Positions 1 to 46,067 of a stretch of DNA of 46,067 nt are shown here, in pieces (the first letter of the stretch is position 1; the number at the start of each line of letters is the position of its first letter). Position numbers and translations under genes: made by a program. Under the pieces are notes generated by a model. It worked only from the letters and a program-made list of their open reading frames with translations, made no database searches and had not been told where the DNA came from. Source of the DNA: a virus; IMG/VR virus record IMGVR_UViG_3300035670_000377, positions 1 to 46,067 of that record; one strand, given 5' to 3'.

Positions 1-244
1 GGAATATCAAGAAGAACTTATTATGATTACATCAAAAATGACCCTGACTTCGTAGAACAGGTTGAAGATTTGAATGAAAGGAATCTTGACTTTGCTGAAA
101 GTCAGTTGTTGAAACAGATAAAAGATGATAATACAACATCATTGATTTTCTACTTAAAGACAAAAGGAAAAGGTCGTGGTTACATTGAAAGAACTGAAAT
201 TCAGAACGAGATTATTGAGGACAAGAATGAAGAGACCGAGGAAG
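1..244. repeat. Terminal repeat, left copy
   Basis: Bases 1-244 are the same as 45824-46067 except for one base: G at 117 against A at 45940. The difference changes a CAG glutamine codon to CAA, so it is silent. The repeat lies inside the terminase small subunit gene. It shows that the sequence closes into a circle of about 45,823 bp, as expected for a circular or circularly permuted phage genome, or for a contig whose ends overlap. Confidence 0.95.
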
Positions 245-291
245 AGTTAATGAGTAAGTTAGACCAAATATTGAAGAAGATAAATGAGTAA
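1..291 (+). CDS. terS: Terminase small subunit, 3' part
   Basis: This is the C-terminal part of a terminase small subunit whose start is at the other end of the window (45734). The frame is open from base 1. Joined across the repeat, the gene is 381 nt and encodes about 126 residues. TerS recognises the phage DNA and presents it to the large subunit during packaging. The visible part carries the end of an N-terminal helix-turn-helix (GISRRTYYDYIKNDPDF), a helical middle, and a very acidic C-terminal tail. It overlaps the terL start by 8 bp, the classic terS-terL arrangement. The family assignment rests on the HTH, size and position. Confidence 0.85.
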   Translation, partial: GISRRTYYDYIKNDPDFVEQVEDLNERNLDFAESQLLKQIKDDNTTSLIFYLKTKGKGRGYIERTEIQNEIIEDKNEETEEELMSKLDQILKKINE

Positions 292-1789
292 GATTGAAGA
301 GTTGAAGAAAGCGATTGAAACTGCTCAAAAACTACACTTAACCAAGGCAAGAAATCAGTTAATCAATTTCGTTACTTATACAACTGAAAATTACGAAGTA
401 AAATGGTTTCACAAAAAAGTGTGTGAATACCTTGACAAACTTTGCAATGGAGAGATTAAGAAGTTGATGATATTCATTCCACCACAGCACGGAAAGAGCG
501 AGTTGTCTTCAAGAAAGTTTCCTGCATACCTGCTTGGTAGAAATCCAAAATTGAAAATCGGTATTGCGAGTTATTCACCTGAACTTGCCACTTCATTCAA
601 TAGAGCAATTCAGAATTGTATGATTGATGAAAAGTATAAAGAATTGTTTCCTGAAACAAGAATACAGGAACGTAATTCTGCTCACGACTATTCAGGAGAG
701 GTAAGAAATTCAACAATATTCGAAACGTTAAGGTACAGAGGTTTCGTAAAGACTGTTGGTATCGGTACAGGTTTGACAGGAACACCGATTGACATAGGAA
801 TTGTTGATGACCCTTTTAAAGATAGAAGTACAGCAAATTCAAAAGCAAACAGGGATCAGGTTTGGAGTTGGTACAATGACGTGTTCTGTACTCGTCTTCA
901 TAATAATTCAAGGCAGTTGCTACTTTTTACAAGATGGCACGAAGACGACCTTGCAGGTAGATTGTTAGACCCAATGAATGACAATTACAATGAAGAGGAA
1001 GCCAAAGAATGGGTTGTTCTTGCTTTACCTGCTCTGAAAGAAAAGACAAAGCCAATTGAATGTGCGATTGATATAGACGACCCAAGAGAGATTGATGAAG
1101 CATTATGGGAAGAACGTCATAGTGCTGAAAAGTATAAGCGTAGAAGAATCACAAACCCAACAGGTTTTGCTTCATTGGACCAACAAAGACCAAGTGCCGA
1201 GGGTGGAAATAAAATCAAGGAAGAATGGTGGATATTGAAAAATGAAAATGAATTACCATTTAATTCCAAAACAATAGTGCCTGACTTTTTTATTGATGGT
1301 GCGTTTACCGAAAAGACCGAGAATGATGAAACAGCAATGCTTTCCTGCTATTACCATAAGCCAAATGATACGTTGTACCTATTCAATTGTCAAGGTGTTA
1401 GAAAAGAGTTGTATGAGTTCCTACCATACTTTAAGCAATGGACCACAGCAAATAATTACAAACGTCAATCAAGCCTTTTTATTGAGTTAAAAGCATCAGG
1501 ACACCCCATTAAATCAATGTTGAGCAAATTGCAATTCGGTGGATTTAATTGCAGGGGAATCAATAACAAAGTAGTTAGTTTAGGCAAGTATAACAGGGTT
1601 GAGAATAGCGAACCATTTATTGCATCAGGTAAGGTTGTTCTTGTCAAAGGTTCTTGGAACAAATCATTTATAGACCAATGTTCTGCGTTCCCAAATGGTA
1701 ACCACGATGATATGGTTGATGTAATGACTTATGCAGTACACCACTACTTAATTAAGAATTCAGGAAATGGAGTGAATTACGAAAATTAA
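284..1789 (+). CDS. terL: Terminase large subunit (packaging ATPase/nuclease)
   Basis: 501 residues, the usual terL size. The ATPase domain shows Walker A PPQHGKS at residues 66-72 and Walker B GIVDD at about 172-176. The C-terminal RNase-H-fold nuclease domain shows an aspartate in FFIDGAF (D338) and the acidic pair in HDDMVD (D475, D476), which fit the metal-binding residues. The protein pumps DNA into the prohead and cuts the concatemer. It is translationally coupled to terS by an 8-bp overlap and is followed by a promoter region. The gene looks intact. The packaging type (cos or headful) cannot be told from the sequence alone. Confidence 0.97.
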   Translation: MSKIEELKKAIETAQKLHLTKARNQLINFVTYTTENYEVKWFHKKVCEYLDKLCNGEIKKLMIFIPPQHGKSELSSRKFPAYLLGRNPKLKIGIASYSPELATSFNRAIQNCMIDEKYKELFPETRIQERNSAHDYSGEVRNSTIFETLRYRGFVKTVGIGTGLTGTPIDIGIVDDPFKDRSTANSKANRDQVWSWYNDVFCTRLHNNSRQLLLFTRWHEDDLAGRLLDPMNDNYNEEEAKEWVVLALPALKEKTKPIECAIDIDDPREIDEALWEERHSAEKYKRRRITNPTGFASLDQQRPSAEGGNKIKEEWWILKNENELPFNSKTIVPDFFIDGAFTEKTENDETAMLSCYYHKPNDTLYLFNCQGVRKELYEFLPYFKQWTTANNYKRQSSLFIELKASGHPIKSMLSKLQFGGFNCRGINNKVVSLGKYNRVENSEPFIASGKVVLVKGSWNKSFIDQCSAFPNGNHDDMVDVMTYAVHHYLIKNSGNGVNYEN

Positions 1790-1817
1790 AAATCAATAAA
1801 AATATTTACACTTTTGC

Positions 1818-1847
1818 TTGTTATATAAATATATTTATTTATATTTG
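1818..1847 (+). promoter_or_regulatory. Promoter TTG-N19-TATATTTG
   Basis: TTG at 1818-1820 is followed after 19 bases by TATATTTG at 1840-1847. This fits the flavobacterial housekeeping consensus TTG / TANNTTTG. It lies 29 bp upstream of the ATG at 1876. The surrounding 60 bp (1791-1850) is copied with few changes at 3001-3060. Confidence 0.7.
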
Positions 1848-1875
1848 GTCATATATAACAACAAAAATTACGACA

Positions 1876-2106
1876 ATGGAAGTAAAAGGTATTTATTTAA
1901 AGAAAGTCAAAACTACAAAAGGAAGTTTGGATATTGAAAGAGTGGTTGACAAAATCGTTTGTATCTATGAGATAAGCGTATCAGAAGACGACTTCATTCA
2001 AAACATAGAAAAAGAATATGAGGTACGAATTATTGACAGAGAGTTATTAATAGACATTTATTTCGATTTGATAGAACAAGATTGCGTAATCACAAATGTT
2101 TGGTAG
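1876..2106 (+). CDS. Hypothetical protein
   Basis: 76 residues and not recognised. It is mixed alpha/beta in character and rich in acidic and beta-branched residues, with no transmembrane segment or cysteine motif. It is the first gene after the 1818 promoter and overlaps the next gene by 11 bp, so they are probably co-expressed. Its place between the terminase and the structural genes suggests a small host-interaction or regulatory protein, but nothing in the sequence defines its function. Confidence 0.7.
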   Translation: MEVKGIYLKKVKTTKGSLDIERVVDKIVCIYEISVSEDDFIQNIEKEYEVRIIDRELLIDIYFDLIEQDCVITNVW

Positions 2107-2428
2107 TATGGTATCGTTTGATAATTTAGAAGCATTAGTCGGCAAGTATGTAAATCAGTATTTCTATACAGACATTGAGCCGGTTGGTAAAATTGTAGGT
2201 TTCAAAGGAAAGACTACAATCATCATAAAGAAAATGTATGCAGGAGATAACAAAACAAAAATGGAATTTATTTCAGGTGGTTTTGCAGGAGTTTGCACAA
2301 ATCAATATTCACAAGAATATGATTTCTTCGAGTTGGAAGAAACAATTACTATGAGAGTAGGTAAATCATTTAGAAAACAATATGGCATAGATGAAAAGCC
2401 AAGAAAGTATTACGATTATAATTTTTAA
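2096..2428 (+). CDS. Hypothetical protein
   Basis: 110 residues, function unknown. The N-terminal half reads as a beta-rich domain: VGKYVNQYFYTD, then GKIVGFKGKTTIIIKKMY. The C-terminus is lysine- and tyrosine-rich. It overlaps the upstream gene by 11 bp and ends 3 bp before the next start. An alternative start is the in-frame ATG at 2108. No motif links it to a named family. Confidence 0.7.
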   Translation: MFGSMVSFDNLEALVGKYVNQYFYTDIEPVGKIVGFKGKTTIIIKKMYAGDNKTKMEFISGGFAGVCTNQYSQEYDFFELEETITMRVGKSFRKQYGIDEKPRKYYDYNF

Positions 2429-2431
2429 AGT

Positions 2432-2806
2432 ATGAGCAAAGATTATTTTGACGCCTACAAGGCAAGATTGGAAAGTGTAAACCAATTCCTATTGAACAAA
2501 GCAAAAGAACTAACACAAGCAGGTTTTGATGTTTATCACACAGAGAAAGGACTTGTGAAATTCATTTGCATTTTTGATAAGAACGATTTTAGAAAGAATG
2601 TATGTTTGTCGTTCGAGGAAGTTCCTTACAGATGGAGTTTTCACACAATGATAACACCAAGTAAAGAACGAAGTTCATCAAGACACGCAGGGAATTTGTA
2701 CTTCATTGATGAACCAACAAAAGAATACATTATTGATAAAATGAAAATCAGCGATCTGACGAAACAGGCATTTGAGTTCAGGACAAATTACTTAACCAAA
2801 TATTAA
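2432..2806 (+). CDS. Hypothetical protein
   Basis: 124 residues, not recognised. The N-terminal helix (about 1-30) is followed by an apparent alpha/beta region with several aromatic residues. The start ATG is preceded by AAAGT, the same (A/T)AGTATG context found at several other starts in this genome. It lies in a tight run of small genes transcribed from the 1818 promoter. Confidence 0.7.
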   Translation: MSKDYFDAYKARLESVNQFLLNKAKELTQAGFDVYHTEKGLVKFICIFDKNDFRKNVCLSFEEVPYRWSFHTMITPSKERSSSRHAGNLYFIDEPTKEYIIDKMKISDLTKQAFEFRTNYLTKY

Positions 2807-2810
2807 AGAA

Positions 2811-3008
2811 ATGAAATATGACGATGAAACCGAATACCTGTACCAAGTAGGAAGGAGTAGAGGTTGTTTACGAATAGTGATTATCCTATTACTGATGATT
2901 GTAGTGTGGATTGTATCACTATTTTTCGTTAGTTGTGGAGCAAAGAAACATAAAGCACCTTGCGAAGCGTATGGAAACGGAAAGTATTACCATAAGAAAA
3001 ATCAATAA
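2811..3008 (+). CDS. Small membrane protein / probable lipoprotein
   Basis: 65 residues. A charged N-terminus of about 20 residues is followed by one strongly hydrophobic segment (about 22-42) ending in FFVSCGAKKHK. The SCG after a hydrophobic stretch looks like a Bacteroidetes lipobox. A second motif, CEAYGNGKYY, follows and resembles small cysteine-containing tails of flavobacterial lipoproteins. The N-terminal extension before the hydrophobic stretch is longer than in a usual lipoprotein signal, so a plain type-II single-span membrane protein is also possible. The function is unknown. It could act at the cell surface, for example in superinfection exclusion, but this is inference. Confidence 0.65.
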   Translation: MKYDDETEYLYQVGRSRGCLRIVIILLLMIVVWIVSLFFVSCGAKKHKAPCEAYGNGKYYHKKNQ

Positions 3009-3026
3009 ATATATTTACAATTATGC

Positions 3027-3056
3027 TTGTCGTATCAATATATTTATTTGTATTTG
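3027..3056 (+). promoter_or_regulatory. Promoter TTG-N19-TGTATTTG (copy of the 1818 promoter)
   Basis: TTG at 3027-3029 and TGTATTTG at 3049-3056 are separated by 19 bases. The region 3001-3060 aligns with 1791-1850 almost base for base. A 12-bp palindrome, TAAATATATTTA, precedes it at 3006-3017 and overlaps the stop of the upstream gene. It would drive the genes from 3084. Confidence 0.6.
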
Positions 3057-3083
3057 AATATGGTATTAACAAAAACAACAATT

Positions 3084-3230
3084 ATGCTAAAAGTTAAGAA
3101 GAAAGCAAAAAAGTTAGAAGCAATTAAGGTTTCTAAAAGCGTTTATCCAAAAGATACATCACTTACATTCAATGAATGGCAAAAAGCGATACGCGAGGAG
3201 TTAAACAAGGCAAAAGGATTGGGGAATTAG
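3084..3230 (+). CDS. Small basic protein, hypothetical
   Basis: 48 residues and lysine-rich (LKVKKKAKKLEAIKVSKS at the N-terminus), ending in a predicted helix. The ATG at 3084 is chosen because it follows AACAACAATT, the leader seen before other promoter-proximal genes (for example 31055). The in-frame ATG at 3060 lies inside the promoter. The stop codon sits in the loop of the terminator hairpin 3218-3239. A nucleic-acid-binding role is plausible from the charge but unproven. Confidence 0.55.
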   Translation: MLKVKKKAKKLEAIKVSKSVYPKDTSLTFNEWQKAIREELNKAKGLGN

Positions 3231-3244
3231 TTCCCCAATTTTTT
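3218..3244 (+). terminator. Intrinsic terminator overlapping the end of a gene
   Basis: ATTGGGGAA (3218-3226), loop TTAG, TTCCCCAAT (3231-3239): a perfect 9-bp stem followed by a T run to 3244. The last coding bases of the 48-aa gene form the left arm and its TAG stop is in the loop. Confidence 0.85.
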
Positions 3245-3268
3245 CTGTACAAAAACAAAATAATTAGT

Positions 3269-3478
3269 ATGAATAATTTTAGTACTTACATTAAGCAAGT
3301 TCTCAAAGAACAACAGATAAGCCAACGAAAGGCTTCTGAAATTTGTGGTATTGCACCACAGCAATTTGGCAACTATGTTTCAGGCAAGAACATTCCAAGT
3401 TTTCAAACTGCATTGGATATTATTGACAAATTAAATTGGAAAATTTTAGTGTTCCCAAAATTAAACAACAATGATTAG
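3269..3478 (+). CDS. XRE-type helix-turn-helix protein
   Basis: 69 residues. The fold is a five-helix HTH: SQRKASEICGIAPQQFGNYV is the recognition unit, followed by GKNIPSFQTALDIIDKLN. It resembles the minimal Cro/XRE DNA-binding domain with no extra domain. The start at 3269 follows TTAGTATG, downstream of the terminator at 3218. It probably represses or times phage transcription. The palindromes near the phage promoters are candidate targets, but that link is inference. It overlaps the next gene by 8 bp. A second protein of similar design is at 29367. Confidence 0.8.
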   Translation: MNNFSTYIKQVLKEQQISQRKASEICGIAPQQFGNYVSGKNIPSFQTALDIIDKLNWKILVFPKLNNND

Positions 3479-3836
3479 AGAAATTACACCACAAGAAGAA
3501 GTCGAAGTAAAGAGCAGGTATAATCGAATGACAGAAGTTATTGATTCAATTTGGGAAGATGGAGATTACCATATTTCTACCTACTTTATGTTTGAGAATG
3601 GAAAAGAATTGATTTTTCTCGAAGCAAAATTAATTTGCTCAATTGATGAATTGCACGAAGCAAAAACTTTCAGAAACTTTTATTTAATATTCAGAAAAGG
3701 TAAAAGCAAGTTCAGAAAAATAATTTTCAACTTTCTTGTAAGAGAAGTAAATGAAGATTTTTACTTGAATCAAATGCAATGGATCAAAGCAAACTCAAAA
3801 CATAAAGATATTATGATTAAAAGAAAAAATTCGTAG
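3471..3836 (+). CDS. Hypothetical protein
   Basis: 121 residues, not recognised. It has an N-terminal helix, a central beta region with several aromatic residues, and a basic C-terminus (IMIKRKNS). It overlaps the HTH gene by 8 bp, so the two may act together, as HTH genes often pair with a partner in antitoxin-like or regulatory modules. No toxin fold can be recognised by eye. A terminator follows at 3883. Confidence 0.65.
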   Translation: MIREITPQEEVEVKSRYNRMTEVIDSIWEDGDYHISTYFMFENGKELIFLEAKLICSIDELHEAKTFRNFYLIFRKGKSKFRKIIFNFLVREVNEDFYLNQMQWIKANSKHKDIMIKRKNS

Positions 3837-3882
3837 TTTTGGTTCGGATTTGCTGATACAGAAAATCTTTTCTCTCTCAAAG

Positions 3883-3913
3883 CACTCACTATTTTTAGTG
3901 GGTGTTTTTTTTT
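3883..3913 (+). terminator. Intrinsic terminator
   Basis: CACTCACTA (3883-3891), loop TTTT, TAGTGGGTG (3896-3904), with one G-U pair, followed by nine T. It separates the small-gene block from the virion genes. Confidence 0.85.
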
Positions 3914-3939
3914 GTATTCGAAAAATAATCATAGATTTG
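3912..3939 (+). promoter_or_regulatory. Promoter TTG-N17-TAGATTTG for the virion genes
   Basis: TTG at 3912-3914, at the end of the terminator T run, and TAGATTTG at 3932-3939 give a full match to the flavobacterial consensus, 54 bp upstream of the first structural gene. Confidence 0.7.
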
Positions 3940-3992
3940 TAATGCGAAGATACAGAATGTGGTCCTGTCAATAAACCTTAAAAATTTAAAGT

Positions 3993-4616
3993 ATGTCTAT
4001 TTGTGCTTGTCCAAAACCATCTGCGTTGACTGAAATCCCAACAGCAGATTGTCCTGTTGACTTAAAACAAATTCAAAAAATCATTGTTCAAAGACACGGA
4101 TTTGTATTTGATAGTGGTGCAGGAACTCCAACATCGCCAAGCGTATTGGCTGATTGGTTGGCTTTAAAAACTGCAACTGATTCCACAAAAGTTGTTGTTA
4201 CACCTTTCATTGGTTCTGAACCATTGATTACCCCAGGAGAAGCAATTCAAGAGGGTGGAGGTGATAACTCAACATTGAATGGTATTGCTGTTGTTACAGG
4301 AACAAATCCATCTGAATTTACTTGTAAGTTCCGTTCGTTAAGTCCTGACCAAGAAAAAGCAATCAAATCTTTGATGTGTGAAACTTCATTGGTTGTTTAC
4401 TTAATCACACAAGAGAACAAGATTATCGTTAAGAAAATTAGTACTGCGAAAAAAACAGGATTTGATATTTCTGCGTTATTCTTATCTGACAGAATGAATG
4501 AGGGATTTGGAAAGAACGATATGTTCAACTTCAAATTCTCTTTAACAGCAGGTTGGTCAGAAGACTTAGAAGTGATTACACCTGCAAGTGGTTTCAATCC
4601 TTTAACAGACTTGTAG
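3993..4616 (+). CDS. Putative abundant structural protein (tail tube or decoration)
   Basis: 207 residues. The N-terminus has a cysteine cluster (SICACPKP, then DCP), a middle rich in Gly/Thr/Ser and short beta stretches, and a C-terminal beta region. The composition and size fit a virion beta-sandwich protein. Proteins with this Cys-rich start followed by DLKQIQKIIVQRHG appear to recur in Bacteroidetes phages and prophages (recollection, not checked). It has its own consensus promoter. It is placed before the portal rather than with the tail genes, so either a major tail tube or a capsid decoration role is possible. Confidence 0.55.
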   Translation: MSICACPKPSALTEIPTADCPVDLKQIQKIIVQRHGFVFDSGAGTPTSPSVLADWLALKTATDSTKVVVTPFIGSEPLITPGEAIQEGGGDNSTLNGIAVVTGTNPSEFTCKFRSLSPDQEKAIKSLMCETSLVVYLITQENKIIVKKISTAKKTGFDISALFLSDRMNEGFGKNDMFNFKFSLTAGWSEDLEVITPASGFNPLTDL

Positions 4617-4617
4617 T

Positions 4618-4797
4618 ATGCAAGTAACGCTTAAATCAAGTGCAGGAGTTACAAGAGATTTTGAAATTCAGCACGCTTTAAGAATTCTTCAAGCACAAGA
4701 CCAATTAAAGAAAGTTGAATGGACGATTGAAAGTCCTGAATTCGAGTATGTGAATGGAGATTTGAGCAAGAAGAAACCTGTTAAAGTCAAAGAGTAA
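4618..4797 (+). CDS. Small hypothetical protein of the virion operon
   Basis: 59 residues, starting with ATG one base after the stop of the structural gene and ending shortly before a terminator. It begins MQVTLKSSAGVTRDFEI and has a charged C-terminus (LSKKKPVKVKE). The tight coupling to the 207-aa structural gene suggests a partner or chaperone of it. No family is recognised. Confidence 0.65.
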   Translation: MQVTLKSSAGVTRDFEIQHALRILQAQDQLKKVEWTIESPEFEYVNGDLSKKKPVKVKE

Positions 4798-4817
4798 AAA
4801 AACAATATGTTTTGAAG

Positions 4818-4846
4818 TCCTGTATCAAATGATACAGGATTTTTTT
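4818..4846 (+). terminator. Intrinsic terminator
   Basis: TCCTGTATC (4818-4826), loop AAAT, GATACAGGA (4831-4839): a perfect 9-bp stem followed by a T run to 4846. It probably lowers portal transcription relative to the upstream structural gene. Confidence 0.9.
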
Positions 4847-4871
4847 ATTTTTGAAATCAAATAATTTTATT

Positions 4872-6581
4872 ATGGTCCTTGAATTCACACAAATAGTAGA
4901 TTTAATTAAAAATCCACCAAAAAAAAACGAAATAGAACAGGGTAAGATTTACGAATCAAGGTTGAGAGTGTTGACCGAGAGTAAATTCGAAAATGATTTG
5001 AAATCTGAAACAGGTTTCAAAAAATTTAAAAAGACCCTTGAAAGTAGATTGAAATCACATAAGGCAGAAAGAATTGAAAACTTCTTCTCATATCCATTGC
5101 CTGTTGTGAATTTAAGCACATCTGTTTTAAAAGAATTATACAAGGTTTTTGATGCAGGTAATTCATTCTTCAACGTTGAGTTTATGAACGCTCAACAAAA
5201 GAAGTCTATTGAGCCAATATTGATGCAAACCGATATTGTTAAATGGATCATTGACGAGGGTAAGGAAGTGTTGAGAAACGAACCAAATAAAATTGTTGTA
5301 ATTGACAAAGATGAAAAAGGTAATCCATACATACTTGATATTGATTCTGAACGATTGATTGACTTTAAAATCAAGGAAGATGCTGAATTAGAGTACGTAA
5401 TTTTTGTTCACTCAATTGAGGAAGAAAACAATACGAAAATAATTAAGTATGCTGTTTATGACGATATGAAATATTCTGTTGTGGAATGCAAGAATGATAC
5501 TTTTACAATGCTTTCTGAAAACGCTCACAATTTAGAGTATTGTCCTGCACGTTTTTTTATTTGCGAAGAACTAAACTCGAATAGTGAATTTTCAAGAAAC
5601 ATTCCATTAGCAAAGGCAATATCAAAATTAGAAGAGTGGCAATGTTTCGACACGTTTAAGCACTATGTTGATTATTACGCTCCGTTTCCTGTAATGGAAG
5701 CACCTGAAAGTAATTGTTCCGTTGAGAATTGTGTGAGTGGTCACATACATACACCACAAGATTATGAAGAAGATGGAATTTTAAAAACAAGAACAATTAT
5801 TTCTGATTGTCCTGCTTGTTCCAAAAAAGATTTAATAGGACCTGGCACCGTGATACGTATTCCTGCAAAGCAAGAGAAAGACGACCCAACGGAAGCAGGT
5901 GTATTTAAAATGATTTCAAATAGTGTTGAAAACCTTAACTACCTGAAAGAAAAGTTGAGTGGTATTGAAGATTATATTTTCAATAACGTTGTTGGTATTG
6001 ATAAGACAATTCAAAAGCAGTCAGTTAACGAACTTCAAATGAAAGGTTCGTATGACACAAAAGAAAACGTACTATTGTCAATCAAGAGTGAATTCGACAA
6101 CTTATACATTTGGATTGTTAAGACAATTTCTAAACTTGTAGTGAAAGGGGTTGAAATGAATGTTTCTGCAAATTTCGGTACAGAATTTTATTTGTTGACT
6201 GAAAGTGATTTACAGGACAGATTTGAAAACGCTAAAAAAATCGGTTTGCCTGAAATAGAAGTTGATGCAATTTTCAAACAATTAATTGACACAAAGTACA
6301 GAGGTAATCAAAACAAAATCGAAAGAAGTTTGATAGTAAAATATTTAGACCCTGCTCCATACAAAACAATAACAGATTGTATCACTTTGTTTGAGAAAGG
6401 TTTAATGACACAGGACGACTTGATTTTGAAAACAGAATTAATTAATTTCGTTGACAGATTTGAAATGGAAAATTTGCCACTTAACGAATTTGGTGTAAAT
6501 TTGGCATTGTATCAACGAATCACAAAGATTAAGGAAATTTTTAATACATATATAAATGAGAGTAGAGCCAAACAAGTTTGA
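4872..6581 (+). CDS. Portal protein
   Basis: 569 residues from the ATG at 4872. An earlier TTG at 4851 lies right against the terminator T run and is unlikely. Portal is inferred from size, position upstream of a scaffold-like gene and a capsid gene, and a helical C-terminal half with the long helix expected of a portal stem. It would form the 12-fold DNA channel at the head vertex. It has an unusual insertion with four cysteines at residues 282, 287, 313 and 316 (CSVENC ... CPAC), which looks like a zinc-ribbon knuckle. The C-terminus (about 480-569) is helical. The last 26 bp overlap the next gene. Confidence 0.75.
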   Translation: MVLEFTQIVDLIKNPPKKNEIEQGKIYESRLRVLTESKFENDLKSETGFKKFKKTLESRLKSHKAERIENFFSYPLPVVNLSTSVLKELYKVFDAGNSFFNVEFMNAQQKKSIEPILMQTDIVKWIIDEGKEVLRNEPNKIVVIDKDEKGNPYILDIDSERLIDFKIKEDAELEYVIFVHSIEEENNTKIIKYAVYDDMKYSVVECKNDTFTMLSENAHNLEYCPARFFICEELNSNSEFSRNIPLAKAISKLEEWQCFDTFKHYVDYYAPFPVMEAPESNCSVENCVSGHIHTPQDYEEDGILKTRTIISDCPACSKKDLIGPGTVIRIPAKQEKDDPTEAGVFKMISNSVENLNYLKEKLSGIEDYIFNNVVGIDKTIQKQSVNELQMKGSYDTKENVLLSIKSEFDNLYIWIVKTISKLVVKGVEMNVSANFGTEFYLLTESDLQDRFENAKKIGLPEIEVDAIFKQLIDTKYRGNQNKIERSLIVKYLDPAPYKTITDCITLFEKGLMTQDDLILKTELINFVDRFEMENLPLNEFGVNLALYQRITKIKEIFNTYINESRAKQV

Positions 6582-6885
6582 GGTTTGTAAAGACCAAATC
6601 TCAAAGTATCAGGGAATAGAAGTTCCGTCTGAAATCAACGAAAGTGAAGCACATTTGTTTCACGTTCTAATCATCAAGTCAAAAGCAAACTCACACACAT
6701 TGCAGTTTGAGAATGTTGCGAGAGTTCAAAAATTCCATAAGGAAGTATTTGAAAAGAATGCTGACAAAGGTGGTTTCAATAGACTTGGTTATGATAATGT
6801 TTTCGTGTTTCACGACCCAACATTAAAACCTACAAGAAAGACTACAAAAAAGAATGTAGTTGAAAATGATGAAGTAACAAATTAA
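6556..6885 (+). CDS. Hypothetical virion-module protein
   Basis: 109 residues, overlapping the portal gene by 26 bp. The core includes HLFHVLIIKSKANS and a helical segment, with a basic/acidic tail (KPTRKTTKKN, then NDEVTN). Its position between portal and scaffold suggests a small head-assembly protein. No family is recognised. Confidence 0.65.
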   Translation: MRVEPNKFEVCKDQISKYQGIEVPSEINESEAHLFHVLIIKSKANSHTLQFENVARVQKFHKEVFEKNADKGGFNRLGYDNVFVFHDPTLKPTRKTTKKNVVENDEVTN

Positions 6886-6900
6886 AAAACATAGAGAGAA

Positions 6901-7845
6901 ATGGAAATCAATTTCGAGCAAATCCAAACAGCGTTGGAGAACGCAGATTTAAGAAAACAAGTATTATTGAATGTTGTTGAAACAGAAGAGGGTAAAGAGT
7001 TATTGAACAATTTCGCAAAGAAACACTTTGACGAAAATATTGGCTCAAAAGTTTCTGAAATTTACAACAATATAGACAATGATATTTTTGAAACACTTGG
7101 AGTAAGAAAGGACCCAAACGTGAAAACTTACGAGTTCCTTAAAACAACTTTGGCTGATTACAAGAAAGTAAAAGAAACTTCTAATACAGACAAAGACCAA
7201 GTTATCAAAGAACTTAATACTAAATTGAAAGAGTTAGAGGGCAAGTCTACTAATTCTGAATTTTGGCATAAAACTCACCAAGAAGCAGTTGCGAAATTTG
7301 AGAACGAGAAAAAATCTTTATTAGAAAGAATTGGATCGTTGGAAAATGAAACAACAGCACAATTGGTAAAGAATGACTTGTCAATGGGGTTGGCAGGTTT
7401 GAAATTTAATCCTAACGTACCTGAAAGCGCTGTTCAGGCTCTAATCACTTCTGCAAAACAAGAAGTCTTGAAGAATGCCAAAATTGTTGATGGAAAAGTG
7501 GTTTACCATACAGACAATGGCACACCTTGGTTAGATGCTGAATACAAACCGATTTCTGCACAAAGTATCTTCGCAGAGAAACTTAAAGATGTTTTAGACA
7601 GACCAACAGGAGGAGGTTCAGCACCAAAGGGAAGTGCAGGAAAAATCGTAACCATTGAGGGGCAAAATGGTTCATCAAAAGTTGTATTAGATGCAACAAA
7701 ATTTGGCACACAAGTAGAGTTCTTTAATCATTTAGATGAAGTTCTTGTAAAAGAGAATGGAATCGTTAAAAACTCTCCTGAATATGCTAAATTGCGTGAT
7801 ACTGCATACGTAGAGTATAAAGTATCTGAAATGAAAAGAGTATAA
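6901..7845 (+). CDS. Scaffold-like head assembly protein
   Basis: 314 residues. The first 190 or so are helical and charged, with a coiled-coil stretch at about 95-160 (repeats of K/E/L), as in phage scaffolding proteins. A Gly-rich linker follows (DRPTGGGSAPKGSAG, about 237-251), then a compact C-terminal domain of about 60 residues. It lies immediately upstream of the major capsid gene, the normal scaffold position. The C-terminal domain would bind the capsid protein. No protease gene is recognised nearby, so maturation may need none or use an unrecognised one. Confidence 0.7.
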   Translation: MEINFEQIQTALENADLRKQVLLNVVETEEGKELLNNFAKKHFDENIGSKVSEIYNNIDNDIFETLGVRKDPNVKTYEFLKTTLADYKKVKETSNTDKDQVIKELNTKLKELEGKSTNSEFWHKTHQEAVAKFENEKKSLLERIGSLENETTAQLVKNDLSMGLAGLKFNPNVPESAVQALITSAKQEVLKNAKIVDGKVVYHTDNGTPWLDAEYKPISAQSIFAEKLKDVLDRPTGGGSAPKGSAGKIVTIEGQNGSSKVVLDATKFGTQVEFFNHLDEVLVKENGIVKNSPEYAKLRDTAYVEYKVSEMKRV

Positions 7846-7864
7846 ACCTTAAAACCTTAAAAAA

Positions 7865-8923
7865 ATGGCAGGTCTTTTAGAAACTTATTTACAGGATATT
7901 CGTATTAAATATCCTAATGCGCTTGACAGAGACGAGTGGAGAATCAAGCGTTACGGATTGTTGAATTCAGCGTTGGAGCAAAATGCTTCCCCTTTCTCAA
8001 TCTTAACACCTGACTTGAAAGAACAAGCAATGACATCACAAGGACGTGTGATTGACATTCCTGTTTTGAAAAAAGGTTCGTTGACTGTTTCTAATGTACG
8101 TTCTTGTACAATTGGAAACTACGAGAATGAATCAGAAATGTTGAACGTGACTTGGTCAACTTTGGTGGTTGATATTTCTATGGTTAAAGCACAATACGCA
8201 AAGAACGAGGTTTCTTACGTAACTGATTTAAGCAAAAAACTTTTATTGGTTAAGGAAGCGTTTTTGGGTCAAATCGAAGATGCAATCAATACAAAGTTAG
8301 ATGCTGAAAAGTCAGCAGTTTTCAATTCAACTTTGGTTGGAACAGGAAACAAATATGCTTTGGTTGGAGATGCAATTCAAGTGCCAAAAGCAGAGCAGAA
8401 TTTATTCTACAATGATGTAGAAGCAATCCAAAACGCTGATGATTTTTACGGAGAAAATTATGTAGTTGCTTCAACTAATATGATGCCTTCTGTAAACCAT
8501 TACATCAACCAAGGTGCAGGTAACAATACTAACTTAAATTACCAATTTGCTGACAAGTCTTTCAGATTTTCAAATGCAGTTGTTAATGGTGCAGGTGTTA
8601 CAGCAACAGGTTACATTATGCCAATTGGAACATTAGGAATGTTGACACGTGTAGACGTAGATGCAATGATGAACCACAAAGCAACTGATGGAACTGAATG
8701 GGGAACAATCGCAGTTGATGGTATTCCATTTGAAGTTGGTTACCGATACAAGTCTGAATGTTCTGACCAATCTTTATTGAATGGTGCAGGATTATCTCAC
8801 TTGAAAGCGACTATGGTTGAGCACTGGCAGTTCTCTGTTGACTTTGCGTTAGTAACTCCATACAATTCAGATGCAGTTAACAACTCTTCTGCAATTAAAA
8901 AAGTTGAGTTCTTAAACGTGTAG
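7865..8923 (+). CDS. Major capsid protein (HK97-fold type)
   Basis: 352 residues, about the size of HK97-fold shell proteins. The N-terminal helix is followed by an E-loop-like section with VIDIPVLKKGSLTV, a central helical region (LVKEAFLGQIEDAINTKLDA), and a beta-rich C-terminal half ending in HWQFSVDFALVTPYNS. The order scaffold-capsid-neck supports the call. The protein builds the icosahedral head. The gene is followed by a very strong terminator hairpin at 8951, consistent with heavy transcription. Confidence 0.8.
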   Translation: MAGLLETYLQDIRIKYPNALDRDEWRIKRYGLLNSALEQNASPFSILTPDLKEQAMTSQGRVIDIPVLKKGSLTVSNVRSCTIGNYENESEMLNVTWSTLVVDISMVKAQYAKNEVSYVTDLSKKLLLVKEAFLGQIEDAINTKLDAEKSAVFNSTLVGTGNKYALVGDAIQVPKAEQNLFYNDVEAIQNADDFYGENYVVASTNMMPSVNHYINQGAGNNTNLNYQFADKSFRFSNAVVNGAGVTATGYIMPIGTLGMLTRVDVDAMMNHKATDGTEWGTIAVDGIPFEVGYRYKSECSDQSLLNGAGLSHLKATMVEHWQFSVDFALVTPYNSDAVNNSSAIKKVEFLNV

Positions 8924-8950
8924 TTTAGAAATGCAAATTTGTACCGAATT

Positions 8951-8979
8951 ATGCCCTACATTTGTGTAGGGCATTTTTT
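8951..8979 (+). terminator. Intrinsic terminator containing a -7 promoter box
   Basis: ATGCCCTACA (8951-8960), loop TTTG, TGTAGGGCAT (8965-8974): a perfect 10-bp stem followed by T's to 8979. The left arm plus loop spells TACATTTG (8957-8964), a match to the TANNTTTG -7 box, so capsid termination and initiation of the next gene may share one site. A TTG lies 15 bases upstream, which is short for the -33 spacing. Confidence 0.85.
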
Positions 8980-8995
8980 ATTTAAAACAATTAGT

Positions 8996-10135
8996 ATGTT
9001 TGATAGTGTAAAATTAATAGATGGAATTAAAAACGTAATTGGATTTAGAAACCATTATGATTTGTCAGAAATTCCTGCACTTGATGTTGACTTAACTACA
9101 AGTGAAAGTGGAGAATTTATTCAGGATAAACACCCTGCATTGAGGTTGGATATTTTGAAATCCATTATACCTGAAAATAGAGATTTTGAAGAGTTCTTAA
9201 CCGAGAAAAGAAATTCTGCAATTATCGAATTGATTGGAGATATTTGCTCTCAAAAGAAGTATGAACAATATGCAAGACAAACAATCGTAAATGAAAACTT
9301 GATTGATAGATATGGTTGGTTGAAAGATACAATCATAAACCAAGGTAGATTTGTCGGTGTGAAATTTCGATTGAAACAAAGCATAGGTTTGAATGCAGTA
9401 ATTAAAAAAATTGGTATTCAGGTAACACAACCACAAACCTTGAAATTGTATGTTTACCATTCGTCTAAAATGGAAGCAGTAACTACAATTGATTTGGTAA
9501 TTGGTCAAGGTGTACAATGGAATTGGAAAGAAGTTGAATTAAAATTGTCGGCTGAAACAAAAGACATTCAAGGTGGAGTTTGGATCGTTGGATATTACCA
9601 AGATGAATTGGTTGGACAAGCAATTACATATTCAGGATTAAATTGGAATACAGGACCTTGTTCAACTTGTGATGGTGGTATATCAGCAGATAAGTTTAGA
9701 AGAGTTACAAAGTATATGTCATTGACACCAATTTATGTTCCTGCAAATTCATTGAATGGAATTGATATGTTCGACCTTGACGATAGTTTTGAAGTGCTGA
9801 CTGAAAATTTTGGATTGAATTTCAATGTATCGGTTGAATGTGATTTGACAGATTTTTTCATCGAACACAGATTTTCATTAAAGAAAGCGTTAGGACTTAA
9901 ACTTTCTCATATCCTATTGAAAGAAATAATGTTCACTTCAAATATCAATTATATTGAAGAGAATTTACGTTCTTTAATCATTCGAGATTTAGAGGGAGAT
10001 AAAGAAACCAATTACGTAAACATAGCAGACCAATTGGCAAATGAAATAAAGGCTGTCAATTTCGACCACAGCAGATTATCAGAAGCGTGTTTACCTTGCA
10101 ATTCCAACAGAGGAGTAAATTATGGTGTAGCATAA
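8996..10135 (+). CDS. Hypothetical virion protein
   Basis: 379 residues from the ATG at 8996 (context TTAGTATG). An upstream in-frame TTG at 8939 lies before the terminator and is rejected. The middle (about 110-220) is beta-rich, like a jelly-roll or carbohydrate-binding module (VKFRLKQSIGLNAV; GVQWNWKEVELKL). It is followed by PCSTCDGG and a helical C-terminal part ending in a small Cys-containing tail (EACLPCNSN). Its place between capsid and neck genes suggests a head fibre, head completion or neck-decoration protein. Confidence 0.6.
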   Translation: MFDSVKLIDGIKNVIGFRNHYDLSEIPALDVDLTTSESGEFIQDKHPALRLDILKSIIPENRDFEEFLTEKRNSAIIELIGDICSQKKYEQYARQTIVNENLIDRYGWLKDTIINQGRFVGVKFRLKQSIGLNAVIKKIGIQVTQPQTLKLYVYHSSKMEAVTTIDLVIGQGVQWNWKEVELKLSAETKDIQGGVWIVGYYQDELVGQAITYSGLNWNTGPCSTCDGGISADKFRRVTKYMSLTPIYVPANSLNGIDMFDLDDSFEVLTENFGLNFNVSVECDLTDFFIEHRFSLKKALGLKLSHILLKEIMFTSNINYIEENLRSLIIRDLEGDKETNYVNIADQLANEIKAVNFDHSRLSEACLPCNSNRGVNYGVA

Positions 10136-10140
10136 ATCAA

Positions 10141-10179
10141 AAAGCCTTACATTTGAAACATAATCGTAAGGCTTTTTTT
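10141..10179 (+). terminator. Intrinsic terminator containing a -7 promoter box
   Basis: AAAGCCTTAC (10141-10150), a 15-base loop, and GTAAGGCTTT (10166-10175), then T's to 10179. TACATTTG lies at 10148-10155 inside the hairpin. The ATG of the next gene (10180) follows the T run directly. Confidence 0.85.
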
Positions 10180-10626
10180 ATGTCCATATTCAAAGATGAA
10201 ATACAATTATTCAGAGATATACAAGATGAAATTCACGATGTGATTATCAGTTGTATTAAGAAATTTGATTTTGTATTATTGGATTATCAAACAAATAAGC
10301 AAATGAATATCAAAGGAGAAACTTCAACAGGTGCTCAAATTGGTGTTTATCGTGAAAGATATAAAAGGTACAGAATATCCAAAGGTTTGCAGGTTGACCA
10401 CGTAGATTTGAGATTGACAGGTAAATTTCAATCCACTCTCGAAATAGTAACAGAAAGCGACCAATTCAAAATTGTTGCTCACGTAGATTATGCTGACAAA
10501 CTTGCAAAACAATTTGGACCCGAAATACTTGGTTTGCAAGAAAAGTACCTATCAGAATTCGTAAATAATTATCTTGTTCCTGAAATCAGGAAAATGATAC
10601 AAAATAAATTAAGAACAAATGGTTAA
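10180..10626 (+). CDS. Tail completion / head-tail joining protein (gp10/virion-morphogenesis-like)
   Basis: 148 residues. The pattern DLRLTGKFQSTLEI, then HVDYADKLAKQFGPEILGL, resembles the LTG-...-S and Y...FG signature of phage virion-morphogenesis or HK97 gp10-type neck proteins. The start ATG at 10180 is the first possible one after the terminator and lies directly against its T run. The gene overlaps the next by 8 bp. The role would be to close the head and join the tail. The family assignment is by motif resemblance and position. Confidence 0.6.
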   Translation: MSIFKDEIQLFRDIQDEIHDVIISCIKKFDFVLLDYQTNKQMNIKGETSTGAQIGVYRERYKRYRISKGLQVDHVDLRLTGKFQSTLEIVTESDQFKIVAHVDYADKLAKQFGPEILGLQEKYLSEFVNNYLVPEIRKMIQNKLRTNG

Positions 10627-11209
10627 GCAATTAAACCCACAAGTGCCAACAGCACAACAGCCGGTTGAAATAGACAAGGCTATTATTGATTTTCAAAATA
10701 AGTTCGCAAGTTCATTGCCTTGGTTGACAAACGTATATGGTCGTGCTTATAGATTTATGAGATTAGAAAACGATAAAAGAATTTATTGTCCTGAAATTTA
10801 CATTGGTATTAAGCAAGGCAAACCACAATACTATCGTGTAACACCTGACAACTTGAAAAAAGGTTCTTGTTTCTTTATTGTAGGCTCGGAAAGAATTATT
10901 GATTTTAATGTTAATGCTTCGAACCTTATGGAATATCCTGTTTCGATTATTTTCCAAGTAAACCTTGAAGATATAAATTCAGTATTGTTACAGACTGAAA
11001 TTTTCACACAGAATTTAATTAAGGAAGTTCGAGATATAATTACCAATCAAATGAATGGTGCTTTTTATGAATTCCAACTTACGAAAATCGAAAGAGAGTT
11101 CAGCGAAATTTACAAAGAGTTTTCACTTGATGAATTAAGAAATTTCAATATGGCACCATTGGATAGTTTTAGAGTTAATGGAACGATAAAATTGTATCAG
11201 GAATGTTGA
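10619..11209 (+). CDS. Putative tail terminator / neck protein
   Basis: 196 residues. It has a beta-rich centre (RIYCPEIYIGIKQG; YPVSIIFQVNLEDIN) and a helix-containing C-terminal third. It sits after the tail-completion gene and before the tail-assembly genes, which is where the tail terminator usually lies. It overlaps the upstream gene by 8 bp. The function is inferred from gene order only. The 11-bp repeat array follows its stop directly. Confidence 0.5.
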   Translation: MVKQLNPQVPTAQQPVEIDKAIIDFQNKFASSLPWLTNVYGRAYRFMRLENDKRIYCPEIYIGIKQGKPQYYRVTPDNLKKGSCFFIVGSERIIDFNVNASNLMEYPVSIIFQVNLEDINSVLLQTEIFTQNLIKEVRDIITNQMNGAFYEFQLTKIEREFSEIYKEFSLDELRNFNMAPLDSFRVNGTIKLYQEC

Positions 11210-11212
11210 TTT

Positions 11213-11327
11213 CATATTGCATACATATTGTACGCATATTGCTTACATAATGCGAACATATTGCTTACAATCGTAGACAAATAAAATAAAAGGAAATAAA
11301 AGAAAATAAAATAAAAGAAAATAAAAT
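11213..11327. repeat. 11-bp-period repeat array plus purine-rich tract (copy A)
   Basis: CATATTG or CATAATG occurs at 11213, 11224, 11235, 11246 and 11257, with CAATCGTAGACAAA at 11268: six units at exactly 11-bp steps. From about 11281 a purine-rich AAATAAAAG-type tract continues to the ATG at 11328. A second copy with the same plan is at 29167. Possible roles are an iteron-type replication origin or a helically phased binding array. Confidence 0.9.
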
Positions 11328-11636
11328 ATGAAAATTGAAATTTTCCTCTTCTGTTTTTTGTTTGGCTATTTATTTATGAATGGCATTATGGTTATTGTAA
11401 AAAAATACAACATCATCAAAAAATTAGAAATGTATTCACTTAACAAATCTTACAAATTCTTGTATGAACTTTCAGGTTGCGAATTTTGTATTGAACACCA
11501 CGTGTCAATTGTTCCTACAATAATTTTGCTTCTAATGAATTATTTCGAATGGTATTTAATATTCATACCTTTTTTGATAGCAAGTTTCTCAAATCTCATA
11601 AAAACACATAAAACAAATGAAAACAATAGAATTTAA
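11328..11636 (+). CDS. Small two-span membrane protein (DUF1360-like?)
   Basis: 102 residues. The first hydrophobic segment is at about 4-23 and the second at about 60-88, with a basic loop between them. The loop carries GCEFCIEHH, a CxxC followed by histidines. This plan (two spans and a CxxC in the loop) recalls phage DUF1360-type membrane proteins that occur near tail genes, though the match is by eye only. It begins right after the purine-rich tract of repeat array A and overlaps the next gene by 20 bp. Confidence 0.6.
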   Translation: MKIEIFLFCFLFGYLFMNGIMVIVKKYNIIKKLEMYSLNKSYKFLYELSGCEFCIEHHVSIVPTIILLLMNYFEWYLIFIPFLIASFSNLIKTHKTNENNRI

Positions 11637-12378
11637 AAAACACAGAATTGAAATATTTTCTTCAATTGAAGATTTACCCATAAAAAGGTATCAGAAATTC
11701 AATAAATTTTTGATGATTGATAATGAAGTAGGTTCGACATTCGAAGATTATGATATTAGAACTCAAAAAGCAATCGAACTTCTTTCTAAAAACCTGAAAG
11801 ATGAAGCAATAATCGAATTAGAAAATAGAAGACTTGCTGTTTTCAATTCGTACAATGAATATAGTCCGGTTGGTTTTGCATTTGCAATCTTGGTAAAGAA
11901 AATTGACGATCAGGAATTTTCAGATTATTCAGATGATGGACTAAATAGAATAATCGAAACACTTGACAAGATTGGATTTAGTTTCAAGGAACTTACTGAA
12001 AACGTTCAGGAGATTAAAAAAAAAATAGATGATGCGAAAAAACTTTATTTTCCAAACGCAGAAAGTAAGAGTTCTGAAATAGAAATGAATGGTCTTGTTC
12101 TCGCAAGAATGAGAGCACAAATTAATTTGATTGAAAACTTTTGTGAGGAGAATGAAAAAGCATTATTCGAAATTGAAAAAGAAATACTTTTGAAAAACGC
12201 TCCGAGAAGTTGGAATGTTTACGTTAAAGGTAATATGGAAATTGAAATGGAAGTAGAATTTGAAAAATACTTAATTGCTGTATCAGAACATACCAACGAA
12301 AGTATTGAATCAATGTCTGTATTTCGTTTCGAAACAATGGTAAATTATTTAAAAGAAAAAAATTCTAAAAATGGCTGA
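11617..12378 (+). CDS. Probable tail assembly chaperone
   Basis: 253 residues, directly upstream of and overlapping the tape-measure gene by 8 bp. This is the position of tail assembly chaperones, which bind the tape measure during tail growth. The protein is mainly helical and acidic. A run of ten A at 12016-12025 encodes three lysines in frame. Slippage back one base there would end the protein after about two more codons, at about 138 residues, so a short and a long form are possible. The sequence itself is not diagnostic. The call rests on position and length. Confidence 0.5.
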   Translation: MKTIEFKKHRIEIFSSIEDLPIKRYQKFNKFLMIDNEVGSTFEDYDIRTQKAIELLSKNLKDEAIIELENRRLAVFNSYNEYSPVGFAFAILVKKIDDQEFSDYSDDGLNRIIETLDKIGFSFKELTENVQEIKKKIDDAKKLYFPNAESKSSEIEMNGLVLARMRAQINLIENFCEENEKALFEIEKEILLKNAPRSWNVYVKGNMEIEMEVEFEKYLIAVSEHTNESIESMSVFRFETMVNYLKEKNSKNG

Positions 12379-15300
12379 AAGTATTATTAAGTACTCGTCT
12401 TTAATTGAAGATGATGGTGGTTTTTTAAAATTAGAAAAAGACCTTGAAAACCTGGGGAAGAATCTTACTGCACAGGTAAACACGTGGAAAAAAAGTCTTT
12501 CAGTTGTAGATGTTACAGATACAGAACGTATTAAACAAATGGAAACTGAAATTATCAAATTGCGTAAAGCATATGACTTACTTGAAAAGCAAAAGCAAAA
12601 AGTAAAAGTTGAAAGAAAAAAAATCAACGAACTTTCAAAGCAAGAATTAATTCTTTTGGAACAAGAACGTAATGCGCAATCCAAAAATAGAGCAGAAGCA
12701 AAAGCAATCGCCACTATCAAAAAAAGTCAGGCAGGAAGTATTGAACAATTAAGGGCAAGGTTGGCACTTGTTACAATTGCTTGGTCAAAACTTTCAGAAG
12801 AAGAGCGTATTAATTCAGAAAGAGGTAAAAGACTTGTTCAATCAAAACTTGATATTACAGAAGAGTTGAAACGTGAAGAAAGAGCGACAGGCGATGCACG
12901 TAGAAATGTTGGTAATTACATTGAAGCAATGAGAGAAGCAATTGCTGAAATGAAAAAAGAAAAGCAATACCTTGTTGAAAAGAATGATGCTTTAAAAGTT
13001 GAGCAAAACAAGTTGAAAGAAAACACAGCAGAATACAAATACTATCAAAAAGAAATTGAAAATACTGAAAAAGATATTCAAAGTCTTAATGATAAACTTG
13101 GCGAAGCAGATGAAAGTCAAAAGAAAGTTGCTCAATCAACTGATAATTCAACAAAGTTTTTAAAACGAATGGCTATTGCTATCGGTGGATTGTCTGTTTT
13201 GCGTACAGGTGCGCAAGTACTTGCTGAATTCGATAAAAATTTAGCCGACCTACAAGCAGTAACAGGTTTGTCAGGAAAAGGATTAGATGATTTAAAAGAT
13301 AAGTCTATTGAATTTTCAAAAAGATTTGGTACAAGTGCAAGTTCAATTCTTGAAGCGTTTAAGTTAGCAGGTTCAGCACGACCTGAATTGTTAAAGAATA
13401 GTTCGGCAATGGCTGACTTAACTGAAAAGGCAATTATACTTTCAAAAGCAAGTGGAGATGATGTACCAACCTCAATTAAAAACTTGACAGGAACTTTATC
13501 TGCATTTGATTTACCTGCAAGTAAGGCTTCGGAAGTTATGGACACACTTGCAAATGCTTCTCAATTAGGTGCACAGGAAATTCCATATTTGACAGAAGCA
13601 TTTACAAAATTTGGTGCAGTTGCTCAAAATGCAGGTGTTAGTGTTGCTGAAAGTGCTTCTGCTGTTGAAATTTTAGGTCAAAAAATTCCTGATGCTTCCA
13701 CAGCAGGAACAAATATGAAAAACATTTTAATCAAATTACAGATAGCGGCCGCAGACCAAGGAAGAAAATTTCAAGGTCTTTCAAAAGAATTATTAATGTT
13801 GAAACCCAAACTTAAAGATGTTACTTTTTTAAGTAAAATGTTTGGTGCTGAAAATATTAATGGTGCTCAAATCTTAATTCAAAACGCTGAACAAGTAGAT
13901 AAACTTTCAAAAAAATATGGAGAGCAAGGAACAGCATTAAAAATGGCTCAAACCAATATGAAAACGCTTGGAGAGTCTTATAATAAAATGGTTTCATCAA
14001 TACAGGCTTATTTTCTTGAAAGTGCAAATGGAGTTAACATAACTCAAAAACTTGCAACTGCATTAGAATTTTTTGGAGATAATATTGATAGTATAATAAA
14101 AGTTGTTGGAACATTGATAACTTCATTTATAACATATCATACAATATTAAAAGGTAAGGTTATATACGAAATGTTTAAAGCAAGTTCAGGTGTAAAGGAT
14201 TTTGCTAAAAACATTATGTCTTTAAATCAAAACACAAAAGATGCAACAGAGGCTCAAAAATCAATGGGGAATGCATTAAAAGGTATAGGTTGGACTGCCT
14301 TAATAAGTGTTGTAATGGAATTAGGTAGGGCAGTTTTGTATATGGCTATGGGTTGGCAACACGCAGAAGATAAAGCAAAAAGATTCGAGCAAACAATTTC
14401 AAAAGCAGAAAAAACTTCTAATAAACTAATTGAAAAGTTAAATAAAAGTGAGAGTAAAAATCTTGCAGAACTTGGAGATTTATTGAATGAAAAGAAAATA
14501 TCCCAAGCAGAATATAATAAGTTAGTTTTAGAAGAAAAAAACAAAACAAAAGAAACGTTAGTAACTTATATTGATAATGTAAAAAAAAGAAAGAAAGGTT
14601 ACCAAGAGCAATTGGATTTACTTTTAAAATTAAATAAGGTAAATAAAAATAGTGCAGAAGAAATGAAAGACTCTTGGAAATTAAATTCAAAATTAACAGG
14701 AGAAGAGTTTCAAAAATTAAACGATGTAGTAGTTGAAATTGGTAGAAAAAATAAAATTGAGGGTGATGCTTCTTGGGTAACAATGTTAACAGGAGAAAAT
14801 GATGCCGCTACATATTCACAAGTTATAGACCAACTACAAGCAAGTATTAGTGCAACAAGTAAGAAATTATACATTTACAATGGTGCATTATATGAACAAA
14901 ATGAAGCGACTAAACGTGCAAAAAGTGATTTGAACGCATTAAATAATGAATTTAATAACAACTCTGATTCATTAGGTAAAAACAATATTGAGTTAAAAGC
15001 AAATAATGTTGACCTTGAATCTCAAAATAAACTACTTGAAGAAAATAAAAATTTATTACTTGAAATAGAACAGATTAGAAGTCAGAGGAAAATCAGCAAT
15101 TTAGATGAAGAAATAAATAATCAGATTGAACAAATAAATAAAAACGCAGAGAATTTTGGTACAATAGACACTTCAAAATTGAATGAATTATTGCAAGAAA
15201 AAATGAAATTGCAGGAAGAGTTTTTATTGAAAGAACACAATACTAAAAAGCAAATGTTGATAGATGAAGAAAAAGCAACTATTGATGTAATGAAAGCAGA

Positions 15301-16678
15301 TTTAGATAGACAATACCAAGAAAAAAACACATCTAAACTTTCTGCAAAAGAAAAAGCACAATTAAACATTAACTATCAAAATGAATTAGATAAAATAAAC
15401 GCGTATGAAGTAGAATTAAAAAAACAAACTGAAATTAAAAAATTAAAATTAGATGAAGAGTATTCTACTGAAAGAGATAAGTTAGCAGAAGATTACGTAA
15501 ATCAAGTTAAAGGATTTGATGAAGAATTGATGCAGTCACAAAGAAAGTATCTTGACACCATTAAAGAAACTGAACAATTAAAAACTGATGAAAAATTAAT
15601 AATGCTTGAAAATGCTATCTCTGAACAGGAAGCAATAATTAACAAATCCAATGGAAGAATCAAAAGAAAAGAATTAGAAGCATTAAGAGAACTTTTGAGC
15701 GCGAGATATTTATTAATGAGAAAAGCAATTATTGATGAATACGCTTATAAATTATCACAAGTAGAAAAAGGTTCAGCAGAAGAGCAAAAGTTGGAGCAGG
15801 AGAAAAGAAATAAATTGCTTGAATTAGATAATAACTACAAAAAACAACTTGAACAAAATGATAAGGATATTTCTGATAGTAGAAAAAAATCTTGGTCAGA
15901 ATTTACTGAAACTTTCAAAAAAATAATGAGTGAGGTTCTTGACCGGATTGAACAACTTTATCAAAAAGAAGTTCAATTGGCACAAGAAAAAATCACTAAA
16001 CAAGAAAAGGCAGTAGATGTTCAGCAAGAAAGAGCAATGAATGGACTTTCAAATACACTTGCATTCGAAGAAAAAGAACGTGCAAAAGCAGAAGCGAATA
16101 AAATTAAGGCTGAAAAAAGACTTGAAAGAGTTCAGAAAATAAAAGCATTATATTCTTCATATCAATCCTATGCAAGTTCAGGAGATAAAAACGCAATTGG
16201 TAAAACTTTACGTGACTTTGCAAAATTAGAAAGCATAACAGCAAGTTTTGGTGATGGTGGTATAGTAAAAGATAAGTTACCAAGCAATGGTATTTTTCAA
16301 GGTCAATCACATAAAGGAAACAATGGTGGTATCAAAGTTCTTGTAGAAGGCGACGAAGGTATTTTTTCTACTCGTGAAATGAAAAATTTAGGTCGTGAAA
16401 ATTTCTATGCGTTGAAAGAATTGGCAGGAAGAGGTTCGTTAAGAAGTGGTTTTTTCAAATCAAAAACGAACAACTTTGTTAAGGCTATGCCTGTACCTGT
16501 AAATAATGCAGAATTAATTAATGAAACACGAATGGTTAGAAAAGCAATTGAAAATTTTGAAACACAAAAACTCGATGTCATTACTTACACAAAAGACTTG
16601 TTCAAGGTAATTGAAACGACTAAAAAAGATAATTTTATCACAAAAAATATTCACGAAATTAAAAGACCAAGGTTATGA
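12371..16678 (+). CDS. Tail tape measure protein
   Basis: 1435 residues, the longest gene. The N-terminal 250 residues are coiled coil. A TP901-type tape-measure core follows (about 285-450; DLQAVTGLSGKGLDDL, FGTSASSILEAFKLAG, LGAQEIPYLTEAFTKFGA). There are hydrophobic segments at about 575-590 and 642-665. A second long coiled coil runs from about 870 to 1290. The C-terminal DGGIVKD ... GDEGIFSTREM section resembles a common tape-measure tail. It sets tail length (about 215 nm if the usual 1.5 angstrom per residue holds) and reaches the host membrane during DNA entry. This argues for a long-tailed siphovirus. It overlaps the next gene by ATGA. Confidence 0.93.
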   Translation: MAESIIKYSSLIEDDGGFLKLEKDLENLGKNLTAQVNTWKKSLSVVDVTDTERIKQMETEIIKLRKAYDLLEKQKQKVKVERKKINELSKQELILLEQERNAQSKNRAEAKAIATIKKSQAGSIEQLRARLALVTIAWSKLSEEERINSERGKRLVQSKLDITEELKREERATGDARRNVGNYIEAMREAIAEMKKEKQYLVEKNDALKVEQNKLKENTAEYKYYQKEIENTEKDIQSLNDKLGEADESQKKVAQSTDNSTKFLKRMAIAIGGLSVLRTGAQVLAEFDKNLADLQAVTGLSGKGLDDLKDKSIEFSKRFGTSASSILEAFKLAGSARPELLKNSSAMADLTEKAIILSKASGDDVPTSIKNLTGTLSAFDLPASKASEVMDTLANASQLGAQEIPYLTEAFTKFGAVAQNAGVSVAESASAVEILGQKIPDASTAGTNMKNILIKLQIAAADQGRKFQGLSKELLMLKPKLKDVTFLSKMFGAENINGAQILIQNAEQVDKLSKKYGEQGTALKMAQTNMKTLGESYNKMVSSIQAYFLESANGVNITQKLATALEFFGDNIDSIIKVVGTLITSFITYHTILKGKVIYEMFKASSGVKDFAKNIMSLNQNTKDATEAQKSMGNALKGIGWTALISVVMELGRAVLYMAMGWQHAEDKAKRFEQTISKAEKTSNKLIEKLNKSESKNLAELGDLLNEKKISQAEYNKLVLEEKNKTKETLVTYIDNVKKRKKGYQEQLDLLLKLNKVNKNSAEEMKDSWKLNSKLTGEEFQKLNDVVVEIGRKNKIEGDASWVTMLTGENDAATYSQVIDQLQASISATSKKLYIYNGALYEQNEATKRAKSDLNALNNEFNNNSDSLGKNNIELKANNVDLESQNKLLEENKNLLLEIEQIRSQRKISNLDEEINNQIEQINKNAENFGTIDTSKLNELLQEKMKLQEEFLLKEHNTKKQMLIDEEKATIDVMKADLDRQYQEKNTSKLSAKEKAQLNINYQNELDKINAYEVELKKQTEIKKLKLDEEYSTERDKLAEDYVNQVKGFDEELMQSQRKYLDTIKETEQLKTDEKLIMLENAISEQEAIINKSNGRIKRKELEALRELLSARYLLMRKAIIDEYAYKLSQVEKGSAEEQKLEQEKRNKLLELDNNYKKQLEQNDKDISDSRKKSWSEFTETFKKIMSEVLDRIEQLYQKEVQLAQEKITKQEKAVDVQQERAMNGLSNTLAFEEKERAKAEANKIKAEKRLERVQKIKALYSSYQSYASSGDKNAIGKTLRDFAKLESITASFGDGGIVKDKLPSNGIFQGQSHKGNNGGIKVLVEGDEGIFSTREMKNLGRENFYALKELAGRGSLRSGFFKSKTNNFVKAMPVPVNNAELINETRMVRKAIENFETQKLDVITYTKDLFKVIETTKKDNFITKNIHEIKRPRL

Positions 16679-18429
16679 CAGGTACAGAAACAAGATTTTT
16701 CAGAAATGGATCATTGGTTGATAGTCCGAGAAATTGGAAAGAAATTGAAATTGAATGTAATTGGGAAGACCGAAAAGAAAGTGGGGAGTTAAATCTCCCT
16801 ACACTTTCATTTGTAGGTCAAGAAGCAACAAACATAAGAAATAGGTTTCAAGATGGACTTTCAGGTGGTGTTGGATTTACAGAGGGTGACGAATTGAAAA
16901 TACAATTTGGTGATGCATTGAATAGTGTTTTTGAATTTAATGGAATGATTGACTATTCAAGCGACTTGCTTTTTATAGGAGAAAATGAAGTTCGTGTTGA
17001 AGTAAAAAAAATGCAAGGATTGGATTGGCTTTCAGAGATTGCAGATGGTTTCAGTTTCGCTTCACTTTATGACGAGGGAATTGTTAAAGATACCGACTTT
17101 GTTAAAGTACCTTATGTAATCAATTATGTGCCTGACAATATGCAGGTTATAATGCTTTCAATGTATTCATATATGCTTGGTAAAGAAATTGCTGAAAATT
17201 ATATGAGAATTGCAGAGGGTATTGCTGAAATTACAAATGCTTCAATACCAAATGTTGGTTTTGGTGTAACTTGGGATATTGGTGACGTGGTTTGGTCTGC
17301 ACTTAAAGTTGCAATTAAGTTTGCATACACAATTGCTATCGGAGTTGCATTGTACAAAACATTACAGCAATTAATAGAAGAATTATTACCAAAGAAAAGA
17401 TACCATTTAGGAATGAGTATCAAAAAAATGTTTGAACGTGGTTGCGAGAAATCGAAACTTACATTAAACTCAAACTTGTTAAATTCAATTTCAGATTGGG
17501 TGATAATTCCACAGAAATTTGCGAAAGGTGGAGAACCTGCAAATGGTGAGAAAGAAACAGGTTATCCGACAAATTCTGACCCTGTTTACACATTTGGGGA
17601 TCTGATTAGAGTTGTTTCAAAATGGTTCAATGCAGATTATAAAATTATTGATGGAGTATTTTATTTCGAGCAAGAACGTTCATTCAAAATCAATGCTCAA
17701 TATGTAATACCACAAACATATACTGACCAAGAAAAATTGCAAAATCATTTAGGTTTCAATACAAACGAATTGAAGTCAAATTATATGGTTAGATATGAAT
17801 TCGATTTGCAGGACCAAAACACATTGGACAATCAAGATGGAAGAGTTTACCAAGTGATTACAGAACCAATTGTTGTGAAAAATGAAAAGTTAAAAACATT
17901 GAAAGGTTTGGAAGAAGTCATCATTCCTTTCTCAATGGGATTAGAAAAAACAACTTTAAACAAAATTGAAAAATTACTTAAAGATTTACTTTCTGTTGCA
18001 GACCCTTTAATGAATTTATTTGGTAAGCCGAGTTTGTCTAACAAGATTACAGACCGGTTGAATTGTCTTTCATTGTCAAGTCATTTTTTAAGTATTCCAA
18101 AGGTTGTTGTAATGCAAGGTTCAAAACTTGCTAAAAATCAAAGAAGCACACTTTCTGCAAACAAGATTTTTAATAATTACCATTACTCAAATTCATTTGT
18201 ACCAATTAATAATGAACATAATCAGTGGAAAAAAATACCTGAAAAAACTATTCCTTTTTCAAAGGAACATTTTGTACTTTTGAAGCAAAGCAATTATTGT
18301 TTTACCGAAAATGGTCAAGAAGCAAGAATTGATTACCTGAAATGGAACCCGTACAAAGGGATAGCAACGATAAAAGGAAGGGTAAAAGAAATTTATACTA
18401 ACAATCTTAAAATAAGAGCAGTAGAATGA
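16675..18429 (+). CDS. Distal tail / baseplate protein
   Basis: 584 residues, coupled to the tape measure by a 4-bp overlap. This is the position of Dit/Tal-type proteins that close the tail tip. The N-terminus reads TRFFRNGSLVDSPRNWKE with a beta-rich domain. A hydrophobic segment lies at about 205-227 (VAIKFAYTIAIGVALY), unusual for a tail protein. The C-terminal half has WxxADYKIIDGVFYFEQ-type beta repeats. Bacteroidetes phages often have a protein of this size here. It overlaps the next gene by 4 bp. Confidence 0.65.
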   Translation: MTGTETRFFRNGSLVDSPRNWKEIEIECNWEDRKESGELNLPTLSFVGQEATNIRNRFQDGLSGGVGFTEGDELKIQFGDALNSVFEFNGMIDYSSDLLFIGENEVRVEVKKMQGLDWLSEIADGFSFASLYDEGIVKDTDFVKVPYVINYVPDNMQVIMLSMYSYMLGKEIAENYMRIAEGIAEITNASIPNVGFGVTWDIGDVVWSALKVAIKFAYTIAIGVALYKTLQQLIEELLPKKRYHLGMSIKKMFERGCEKSKLTLNSNLLNSISDWVIIPQKFAKGGEPANGEKETGYPTNSDPVYTFGDLIRVVSKWFNADYKIIDGVFYFEQERSFKINAQYVIPQTYTDQEKLQNHLGFNTNELKSNYMVRYEFDLQDQNTLDNQDGRVYQVITEPIVVKNEKLKTLKGLEEVIIPFSMGLEKTTLNKIEKLLKDLLSVADPLMNLFGKPSLSNKITDRLNCLSLSSHFLSIPKVVVMQGSKLAKNQRSTLSANKIFNNYHYSNSFVPINNEHNQWKKIPEKTIPFSKEHFVLLKQSNYCFTENGQEARIDYLKWNPYKGIATIKGRVKEIYTNNLKIRAVE

Positions 18430-18680
18430 ATTTAGATTGGATAAAAACCTTTAATGAGAGTTGTGCAAAATCATTGCAAGAATTAAATAGTCAGTCAAAT
18501 GTTTTTTTGGAACAAATGAACAATTTGTCAAATGATGAAAAAGACCCTCAAAAAATAGAAGAAATTGCAAAAGCAAAATCCTTTATGGAAAGATTGTTTT
18601 CAAATGCAAAAAGTGGTAATATGAGTGAAGTGTTAAACTTGACAAAAGAAATCGAAAAAACTTATGGCAGTCGTAGTTAA
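18426..18680 (+). CDS. Small helical tail-module protein
   Basis: 84 residues, almost entirely helical (NFESCAKSLQELNSQ-like heptads; EEIAKAKSFMERLFSNAK). It is squeezed between two large baseplate genes, with overlaps of 4 and 17 bp. It is probably a baseplate linker or assembly factor. No family is recognised. Confidence 0.65.
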   Translation: MNLDWIKTFNESCAKSLQELNSQSNVFLEQMNNLSNDEKDPQKIEEIAKAKSFMERLFSNAKSGNMSEVLNLTKEIEKTYGSRS

Positions 18681-21153
18681 GAACAGAACTTATAAGAACC
18701 CATTCAATTCGAGTACAACGAATTTTTTATGTGGTAATGTTGGAACTTTCATTCAACACGAATTTGATGTTGATGTTTCTGTAATGTTTGAAACTTCAAT
18801 AAGTGAAAGTCTTTCGACACCTGACACAAGTACATTGAAATTAGTTTCAGGAAAAAAATGGAAAGACCTTGGTTTTGATGTTGGGATGTCGATAACAATT
18901 GTTACAAGTGGTTATAATGGCACAAGTCCGACAACAGCAACAATGATTGTAAATATAACAGCAATTTACAATGATACTTTATTGCACGATGGAACGTATG
19001 ATTGTACAATGTACACAGTTGTCCCAGGTACTAATTCTGTAGATACAAGTTTGCGTATCACAAAAGTTGTTATTACTTCAAGTTCTGCATTAGATGCTTG
19101 TAACATCAAGTATCAATTGATTAAGAACACCGATAGTCAAAGTGATAGTTTAGTGTCTGTAATTGATGGAACAGAAACAGAGTTACAGGTTTCAGGGTTA
19201 AGTACATTAGCAATCAATGATATTAAGTCGTTGACAGGTTTAGGGTATCAATCAGGAATGGCAATTCATTCAGCAGAAATTAAGTACATATCCAATGTTT
19301 CAGGAGTTAGAACATATCATTTTACCATTGACTATCTTATCAATGGAATATATGACAATTTAAGTGACTTACAGATACTTCAAAAGCCTGACTATTTAAA
19401 CGGAACGGAAAGTATGACTGATAGCATATTAGTTAAGTTCTTTCCACAATTGAACAATCCAAATGTTTTCATTCAAAATGATATGTCTTGGACAAGGCAA
19501 CTTGGGAATGTAGGTTGGATCAATGAAAATTACAATGGTTTGGCTGATACCTTCAATGTTTCAAATGTTTCGTATTCCATTACAGCAGGAAGTGTTTCTT
19601 CATTAATCTATAATCAAGAAACAACTATTACTGCAACTATTTCAGGCTTGACAAATCCAAGTGATGCAAATTTGAAATTGTCTTATGGTATTTTATGGGC
19701 TACAAGTGATGATACAAAATACAAGTCTAAAAACACGAATTACTTGAAGAATTTAAAAATGAATATCAATGGTAATTCAGGTTTTACAAATAGTGTAGTG
19801 AGTGTATCAGCAGGTGCAGATACAACACTAAAGCAAGGTTACTCAATAGATAATGCAAGAATTGATGTTACAAGTGTTGATTTTTCAGTTTCAGGTTCTG
19901 ATATCATAATGACTTTAAAAGTTATTTGTACGCAAGATTTTCAAGATTATTTAGAAGAAAATCCTGACGATGCTAATTATCTTATTTGGTTGTCAATTGG
20001 AGACCAATCATTGAACGTAAATGAAAGCAATCGAGTAACGAAAGTAATTGATATAAATTCGTTTGAAGAGTATGTAACTCCTGCAGGTGCGTTTCCAAAT
20101 TTTAGCACGAATTTTTTAAGGCACCCTCATAATCTTTTTTCTATTGGTTCAGACACTTTAAGTTCTAATATTGAAGATGATGTTTTAGCAAAACATAGAA
20201 TAGCAATTCAAACAGTTTTTGACCCGTTTTTCATTGAGGAGATTAGTTTTAAATTTGAAGTTGAAAATACAAGTGATGGAAGAATTTTTGAGTTAGAAAA
20301 AAATTCAGTAAATGTTTCTTCTTATCCTGTTGTTTCGGGAGTTCAAGAGATAAATTACACAGGAAGCAGGGGGTTTAAGTTGGCTTCAACTAATGAAAAA
20401 AACTTAATAAGTGTAGTTAGAGATAGTGTAACAGATCACGATGATTTCAAATATTACAATTTGTTTTATGGCTTCAAAATACGTTGGGAAGATTGGATTG
20501 AAAGATTAGGTGTACCTACTGATTTTTACGATACAACAAAAGGAAAGAATGGTTTTAATAACGATTGGTATGATTATTTTACAAAAAGTGGTTGGAATAT
20601 ATACTATTCAGTTTATTTAAAAGGAATAAAAAATGGAAAAGAAATTGAATATAGAAATAGAATACCATTTATTGTTAGAGATTATGATAGTAACCCAAAC
20701 TTAACGAAAGTTATAAATACTTATCGAAATTCAGACGATACTTTATTGATTAATGGTTCAGATTGTATTATTTTAAATAATGAATTAACAAGAATAGAAG
20801 TCGAATATGAATTAATTTCGGGTGTTTTTTCACAAGATGAATATGGAACAATTTGTATTCAAGTAGAAAATGGAGCAGGTGAAATGAAATTTAGACAACT
20901 TTCAACAGAGGTTGTTTCTGAAATAGATTGTCCATTGTTACCTTTGTCAGGAGAAACTTATTGTAACATTTCTTATCCTGCACCAAACAAATGTGTTTTG
21001 AAATGTTTAGTAGATAGTTCAAAACTTGAAGATGCAACTGATTATGTCATTTCATCAAAATTAGGTTGTAGGCAAATTGTCATTGATGGATTTGTATATA
21101 CAACAAATGTTAATATTTATAACACTAACGAAACAAATTTAATACCTGCATAA
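18664..21153 (+). CDS. Large baseplate / tail-tip protein
   Basis: 829 residues, rich in Ser, Thr, Asn, Asp and beta structure, with low charge. This composition is typical of tail-tip or adhesin proteins built from Ig-like or fibronectin-like domains. Several sections look like separate beta-sandwich domains (for example around 95-160, 285-400 and 490-600). No enzymatic motif is seen. Its place between the distal tail gene and the fibre genes suggests a structural part of the tip that contacts the host surface. The start at 18664 overlaps the upstream gene by 17 bp. Confidence 0.6.
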   Translation: MAVVVKNRTYKNPFNSSTTNFLCGNVGTFIQHEFDVDVSVMFETSISESLSTPDTSTLKLVSGKKWKDLGFDVGMSITIVTSGYNGTSPTTATMIVNITAIYNDTLLHDGTYDCTMYTVVPGTNSVDTSLRITKVVITSSSALDACNIKYQLIKNTDSQSDSLVSVIDGTETELQVSGLSTLAINDIKSLTGLGYQSGMAIHSAEIKYISNVSGVRTYHFTIDYLINGIYDNLSDLQILQKPDYLNGTESMTDSILVKFFPQLNNPNVFIQNDMSWTRQLGNVGWINENYNGLADTFNVSNVSYSITAGSVSSLIYNQETTITATISGLTNPSDANLKLSYGILWATSDDTKYKSKNTNYLKNLKMNINGNSGFTNSVVSVSAGADTTLKQGYSIDNARIDVTSVDFSVSGSDIIMTLKVICTQDFQDYLEENPDDANYLIWLSIGDQSLNVNESNRVTKVIDINSFEEYVTPAGAFPNFSTNFLRHPHNLFSIGSDTLSSNIEDDVLAKHRIAIQTVFDPFFIEEISFKFEVENTSDGRIFELEKNSVNVSSYPVVSGVQEINYTGSRGFKLASTNEKNLISVVRDSVTDHDDFKYYNLFYGFKIRWEDWIERLGVPTDFYDTTKGKNGFNNDWYDYFTKSGWNIYYSVYLKGIKNGKEIEYRNRIPFIVRDYDSNPNLTKVINTYRNSDDTLLINGSDCIILNNELTRIEVEYELISGVFSQDEYGTICIQVENGAGEMKFRQLSTEVVSEIDCPLLPLSGETYCNISYPAPNKCVLKCLVDSSKLEDATDYVISSKLGCRQIVIDGFVYTTNVNIYNTNETNLIPA

Positions 21154-21154
21154 A

Positions 21155-23212
21155 ATGGGAGAACAATTAAAAGAACAGACCCTTTACAATTCAAGTGAGT
21201 TTAATTTGAAAAACTTAATTTGGGTTGACACATACGTTTCAGGAACGGAAGGTCCAACAGGAACGTATGCTTCAAGAAGAATGAGAGTTGAAGATTTCTT
21301 AAATGACTTACAAGGAAATTTGAATTTTTCGACAGGTGAATTTACATTCAAAAACACAACAGGTTCAACAATTGATATTGGTGCAATCTGTGTTATTGAT
21401 AATATTGATACAGGTGTTATAACCGTGAAAGGTTTTGATAGAACTGAAATAAGTTTGTCACAAATTTACGTATCAAAAGAAATATTGTTAGATGGTGAGA
21501 CAGGTACTTTCATTCAAGAGGGAATGATTAGTGGTATAGATACAACAGGTTTTTCAGTAGGTGACGTTCTGTTTTGGGATGGTAGTGATTTAACAACCAC
21601 ACAGACTTCTGTTACTATTTTTGCAGGTGTTGTTATGGCTTCTGATGTAAATGGTTTGATTTACTTTTCACCTTGCAATGATTATTCAATTGTTAAAGGT
21701 TCTACAGGTCAAGTCGCATTGTTTGTTGGAACAGACCAAATTCAATCTAATTCACATTTTACATTTGTTGATAACGCAGGGACAGAGGTTGGATATCGTG
21801 TTGAAGATGATTTGAATAACTTGTTGCAAATAGGTGTTTCTTATATCAATTTAGAAACAGAGGGTTCAGCACAAGATAATTTGTTTAGAATGGCAAATTG
21901 GTCAAACTCTTATACAAATGCAATTTCATTCAGAAAAGCAAGAGGAACAAAAGCAAGTCCGACACAAGTATTAAATGGTGATATTCTTGGTCAAATACTT
22001 GGTGCAGGTCAACATGATTCAGGTGAAGGAACAACAACTTTTGAAGCAAAAATTGTAGCAAAAAATGATTATGTAATTGATAATAGTACTCCTTGGTTTT
22101 TAGAAAGAAATGCTTTAACGGAACTACAAATATGGTTAGCAAGTAGTATTGATGGTTCTATTACTGCACCATTCCCTAACAATTTGGTTTTTTCAGTAGA
22201 TGGTGATGGAGTTGTAAAATTTAAAAATTATGAATTCCCAATTGCAGATGGCACTGCAGGTCAAGGATTGAAAACAGATGGTGTTGGAAATTTATCATGG
22301 GTAAATATTATTGATGGTTTATTTACATATTATGGTGCAGGTTATGGAGAAATACCTTTTGCAAGTGCTTCAAAAAGTTTAACTTCTGTGAATTATTTTT
22401 ACTTCATTACTACACAGCAATTATTGAGAATTGGAAATAATAATGGTCAGGATGTTCAAATTAGTGCTGATGGTATTTTCTTGTCAAGAAATAGTCAAAT
22501 ACAAGAAGTAAGAAATGTTTATTCAAATACTCAAAATGCAAAAATCATATTAAATAGAAAAAGAGGTAGTCACACAGCAGAATTAAATTTATTATTAGAT
22601 GATATTATTGGTCAATTATTGTTTCAAACAAATGATGGAACAAGTAATGCAGGTGTAGAATTAAGAGGTAGAGCAACAGAAGACCACACAACAGGAAGCA
22701 TTGGTGCTGAATTAATTTTTTATATAACTGAAAATGGAACAAGCACAAAAAAAATAGGTTTAAGATTACTAAACAATGGCTCTGTTACAATAAACGAGAC
22801 TTATACATTGCCAAACACAGATGGTTCATTAGGTCAAGTTTTAGTGACTGATGGCGCAGGAAATGTTAATTGGGGAAGTTCAATTAAATCATTTGGCTCA
22901 AAAATAGATGGTGGTATTGTATCAAACACTTTGACTTTTGATTGTGAAAACGGAATAACTCAATTATTTGACTTACAAGCTTCAACAGGTGATTCAAATT
23001 TAGTTATATCAAATGCAACAGAAGGAGTAACCTATACATTGGTTGTTATTCAAGGTTCAGGTGCTTATGATTTAACATTTCCAACAGGTTGGTGGATTAA
23101 TGATACTGCTTTTGATTTTACTACATTATCAAATGACGAAAGAGCATTGGTAACTTTGACCTACTTGGATTCTACTTGGTATTTTAGTGCTAAAAAACTA
23201 ACTAACGTATAA
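21155..23212 (+). CDS. Tail fibre / receptor-binding protein with DGxxGQ motifs
   Basis: 685 residues. It carries two copies of a motif of the form DGxxGQxLxTDGxGN(L/V)xW, at about 364 and 555, common in fibre and spike proteins of Bacteroidetes phages and in host surface proteins. The N-terminal part (about 1-180), with FKNTTGSTIDIGAI and beta repeats, probably attaches it to the tip. The middle looks like a triple-beta-helix or spike shaft (short repeats rich in G, N, T). It ends TAATGA with the next gene starting inside the stop, so the two fibre proteins are probably made in fixed ratio. Confidence 0.7.
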   Translation: MGEQLKEQTLYNSSEFNLKNLIWVDTYVSGTEGPTGTYASRRMRVEDFLNDLQGNLNFSTGEFTFKNTTGSTIDIGAICVIDNIDTGVITVKGFDRTEISLSQIYVSKEILLDGETGTFIQEGMISGIDTTGFSVGDVLFWDGSDLTTTQTSVTIFAGVVMASDVNGLIYFSPCNDYSIVKGSTGQVALFVGTDQIQSNSHFTFVDNAGTEVGYRVEDDLNNLLQIGVSYINLETEGSAQDNLFRMANWSNSYTNAISFRKARGTKASPTQVLNGDILGQILGAGQHDSGEGTTTFEAKIVAKNDYVIDNSTPWFLERNALTELQIWLASSIDGSITAPFPNNLVFSVDGDGVVKFKNYEFPIADGTAGQGLKTDGVGNLSWVNIIDGLFTYYGAGYGEIPFASASKSLTSVNYFYFITTQQLLRIGNNNGQDVQISADGIFLSRNSQIQEVRNVYSNTQNAKIILNRKRGSHTAELNLLLDDIIGQLLFQTNDGTSNAGVELRGRATEDHTTGSIGAELIFYITENGTSTKKIGLRLLNNGSVTINETYTLPNTDGSLGQVLVTDGAGNVNWGSSIKSFGSKIDGGIVSNTLTFDCENGITQLFDLQASTGDSNLVISNATEGVTYTLVVIQGSGAYDLTFPTGWWINDTAFDFTTLSNDERALVTLTYLDSTWYFSAKKLTNV

Positions 23213-25371
23213 TGATACATAATACTTTACCTGGAATGATAGGACAAAGGTTGCTTGTAGAGAGCAACTCTTGTCCTTATAGTGTTTATGATGTAACACA
23301 ACAATTAGGTAGTTTATACACAACATCAGGTGTTAAACCTGCAAATGGTTTGTATAATTATTCTATCAATGCAAATATATACTCTCCAAGTTTATTTGGT
23401 TCTGCTGAATGTCAAATAACTGGCTTACAAGTAAAAGTACAATCATATACAATTCCCTATACTTACAACAATCAAGAAATATGGATAGGTGTAGTAAGCA
23501 ACTCTTCATTTCCTTCTGCCACCCCAAATACAGATTTTAGCGACTTAAACTTTATTGAACCTTTAGTTCAAGTAAAAGGCTCTTTCTCATTCAACATTAC
23601 ATCAAATGGTATTTGGTACACATTTAACTTTGATACTCCATATTGTTATGACGGTAGTCATAATTTATTAGTTGTATGGAAAAATAATGATGGAAGTTGG
23701 CAAAGTGGTTATGGAAATGCAGATGTTGCAAATATAGTTTCAAAATCAATGTATGCTGGATGGGATGTTACTCAACCTGCAACAGGAACAAGAGATAATT
23801 ACCCTCTATTGATTAAGTTGCAAACAATGATTAACAACTTGTATTCAATGGGTAAACAAGTTTATGCATTAAGAACAGTAGTACCTAATTATAGTAGTAA
23901 TCTAATCAGAGTGAGAAGAAGTTCTGACAACTCACTTCAAGATATTGGTGCAGATGTTAATGGTAATTTAGATACAACTGCTTTATTAGCATTTGTTGGG
24001 GCTAATGACGGATTTGTTCAGACTTGGTACGATCAATCTCCTAATGGTTTAGACAGGGTTCAAAATACATCTGCAAATCAGCCTAAAATAGTTTCTGCAG
24101 GTGTTGTAGTAACAGATCCTAACAACGGATTACCTGCTGTTTATTTTGATGGTGTAAATGATTATTTTGGTTCAGTTTCTCAAACTTGGTCAGCACCATA
24201 CACAGTCATATCAGTAGCTTCATTAGACCCTTCTTATTCTAAGACTGCTGAATACAATTTATACGGAGGTCCTTCTACTTATTATGCTAAAGGAGGCGTT
24301 AAAGCAAATAAATATCACGTTAATAATTCAAGTAGTGCTACTGGACTTACATCATTGGTTAATGCTAATAGTGATTGTCATTTAATGTCATCTGTATTTA
24401 ATTCATCAACAGCAATTTCAAGAACAGATGGGTATGAAGATATGAATGGTTCTTTAACACACGTAAATTCTACTTATACGTTTTTAGGAAAAGGTTATTC
24501 AACTAATTATTGGTTCGGTTACATACAAGAGTTTTTATACTTTGACCAAGATTTAACAACAAACCTACCTACATTTGAAAGTTTAATTGGAACTGCTTAT
24601 GGTATTTCTTTACCTTATGTTCCAGGTTTATATGATGATTGTGATTTAGGTTTATCAATGTTTAAACTTAACCCATTATACACAGGTGCTTGTTTAAGAG
24701 TTAGAAGAAGTGATAATGCTGAACAAGATATTAATTTTGATGTTAATGGGTACTTAGACACAGATTCATTACTTTCATTTGTTGGAGCAGGTGATGGATT
24801 TATAGTTAATTGGTATGAACAATTCTATGGAATAAATTTTACACAAGCAAATCCTGCAAATCAGCCTAAAATAGTTTCAAGTGGAACATTGATAACAAGA
24901 AATGGAATAGCAACTATTGAATTTGCGTCTACTAAGTATTTCACAATGACACAAATTAGTATGACTAATGACTTTACTTGGTGGATGACGTATGAAAAAG
25001 ATACAACAGCAAATAGAACTTTAGGTTATGTGAACGGTAGTAACTGGTTTGCTTCAGATTATAACACATCATTAAACATTGATAAAGGAACAGCGTTAAG
25101 TGCTTCTTTACCTGCTAATGAAACAATGTTATTGAATAACTTATACGATTATCAAGGAACACAAGCTTTGTATAAAAATGGAACTTTAGTAGCAAGTAAA
25201 GCTCAAGGTTGGGTTGCAGGTGCTCTTGTAGCGACAATGAATTCTTTTCCAGCTTCGGTTGCAAATGGTGGGACAATTTGGTTAAATGAATTTGTTCTAT
25301 TCAAATCAACAAAAACAGTAGACCAAGCAACTTTAGAATTGGATATAAAAACAAGAAATAATATTTATTAA
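23212..25371 (+). CDS. Receptor-binding tail protein with duplicated LamG-like modules
   Basis: 719 residues. An N-terminal beta-sandwich (about 30-200, with GIWYTFNFDTPYCYDG) is followed by two copies of a module. Copy 1 begins at LIRVRRSSDNSLQDIGADVNG (about 228) with NQPKIVSAG at about 290. Copy 2 begins at CLRVRRSDNAEQDINFDVNG (about 492) with NQPKIVSSG at about 551. Each module continues into a concanavalin-like sheet (DGVNDYFG; WWMTYEKD), like AbfB/LamG carbohydrate-binding domains. It probably binds host surface glycans. The duplicates differ, so they may recognise different sugars. Confidence 0.7.
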   Translation: MIHNTLPGMIGQRLLVESNSCPYSVYDVTQQLGSLYTTSGVKPANGLYNYSINANIYSPSLFGSAECQITGLQVKVQSYTIPYTYNNQEIWIGVVSNSSFPSATPNTDFSDLNFIEPLVQVKGSFSFNITSNGIWYTFNFDTPYCYDGSHNLLVVWKNNDGSWQSGYGNADVANIVSKSMYAGWDVTQPATGTRDNYPLLIKLQTMINNLYSMGKQVYALRTVVPNYSSNLIRVRRSSDNSLQDIGADVNGNLDTTALLAFVGANDGFVQTWYDQSPNGLDRVQNTSANQPKIVSAGVVVTDPNNGLPAVYFDGVNDYFGSVSQTWSAPYTVISVASLDPSYSKTAEYNLYGGPSTYYAKGGVKANKYHVNNSSSATGLTSLVNANSDCHLMSSVFNSSTAISRTDGYEDMNGSLTHVNSTYTFLGKGYSTNYWFGYIQEFLYFDQDLTTNLPTFESLIGTAYGISLPYVPGLYDDCDLGLSMFKLNPLYTGACLRVRRSDNAEQDINFDVNGYLDTDSLLSFVGAGDGFIVNWYEQFYGINFTQANPANQPKIVSSGTLITRNGIATIEFASTKYFTMTQISMTNDFTWWMTYEKDTTANRTLGYVNGSNWFASDYNTSLNIDKGTALSASLPANETMLLNNLYDYQGTQALYKNGTLVASKAQGWVAGALVATMNSFPASVANGGTIWLNEFVLFKSTKTVDQATLELDIKTRNNIY

Positions 25372-25372
25372 G

Positions 25373-25612
25373 ATGATAGATAAATTAGCTTTAGAAAATG
25401 ATTTAGGTCTGTATGGTAATGTTGTTTATTGTGATTATAATAATTCTGAAAACTCATCATTTGTAGTTGTTTTAAGTAATGTAACAACAGACCAGTTAAC
25501 ATTAGATAATATAACAAGTTTTTACATTAATATTGAATTTTTAAATAATGTGCCAAGTACTTTTGAATATGGTGTGTATAAAATTCAGTATGATAATTTC
25601 CCAAATAATTAA
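25373..25612 (+). CDS. Small hypothetical protein next to the fibre gene
   Basis: 79 residues, starting 1 bp after the receptor-binding gene and ending 2 bp before the next. The composition is Asp/Asn/Tyr-rich with short beta strands and no hydrophobic segment. It could be a fibre chaperone or a minor tip protein. No family is recognised. Confidence 0.6.
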   Translation: MIDKLALENDLGLYGNVVYCDYNNSENSSFVVVLSNVTTDQLTLDNITSFYINIEFLNNVPSTFEYGVYKIQYDNFPNN

Positions 25613-25614
25613 TT

Positions 25615-26541
25615 ATGGCAGGAGCATATTTACCATTAGAAGTTGCAGACTACAATTGTGACATAGAAGAAAGAACAAAAGCGAAAGCAAAAAGAATTAA
25701 GATTCCTGACGTACCGACACAAATTGACAAAGGATTCAAAGAGTGTTGTTACAAAAATGTTGTATTTGGGGATCTGAATTCAAGCGAAGATTATAAAAAC
25801 GATTTCACAGGTTTCTTTTATGAAAGACAAGGTTCAAGTGATTTCGCAGTTTATAAATTGAAAAAAGTCGATACAAACATCACTTACACAATTTCAGATG
25901 ATACATACGGAACGTATAAGCCAATAGGAAGCATTTCAAGCAACTTAAACTTATCTTACTTTATCGCACAATGGAAAAAGGTTTTAACATTGTTAGGAGA
26001 GGGGAATTATCAAATTATAAAAAGTGTAACGATTGCAGGTGTATCGGTAGATATTCCTTCAAACAATTTTATCCTTGAACAATTTTCGATTGAACGAGCA
26101 AATGGAACCACAAGAATTGACAGCACTCACAATGGTAGAATGTTGGCTTATGGAGTTGACTTCAAAAATTCAGGTTTCAAAACAAGTTTAAGAACAAGAG
26201 GTTTCTTTGGAAATAATGACCCTGTTTATACACAGGAAAATTTGATTTACTCAAATAACGAAAAATCAGAACAAGCTTCAATTCAAAAAGATGATAAGTA
26301 TGTTTTTCAAATGGTACAAGTACCTGAATGTATTACAACAGAGTTTTTCAACTTTAATTTACTTGGAAATGAACTATTCATTTCTGACTATAATAAGAAC
26401 AATCATTCTTACGAATTGAAATTAATTCCTGTTATTTTTCAAGATAATTCAGGAACAAAATACGGTTCATATACGAGAAAAGCAGTAATTAATCTTACCT
26501 TTGAAAACAGGTACAAAGTTTCAAGGAATATTAATTATTAA
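25615..26541 (+). CDS. Tail/baseplate-associated protein
   Basis: 308 residues. The N-terminal region reads LPLEVADYNCDIEERTKAKAK, with GFKECCYKNVVFG next (a Cys pair). The rest is beta-rich with several Tyr/Asn stretches. It is the last gene of the virion block before the lysis genes. Proteins with a similar start (acidic, with CD) appear to occur at the end of tail modules in Bacteroidetes phages (recollection, not checked). The function is unknown; a tip or fibre attachment role is inferred. Confidence 0.6.
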   Translation: MAGAYLPLEVADYNCDIEERTKAKAKRIKIPDVPTQIDKGFKECCYKNVVFGDLNSSEDYKNDFTGFFYERQGSSDFAVYKLKKVDTNITYTISDDTYGTYKPIGSISSNLNLSYFIAQWKKVLTLLGEGNYQIIKSVTIAGVSVDIPSNNFILEQFSIERANGTTRIDSTHNGRMLAYGVDFKNSGFKTSLRTRGFFGNNDPVYTQENLIYSNNEKSEQASIQKDDKYVFQMVQVPECITTEFFNFNLLGNELFISDYNKNNHSYELKLIPVIFQDNSGTKYGSYTRKAVINLTFENRYKVSRNINY

Positions 26542-26551
26542 TTCAAAAAAA

Positions 26552-26965
26552 GTGAAATATTATTTAATTTCATATTGTAAGTATTTGGCAGTTCTATTGG
26601 TTGCGTTTTTTACTCCGATATTGCAAGAATTTTGGTTTGTTGCAATACTTGTAATTGTTGATACAATCACAGGTGTAATGAAAGCAGGAAAAGAAGATAT
26701 AAATAATATCTTTTCAACAAGAATGTGGCGATTTATACCAAAATTGATTTTTTATTTTTTATTGGTCATTGTTGCGTATTCTTGTGAAAAATATGTTGAG
26801 CCAAATGTTCCATTTACAAAACTTTCATTGATAGGAATGAGTTTTATAGAAATAAAATCAATAGATGAAAACTTTAAAGAATTGTTTGGTTTTTCATTTT
26901 TAAATAAAGTTTTTGAGGGAGTAAAATCAATTAATAACATAAAAAGAAAAGGTGATGAAATTTAA
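26552..26965 (+). CDS. Holin (phage holin 4 family-like)
   Basis: 137 residues from a GTG at 26552. An in-frame ATG at 26501 would overlap the upstream gene by 41 bp. The hydrophobic N-terminus (about 5-40; YLAVLLVAFFTPILQEFWF) is followed by VDTITGVMKAGK, the conserved DxxTG of this family, then STRMWRFIPKLIFYFLLVIVAYS and a further helical part. The holin makes membrane holes that release the endolysin. It is the first of three lysis genes and overlaps the second by a few bases. The start codon is uncertain. Confidence 0.75.
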   Translation: MKYYLISYCKYLAVLLVAFFTPILQEFWFVAILVIVDTITGVMKAGKEDINNIFSTRMWRFIPKLIFYFLLVIVAYSCEKYVEPNVPFTKLSLIGMSFIEIKSIDENFKELFGFSFLNKVFEGVKSINNIKRKGDEI

Positions 26966-27191
26966 AGAATTAGAAGACAGATGGTATGCAGAAAGTCCTG
27001 AATTTTGGAAAAAAATGCAAAAAGCAGGAATAGCTATTGGTGGTATAGGTGCAGTATTGGCAACAGGTGCAATTGGTGTTATTACATTACCTGCAAGTTT
27101 AGTGACAATAGGTGGTTATATGGTTGCAGTAGGTTCTGTGACTTCATTATTAAGTAAATTAACAAAGAAAGATGGACAAGATAACAATTGA
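26955..27191 (+). CDS. Small membrane protein, possible second holin or spanin-like partner
   Basis: 78 residues (ATG at 26955; a GTG three bases earlier is possible). A charged N-terminus of about 25 residues precedes a long Gly/Ala/Val segment (about 27-68; AIGGIGAVLATGAIGVITLP), enough for two short spans, and a charged tail. It lies between the holin and endolysin and overlaps both, a lysis-cassette position. It may be an antiholin, a pinholin or a holin partner. Confidence 0.6.
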   Translation: MKFKELEDRWYAESPEFWKKMQKAGIAIGGIGAVLATGAIGVITLPASLVTIGGYMVAVGSVTSLLSKLTKKDGQDNN

Positions 27192-27672
27192 TAGAATTAA
27201 ACAGGCACACCCTGTTATTCGTAAGCAGTTATTAGCTGATTACATTGAAGCAAATAACTTACTTGGTAAAGGGGTTAGATTGAGATTTGCGTATGTTTAT
27301 CGTACACCTGCAGAACAGGACAAATTGTTTAAGCAAAGACCAAAGGTTACGAATGCAAAAGGGTTTCAATCAATTCACAACTATGGTTTGGCATTTGATA
27401 TTGTTTTGCTTTACGACAACAATGGTGATGGAGTTTTTGAAGAAGCATCTTGGAATTTAGCAAAAGATGGTGACAAAGATAGAAAGGCTGATTGGAAAGA
27501 AATAATTGATTTCTTTCAAAAGAAAGGCTATGAGTGGGGTGGTAGTTGGAAGAATTTCAAAGATATTCCACATTTCCAAAAAGTTTTTAATCACACATGG
27601 CAAAGTCTTAAAGTAAAACTTGACAAAGGTGAAATTATTGAAGATGGTGGTATCAAATATCCAAAACTTTAA
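27172..27672 (+). CDS. Endolysin, M15-type peptidase (VanY/L-Ala-D-Glu peptidase-like)
   Basis: 166 residues. The zinc ligands of the M15 family are visible: S-x-H-x-x-G-x-A-x-D (SIHNYGLAFD, H69 and D76) and D-x-P-H (DIPHF, H134). It cuts peptide bonds in the peptidoglycan stem. A DNNGDG stretch (82-87) looks like a calcium-binding loop. There is no signal peptide, so it depends on the holin. It overlaps the upstream gene by 20 bp. It is the last gene of the late block; terminators follow. Confidence 0.9.
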   Translation: MDKITIDRIKQAHPVIRKQLLADYIEANNLLGKGVRLRFAYVYRTPAEQDKLFKQRPKVTNAKGFQSIHNYGLAFDIVLLYDNNGDGVFEEASWNLAKDGDKDRKADWKEIIDFFQKKGYEWGGSWKNFKDIPHFQKVFNHTWQSLKVKLDKGEIIEDGGIKYPKL

Positions 27673-27720
27673 TATATTTGTGAAGCGTTCACCAATGCTT
27701 ATTTATAGCCATGTTAGAAG

Positions 27721-27746
27721 AGTGCAGGTATTCCCTGCACTTTTTT
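27721..27746 (+). terminator. Intrinsic terminator
   Basis: AGTGCAGG (27721-27728), loop TATTC, CCTGCACT (27734-27741), then T's to 27746. It ends the lysis operon. TATATTTG at 27673-27680, directly after the endolysin stop, could start a transcript of about 60 nt ending here, but no -33 box is seen. Confidence 0.85.
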
Positions 27747-27762
27747 ATTTTAAAAGAATTTT

Positions 27763-27879
27763 ATGGATCAAAAGATAAATCAAAATATTGCAGAAAGGTT
27801 AGAATATTTCAACCGATTACAAGAACAGGATGAAGATGAAAAATTAAAAAAAGTAGAAGAAAATAATGAAGATGAATAA
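27763..27879 (+). CDS. Very small acidic protein
   Basis: 38 residues, mainly charged: a helix with IAERLEYFNRLQEQ, then an acidic tail (DEDEKLKK ... NEDE). It begins 16 bp after the terminator T run, in the same arrangement as the gene at 27976. The coding nature is supported by position between two terminators and by a helix-like heptad pattern, but its small size leaves doubt. Confidence 0.45.
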   Translation: MDQKINQNIAERLEYFNRLQEQDEDEKLKKVEENNEDE

Positions 27880-27940
27880 TTTTTTCTATTTTTGAATGCT
27901 TCATTTACATTCTTGTCGGTAATTTTAGCAATTGTTGTTT

Positions 27941-27969
27941 AAAAAGGGGTTGAAAAATCCCTTTTTTTT
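27941..27969 (+). terminator. Intrinsic terminator / possible attenuator
   Basis: AAAAAGGG (27941-27948), a 10-base loop, CCCTTTTT (27959-27966) and further T's. The next ATG is only a few bases away (27976), so the hairpin may end read-through from the 38-aa gene or act as a leader attenuator. Confidence 0.7.
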
Positions 27970-27975
27970 ATATCT

Positions 27976-28170
27976 ATGAAATTAGAAGAATTAATAAGAG
28001 AAATAAGGAAAATAAATGAGTTTCCTAATACTAACTTCAAATGGGGAAAGGTTAATGACCCACAGAAGTTCATTTCATTAAATATATCGTATTTACAAGC
28101 TAATTCAGGAAAAAAAATATTTTTACCTTACTATCAAAGACTTTTAGAATTTTACAAGGCTAATAAATAA
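27976..28170 (+). CDS. Small hypothetical protein
   Basis: 64 residues with a lysine-rich helical profile (EELIREIRKINEFPN; YQRLLEFYKANK). The start lies 7 bp beyond the terminator T's. The stop TAA overlaps a 16-bp palindrome that begins the next promoter. No family is recognised. Confidence 0.65.
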   Translation: MKLEELIREIRKINEFPNTNFKWGKVNDPQKFISLNISYLQANSGKKIFLPYYQRLLEFYKANK

Positions 28171-28228
28171 ATTTATTTACATTTTTTAATCATTTTTATT
28201 GTTAATTAAAATATATTATTTAACTTTA
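28164..28228 (+). promoter_or_regulatory. Promoter with upstream palindrome (copy 1)
   Basis: A perfect 16-bp palindrome TAAATAAATTTATTTA at 28164-28179, then TTG at 28199-28201 and TAACTTTA at 28221-28228 (19-bp spacing). The -7 box is of the TANNTTTAC type. The same arrangement and nearly the same sequence occur at 38164-38227. It drives the RadC-like gene. Confidence 0.7.
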
Positions 28229-28258
28229 CAAGAAATTAATATATAAAACAACAAAAAA

Positions 28259-28702
28259 ATGAAAGCAATTTTACCTGAATTCAAGTTAGTTTATAAAACA
28301 AACGAAGAAATTGTAAAAGAAAAAATAAATAGTCCTCAAACTTGTGCGGAAGTTCTTAAAAGAATGTTTGATAAAGATACAATTGAATATTCAGAGGAAG
28401 CAATTTTATTGATACTTAATAGAGCAAATGAAACAATTGGTTGGTATAAAATTTCAGCAGGTGGAACAGCCGCTGTGATAATGGATGTAAAAAAAATCTT
28501 TGCAGTTGCATTAAAGGCAGGTGGTCATTCGATAATTTTAGCACACAATCACCCAAGTGGAAATTTAACTCCAAGTAATGAAGATATTGAGTTTACAAAA
28601 AAAGTGAAACAAGCAGGTGAAATTTTAGATATTCAGTTGTTGGATCACTTAATAATCACAAAGAATGATTATTGTTCAATCTTTGCAAATGGTTACATTT
28701 AA
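28259..28702 (+). CDS. RadC-family JAMM/MPN+ domain protein
   Basis: 147 residues. The JAMM zinc-binding motif is complete: H96-x-H98-P-S-G, then D109 with ten residues between H98 and D109. A glutamate of the N-terminal part could complete the site. RadC-like proteins without the N-terminal HhH domain are common in phages, plasmids and genomic islands. Their role is not settled; they have been linked to recombination, anti-restriction or deubiquitination-like activity. It has its own strong promoter and sits at the boundary between lysis and replication genes. Confidence 0.88.
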   Translation: MKAILPEFKLVYKTNEEIVKEKINSPQTCAEVLKRMFDKDTIEYSEEAILLILNRANETIGWYKISAGGTAAVIMDVKKIFAVALKAGGHSIILAHNHPSGNLTPSNEDIEFTKKVKQAGEILDIQLLDHLIITKNDYCSIFANGYI

Positions 28703-28718
28703 TTAAAAAAAAGAAGTT

Positions 28719-29153
28719 ATGGAATTTGACAAAATTTATCTTATCGATGTTCCTGAAAAAAAAATCAAGAGAGCATTTTTATTAAAGGACCTTGCTATTT
28801 TAGAAGCATTGAAACTCAAAATTGAATTAGATAAAATTCAAGAGATTGATTTTAACGAAACAGATGATTTAGATTACGATAGAGATGCAAGAGGTCAGGA
28901 AATAACAATTTTGCATAATTATGGTGAATTTAAAATTGGTGTAAACACAACTATCGAAACAGATAGTCATATTACAGGTTATTCTTATTCACGAGAAGAT
29001 ATTATTGAAACAACGTATCAATACCACGAAGTAGAAAATTTAGAATGTTACGATGTCGATATTGATGGTTTAGATTTTTCGGAAGAATTTAAAGATAAAA
29101 TGGATTTATATTCAAAATGGATATGTGAGGAATTAGACCAAATTGAAGATTGA
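28719..29153 (+). CDS. Acidic hypothetical protein
   Basis: 144 residues and strongly acidic (many D/E; DFNETDDLDYDRD, ECYDVDIDGLDFSEEF). It would have a low pI and could mimic DNA, as do many phage inhibitors of restriction enzymes, but this is only suggested by charge and by its place behind the RadC-like gene. No family is recognised. It ends 7 bp before the 11-bp repeat array of copy B. Confidence 0.7.
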   Translation: MEFDKIYLIDVPEKKIKRAFLLKDLAILEALKLKIELDKIQEIDFNETDDLDYDRDARGQEITILHNYGEFKIGVNTTIETDSHITGYSYSREDIIETTYQYHEVENLECYDVDIDGLDFSEEFKDKMDLYSKWICEELDQIED

Positions 29154-29166
29154 AATTAATTGAATA

Positions 29167-29290
29167 CATATTGTTTACATATTGCATACATATTGAGTAC
29201 ATATTGTATTCATATTGTTAACAATCGTCGACAAAGAAAAGAAAAGAAAATAAAAGAAAATTAAAGAAAATAAAATAAGATAAAAAACAA
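29167..29290. repeat. 11-bp-period repeat array plus purine-rich tract (copy B)
   Basis: CATATTG at 29167, 29178, 29189, 29200 and 29211, then CAATCGTCGACAAA at 29222: again exactly 11-bp steps. An A/G-rich tract (AAAAGAAAATAAAAG type) runs to about 29290. The plan matches copy A at 11213, with the same order of elements and only one base different in the CAATCGT(A/C)GACAAA element. Confidence 0.9.
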
Positions 29291-29313
29291 GTTTTTCCTT
29301 TTTTTTTAATTCG

Positions 29314-29347
29314 TTTGTTTTTTTATTCAATATTTTTATTAATTTTA
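29314..29347 (+). promoter_or_regulatory. Promoter TTTG-N22-TAATTTTA
   Basis: TTTG at 29314-29317 and TAATTTTA at 29340-29347, followed by CAAAAAAA and the start at 29367. The spacing is slightly wider than at other sites. It lies just after repeat array B. Confidence 0.5.
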
Positions 29348-29366
29348 CAAAAAAAATAATTTAAAG

Positions 29367-29600
29367 ATGGCAGAAGTAAACAAAATAAGTCCTGTATCAA
29401 TTTTAAAATTGGTTATATCAGAGAAAAATTTAAGCCTGAAAACGATGGCTGAAAAATTGAACACTACACAACAAAATTTGTGGAGTAAGACAAATTCAAA
29501 TTCAATGAAATTGAAAACATTCGTTGATATTTTGGAAGCCTGTGATGAAGAACTTATCATCACATTAAAAAATGGAAATAAGTTCAAATTGGAATTGTAA
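29367..29600 (+). CDS. XRE-like helix-turn-helix protein
   Basis: 77 residues. NLSLKTMAEKLNTTQQNLWS is the HTH, followed by MKLKTFVDILEACDEEL and a beta hairpin (ITLKNGNKFKLEL). This last feature is common in small Bacteroidetes phage HTH proteins. It is the first gene after repeat array B and would be a natural candidate to bind there or to control the early operon. It is related in layout, though not closely in sequence, to the HTH protein at 3269. Confidence 0.8.
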   Translation: MAEVNKISPVSILKLVISEKNLSLKTMAEKLNTTQQNLWSKTNSNSMKLKTFVDILEACDEELIITLKNGNKFKLEL

Positions 29601-29617
29601 TTTTTAAACACAAGTAT

Positions 29618-29854
29618 ATGACAGCAATTGTTAATTCAGAACCGAGAAAGGTTAGAAATTTTGGAGGTAACTTCAATTTGATTATGCGAAAAAATGGTTT
29701 GACACCATTCGAGAAAAAACAGCAACAACTTGAAAAGAAACATTTGAAAGCCTATTTGAAAGGTCACAAATTGTTTGACTTTAAGTTCGTGCCTACAATC
29801 GCAGGTAAAGGTCAAATGATACCTACAAGAGAAGTTAATGTAATTTATAAATAA
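29618..29854 (+). CDS. Small basic hypothetical protein
   Basis: 78 residues and very basic: FEKKQQQLEKKHLKAYLKGHKLF is lysine/glutamine/histidine-rich and helical. It is likely nucleic-acid-binding. It follows the HTH gene and precedes the recombination genes. No family is recognised. Confidence 0.65.
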   Translation: MTAIVNSEPRKVRNFGGNFNLIMRKNGLTPFEKKQQQLEKKHLKAYLKGHKLFDFKFVPTIAGKGQMIPTREVNVIYK

Positions 29855-29870
29855 TCTAAAATAAACAGCA

Positions 29871-30266
29871 ATGAGCACAGAAAATCAAATCGAGAAAATC
29901 GCAGGAACGGAAGTAACTTTTATTATTCCTGACACAGAAAGTTTAGGGGTTTTAGACAATATGGAACCTCAATTCAACTTGACAATGAAGTATCGTTCAA
30001 CTGACGATTGGGCGGTGTTAAAAGACAAGCCTGTAAGATGCTTCTATATGGGAATGAAATCAATTCCAAATGAAAATGGTGAACTTGTAAATTGTGGGGT
30101 TTTTGTTTCCAAAACCGAATGCTTCATTTCAGGTCAAATGTTATTGGTAGATGCAATTAAAAACTTGCCACCAAAAACTCCTATCGAAGTTACTTATCTT
30201 GGTAAGAACAAAAATAAAAACTCCGATGGTCAAACTTGTACATTTCAAGTAATCAAATTAGGCTAA
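29871..30266 (+). CDS. Hypothetical protein, recombination operon
   Basis: 131 residues and beta-rich (TEVTFIIPDTESLG; QFNLTMKYRSTDDWAVL; TPIEVTYLGKNKNK), with an OB-like alternation of strands. It ends 1 bp before the YqaJ exonuclease gene. Partners of phage exonucleases are often ssDNA-annealing or ssDNA-binding proteins, so such a role is possible but unproven. Confidence 0.65.
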   Translation: MSTENQIEKIAGTEVTFIIPDTESLGVLDNMEPQFNLTMKYRSTDDWAVLKDKPVRCFYMGMKSIPNENGELVNCGVFVSKTECFISGQMLLVDAIKNLPPKTPIEVTYLGKNKNKNSDGQTCTFQVIKLG

Positions 30267-30267
30267 T

Positions 30268-31002
30268 ATGGACTTCGAAGTATTAATGAACGAAATGCAG
30301 GAAGAATTCAAGGGTTTGGACTTTCAGACCCTTGATAACTTGCCAAATCCTGAAAAAGAAAAAGAAATTGCTTGGTTGAAAGAACGTAAAGGTAGATTTA
30401 CAGGTTCGGAAGCAGTTCGCTTAATGGGGTATGAAGATAAATTGGAATTTCCATCAGGAGCATACACATACGCAACAGAGGTTGGGCTTGAATGTGTAAC
30501 AATAGAAGATGTTTACATAGAAAAAAATCTTGGAAGTGCAGTTGAGTGGGGGAAGAATAAAGAAATCGAAGCCTGTGAAGAATTTATGGAAAAGACAGGT
30601 ATCAAAGTTGATTTTTATGGTAAAGACCAAATTTTTTCTAAAAAAGGAGAGCATTTTGGAGCAACTTGTGATGGTCATATTCTAAATGAATTAGGTAAGA
30701 CCGAAGAAACAATTGAAACGAAATGTCCTGATAGCAAAACACATCACTACTATTGGCAAAATGTAACAGCATCGACAATCAAAAAGGAATTGACGAAGTA
30801 TTATTGGCAAATGCAGACAGGTATGTGGGCAACAGGTGCTAAAAAGTGTTATTTCATTTCGTATGACCCAAGGTTTGTAAGTGAGAAACATAGATTGTTT
30901 ATTGTTGAAGTTTTACGTAATGAAGAAGACATAAACAAATTCAGAAGAAGATTAGGTCAAGCAATATCCGAAAAAGAAAAAATTATTAATTTTTACAAGT
31001 AA
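30268..31002 (+). CDS. YqaJ-family viral recombinase (5'-3' exonuclease)
   Basis: 244 residues. The PD-(D/E)XK nuclease motifs of the lambda-exonuclease/YqaJ group are visible: RFTGSEA at 43-49, EWGKNKE around 94-100, GATCDGH with D135, E150-T-K152, and YYWQMQTGMW at 178-187. It resects dsDNA ends for single-strand annealing recombination. A long coiled-coil protein follows behind its own promoter, a common pairing in phages. Confidence 0.9.
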   Translation: MDFEVLMNEMQEEFKGLDFQTLDNLPNPEKEKEIAWLKERKGRFTGSEAVRLMGYEDKLEFPSGAYTYATEVGLECVTIEDVYIEKNLGSAVEWGKNKEIEACEEFMEKTGIKVDFYGKDQIFSKKGEHFGATCDGHILNELGKTEETIETKCPDSKTHHYYWQNVTASTIKKELTKYYWQMQTGMWATGAKKCYFISYDPRFVSEKHRLFIVEVLRNEEDINKFRRRLGQAISEKEKIINFYK

Positions 31003-31006
31003 ATAC

Positions 31007-31036
31007 TTGTTCATTAAAACATTATTTTTAATTTTA
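31007..31036 (+). promoter_or_regulatory. Promoter TTG-N19-TAATTTTA
   Basis: TTG at 31007-31009 and TAATTTTA at 31029-31036 are separated by 19 bases. The promoter begins just after the exonuclease stop and is followed by AACAACAATT and the ATG at 31055. Confidence 0.7.
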
Positions 31037-31054
31037 CAAAAAAAAACAACAATT

Positions 31055-32326
31055 ATGAATTTAAGCAAGAATGAAGTTTCAGTAAAAGAGTTATTGAACG
31101 AATCAGAAGGACTTGTACTAATGAAGTACGAGCAAACAGAAAACATTTTACAAGATGTTGTAAAAAAGTTTTCTTCAATCACAGAAGTAACATCTGAAAA
31201 TTTCGATGAAGCGAAAAAGGCAAGGGCCGAGGTTCGTGAATTTCGTTATTCAATCCAAAATGTTACAAAGCATAATTCAGGAATTTTCAATCAATTGAAA
31301 AAATCTGATACAGAACAAGCGAATAAGTTGATTGGAATAATTCAGCCAACAGAAGATTTGCTTGATAATGGTATTAAAGCGATCGAAGAGAAGAAGAAAC
31401 GTGAGAAAGAAGAGAAAGAACGTAAGGAGCAGGAACGTATCACTTCAATCAGTAAAATGATTGCAGATTACAAAGCATTTTTCGATGTTAAAATTACCAT
31501 TGGTAAAACGCAGGAAGAACTTGACGAAGTAAACTCAAAATTAGAAGAGTTGAAATCAAAGTTTGATGAATTTATGGAATTTAGATTTGAAGCAGAGGAT
31601 ATTTACGATGAATATTCAGAGAGCAAAGATGTTATCCAAAAACGAATTGACGAAGAAGTTAAGTTGAGAGAGGAACAACGAATTTTGGAAGAGCAAAAGC
31701 AACAACAAGAGAAAGAACGATTGGAGTTGGAGAAGCAGAAAAAGGAGTTGGAAGAGCAAAAGGCTGAAATCGAAAAGCAAAAAGCAGAAGCAGAAGCACA
31801 ATTGAAAAAACAGCAAGAGGAAGCCGAAGCATTACGTAAGAAACAGCAGGAAGAAGAAGAACAAAAACTTGCAGAAGAGAGAGAGAAAATTAAGCAAGAA
31901 CAAATTCGATTAGTTTCTGAAATTCGAGGTAAGCAACTTGTTGAAAATGGTTTCTCAAAGGTTGAAACAGGTTACGAATTAATTGATAAACTTGGAAACA
32001 TTTATGAAATTAGAAACGAAAATATTCAGGATCTAAATTCAAATGACGATATGTTTTCTTCATTAATAGTTGATTTTGTTTCCAAATTTAATTCTGCAAA
32101 TGAGCAATTCGACAAGGAACAAAAAGAATTAGAAAAATCAAAAATTGAGTTCTCTGATGCTCAAAAAGAATTAAGTGAAGTTTGTGATAAAACACAATTC
32201 ATTCAGACAATTGAAAATGCATTAAATTCAGTTAGTTTTAAATCTGAAAGATTGGTTCAGGATTTTAACTTCCTGCAAGAAGATATTGCACTTGCAATCG
32301 ACAAATTTTTACAAAAGTATCAGTAA
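31055..32326 (+). CDS. Long coiled-coil protein of the recombination module
   Basis: 423 residues from the ATG at 31055; an upstream TTG at 31007 is the promoter's -33 box. A conserved-looking N-terminal helical domain (about 1-110) is followed by a long coiled coil (about 120-300) very rich in E, K and Q. The C-terminal 120 residues form a separate helical domain. Such proteins (like DUF1351 proteins) lie near phage exonuclease and annealing genes, but a family cannot be fixed by eye. Confidence 0.75.
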   Translation: MNLSKNEVSVKELLNESEGLVLMKYEQTENILQDVVKKFSSITEVTSENFDEAKKARAEVREFRYSIQNVTKHNSGIFNQLKKSDTEQANKLIGIIQPTEDLLDNGIKAIEEKKKREKEEKERKEQERITSISKMIADYKAFFDVKITIGKTQEELDEVNSKLEELKSKFDEFMEFRFEAEDIYDEYSESKDVIQKRIDEEVKLREEQRILEEQKQQQEKERLELEKQKKELEEQKAEIEKQKAEAEAQLKKQQEEAEALRKKQQEEEEQKLAEEREKIKQEQIRLVSEIRGKQLVENGFSKVETGYELIDKLGNIYEIRNENIQDLNSNDDMFSSLIVDFVSKFNSANEQFDKEQKELEKSKIEFSDAQKELSEVCDKTQFIQTIENALNSVSFKSERLVQDFNFLQEDIALAIDKFLQKYQ

Positions 32327-32336
32327 TAAATAATTG

Positions 32337-32365
32337 AAAGGCACTTAAATCAAGTGCCTTTTTTT
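32337..32365 (+). terminator. Intrinsic terminator
   Basis: AAAGGCACTT (32337-32346), loop AAATC, AAGTGCCTTT (32352-32361), then T's. A 10-bp perfect stem. The next gene begins at 32380, so the hairpin splits the operon between the coiled-coil protein and the replication initiator. Confidence 0.85.
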
Positions 32366-32379
32366 AAACCTATGTTATA

Positions 32380-33225
32380 ATGGCAGGTAAGAAAAAAAAT
32401 AACGTAGAATATTTTCCACACTATATTGGAAGAGGTAAGACAATGAATTACATTAAGCAAAAATATGGCAATGATGGTTATGCAACTTACTTTATTCTTT
32501 TGGAAGAATTGGCAAATGCAGATTTTCATTTTTTGGACCTTAAAAACGAAGATGGTGAAAATTATTCCCTTGGTTTAATGTATATATCAAACCTTTGTTT
32601 GATTGATGAAAATAGATTAGTTCAAATTATTGATGATTTGGTTAAATTCAATGTATTCGATAAGGATCTTTGGAAAAAAAGAGTTCTTTGGTCAAAAAAG
32701 TTTTACGATAGTGTTGAAGAAGCATGGAAACGTAGAGAAGAGAAACCTTACGATAAAGAAATGCTTTTATCAATTTACAGCGACTTTAATGAGCCTGAAC
32801 AACAAATACTATTCGAGAAAGAAGAAATCATTCCTATTGAAGCGAAACAGCCACAAAAAGCGATAACAAAGAGAGAACCCAAAAAGATTGAAGAAAGAAA
32901 CATTGAATATCCGTGGATCACTGAAACTTTTGTGAGTAAATGGAATATTTGGAAAGAATATAAATTGAAAGAATTTTCTTTCAAGTACAAATCGGTTCAT
33001 TCAGAACAAATGGCACTAATTGACCTTGCAAAAAAATCAGATGGTATTGAAGAATATGCCTGTATGATGATTGACAAGGCGATTAGCAATGGTTGGAAAG
33101 GATTTTTTAAATTAAACAATAATGATTTAGCAAATGGAAAGCAACAATCAGATACAGAAAATGGAAAAGCAAGAACTGTCTCCAATGATTACTTGGAAAG
33201 AGTTTTTAACGAATTACAATCCTAA
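32380..33225 (+). CDS. DUF4373 (Lin1244/Lin1753-like) replication initiation protein
   Basis: 281 residues. The N-terminal domain (about 8-120) matches the pattern of the Lin1244/Lin1753 family: YFPHYIGRGKTMNYIKQKYG, then GYATYFILLEELANADFH, LLxIDENRLVQIIDDLVK and WSKKFYDSVEEAWKRR. The domain is winged-helix-like and belongs to phage and plasmid replication initiators related to DnaD. A basic linker (KRxPKKIEER) leads to a C-terminal helical domain. It probably opens the origin and recruits the helicase loader encoded just behind it. Confidence 0.85.
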   Translation: MAGKKKNNVEYFPHYIGRGKTMNYIKQKYGNDGYATYFILLEELANADFHFLDLKNEDGENYSLGLMYISNLCLIDENRLVQIIDDLVKFNVFDKDLWKKRVLWSKKFYDSVEEAWKRREEKPYDKEMLLSIYSDFNEPEQQILFEKEEIIPIEAKQPQKAITKREPKKIEERNIEYPWITETFVSKWNIWKEYKLKEFSFKYKSVHSEQMALIDLAKKSDGIEEYACMMIDKAISNGWKGFFKLNNNDLANGKQQSDTENGKARTVSNDYLERVFNELQS

Positions 33226-33742
33226 AAATTGTATGAGATTATTTGCAGGAGTTACTTCAATCGAGAAGTCAATATCCCAAAATAGTCCTTTTTTATTTCA
33301 GGTTTGTAAAGAACAAGGAACAGAGAAAACCGAAGCATATTTAAAACTTTGGTTGATTAATCTTAACGAAAGTCTTAATTTAAAAAGACCATTGAGTGAA
33401 GATCAAATTGATGAAACTGCATTCAATATCGTTCAGGACTATAAAAATTTAACAATATCCGATATAAACTTGATTTTTACAAGAGCAAAAAAAGGGTTTT
33501 ATGGAGAATTTTACGAAAGTATTTCAATGTCAAAAATTATGTCTTTTTTCAATAAATATTTCGAAGAACGAATGGTTACTTATGCAGAAATGTATAGGAA
33601 TAGACATTCAAAAATTGTTGCTGAAAGTAATAAGCAACGAAGTATTCAGGTTCATGAACAAAGGTCAAAAGAACAAGGTTACGTTGAATTTAGTCATAAG
33701 TTAGCATTAGATAATTTCACAAAAGGTTTGAAAAATGATTAA
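33161..33742 (+). CDS. Probable helicase-loader/replication-associated protein (DUF6633-like)
   Basis: 193 residues from the ATG at 33161. An earlier ATG at 33134 and a later one at 33185 are also possible; all overlap the initiator gene. Characteristic stretches are NCMRLFAGVTSIEKSI, LTISDINLIFTRAKKGFYG and SKIMSFFNKYFEERM, which resemble proteins found behind the initiator in many Bacteroidetes phages. The predicted role is in helicase loading. The gene overlaps the next by 8 bp. Confidence 0.65.
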   Translation: MEKQELSPMITWKEFLTNYNPKNCMRLFAGVTSIEKSISQNSPFLFQVCKEQGTEKTEAYLKLWLINLNESLNLKRPLSEDQIDETAFNIVQDYKNLTISDINLIFTRAKKGFYGEFYESISMSKIMSFFNKYFEERMVTYAEMYRNRHSKIVAESNKQRSIQVHEQRSKEQGYVEFSHKLALDNFTKGLKND

Positions 33743-34067
33743 TACAAGAAAGTTTAAAAAGAGATTAATATCTGTCAATTTAAGAAAGGAATATTACAAG
33801 TATTTAAAGAGAAAAAAAGTTTCTAAATACTTGAAGTTTAAAATTAAAAATGATCCTGACTTAAAGAAGTTGATTAAAGATTTAAAATACTTTGAAGAGG
33901 AAGTTTTAGATGTGTTGTTTTATGGTTCACCCGAAACAACAAGAGAAGCAATAGTGCTAATTAATAGTTATTACGATTTAGAATATCGTGCAGTAAATTT
34001 AGAGAGAAAGGTTTACGTATTAGGCAAGTCAAATAAAGACAAAGCCTATGGAAGTAAAAATGTATGA
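33735..34067 (+). CDS. Basic hypothetical protein
   Basis: 110 residues with a highly basic N-terminal half (RKFKKRLISVNLRKEYYKYL), typical of DNA- or RNA-binding proteins, and a helical C-terminal half. It overlaps the upstream gene by 8 bp and the downstream one by 20 bp. No family is recognised. Confidence 0.65.
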   Translation: MINTRKFKKRLISVNLRKEYYKYLKRKKVSKYLKFKIKNDPDLKKLIKDLKYFEEEVLDVLFYGSPETTREAIVLINSYYDLEYRAVNLERKVYVLGKSNKDKAYGSKNV

Positions 34068-34269
34068 GAATTGCAAATTATATATTCTCAAAAAAACAGG
34101 AATTGAAGAAATCAAGCCGGAATTAGTCCAGGTGATTTTTGAAAACAACAAAGCAATTTACAAATTAAAAAATGGTTCTGCAGATGAAATAATAGTTCAG
34201 GCTTACAATCACAAATTTGCGAGTAGTAAGATGCTAACCATTTTGCAAAAAAGACGAGAAAAAAAATGA
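34048..34269 (+). CDS. Small hypothetical protein
   Basis: 73 residues. It has beta strands (ENCKLYILKKTG, ELVQVIFENNKAIY) and a basic helical end (SKMLTILQKRREKK). The start at 34048 overlaps the upstream gene by 20 bp; the ATG at 34060 is an alternative. It overlaps the next gene by 4 bp. No family is recognised. Confidence 0.6.
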   Translation: MEVKMYENCKLYILKKTGIEEIKPELVQVIFENNKAIYKLKNGSADEIIVQAYNHKFASSKMLTILQKRREKK

Positions 34270-34670
34270 TTGATGAAATAAATCAAATAATTGAATGGTA
34301 TGCCACACTTCCTGTTGGTTACAATGATGTAAATGAATTGATGTACGCTCGACAAAGATTGACAGGTTATTTGTTTAATTACGCAACAGAACTTGGATCT
34401 TTGCGAAAAGATTGGAACAAGGCACAATCAGTTACAGAAAACGCGAGGTCTAAAATTCAAGCAAGAGAATTACACCAAGGAATAGGTAAGGCTGAAATAT
34501 TCGCAAAGGCAAATACTTCGCGAGAATTTAAAATTGAAAAAGAATTAGAGGGTGCTTATTTTTCTCATAGGGAAAATGTAGAAGCAATGAAAGAAGTTTT
34601 GAACTCGCTTAATCAGTCAATTGCAATTGCAAGAGATGAATTTGCACGTAAACAATATCAAAATGGTTGA
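34266..34670 (+). CDS. Helical hypothetical protein
   Basis: 134 residues, mainly helical, with long charged helices (RELHQGIGKAEIFAKANTSRE; FSHRENVEAMKEVLNSLNQ). Similar proteins near HNH genes in other phages are of unknown function. The gene overlaps both neighbours (4 and 8 bp), so it is translated together with the HNH nuclease. Confidence 0.65.
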   Translation: MIDEINQIIEWYATLPVGYNDVNELMYARQRLTGYLFNYATELGSLRKDWNKAQSVTENARSKIQARELHQGIGKAEIFAKANTSREFKIEKELEGAYFSHRENVEAMKEVLNSLNQSIAIARDEFARKQYQNG

Positions 34671-34950
34671 CCCAATTGAGTTAGTAAAAAATAGAAAATC
34701 AATGGTTGAAGATATGACTGACAAGTATGGTTATATCTTCTGCCAAAGATGTAAGATGTCTAAAACAAATTACAAGTTTGAAGTTCACCACATAATGTTT
34801 AGGAGCAGGTTTCCAAAGCACCCACTACTTCATTCAAAAATTAATTTGATTGTAGTTTGTTCAAGTTGTCATAGTACATTACACAATCGAAATGGTGAGA
34901 ATAACAAATTGATAGAAGAACGAAATTTAAAGGAATTATTCAAAATTTAA
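34663..34950 (+). CDS. HNH endonuclease
   Basis: 95 residues from the ATG at 34663. The beta-beta-alpha-metal core is clear: CQRC (C27, C30), EVHHIMFRS (H42, H43), and VVCSSCHSTLHN with C66, C69, H70 and H74. The cysteines hold a structural zinc and the histidines coordinate the catalytic metal. It sits in the replication module rather than beside terL, so it is more likely a recombination/repair nuclease or host-DNA nuclease than a packaging cofactor. Confidence 0.85.
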   Translation: MVDPIELVKNRKSMVEDMTDKYGYIFCQRCKMSKTNYKFEVHHIMFRSRFPKHPLLHSKINLIVVCSSCHSTLHNRNGENNKLIEERNLKELFKI

Positions 34951-34981
34951 AACAATTAGTTTTTATTTAAAATAAAATACC

Positions 34982-34989
34982 TATATTTA
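34982..34989 (+). promoter_or_regulatory. Putative promoter -7 box TATATTTA
   Basis: TATATTTAC sits 22 bp upstream of the ATG at 35012 and matches the TANNTTTAC boxes of other early genes. A clear TTG at the right distance is missing, so the site is weaker evidence than the others. Confidence 0.4.
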
Positions 34990-35011
34990 CAAAAACTTTA
35001 ATACAAATAAA

Positions 35012-35464
35012 ATGGCAAAAGCAAAGTTTAAAATCGGTGACATATATGCTCCCGAACTAATGAGTTTAAATTCATTAGAAAAACGTGACGTAATGGAAAG
35101 TGTTGCGTACAAAGTATCTGACGAGGGATATTCAAAAATTCTTACAGAAAGTGATTTAATCGAAAAGAAAGATGAACTTTCGGAAGTAGTGATGGAAATT
35201 TCTGAAATTGAAGAAAGAAAGAAAATCACAATGAATGACTTCAAGAAGCAGTTGGAAGTTCCTTTGGAAACAAAAAAGGAATTACTTCAAGCAATCCGTT
35301 CAAAGACTGAATTCAGACAAGGTATTGTATTCTATGTTGACGACCAAGATGCAAACAAAATGTATATTTTCGATGAATTTGGAGAATGTATCGATGTTCG
35401 TCAATTAAGAAAAGACGAAAGACAAGTTAAAATTAAAATGCTAAAAACAGGAACAGATGAATAA
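35012..35464 (+). CDS. Hypothetical protein
   Basis: 150 residues with a beta-rich start, a helical middle (about 45-105, charged) and a beta/charged C-terminus (GIVFYVDDQDANKMYIFDEF, then QLRKDERQVKIK). It precedes and overlaps the YfdQ-like gene by 8 bp, suggesting a joint function. No family is recognised. Confidence 0.65.
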   Translation: MAKAKFKIGDIYAPELMSLNSLEKRDVMESVAYKVSDEGYSKILTESDLIEKKDELSEVVMEISEIEERKKITMNDFKKQLEVPLETKKELLQAIRSKTEFRQGIVFYVDDQDANKMYIFDEFGECIDVRQLRKDERQVKIKMLKTGTDE

Positions 35465-36182
35465 TCAAGAAAATCAAGAAATCGTTAAGGAAATGTTAGA
35501 AAAAGGAATTTCCGAAGTAGTTATTAGAACAGGTTCAGCATTGGAATTAAAAAATCCTGACCCAATTTTTATCAAAGGTGCTATTGATGCACCAAGTAGA
35601 TTTGTTGCAAAAAGAAATCATACTTTTGAAAAAGACAAATCACACGCATTAGTAAATAGACAGGAAAAATCAATTCTTTTAGTTGTTAATGAAACTGATG
35701 TTTTAAATCGTGTTAAAATTTCAGGAGCAATTGAAATTTCAAGAGATTTTGAAAAACTTGGTATCAATTCAGGCAAGCAATACAAACCACAAGAATTGAG
35801 TAAAACATTAAAAATGTTGAAGTCTTATTTTCCAAACATTGTTGAGTATTCAAAAGTTGTACAAGCATTGAAAAATTTGAATGCGAAAGTATCAAAGGAT
35901 ATGCAGGACCTAAACGATGAAAGAGGTAATACGACAAAAAGTATGATACAAGTTGTCGAAAGTAATTGTCCTGAAAATTTCACAATGAAATTACCATTAT
36001 TCAAAGGTAATTATGAAAATGTGGAAATTGAGGTTGAGATACTTTTAGAAGTAGTATCAAGTGAAATTTATTGCTATTTGGAAAGTGTAAATGCACAAAT
36101 GACAATGGATCAAATTTCAACTGAATTAATTGATGTTGAAATTAAGAAAATTGAAGAGTTCACTACAATCATTGAAATATAA
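35457..36182 (+). CDS. DUF2303/YfdQ-like protein
   Basis: 241 residues. The pattern DPIFIKGAIDAPSRFVAKR, then SILLVVNE and a helical middle, resembles the YfdQ/DUF2303 family that is common in phage recombination-replication regions. The match is by eye and moderate. The function of the family is unknown. It lies directly before ssb (the stop and the next start overlap), in the replication operon. Confidence 0.5.
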   Translation: MNNQENQEIVKEMLEKGISEVVIRTGSALELKNPDPIFIKGAIDAPSRFVAKRNHTFEKDKSHALVNRQEKSILLVVNETDVLNRVKISGAIEISRDFEKLGINSGKQYKPQELSKTLKMLKSYFPNIVEYSKVVQALKNLNAKVSKDMQDLNDERGNTTKSMIQVVESNCPENFTMKLPLFKGNYENVEIEVEILLEVVSSEIYCYLESVNAQMTMDQISTELIDVEIKKIEEFTTIIEI

Positions 36183-36592
36183 TGAAATCGTTGAATATGG
36201 TAACTTTAATCGGTATCTGTGGAAAGGATGCCGATTTTAGACAAAACGAAAACAATAAAAGTGCAAGTTTCAACCTGGCAACTTCTGAAAGTTACCAAAC
36301 CAAAGATGGTGAAAAAGTTGAAAAAACAACTTGGCATAGAATTGTAGGTTTTGGTTATAAAGCAGATTATTGTCAAAAGTGGATAAAGAAAGGTTGTAGA
36401 GTAGCAATAACAGGAAAAATTCGTAATCGAGAATATGAAGAAAATGGAATTAAAAAATTCATTTCTGAAATATTAATTGACGAAGTTTTATTGTTATCAC
36501 AGCCACAAGGAAGTAACAATAATCAACCTGCACCTGCAGAACCAACAACAACAACAACAACAAAAAGCGAAGAAGAAGATTTACCATTTTAA
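36182..36592 (+). CDS. ssb: Single-stranded DNA-binding protein
   Basis: 136 residues. The N-terminal OB-fold (about 5-105) shows MVTLIGICGKDADFR, ATSESYQTKDGE, TTWHRIVGFG and GCRVAITGKIRNREYEENG. A low-complexity linker rich in P, Q and T runs from about 110 to 127, and the acidic tip is EEEDLPF, which recruits partner proteins. It protects ssDNA during phage replication and recombination and is coupled to the upstream gene by overlapping stop/start. The threonine codons in the linker form an ACA repeat. Confidence 0.95.
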   Translation: MKSLNMVTLIGICGKDADFRQNENNKSASFNLATSESYQTKDGEKVEKTTWHRIVGFGYKADYCQKWIKKGCRVAITGKIRNREYEENGIKKFISEILIDEVLLLSQPQGSNNNQPAPAEPTTTTTTKSEEEDLPF

Positions 36593-36594
36593 GT

Positions 36595-37146
36595 ATGACA
36601 CTTTATGAATTACTTGGCATTAATGAAAATGCAAATGAAAAAGAAATCACAAATGCTTACAGAAGTTTAGCAAAAATTTATCACCCTGATATGGAAAGTG
36701 GAAACAAAGAAAAATTCATCAAAGTACAAAGTGCCTATGAAACATTGATTGACCCAAATAGAAGAAGTCAATATGATAAGTCAGGCAAAATTTACGATGT
36801 TGACTTTTGGAATAGATTTGAAGACTTTACTAAAGAAGTAATAATGAGAATTATTATGAAGTCGGATATTGAGAAGAAGAACTTAATCACTTTGATTGTG
36901 TCTGAAATCAATGTCGAAAGAAATCAACTTAAAGTATCAGGAAGTTTGATAAAAGCAAAAATTAATAAACTGAAAGAAGTAGAACGCAGATTAATTTTTA
37001 ATAAGTTTTCTGACAAAATTTTAATCGAAAGCATTAAGAAATGCATGCTTGAAGAAAACAGAAAACTTGGTGAAATAAATTTTGATATAAACTTTCTTAA
37101 TTCCTGCCAAGAAATCGTGCAGGGTTACGATTATAACTTTAGATAA
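36595..37146 (+). CDS. J-domain (DnaJ-like) protein
   Basis: 183 residues. The N-terminal J-domain has helix II and the HPD tripeptide at 30-32 (IYHPD), followed by KFIKVQSAYETLIDP and RRSQYD. The rest (about 75-183) is helical with no Gly/Phe or zinc domain, so this is a class III J-protein. It would activate host DnaK (Hsp70) on a specific substrate, perhaps the replication proteins encoded around it. The gene starts 2 bp after ssb and is coupled to the MazG-like gene. Confidence 0.85.
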   Translation: MTLYELLGINENANEKEITNAYRSLAKIYHPDMESGNKEKFIKVQSAYETLIDPNRRSQYDKSGKIYDVDFWNRFEDFTKEVIMRIIMKSDIEKKNLITLIVSEINVERNQLKVSGSLIKAKINKLKEVERRLIFNKFSDKILIESIKKCMLEENRKLGEINFDINFLNSCQEIVQGYDYNFR

Positions 37147-37520
37147 TGGATTTAGTTAAATTACAGCACAAAGTTCACGAGAACGCAAAAAACAAAGGTT
37201 TTTGGGATAAAGAACACAACTTTGGAAATGATTTAATGTTAATTGTTGGAGAACTTGGAGAGTGTTCGGAAGCACACCGAAAAAATGAGTTTGCAAATCT
37301 CGAAGCATTTGAAAAAGAGATTAACGATGATAATTCGACAATGACTTATGAAGAAGCATTTAGATGTTACGTTAAAGACACAGTTGAAGATGAACTTGCT
37401 GATGCTTTAATTAGAATTTTAGATTGTGCAAAAGGTTGGAATATCGACTTGGAAAAACACGTCTTATACAAGATGAAATTCAATGAAAGCAGAGAGAAAC
37501 TTCATGGAAAAAAATATTAA
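37146..37520 (+). CDS. MazG-like NTP pyrophosphohydrolase
   Basis: 124 residues. The pattern LMLIVGELGECSEAHRK, followed later by DELADALIRILDCAKGW, fits the ExxE and ExxD metal-binding arrangement of the all-alpha NTP-PPase (MazG) superfamily. It hydrolyses NTPs or dNTPs, perhaps modified ones, or alters alarmone levels. Its presence together with a methyltransferase and TAGT-like glycosyltransferases is consistent with managing modified nucleotide pools, but this is inference. Confidence 0.75.
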   Translation: MDLVKLQHKVHENAKNKGFWDKEHNFGNDLMLIVGELGECSEAHRKNEFANLEAFEKEINDDNSTMTYEEAFRCYVKDTVEDELADALIRILDCAKGWNIDLEKHVLYKMKFNESREKLHGKKY

Positions 37521-37529
37521 AATTCATTA

Positions 37530-37561
37530 CCTTTTAACCACTTGTATATAGGGTTAAAAAG
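37530..37561. promoter_or_regulatory. Palindromic operator-like site 1
   Basis: CCTTTTAACC (37530-37539), a 12-base loop ACTTGTATATAG, and GGTTAAAAAG (37552-37561). Nine of ten positions pair. It is repeated with better symmetry 48 bp downstream. Confidence 0.8.
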
Positions 37562-37572
37562 TAATTAAAAAT

Positions 37573-37614
37573 GTTAACCTTTTAACCGCTTGTATATATG
37601 GTTAAAAGGTTAAC
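37573..37614. promoter_or_regulatory. Palindromic operator-like site 2
   Basis: GTTAACCTTTTAACC (37573-37587), a 12-base loop GCTTGTATATAT, and GGTTAAAAGGTTAAC (37600-37614): a perfect 15-bp inverted repeat, 28 bp upstream of the exonuclease gene. No T run follows, so it is more likely an operator than a terminator. Confidence 0.8.
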
Positions 37615-37641
37615 AATTATTCAAACAACAATTCATAAAAA

Positions 37642-38166
37642 ATGTACGCAGTAATAGATATTGAAACAGGTGGGTTTGCTCACAAGAAAAATGCAATTTG
37701 CGAAGTTGCAGTTATAATTGCAGATAAAGACAAAAACGAAATTGATAGATACCATTGTTTTATTAAGCCATACAACGTCAAAAGAGAAGATGGCGAACTA
37801 TTTTCTTACAAAGAAGATGCAATGAACGTAAATGGTCTTACAATTGAATTTTTAGAGGAAAATGGTATTGATATAGAAATTGCTTTCAATGAAATAAAAA
37901 ACCTCATCATTAAGCATAGAGCAAGAAATTCTGTATGTCACAATAAAGATTTTGATATGAAATTTATGAATTTCTATTTCGATATGTTTTGTGAAAATTT
38001 CAGGTTCGAGAAAGAATTGTGTACAATGAAAGAAAGTAAGAATGTAGTTAAATTATCTTCATATAGTCTTGGATCATTGTGTGAACATTTTGAAATTGTA
38101 AACGAAAATGCCCATTCAGGAATTAGTGATGCAATTGCAACTTTGGAGTTATTCAAACGATTGTAA
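37642..38166 (+). CDS. DEDDh 3'-5' exonuclease (DnaQ/epsilon-like)
   Basis: 174 residues. The catalytic residues of the DEDDh group are visible: D6 and E8 in YAVIDIETGG, the H-N-K-D (D103) segment around 100-105, and H158 with D163 in NAHSGISDA. It would proofread or trim DNA or RNA 3' ends. The stop TAA overlaps the palindrome of the next promoter. Two palindromes lie upstream, so it is likely under specific control. Confidence 0.9.
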   Translation: MYAVIDIETGGFAHKKNAICEVAVIIADKDKNEIDRYHCFIKPYNVKREDGELFSYKEDAMNVNGLTIEFLEENGIDIEIAFNEIKNLIIKHRARNSVCHNKDFDMKFMNFYFDMFCENFRFEKELCTMKESKNVVKLSSYSLGSLCEHFEIVNENAHSGISDAIATLELFKRL

Positions 38167-38227
38167 ATAAATTTATTTATTTTTTTTACTAAATTTATTG
38201 TTAATTAAAATAAAATAATTAAATTTA
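38164..38227 (+). promoter_or_regulatory. Promoter with upstream palindrome (copy 2)
   Basis: The 16-bp palindrome TAAATAAATTTATTTA at 38164-38179, TTG at 38198-38200 and TAAATTTA at 38220-38227 (19-bp spacing). It is a near copy of the promoter at 28164 and drives the RlpA-like gene. Confidence 0.7.
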
Positions 38228-38253
38228 CAAGAAATTATTTTAATTTAATAACT

Positions 38254-38586
38254 ATGAAAAAATTAGTTTTTGTTTCTTTGATTTTCATTTCAGCAGGTAA
38301 GCATACCGAGTTCAAAGCAACTTGGTATGGTAAACCTTTTCACGGAAGACTAACAAGGTCAGGTGAAATTTACGACATGAATAAAATGACTTGTGCTACT
38401 AAATGGTTCCCATTAGGAACAAGGTTAAAAGTAATTAATCCTGAAAACAAGAAATACGTAATTGTTAAGGTGAATGACACAAAAAAATACAACAACACAT
38501 TGTTAGATTTGTCAAAAAAAGCATTCAGTAAATTGAGTGATTTGGAAGTAGGTGTAATCAATGTAAAAGTTGTAAAATTAAAATAA
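38254..38586 (+). CDS. RlpA-like double-psi beta-barrel protein, secreted
   Basis: 110 residues. A short N-terminal hydrophobic signal (MKKLVFVSLIFISAG) is followed by the RlpA domain: ATWYGKPFHGRLTRSGE, CATKWFPLGTRLKV and VIVKVNDTKKYNN with LDLSKKAF. RlpA-type domains bind or cleave peptidoglycan. There is no lipobox cysteine, so it may be periplasmic rather than a lipoprotein. It has its own promoter within the replication region, away from the holin/endolysin, so it may act early on the cell wall, in superinfection exclusion or in delayed lysis. Confidence 0.8.
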   Translation: MKKLVFVSLIFISAGKHTEFKATWYGKPFHGRLTRSGEIYDMNKMTCATKWFPLGTRLKVINPENKKYVIVKVNDTKKYNNTLLDLSKKAFSKLSDLEVGVINVKVVKLK

Positions 38587-38652
38587 TGAAAAGTAAGTGT
38601 CACAAATAATTAAAGTAAGTGTTTAAATGTGGTTATAAATAATAAATAAGTA

Positions 38653-39078
38653 ATGGTAAAAGTATATTTTGAAACAACAAAAAATTCATACGCAGAATTG
38701 TATGCAATTTTTAATAATGAAACAGATTACGTTTCATTGTTACCTGAAATTAAAAAAATTCAAAAAGAACGTGGTTTTGATATTTTAACAGAAGTAGTAA
38801 CAGAAGTTAGTCTTGAAGAATTTCAAGCGAAAATGCTTGTATTTTACGATGAATTAATAAAGTTTAAAACAATCGTAAATGAAAAGCAAATTGAAGATAT
38901 CATCAAGAAGTACGATGATATTCACGAAGAAGTAATTGATGTTTCAAATTACAGATTCAATGAAGATTGTGTTTGGTTCAAAAAGGATCAGATTGTTTCA
39001 ATAGTTGAGATATTGAAATATTTCAATTTAGATGGATTACAAGCATTAAAAGAAAGTAAAACAATAGTGTTATTATAA
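38653..39078 (+). CDS. Hypothetical protein, cassette-like unit
   Basis: 141 residues, not recognised. It starts with a beta strand (VKVYFETTKNSYAELYAIF) and continues as a mixed helical domain. It is bounded by GTTATAAATAATA (from 38632) and TTATAAC (39073-39079), a weak inverted repeat. The stop codon TAA is part of that TTATAAC box. Two AAGTAAGTGT copies 22 bp apart lie in the leader (38591, 38613). Confidence 0.65.
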   Translation: MVKVYFETTKNSYAELYAIFNNETDYVSLLPEIKKIQKERGFDILTEVVTEVSLEEFQAKMLVFYDELIKFKTIVNEKQIEDIIKKYDDIHEEVIDVSNYRFNEDCVWFKKDQIVSIVEILKYFNLDGLQALKESKTIVLL

Positions 39079-39436
39079 CGGTATCGGGCTAAGAGAAGTA
39101 AAAACAACAGAAGGGAAGGCTTCTGAATTTATAAACTAAAAAAAATTAATAAAATGGCTAAAAAAGCAAACAAGGTTGAAGAACCAAAAGAGGCAAAAAT
39201 TATTGCTACAAAAAAATGGACTATCGAAATGAATTTTTACGATGACGGTTCACAAAGATTAACGAGAACAAACGAAGGCTTTAATCCTTATGAATTGCTT
39301 GGACTATCCTTTAAATCACAAATGGAAATATTAGACCAAATTAGTGGCAAAATAAAGCCTACTGTTACTGAAAGGATTTGTAAGTAGTACACAGGCGGGC
39401 TGGGTTGTTTTTATTTCTTCTTAGCCCGTGTTATAA
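39073..39436. repeat. attC-like inverted repeat 1, enclosing a gene
   Basis: Left: TTATAAC (39073-39079), spacer GGTAT, arm CGGGCTAAGAGAAG (39085-39098). Right: arm CTTCTTAGCCCG (39417-39428), spacer T, GTTATAA (39430-39436). The arms pair with a 2-base bulge. The gene at 39154 lies between the arms. Confidence 0.75.
39154..39387 (+). CDS. Small hypothetical protein, cassette-like unit
   Basis: 77 residues. It has a lysine-rich start (KKANKVEEPKEAKI), a beta-like WTIEMNFYDDGSQRL, and a final helix (KSQMEILDQISGKIK). It lies between the two arms of inverted repeat 1. After its stop comes a stretch of 267 bp without a gene (39388-39654) that holds the outer arm and repeats 2 and 3. No family is recognised. 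Confidence 0.6.
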   Translation: MAKKANKVEEPKEAKIIATKKWTIEMNFYDDGSQRLTRTNEGFNPYELLGLSFKSQMEILDQISGKIKPTVTERICK

Positions 39437-39476
39437 GGCGAAGCGAACCGTTGGCTTTTCGCCAATGGCTTATAAC
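39430..39476. repeat. Inverted repeat 2 (GTTATAAG ... CTTATAAC)
   Basis: GTTATAAG (39430-39437) and CTTATAAC (39469-39476) are perfectly complementary. Inner complements are GGCGAA/TTCGCC and CCGTTGGC/GCCAATGG. It is richer in G+C than the rest of the genome and has no gene inside. It joins repeats 1 and 3 by shared boxes. Confidence 0.85.
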
Positions 39477-39563
39477 GTTTTGCGTATATGAGAAGTGGCA
39501 CTTGTAGAATGTTGAAATTAAGCACAAATGTTTCTGTGCCATTTCTGATATACGCTGTTAGCG
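39470..39563. repeat. attC-like inverted repeat 3
   Basis: TTATAAC (39470-39476), spacer GTTTT, arm GCGTATATGAGAAGTGGCAC (39482-39501), a 34-base loop, arm GTGCCATTTCTGATATACGC (39536-39555), spacer T, GTTAGCG. 18 of 20 arm positions pair. The length (about 94 bp), the AAC...GTT ends and the few mispairs are like an integron attC site. Confidence 0.8.
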
Positions 39564-40393
39564 GTAGTACGGATTTAAACCACAAATGCTCATTTGGAGA
39601 ACTGAACTTTTTTCTTTTCTTTTTTTTTGAGCGAGGGCAAAATAAAAATATAATATGGAAAAAATAATTTATGGTGATTGCTTAACCGAAATGAAGCAGA
39701 TAGAAAGTGGAAGTGTAGATTTAATTCTAACTGACCCACCCTACAATATAGCAAGGAAAAATAATTTTCACACTATGGGTAGAGCAGGAATTGACTTTGG
39801 AGAGTGGGATAAAGGATTTGATTTATTTTCATACATTGATGAGATACCAAGAATATTATCAAAAAATGGTAGTGTTATTATTTTTAATGATTGGAAAAAT
39901 GTCGGAGAAATCGCAAGGTATTGTGAAAGTGTAGGACTTGAAATTAAAGATATGCTTCGTTGGGTAAAATCAAATCCAATGCCAAGAAATAGAGATAGGA
40001 GATATATTACTGATTATGAAACTGCTATTTGGTGTGTAAATAAAAACGCTAAATGGATTTTTAACCGACAAGATGAAGCATATCAAAGACCTGAATTTAA
40101 AGGCTCATTGACACCTCAAAGTGAAAAGACAGAACATACAACACAAAAGCCACTTTGGTTAATGAAAGACATTTTAAAGATACATTCAAACGAAGGAGAT
40201 ACTGTACTTGATATGTTTGCAGGAAGCGGAACAACAGGTATTGCTTGTATGGAAATGAACCGAAACTTTATCATGATTGAGAAAGATGAAAATTATTTTT
40301 CCATTATTAAAAAAAGGGTGGAAGAAAAAAGAAAAGAAAAAGATTTAACGCAGAAAACTTTATTCGGAAATGGAATGTAGTATTACTGCTAAC
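39557..40393. repeat. Inverted repeat 4, enclosing the methyltransferase gene
   Basis: Left GTTAGCGGTAGTAC (39557-39570); right GTATTACTGCTAAC (40380-40393). 12 of 14 positions are Watson-Crick pairs and the two differences are G-U compatible. It encloses the methyltransferase gene exactly, from its leader to its stop codon. Confidence 0.75.
39655..40380 (+). CDS. Adenine-specific DNA methyltransferase (beta class, DpnA-like)
   Basis: 241 residues. Motif IV DPPY is at 27-30 (LTDPPYNIARKNN) and motif I FAGSGTTG at 188-195. This order marks a beta-class N6-adenine (or N4-cytosine) methyltransferase. The GEWDKGFD and HTTQKPLWLM stretches resemble phage and DpnIIB-type single-subunit enzymes. 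No restriction enzyme gene is adjacent, so it is an orphan methylase, probably protecting phage DNA. Its target cannot be told here. It lies inside inverted repeat 4, apparently as cargo of the cassette-like array. Confidence 0.92.
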   Translation: MEKIIYGDCLTEMKQIESGSVDLILTDPPYNIARKNNFHTMGRAGIDFGEWDKGFDLFSYIDEIPRILSKNGSVIIFNDWKNVGEIARYCESVGLEIKDMLRWVKSNPMPRNRDRRYITDYETAIWCVNKNAKWIFNRQDEAYQRPEFKGSLTPQSEKTEHTTQKPLWLMKDILKIHSNEGDTVLDMFAGSGTTGIACMEMNRNFIMIEKDENYFSIIKKRVEEKRKEKDLTQKTLFGNGM

Positions 40394-40688
40394 GTTTTCC
40401 AAATATATGCAGTACGAATTTAAAAACGATAATTATGAATAAACAACAAAACTTAGTGAAAAAATTTGCCGTTGGGGATGTATTAATTTCTGACATGTTT
40501 AAAAATTGTGAAAATGTACCTTACATATTTAAAACACATAAAGTTGATAATGACTTTGGGGTGGTTTATTATAGGTACAAAGGAAGGGAAGATACTATTG
40601 GTTTATCCTATGTGCGTAAGGCAAATTTTTTAGAACGTATTTTCGGGTGGCTACGAAACTAAGTATTGCATATATTTGGTGTTATAGC
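40388..40688. repeat. attC-like inverted repeat 5, enclosing a gene
   Basis: GCTAAC (40388-40393), spacer GTTTT, arm CCAAATATATGCA (40399-40411), gene, arm TGCATATATTTGG (40667-40679), spacer T, GTTATAGC (40681-40688). The arms are perfect over 13 bp. The spacers are the same as in repeats 3 and 7. Confidence 0.8.
40435..40662 (+). CDS. Small hypothetical protein, cassette-like unit
   Basis: 75 residues. It begins NKQQNLVKKFAVGDVLISDMF, suggesting a beta-barrel-like domain (VPYIFKTHKVD, VVYYRYKGREDTIG) with an aromatic C-terminus (FLERIFGWLRN). It lies between the arms of repeat 5. No family is recognised, but the VGDVL...Y pattern is common in small RNA- or DNA-binding barrels. Confidence 0.65.
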   Translation: MNKQQNLVKKFAVGDVLISDMFKNCENVPYIFKTHKVDNDFGVVYYRYKGREDTIGLSYVRKANFLERIFGWLRN

Positions 40689-40709
40689 ATCGTTTTAATG
40701 TGCTATAAC
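40681..40709. repeat. Inverted repeat 6 (GTTATAGCA ... TGCTATAAC)
   Basis: GTTATAGCA (40681-40689), an 11-base loop, TGCTATAAC (40701-40709): a perfect 9-bp stem. It joins repeat 5 to repeat 7 by sharing their end boxes. Confidence 0.85.
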
Positions 40710-40767
40710 GTTTTGCAACTATACGCACCTAAACAAAGTACGTAATTGCGTATAGATGCTGTTATGT
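40703..40767. repeat. attC-like inverted repeat 7
   Basis: CTATAAC (40703-40709), spacer GTTTT, arm GCAACTATACGCA (40715-40727), a 19-base loop, arm TGCGTATAGATGC (40747-40759), spacer T, GTTATG. 12 of 13 arm positions pair. No gene inside; total length about 65 bp, in the attC size range. Confidence 0.8.
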
Positions 40768-41134
40768 ATCAGTATGGCGAGTTAAACAAAAAAACTAAAA
40801 TAGAGTATAAATTTAAAAAGAAAAGAGCGATGGAAGAATTAGCACAAAGAAATTTAGCAATATTATCAAGTGATAAATCTAAACCAAATCAACTAATTGA
40901 ATTAGTAGAATTAAATCAAGAAATAGCTGTAAAATTCGGTAGATTTCTATTAAAAGAAGCTACTCATAAATGGGATAAAGATGTACTTCTTTGTTGGCAA
41001 GTGAAAAATAAAGAGTATGATACTTTACATTTATTTGAAAAATTTGTAAATGAAGTGTTATAAGTGCGTTGGCTTTTCTTTTCCATACGATGAATATTAA
41101 TCGAAGCAAGAAGTTAAGCCATATTGTACATAAC
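40761..41134. repeat. Inverted repeat 8, enclosing a gene
   Basis: Left GTTATGTATCAGTATGGC (40761-40778), right GCCATATTGTACATAAC (41118-41134). The arms pair except for one extra base and one G-U-compatible position. The left arm includes the first codons of the gene at 40764. Confidence 0.75.
40764..41063 (+). CDS. Hypothetical protein, cassette-like unit
   Basis: 99 residues from the ATG at 40764; the open frame extends to a TTG at 40746, inside repeat 7, and a downstream ATG at 40830 is also possible. The protein is helical and basic (KIEYKFKKKRAMEELAQRN; KPNQLIELVELNQEIAVKFG) with an aromatic C-terminal part. It lies inside inverted repeat 8. No family is recognised. Confidence 0.65.
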   Translation: MYQYGELNKKTKIEYKFKKKRAMEELAQRNLAILSSDKSKPNQLIELVELNQEIAVKFGRFLLKEATHKWDKDVLLCWQVKNKEYDTLHLFEKFVNEVL

Positions 41135-41165
41135 TAATGGCTAAACGAATAAATATATAGTATAA

Positions 41166-41264
41166 ATGAACACAATAACAATAACTTATTCTCTATATTG
41201 GGAGTTAAAAAACTATCCTGAATACAAGTTTACAGTCACAAATTTTAGGCGAAGAACTTATTGA
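41166..41264 (+). CDS. Very small ORF, doubtful
   Basis: An ATG at 41166 opens a 32-codon frame (Y-rich: SLYWELKNYPEYKFTVTN, then RRRTY) that ends just before the next gene. It could be a short real protein or the remnant of a longer one. The frame downstream (41269) is offset by one, and no slippage site would join them. It lies after the last cassette-like repeat. Confidence 0.3.
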   Translation: MNTITITYSLYWELKNYPEYKFTVTNFRRRTY

Positions 41265-41268
41265 TTCA

Positions 41269-41463
41269 ATGTTAGACCCTAATAGTAATTATACTCAATA
41301 TGGTTTAACTAAACGTCAATACTTTGCAGGAATAGCAATGCAAGGACTACTCACAAGAACCGATGGAAATCCTCAATTAGGTATTCTTGAAGCAAAAAGA
41401 ATAGTAAATGAATCTGTTATAATTGCAGATATGTTATTAGAAGAATTAATAAAAGAAAAATAG
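41269..41463 (+). CDS. Small phage protein of a GLTKRxYFA type
   Basis: 64 residues with the pattern YGLTKRQYFAGIAMQGLLT, typical of small conserved phage proteins of unknown function in which an acidic start precedes LTKRexFA. A helix follows (EAKRIVNESVIIADMLLEEL). The ATG at 41269 gives a reasonable full length. The frame is open upstream to about 41209 but has no usual start codon. The role is unknown. Confidence 0.65.
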   Translation: MLDPNSNYTQYGLTKRQYFAGIAMQGLLTRTDGNPQLGILEAKRIVNESVIIADMLLEELIKEK

Positions 41464-41464
41464 T

Positions 41465-41761
41465 ATGATATCAAAAAAAGTAACAAGATACTATTCAGAT
41501 TGTGGTAGAGGTTTTTGGAAAAAACAACAAGCATTATTACACGATAAAAATTGTAAGTGTTGGAAAAATCCAAAATTCTATTCTTGTTTATCGTGTATTA
41601 AAAAAGATTTTCGAGTAGATAGTAATGGTATGGAACACGAACCTCAATTCAATCAAACTTGGAATTATAATAATTGTCAGAACTCTGAAAGTGGAGTACC
41701 TGTTCACGAAGATTTTGAACACATAAGAAAAAATTGTAGTTTTTGGAAGCCAATAAAATAA
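41465..41761 (+). CDS. Cysteine-rich, probably zinc-binding protein
   Basis: 98 residues with many cysteines and histidines (CGRGFWKKQ, HDKNCKCW, SCLSCIKKD, NCQNS, RKNCSFW), consistent with two zinc-binding knuckles. The composition is also Trp/Asn-rich. It begins 1 bp after the upstream stop (context TAGTATG). The role is unknown, perhaps DNA binding or host-target binding. Confidence 0.65.
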   Translation: MISKKVTRYYSDCGRGFWKKQQALLHDKNCKCWKNPKFYSCLSCIKKDFRVDSNGMEHEPQFNQTWNYNNCQNSESGVPVHEDFEHIRKNCSFWKPIK

Positions 41762-41768
41762 GTTAAAA

Positions 41769-42164
41769 ATGAAAAAAGCAACTGAAAGCATAACAATTCC
41801 ATTAATCAATTTGAACGTATTGGTATTGATTAATCACAAATCAAAAAAGAGTGCAATGAAAAGTCTTTCAAAAAGTTCAAGAAAGATTTTCGATAAGATA
41901 ATTGAAGAAGATGATTTTCACTTTGAAAGACCTGCAGGATATACATTTTACACAAATGAAAAAACAGCAATATGTGGATATCATGTATTAATGTTTCGAA
42001 ATAGTAAAGACGAAGATTTTATTGGTAATGTTAATCATGAAGTAACTCACTTAATGCAGAAAATAAGAAGAATATTTTGGAACGGACACCAAGAAAGAGA
42101 GTTCGAAGCCTATATGAGTGAATGGGTATTTAAACAAGTATTAGAAATTTCAAAATCGTTATAG
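41769..42164 (+). CDS. Small HExxH zinc metallopeptidase-like protein
   Basis: 131 residues. The zinc motif HEVTH is at residues 90-94 and a downstream glutamate-rich EFEAYMSEW (about 111-119) could give the third ligand, as in gluzincins. At this size it is close to a minimal catalytic core. Proteins of this kind appear in Bacteroidetes phages as putative peptidases. It could process a phage or host protein. Activity is not proven. Confidence 0.65.
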   Translation: MKKATESITIPLINLNVLVLINHKSKKSAMKSLSKSSRKIFDKIIEEDDFHFERPAGYTFYTNEKTAICGYHVLMFRNSKDEDFIGNVNHEVTHLMQKIRRIFWNGHQEREFEAYMSEWVFKQVLEISKSL

Positions 42165-42165
42165 T

Positions 42166-42402
42166 ATGTGCAATTTAAAAGGACCATTTAACACACCTTG
42201 TCAAACAATAAAAAATTATGACAGGTACAATGGATATATTAGAAGTTGTTCAATAAATCAAGAAGACAAAGAAGTTTTCATAAACGAAAGGTATGCAGGT
42301 AAATTAATTTCGTTTGATGGTAAGAGAATAGAATACGAAGTTGTATCTGATAACCATTATATGAATGGTTTAATTTCAGTAATTGAAATAACAGAAAGTT
42401 AA
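42166..42402 (+). CDS. Small hypothetical protein
   Basis: 78 residues, beginning 1 bp after the upstream stop (TAGTATG context). It has three cysteines near the N-terminus (CNLKGPFNTPC, RSC) and a beta-rich C-terminal half (GKLISFDGKRIEYEVVSD). No family is recognised. Confidence 0.6.
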   Translation: MCNLKGPFNTPCQTIKNYDRYNGYIRSCSINQEDKEVFINERYAGKLISFDGKRIEYEVVSDNHYMNGLISVIEITES

Positions 42403-42403
42403 A

Positions 42404-42754
42404 ATGGATAACAGAACGCAAGAAGATATTCAAAAAGAAATCGAACGAAGTGAGTGGGAAAGATTTTGTAGACTTGGAGAAATGATTGGAGATGGATTAC
42501 ATCACGAAGAACCTTGGATATCGAAAGAGTATAAAAGACTTATGTTAAAACTTAATCCTGACATCAAAAAAGTATTGCAGGAACAGAGAAAAGTAAAAGC
42601 AAATCGAATTCAAGAGCAAATGGAAAAATTGATGAAAGAAATTCCTTGCAAAGAATGTGGTGGCGAACTTTATCAAAAAAGAAAGGGAACTAAAATATGT
42701 TATTGCAGAAATTGTAATGGCAGATTTAAGGCTACTTCTAAAAAGAAAAATTAA
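42404..42754 (+). CDS. Zinc-ribbon protein
   Basis: 116 residues. The N-terminal 75 are helical and charged (EIERSEWERFCRLGEM; IKKVLQEQRKVKANRIQEQM). The C-terminal zinc ribbon has CKEC and, 15 residues later, CRNC, then a basic tail (KATSKKKN). A DNA- or RNA-binding role is likely. It ends shortly before the ParB-like gene and belongs to the same run of accessory genes. Confidence 0.65.
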   Translation: MDNRTQEDIQKEIERSEWERFCRLGEMIGDGLHHEEPWISKEYKRLMLKLNPDIKKVLQEQRKVKANRIQEQMEKLMKEIPCKECGGELYQKRKGTKICYCRNCNGRFKATSKKKN

Positions 42755-42788
42755 ATTTGAAAAGAAATTGTTTAATAATAAAGTAAAA

Positions 42789-43475
42789 ATGGAGAAAGAA
42801 AAAATGCAAGTTTTACCTGTACAGCAAATGAATGTGGCAGAAGTAAAAATCAACAAAGGTCAGTATGAAGGACTTCCAAAGAATCCAAGGGTAATCAAAA
42901 ATGACAAGTTTAGAAAGTTAAAAAATTCAATTCAGGAAGACCCTGAATTTATGGCTTTAAGACCAATCGTAGTGAACGAAGAAAACATTGTGCTTGGTGG
43001 TAACCAAAGATTGACGGCCTGTATTGATTTGGGAATAGAAGAAGTTCCCGTGATAAAAGTTTTGCATATGCCGATAGAAAAACAAAAGTCTTTCATAGTG
43101 AAAGATAATGTTTCGTTCGGAGATTGGGATTTAGACGAAATCTATTCGCAGGATTGGGATTTGAACTTGTTACAAAATTGGGGAGTAGAAGTTGAATTAA
43201 AGCAAGACGAAGAATTGACAGACGATGAAATCGAAAGTAAATACGATGATACGAATTGCGTGTACCCATTGATTCCAATTTATGATGAACAATACAATGC
43301 TGTAATCATAATTTGCGAAACGAAAACAGAACTTGCCAATGTACGTTCAAAGTTGAACATAACAACAAGAAGACAATCCTACAAGAACAAATTCATAGGA
43401 GAAACGAATATCATAACTGCAAAAGAATTATTCCAAAATGAAGAAAGTAATAGTAAGTCACAAGAAAGCAAGTAG
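42789..43475 (+). CDS. ParB-like nuclease-domain protein
   Basis: 228 residues from the ATG at 42789; an upstream ATG at 42717 and one earlier still overlap the zinc-ribbon gene. The ParB/Srx-fold motifs are visible: NPRVIKNDKFRKLKNSI, then the VVNEENIVLGGNQRLTA box (about 61-77), the GGNQR being the phosphate-binding loop. The rest is acidic and ends EESNSKSQESK. Phage ParB-like proteins often sit beside DNA-modification genes and may be nucleases or switch ATP/CTPases. Two TAGT-like genes follow; the first overlaps it by 38 bp. Confidence 0.8.
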   Translation: MEKEKMQVLPVQQMNVAEVKINKGQYEGLPKNPRVIKNDKFRKLKNSIQEDPEFMALRPIVVNEENIVLGGNQRLTACIDLGIEEVPVIKVLHMPIEKQKSFIVKDNVSFGDWDLDEIYSQDWDLNLLQNWGVEVELKQDEELTDDEIESKYDDTNCVYPLIPIYDEQYNAVIIICETKTELANVRSKLNITTRRQSYKNKFIGETNIITAKELFQNEESNSKSQESK

Positions 43476-44172
43476 GGTTACAACACCAAAGTACGTGAAA
43501 GATTGTGCAATCTGCGTACCTGAAAGCCAAAAGGAAGAATACGAAAAGTACAATGACGTTGAGATAATCACACACCCTGACAGCGTGGTTGGTTTAAGTC
43601 CGAAGAGACAATGGATCGTTGATAATATCGGAGATTGTTTTCAATTAGATGATGATATAATCGGAGTGCATCGTGTTTACACACCTGCAAAGTATCACAA
43701 AACGAAATTGGAAGCAAATGAAATATCTGACTACATAGATGATTTGTACCATTTATGTTTGGAGAATAAATTCTATTTGTTTGGATTCAATCGTACAAGC
43801 AGTCCGGTTGGATTTACAGGTGCAGAACCAATTACTTTCAACAAATACATAACAGGTGGTGCATTTGGATTAATAAAGACCGATGAATTATTCTTTCCTG
43901 ATTATCCTACATTCGTAGGGGAAGATTATTGGATAAGTGCATTGAACGCTCATTTTCATAGACGTTCATTCATTGACCAAAGAATTGCTTTTTCATTTGC
44001 AAACACAGAAGCAAACACAGGTGGAGTTGCTGATTACAGGACCGAACAAAAAAGAAAAAAAACGTACTTGTATTTGAAGAAACATTTTGGGAATGCTATC
44101 ATACCGAAGAAAGTAACACCTTTGAAGAAAAGTATAATGAAATACGAAAAGACCTTGAAAATTCCATACTAA
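43438..44172 (+). CDS. TAGT-like GT-A glycosyltransferase, copy 1
   Basis: 244 residues. The start (KVIVSHKKASRVTTPKYV), a PESQKEEYEKY segment, HPDSVVGLSPKRQWIVDN and the DDD motif at residues 71-73 fit the TET-associated glycosyltransferase family of phages. These enzymes are thought to glycosylate 5-hydroxymethyl-pyrimidines in DNA. A later GEDYW could be the catalytic acid segment. The family assignment is by motif. The partner that would make the hydroxymethyl base is not visible in this window, so the substrate is open. Confidence 0.7.
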   Translation: MKKVIVSHKKASRVTTPKYVKDCAICVPESQKEEYEKYNDVEIITHPDSVVGLSPKRQWIVDNIGDCFQLDDDIIGVHRVYTPAKYHKTKLEANEISDYIDDLYHLCLENKFYLFGFNRTSSPVGFTGAEPITFNKYITGGAFGLIKTDELFFPDYPTFVGEDYWISALNAHFHRRSFIDQRIAFSFANTEANTGGVADYRTEQKRKKTYLYLKKHFGNAIIPKKVTPLKKSIMKYEKTLKIPY

Positions 44173-44900
44173 TGAAGATAGTTATTCCAAGCCACAAGAG
44201 GGCAAAAGACGTAAGTACCACAAAGGTTGTTTCAAACGCTTCGATATGTATTCCTGAAAGCCAAAGAGAGGAATACGAAAAATACAACGATTGTGAATTG
44301 ATATGCCACCCTGACAATGTAATTGGTATTGCACCAAAGAGACAATGGATCCTTGAAAACGTAGGTGATGTTTTTATGCTTGACGATGATATTAAGGCAT
44401 TGAGAAGAACGTACCTTGCACCAAAACAGAAAAAGGATAAATTCTCTGCCGATGATGTTTATAATTTGTTACAGGACACGTATCACAATCTGAAAGAACA
44501 AACCGACATAAAATTGTTTGGATTTGCAAAAAGTCCAAGTCCACTTCATTTCGATGTTTCAAAACCAATCTTTATGAATGGCTTCATTCAAGGTTGTGCA
44601 TTGGGAGTAATCAAAGACGAAAACATATTTTTCCCAAAGATTGAAACAATGACAGGGGAAGACGAATGGATTGCTTTAATAAATGCTCACTTCAATCGTA
44701 AGATGTGGATAGACAAAAGATTTTTCTTTGAGTTCAATACCAAGAACACGAATATCGGAGGGTGTGAAGACATAAGAAACAGATTTAGTTCAAAAGAATC
44801 GTATTTCAGATTAAAGAAACATTTCGGTAATGCAGTAGTGTTCGATAAAATGAAAAGCACTGAAAATCAGCCTAAATGGAGATTAAAAATACCTTTTTAG
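44172..44900 (+). CDS. TAGT-like GT-A glycosyltransferase, copy 2
   Basis: 242 residues, clearly a tandem paralogue of the preceding gene: the same layout with PSHKRAKDV, PESQREEYEKYND, HPDNVIGIAPKRQWIL and the DDD motif at the same positions (71-73), then MTGEDEW. The stop of copy 1 overlaps its start by a few bases. The divergence between the copies suggests different acceptors or two sugar additions. Both would act on phage DNA or its modified nucleotides. Confidence 0.7.
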   Translation: MKIVIPSHKRAKDVSTTKVVSNASICIPESQREEYEKYNDCELICHPDNVIGIAPKRQWILENVGDVFMLDDDIKALRRTYLAPKQKKDKFSADDVYNLLQDTYHNLKEQTDIKLFGFAKSPSPLHFDVSKPIFMNGFIQGCALGVIKDENIFFPKIETMTGEDEWIALINAHFNRKMWIDKRFFFEFNTKNTNIGGCEDIRNRFSSKESYFRLKKHFGNAVVFDKMKSTENQPKWRLKIPF

Positions 44901-44902
44901 TA

Positions 44903-44932
44903 TTGTTATATAAATAAATATTATTATATTAG
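44903..44932 (+). promoter_or_regulatory. Promoter TTG-N19-TATATTAG
   Basis: TTG at 44903-44905 and TATATTAG at 44925-44932, separated by 19 bases, with AACAACAATT following before the ATG at 44964. The upstream part matches the 1818 promoter (TTGTTATATAAATA). Confidence 0.6.
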
Positions 44933-44963
44933 GGGTATATAAAAACAACAATTTTTTAAAATT

Positions 44964-45647
44964 ATGGAAAAGAAAAAATTTGAGGTAAAGTACATCAATG
45001 GGTTCACTCAATCCGCGTGGAAATCATTAACGATTAAATCATTGAGAATTGGTTGGGTTAATGGAATCGAAGAAGCATCAAAAAATCTTACAAAAAGTGA
45101 ATTAACAGGTTTATTGGTAGGTTCGTTATTCGAAGACGTATTTCCTATTCGATACAAAGACCTGGACGAAACGTATCTTGAAATAAGAAACGGAGAGTGG
45201 GAAAAACTTTGCTCACGTAACACTTTACACGGAAGAGGGTATGCACAACAATTTTTCGATATGGCAGAGGAAGCCTGTCAAAAAGAATTAAACCTACAAT
45301 TCAATGAGGGAATAGTTAGAGCGATACGTTCAAACACTTCATTAAGTTGGATTAATCCACGAGTTTACAATTGCCTTTATACTTGGTACAAAATCAATCC
45401 TGAACCAAGAAATTACGAAAGAGAACCATTAATTTCAGAATGGAAAGGAATGCCAAAAAATATTCTTGATGGACACACTTTCGAGGGCAAACGAATGAAA
45501 AGCGAGATAACTTTATTGTCAGGACACTATGAAAACCACTTGGAAATTGGCAATAGAGTAATGGTTGAGGGTTGGAATCCATTAAGACAGGAATTTCTTA
45601 AAGACGATGTAATCGTAAAAGAAATACCAAAATCATTGTTTGATTAA
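44964..45647 (+). CDS. Hypothetical protein with its own promoter
   Basis: 227 residues. The helical N-terminus with KSLTIKSLRIGWVNGIEEA leads to a central charged region and a C-terminal part with NILDGHTFEGKRM and a mixed helical/beta ending. Its predicted fold is not one I can name. The DGHTxEG segment might be an active-site loop. It lies between the TAGT-like genes and the terminator before terS. A role in DNA modification is possible by context only. Confidence 0.6.
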   Translation: MEKKKFEVKYINGFTQSAWKSLTIKSLRIGWVNGIEEASKNLTKSELTGLLVGSLFEDVFPIRYKDLDETYLEIRNGEWEKLCSRNTLHGRGYAQQFFDMAEEACQKELNLQFNEGIVRAIRSNTSLSWINPRVYNCLYTWYKINPEPRNYEREPLISEWKGMPKNILDGHTFEGKRMKSEITLLSGHYENHLEIGNRVMVEGWNPLRQEFLKDDVIVKEIPKSLFD

Positions 45648-45665
45648 AAGAAAGATTTAAAAAAT

Positions 45666-45700
45666 AAAAAGAAGTGCTTAAAAAAGTGCTTCTTTTTTTA
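45666..45700 (+). terminator. Intrinsic terminator before terS
   Basis: AAAAAGAAGTGCTT (45666-45679), loop AAAA, AAGTGCTTCTTTTT (45684-45697): 14 pairs with two G-U wobbles, then T's. It separates the accessory module from the packaging genes. Confidence 0.8.
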
Positions 45701-45733
45701 TTGTTTTGCATTACAAACTTTACAATTATAAAA

Positions 45734-46067
45734 ATGAAAAGAAATATGGCAAAAAAGAAACGTGACTTCTTGACTGCTTACAAGAACACGATGGGTAACA
45801 TTTCGATAAGTTGTGAAAAGGTTGGAATATCAAGAAGAACTTATTATGATTACATCAAAAATGACCCTGACTTCGTAGAACAGGTTGAAGATTTGAATGA
45901 AAGGAATCTTGACTTTGCTGAAAGTCAGTTGTTGAAACAAATAAAAGATGATAATACAACATCATTGATTTTCTACTTAAAGACAAAAGGAAAAGGTCGT
46001 GGTTACATTGAAAGAACTGAAATTCAGAACGAGATTATTGAGGACAAGAATGAAGAGACCGAGGAAG
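45734..46067 (+). CDS. terS: Terminase small subunit, 5' part
   Basis: The N-terminal part of the terS gene, continuing at bases 245-291 of the left end. It starts at the ATG 45734 (an in-frame ATG at 45746 is an alternative). The N-terminus RNMAKKKRDFLTAYKN leads into the helix-turn-helix (ISCEKVGISRRTYYDYIKN), which binds the packaging site. An AAACTTTACAA box lies just upstream, so a promoter here is possible but its -33 box is not clear. Confidence 0.85.
   Translation, partial: MKRNMAKKKRDFLTAYKNTMGNISISCEKVGISRRTYYDYIKNDPDFVEQVEDLNERNLDFAESQLLKQIKDDNTTSLIFYLKTKGKGRGYIERTEIQNEIIEDKNEETEE
45824..46067. repeat. Terminal repeat, right copy
   Basis: Repeats bases 1-244 with one silent difference (45940). 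See the left copy. Confidence 0.95.

Follow-up and report, generated by a model that had tools for sequence, protein, structure and literature searches.

A virus record of 46,067 nt in IMG/VR (its whole length is referred to here as the window) contains a run of inverted repeats among small genes, which raises the question of whether this run is a mobile gene-cassette array of the integron kind and, if so, what could move it. The terminase of this 46-kb record is 59% identical to that of Flavobacterium phage 1/32, and flavobacteria are probably the hosts of the phage. An earlier note on the sequence had proposed an attC-like array of mobile gene cassettes without an integrase, and this proposal is supported by the covarying arms, the cassettes shared between related arrays and the integrases that adjoin those relatives. 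We consider it highly likely that the region (39076–41130) comprises four mobile gene cassettes without an integrase, belonging to a distinct integron-like system and carried by a phage of flavobacterial affinity, for which a mechanism is proposed below.

Inverted repeats in the phage record

All eight inverted-repeat units described in the note are present, with end boxes common to neighbouring units. The complementarity of the arms, scored by local alignment at 2 per match, is 40 for the unit at 39073–39436, 16 for 39430–39476, 30 for 39470–39563, 18 for 39557–40393, 29 for 40388–40688, 18 for 40681–40709, 21 for 40703–40767 and 24 for 40761–41134. A blind chain detector, whose only input was the alternation of TAAC...GTTA and GTTA...TAAC units, found the array at 39076–41134 as two chains with scores of 31.6 and 22.5; the chain is broken at the methyltransferase unit because the arm of this unit is only 14 nt long. 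Among 1000 dinucleotide-preserving shuffles of positions 38600–41200 the maximal score was 12.0 and the 99th percentile 8.2. Treated as single-stranded DNA, the short hairpins of the array surpass shuffles in folding by 2.4 to 4.8 s.d. An additional unit, suggested around the gene at 38653, has only ∼ 7 complementary bases and is unsupported.

The record contains no match to the profile of array-linked integrases (see below), in agreement with the earlier statement that the window lacks an integron integrase, and the phage would therefore rely on an integrase of its host. A blastn comparison of the array with named phages and plasmids retrieved methyltransferase genes only, and a search of its repeats against Rfam yielded no family reaching the threshold. 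The gain or loss of units could be compared with a single distant relative (L123), which is array-less and too diverged to inform.

Proposed division into four one-gene cassettes

We take the window to hold a CALIN, here a phage-borne cassette array that lacks an integrase, with four AAC-type sites of a variant type (two attC-type sites with no integrase nearby are enough for a CALIN) and a TAAC half-site at its end. Its features are as follows.

39076..39472, + strand: cassette K1; AAC-type unit 39076–39433 with a gene in its loop, then a gene-less GTT unit 39430–39476
39154..39387, + strand: 77-aa ORF in K1; no Pfam match
39473..40389, + strand: cassette K2; attC-like hairpin 39473–39560 and GTT body 39557–40393 with a methyltransferase
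39655..40380, + strand: DNA methyltransferase in K2, N6_N4_Mtase (PF01555); Pfam 150 bits, cut-off 26.7
40390..40705, + strand: cassette K3; AAC-type unit 40390–40684 with a gene in its loop, then a mini GTT unit 40681–40709
40435..40662, + strand: 75-aa ORF in K3; no Pfam match
40706..41130, + strand: cassette K4; attC-like hairpin 40706–40764 and GTT body 40761–41134
40830..41063, + strand: 77-aa ORF in K4; ATG at 40830, listed from TTG 40746; no Pfam match
41131..41152, + strand: TAAC half-site TAACTAATGGCTAAACGAATAA that ends the array; T after the box, no partner for a hairpin; proposed to be attI-like

The AAC unit of K1 has TAAC, a 5-nt spacer and the arms GGGCTAAG.AGAAGTAAAAAC / GGGCTAAGAAGAAATAAAAAC. 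In K2 (sequence TAACGTTTTGCG...CGCTGTTA), the hairpin shares 94% identity over 88 nt with a hairpin of the contig L006/L297, which encodes a compact integrase, and the body arms GTTAGCGGTAGTAC / GTTAGCAGTAATAC contain the G/A mismatch at position 11 that is described below. K3 has the arms CCAAATATATGCAGTAC / CCAAATATATGCAATAC and a mini unit, GTTATAGCATCGTTTTAATGTGCTATAAC, identical to one in L115. The K4 hairpin matches that of L112 at 58 of 59 positions, and the ends of the K4 body are 92% identical to those in L007 and L009, with a different centre.

The division into four cassettes depends on how the large AAC units are read. A GTT unit of 29–51 nt comes next in 15 of the 27 large AAC units (several of them enclose a gene; the window's own are included in the count) as against 5 of 316 ordinary units (p 4e-15). 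As this succession is far above chance, we read the gene-bearing AAC unit and the mini GTT unit as one cassette with its joint at TAAC, which gives the window four cassettes of one gene each. The unusual placement of genes between AAC...GTT arms, on which the earlier note had remarked, stands, although such a unit and its mini GTT unit would form a single cassette. Nor need the GTT...AAC repeats be a second kind of attC: they can be taken as the opposite ends of a single cassette body, and these ends would meet and pair once the cassette is circular.

A family of arrays with a common site grammar

The same architecture was found in about 100 other loci, with chains of up to 39 units. In IMG/VR, the pattern TAACGTTTTGC N30-60 GCTGTTA occurs in at least 120 stretches of viral contigs; among the matches listed, whose frequencies are those of the samples, the inner arms are more complementary than shuffles in 110 of 127, and the arms differ between families. 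In genomes, the same hairpin pattern is present in Bacteroidota MAGs, and ANME-type archaea and other MAGs have it with a different family of arms; many pattern matches in genome contigs had unpaired arms and were dismissed as chance. Chains are present in 101 of the 241 sequences examined, with 30 consecutive units in L006 and 39 in the overlapping L297. The lengths of AAC units cluster at ∼ 48, 88 and 125 nt, and GTT units are 100–900 nt long.

Within each of 357 GTT bodies, the two ends pair at 0.85–1.00 at positions 1–9, weakly at position 10, at 0.06 at position 11 (G in 76% of left ends, A in 98% of reversed right ends) and again at 0.78–0.84 at positions 12–15. When ends were swapped between different bodies of this set, pairing fell to 0.25–0.47 outside the fixed GTTA. 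The earlier description of arms that are unrelated between units and self-complementary within a unit therefore holds in the related arrays too. In the AAC hairpins, a 5-nt spacer separates TAAC from the arm, and a spacer of 1–2 nt precedes GTTA; position 14 of the arm has a fixed G/A mismatch. On the strand shown, such a mismatch takes the form of a G.T wobble, and on the opposite strand that of C.A. In a Vibrio cassette array, used as a control and read with a separate pattern, the ends pair at positions 1–10 only (0.00–0.12 at positions 12–15); the detector missed this classical array because its attC stems are bulged. The inverted repeats of the family are, like attC sites, conserved in structure and not in sequence, and GTTA is kept, but the R' box departs from the consensus GTTRRRY in having T at position 5 in 57% of the 357 units.

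Integrases adjoining the related arrays

Genomes with these hairpins encode tyrosine recombinases that match both ends of the integron-integrase model and not its middle. Alignment with Vibrio IntI showed that the insertion containing I2 is absent from the array-linked integrases, whose motif spacing is 59–65 aa versus 105–107 aa in IntI and whose TIGR02249 scores are below the cut-off. We found no I2-containing integrase of the IntI type linked to the array, as a classical integron would have, and only 1 of the 78 classified viral relatives has the I2 insertion.

Selection of integrase loci by protein alignment alone, with hairpins disregarded, gave at least 80 loci on viral contigs, and 57 of those 80 encode a compact enzyme of ∼ 268 aa. 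Among the 44 compact integrases with enough upstream sequence for the comparison, 35 have an array within 3 kb upstream, mostly within 400 bp, with a hairpin orientation of 119:2; the shuffled control gave 0/80. The hairpins had already led, independently, to four of the integrase contigs (L297 = L006, L289 = L011, L325 = L096 and L335 = L101). A second, longer type is found in host chromosomes (many loci of both types are metagenome contigs, so their viral or host assignment may be wrong); HARP is above the Pfam cut-off in one member and a weak match in another. All 11 chains of the HARP-type arrays (nine loci) are on the 3' side of the integrase, with a hairpin orientation of 30:0. Relative to the orientation of the array, both types have the integrase at the same end; the polarity of the hairpins relative to the genes differs between them.

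The predicted structure of the compact integrase (pLDDT 87) has an integron integrase, 2a3v, as its best solved match. In the phylogenetic tree, the compact and HARP types group with IntI, away from XerC/D (100/100), although the order of the I2-less clades relative to IntI is not settled by the tree. The ways in which site grammar and linked integrases differ from those of classical integrons had escaped the earlier note.

The attI-like site and the cassette boundaries

A conserved sequence, TAACTATTATATATA, precedes the compact integrases and is a putative attI-like site. Where a cassette body ends beside such an integrase, the last TAAC is followed by TATTATATATA in 12 of 15 cases (strict match), compared with 3 of 146 inner boxes, and the base after TAAC is T in 13 of the 15 attI-like sites and G in 141 of the 146 inner boxes of the relatives. 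The window has only a putative half-site, at 41131..41152, which may be the attI-like end of its array. The mini GTT unit was also considered as an attI site and rejected, being upstream of only 4 of 48 compact integrases.

Of 320 homology blocks between arrays, 182 start at a TAAC box, against 3.5% expected by chance, and two blocks that comprise whole cassettes span TAAC to TAAC. Three copies of tet(X) are alike from a GTTA box onward and diverge exactly there, being preceded by three different hairpins; in hairpin orientation, this box is the one that adjoins the 5-nt spacer. By the simplest rule, the cassette joint would be at that TAAC/GTTA box. This rule rests on few cases, since only a few whole cassettes recur in a second context and, in the L032/L297 pair, the 3' hairpin is shared better than the 5' one; an attempt to set the boundary from co-moving neighbours alone was given up for want of pairs. 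Related arrays on different contigs have cassettes in common, with different neighbours. The box-bounded blocks, the same bodies beside different neighbours and the tet(X) junctions indicate that cassettes move as units in these relatives, which, rather than the window's own cassettes in close phages, are the basis for attributing such movement to the family.

Proposed mechanism and alternative explanations

In the mechanism that we propose, each cassette would comprise one AAC-type and one GTT-type unit and a single gene, located as a rule in the GTT unit but in some cassettes in the AAC unit. On one of the DNA strands, the AAC unit would fold into a hairpin recognized by its shape, the recognizing enzyme being a tyrosine recombinase without the I2 helix that is supplied in trans by the host or by another element. 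Cleavage would probably take place in the box adjoining the 5-nt spacer, as TAA^C. In the excised circle, the ends of the GTT body would flank the hairpin and lengthen its stem, and the cassette would then be inserted next to an attI-like TAAC half-site. Body ends that are distant in the array would adjoin one hairpin only in the circle, which may be why complementarity is kept within cassettes and not between them.

Clusters of attC sites without an integrase were reported in virulent phages in 2023, including Polaribacter phage P12002L with its methyltransferases (PMC9892861). The P12002L CALIN (NC_028924) is likewise that of a flavobacterial virulent phage; in it, long GTT...AAC inverted repeats enclose genes of the methyltransferase type, and there are hairpins with TCGTTTTAATG loops as well as extended body ends, the last found in this analysis; the phage and its genes are different, and the available text of PMC9892861 describes neither extended arms nor the linked integrase type. 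In the laboratory, IntI1 recombined one of two tested predicted attC sites of P12002L at G^TT (PMC9892861), and it is for one P12002L attC with IntI1 only that this text reports recombination by a folded single strand. This result, obtained on the same architecture, counts in favour of the mechanism proposed here and also of an ordinary CALIN, in which classical attC cassettes were made and moved by an I2-containing IntI and acquired by the phage, their oddities being minor attC diversity. The overall plan is indeed the integron's, with AAC...GTT hairpin cassettes, mostly of a single gene, and an attI-like site beside the integrase gene. We nevertheless regard an ordinary CALIN as quite improbable, given that the array-adjoining integrases lack I2 (as do nearly all of the classified viral relatives), the box departs from GTTRRRY and the pairing between cassette ends extends to 15 nt, interrupted by the fixed mismatch at position 11, instead of to about 7–10 nt, the Vibrio control being unpaired at positions 12–15. 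Other differences from classical integrons are the unpaired spacers (5 and 1–2 nt), the genes in hairpin loops and the polarity, which is not the same in compact-type and HARP-type arrays.

In the current view, it was by acquiring the I2 helix that tyrosine recombinases became able to act on folded single strands (PMC7790495, PMC4792948); the absence of this helix here is an argument for duplex core sites of the Xer/dif kind, on which I2-less recombinases would act with the inverted repeats as binding arms. The arms also begin at the box in both unit types. Duplex sites would, however, need a conserved sequence, whereas the arms vary freely with pairing kept within units; moreover, the mismatches conserved at fixed positions fit a folded strand, and the proposed attI and the hairpins are unlike each other in the way that attI and attC are, so that we find this alternative unlikely. 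In Xer/dif (pdif) modules, too, a tyrosine recombinase moves gene modules between short boxes, but their sites are conserved 28-bp duplexes without covarying hairpins. Stems that lie between small phage genes, some of which fold well, might be transcription terminators or RNA elements, yet no Rfam family reached the threshold, the T-run after the stems is absent, arms that enclose genes and share boxes have no role in termination, and the related arrays are tied to integrases; we give this explanation very little credence. No more credible is a chain of nested miniature transposons: inverted repeats do bound the units, which share target-like boxes, but the arms are unrelated between units and so offer no sequence for a transposase to recognize, homology blocks stop at the boxes themselves, and the genes that consistently adjoin the related arrays encode tyrosine recombinases.

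Implications

Beyond the window, we lean slightly towards the view that integrase-linked and integrase-less arrays together represent a widespread second class of integrons in Bacteroidota, their phages and some archaea, in which an I2-less recombinase acts on folded sites with longer stems and two fixed mismatches and which keeps resistance genes, including tet(X), as cassettes. Complete integrons are reported to be very rare in Bacteroidota (PMC9024848); despite this, arrays of 11 to 39 units adjoin I2-less integrases. Standard integron searches would miss such a second class, if it exists, because they require the IntI-specific domain. The integrons reported from Archaea (PMC9668308) are likewise outside the usual hosts, and the hairpin pattern was found here in archaeal MAGs; however, archaeal IntIs are reported to keep the IntI-specific domain (PMC9668308), which our archaeal relative L279 lacks. 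CALINs in a flavobacterial phage are already known (PMC9892861). As far as the literature that we found shows, the site grammar is new, as are integrases without I2 beside such arrays and the attI-like site; that literature, which does not extend to subscription journals and preprints, describes neither the extended grammar nor the other two.

The best plasmid relatives of the compact integrase are recombinases beside tet(X3) in Acinetobacter. In plasmids of Empedobacter brevis, arr and lnu(H) are inside detected units, and tet(X), mph(G) and an ABC-F gene adjoin hairpins of the family. The ends of the lnu(H) body are of the 15-nt kind, mismatched at position 11. The arrays with resistance genes in Empedobacter plasmids suggest a definite route by which tet(X) could be packaged for transfer; cassettes of the same kind are present in phages. 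The current view of the I2 helix would become directly testable with hairpin arrays that consistently adjoin I2-less relatives of IntI.

Recurrent parts of the units

In GTT units (cassette bodies running from GTTA to TAAC) of many arrays, sharing is seen at the first 15–75 nt; the 5′ end is common to 184 pairs of cassette bodies, only 13 of which also have a common centre. This stretch looks like a shared leader, perhaps a promoter, accompanying different genes. The loop TCGTTTTAATG is found, on unrelated stems, in 22 of the 41 short AAC (TAAC...GTTA) hairpins and in 6 of the 17 mini GTT hairpins.

Window 40690–40700: loop TCGTTTTAATG, recurring in short hairpins of other loci, in both unit types

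Outside the cassette array, the window carries strong short inverted repeats, GTTAACCTTTTAACC and GTTAATTAAAAT, at 37573–38252, which may be a terminator plus a hairpin rich in A and T, and two adjacent related ORFs of 244 and 242 aa at 43438–44900 (N-termini MKKVIVSHKKA and MKIVIPSHKRA), which look like a tandem duplication.

Archaeal and integrase relatives

A hairpin of the family pattern (4346–4419) in the Methanoperedenaceae archaeon locus L135 directly follows genes for a DNA methyltransferase and what looks like its restriction partner. The HARP domain (PF07443), known from SMARCAL1, lies at the N-terminus of an array-linked integrase (26.4 bits, cut-off 25), and the archaeal relative combines a weak HARP match with a helix-turn-helix.

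L263 7543–8565 and L244 1195–2337: genes to which these HARP matches refer

Resistance genes

The genes arr and lnu(H) lie inside units of the window-array family on Empedobacter brevis plasmid loci (L452 and L451), where tet(X), mph(G) and an ABC-F gene adjoin hairpins of that family. On the Acinetobacter plasmid pJAT2044 (L450), tet(X3) is adjoined by a truncated tyrosine recombinase gene belonging to the I2-less integrase group.

L452 (NZ_CP043637) 9851–12212 and 2930–3119: resistance-gene regions
L451 515–701 and 9176–9363: resistance-gene regions
L450 2967–3632: the truncated recombinase gene

The DNA common to three tet(X) copies starts exactly at a GTTA box.
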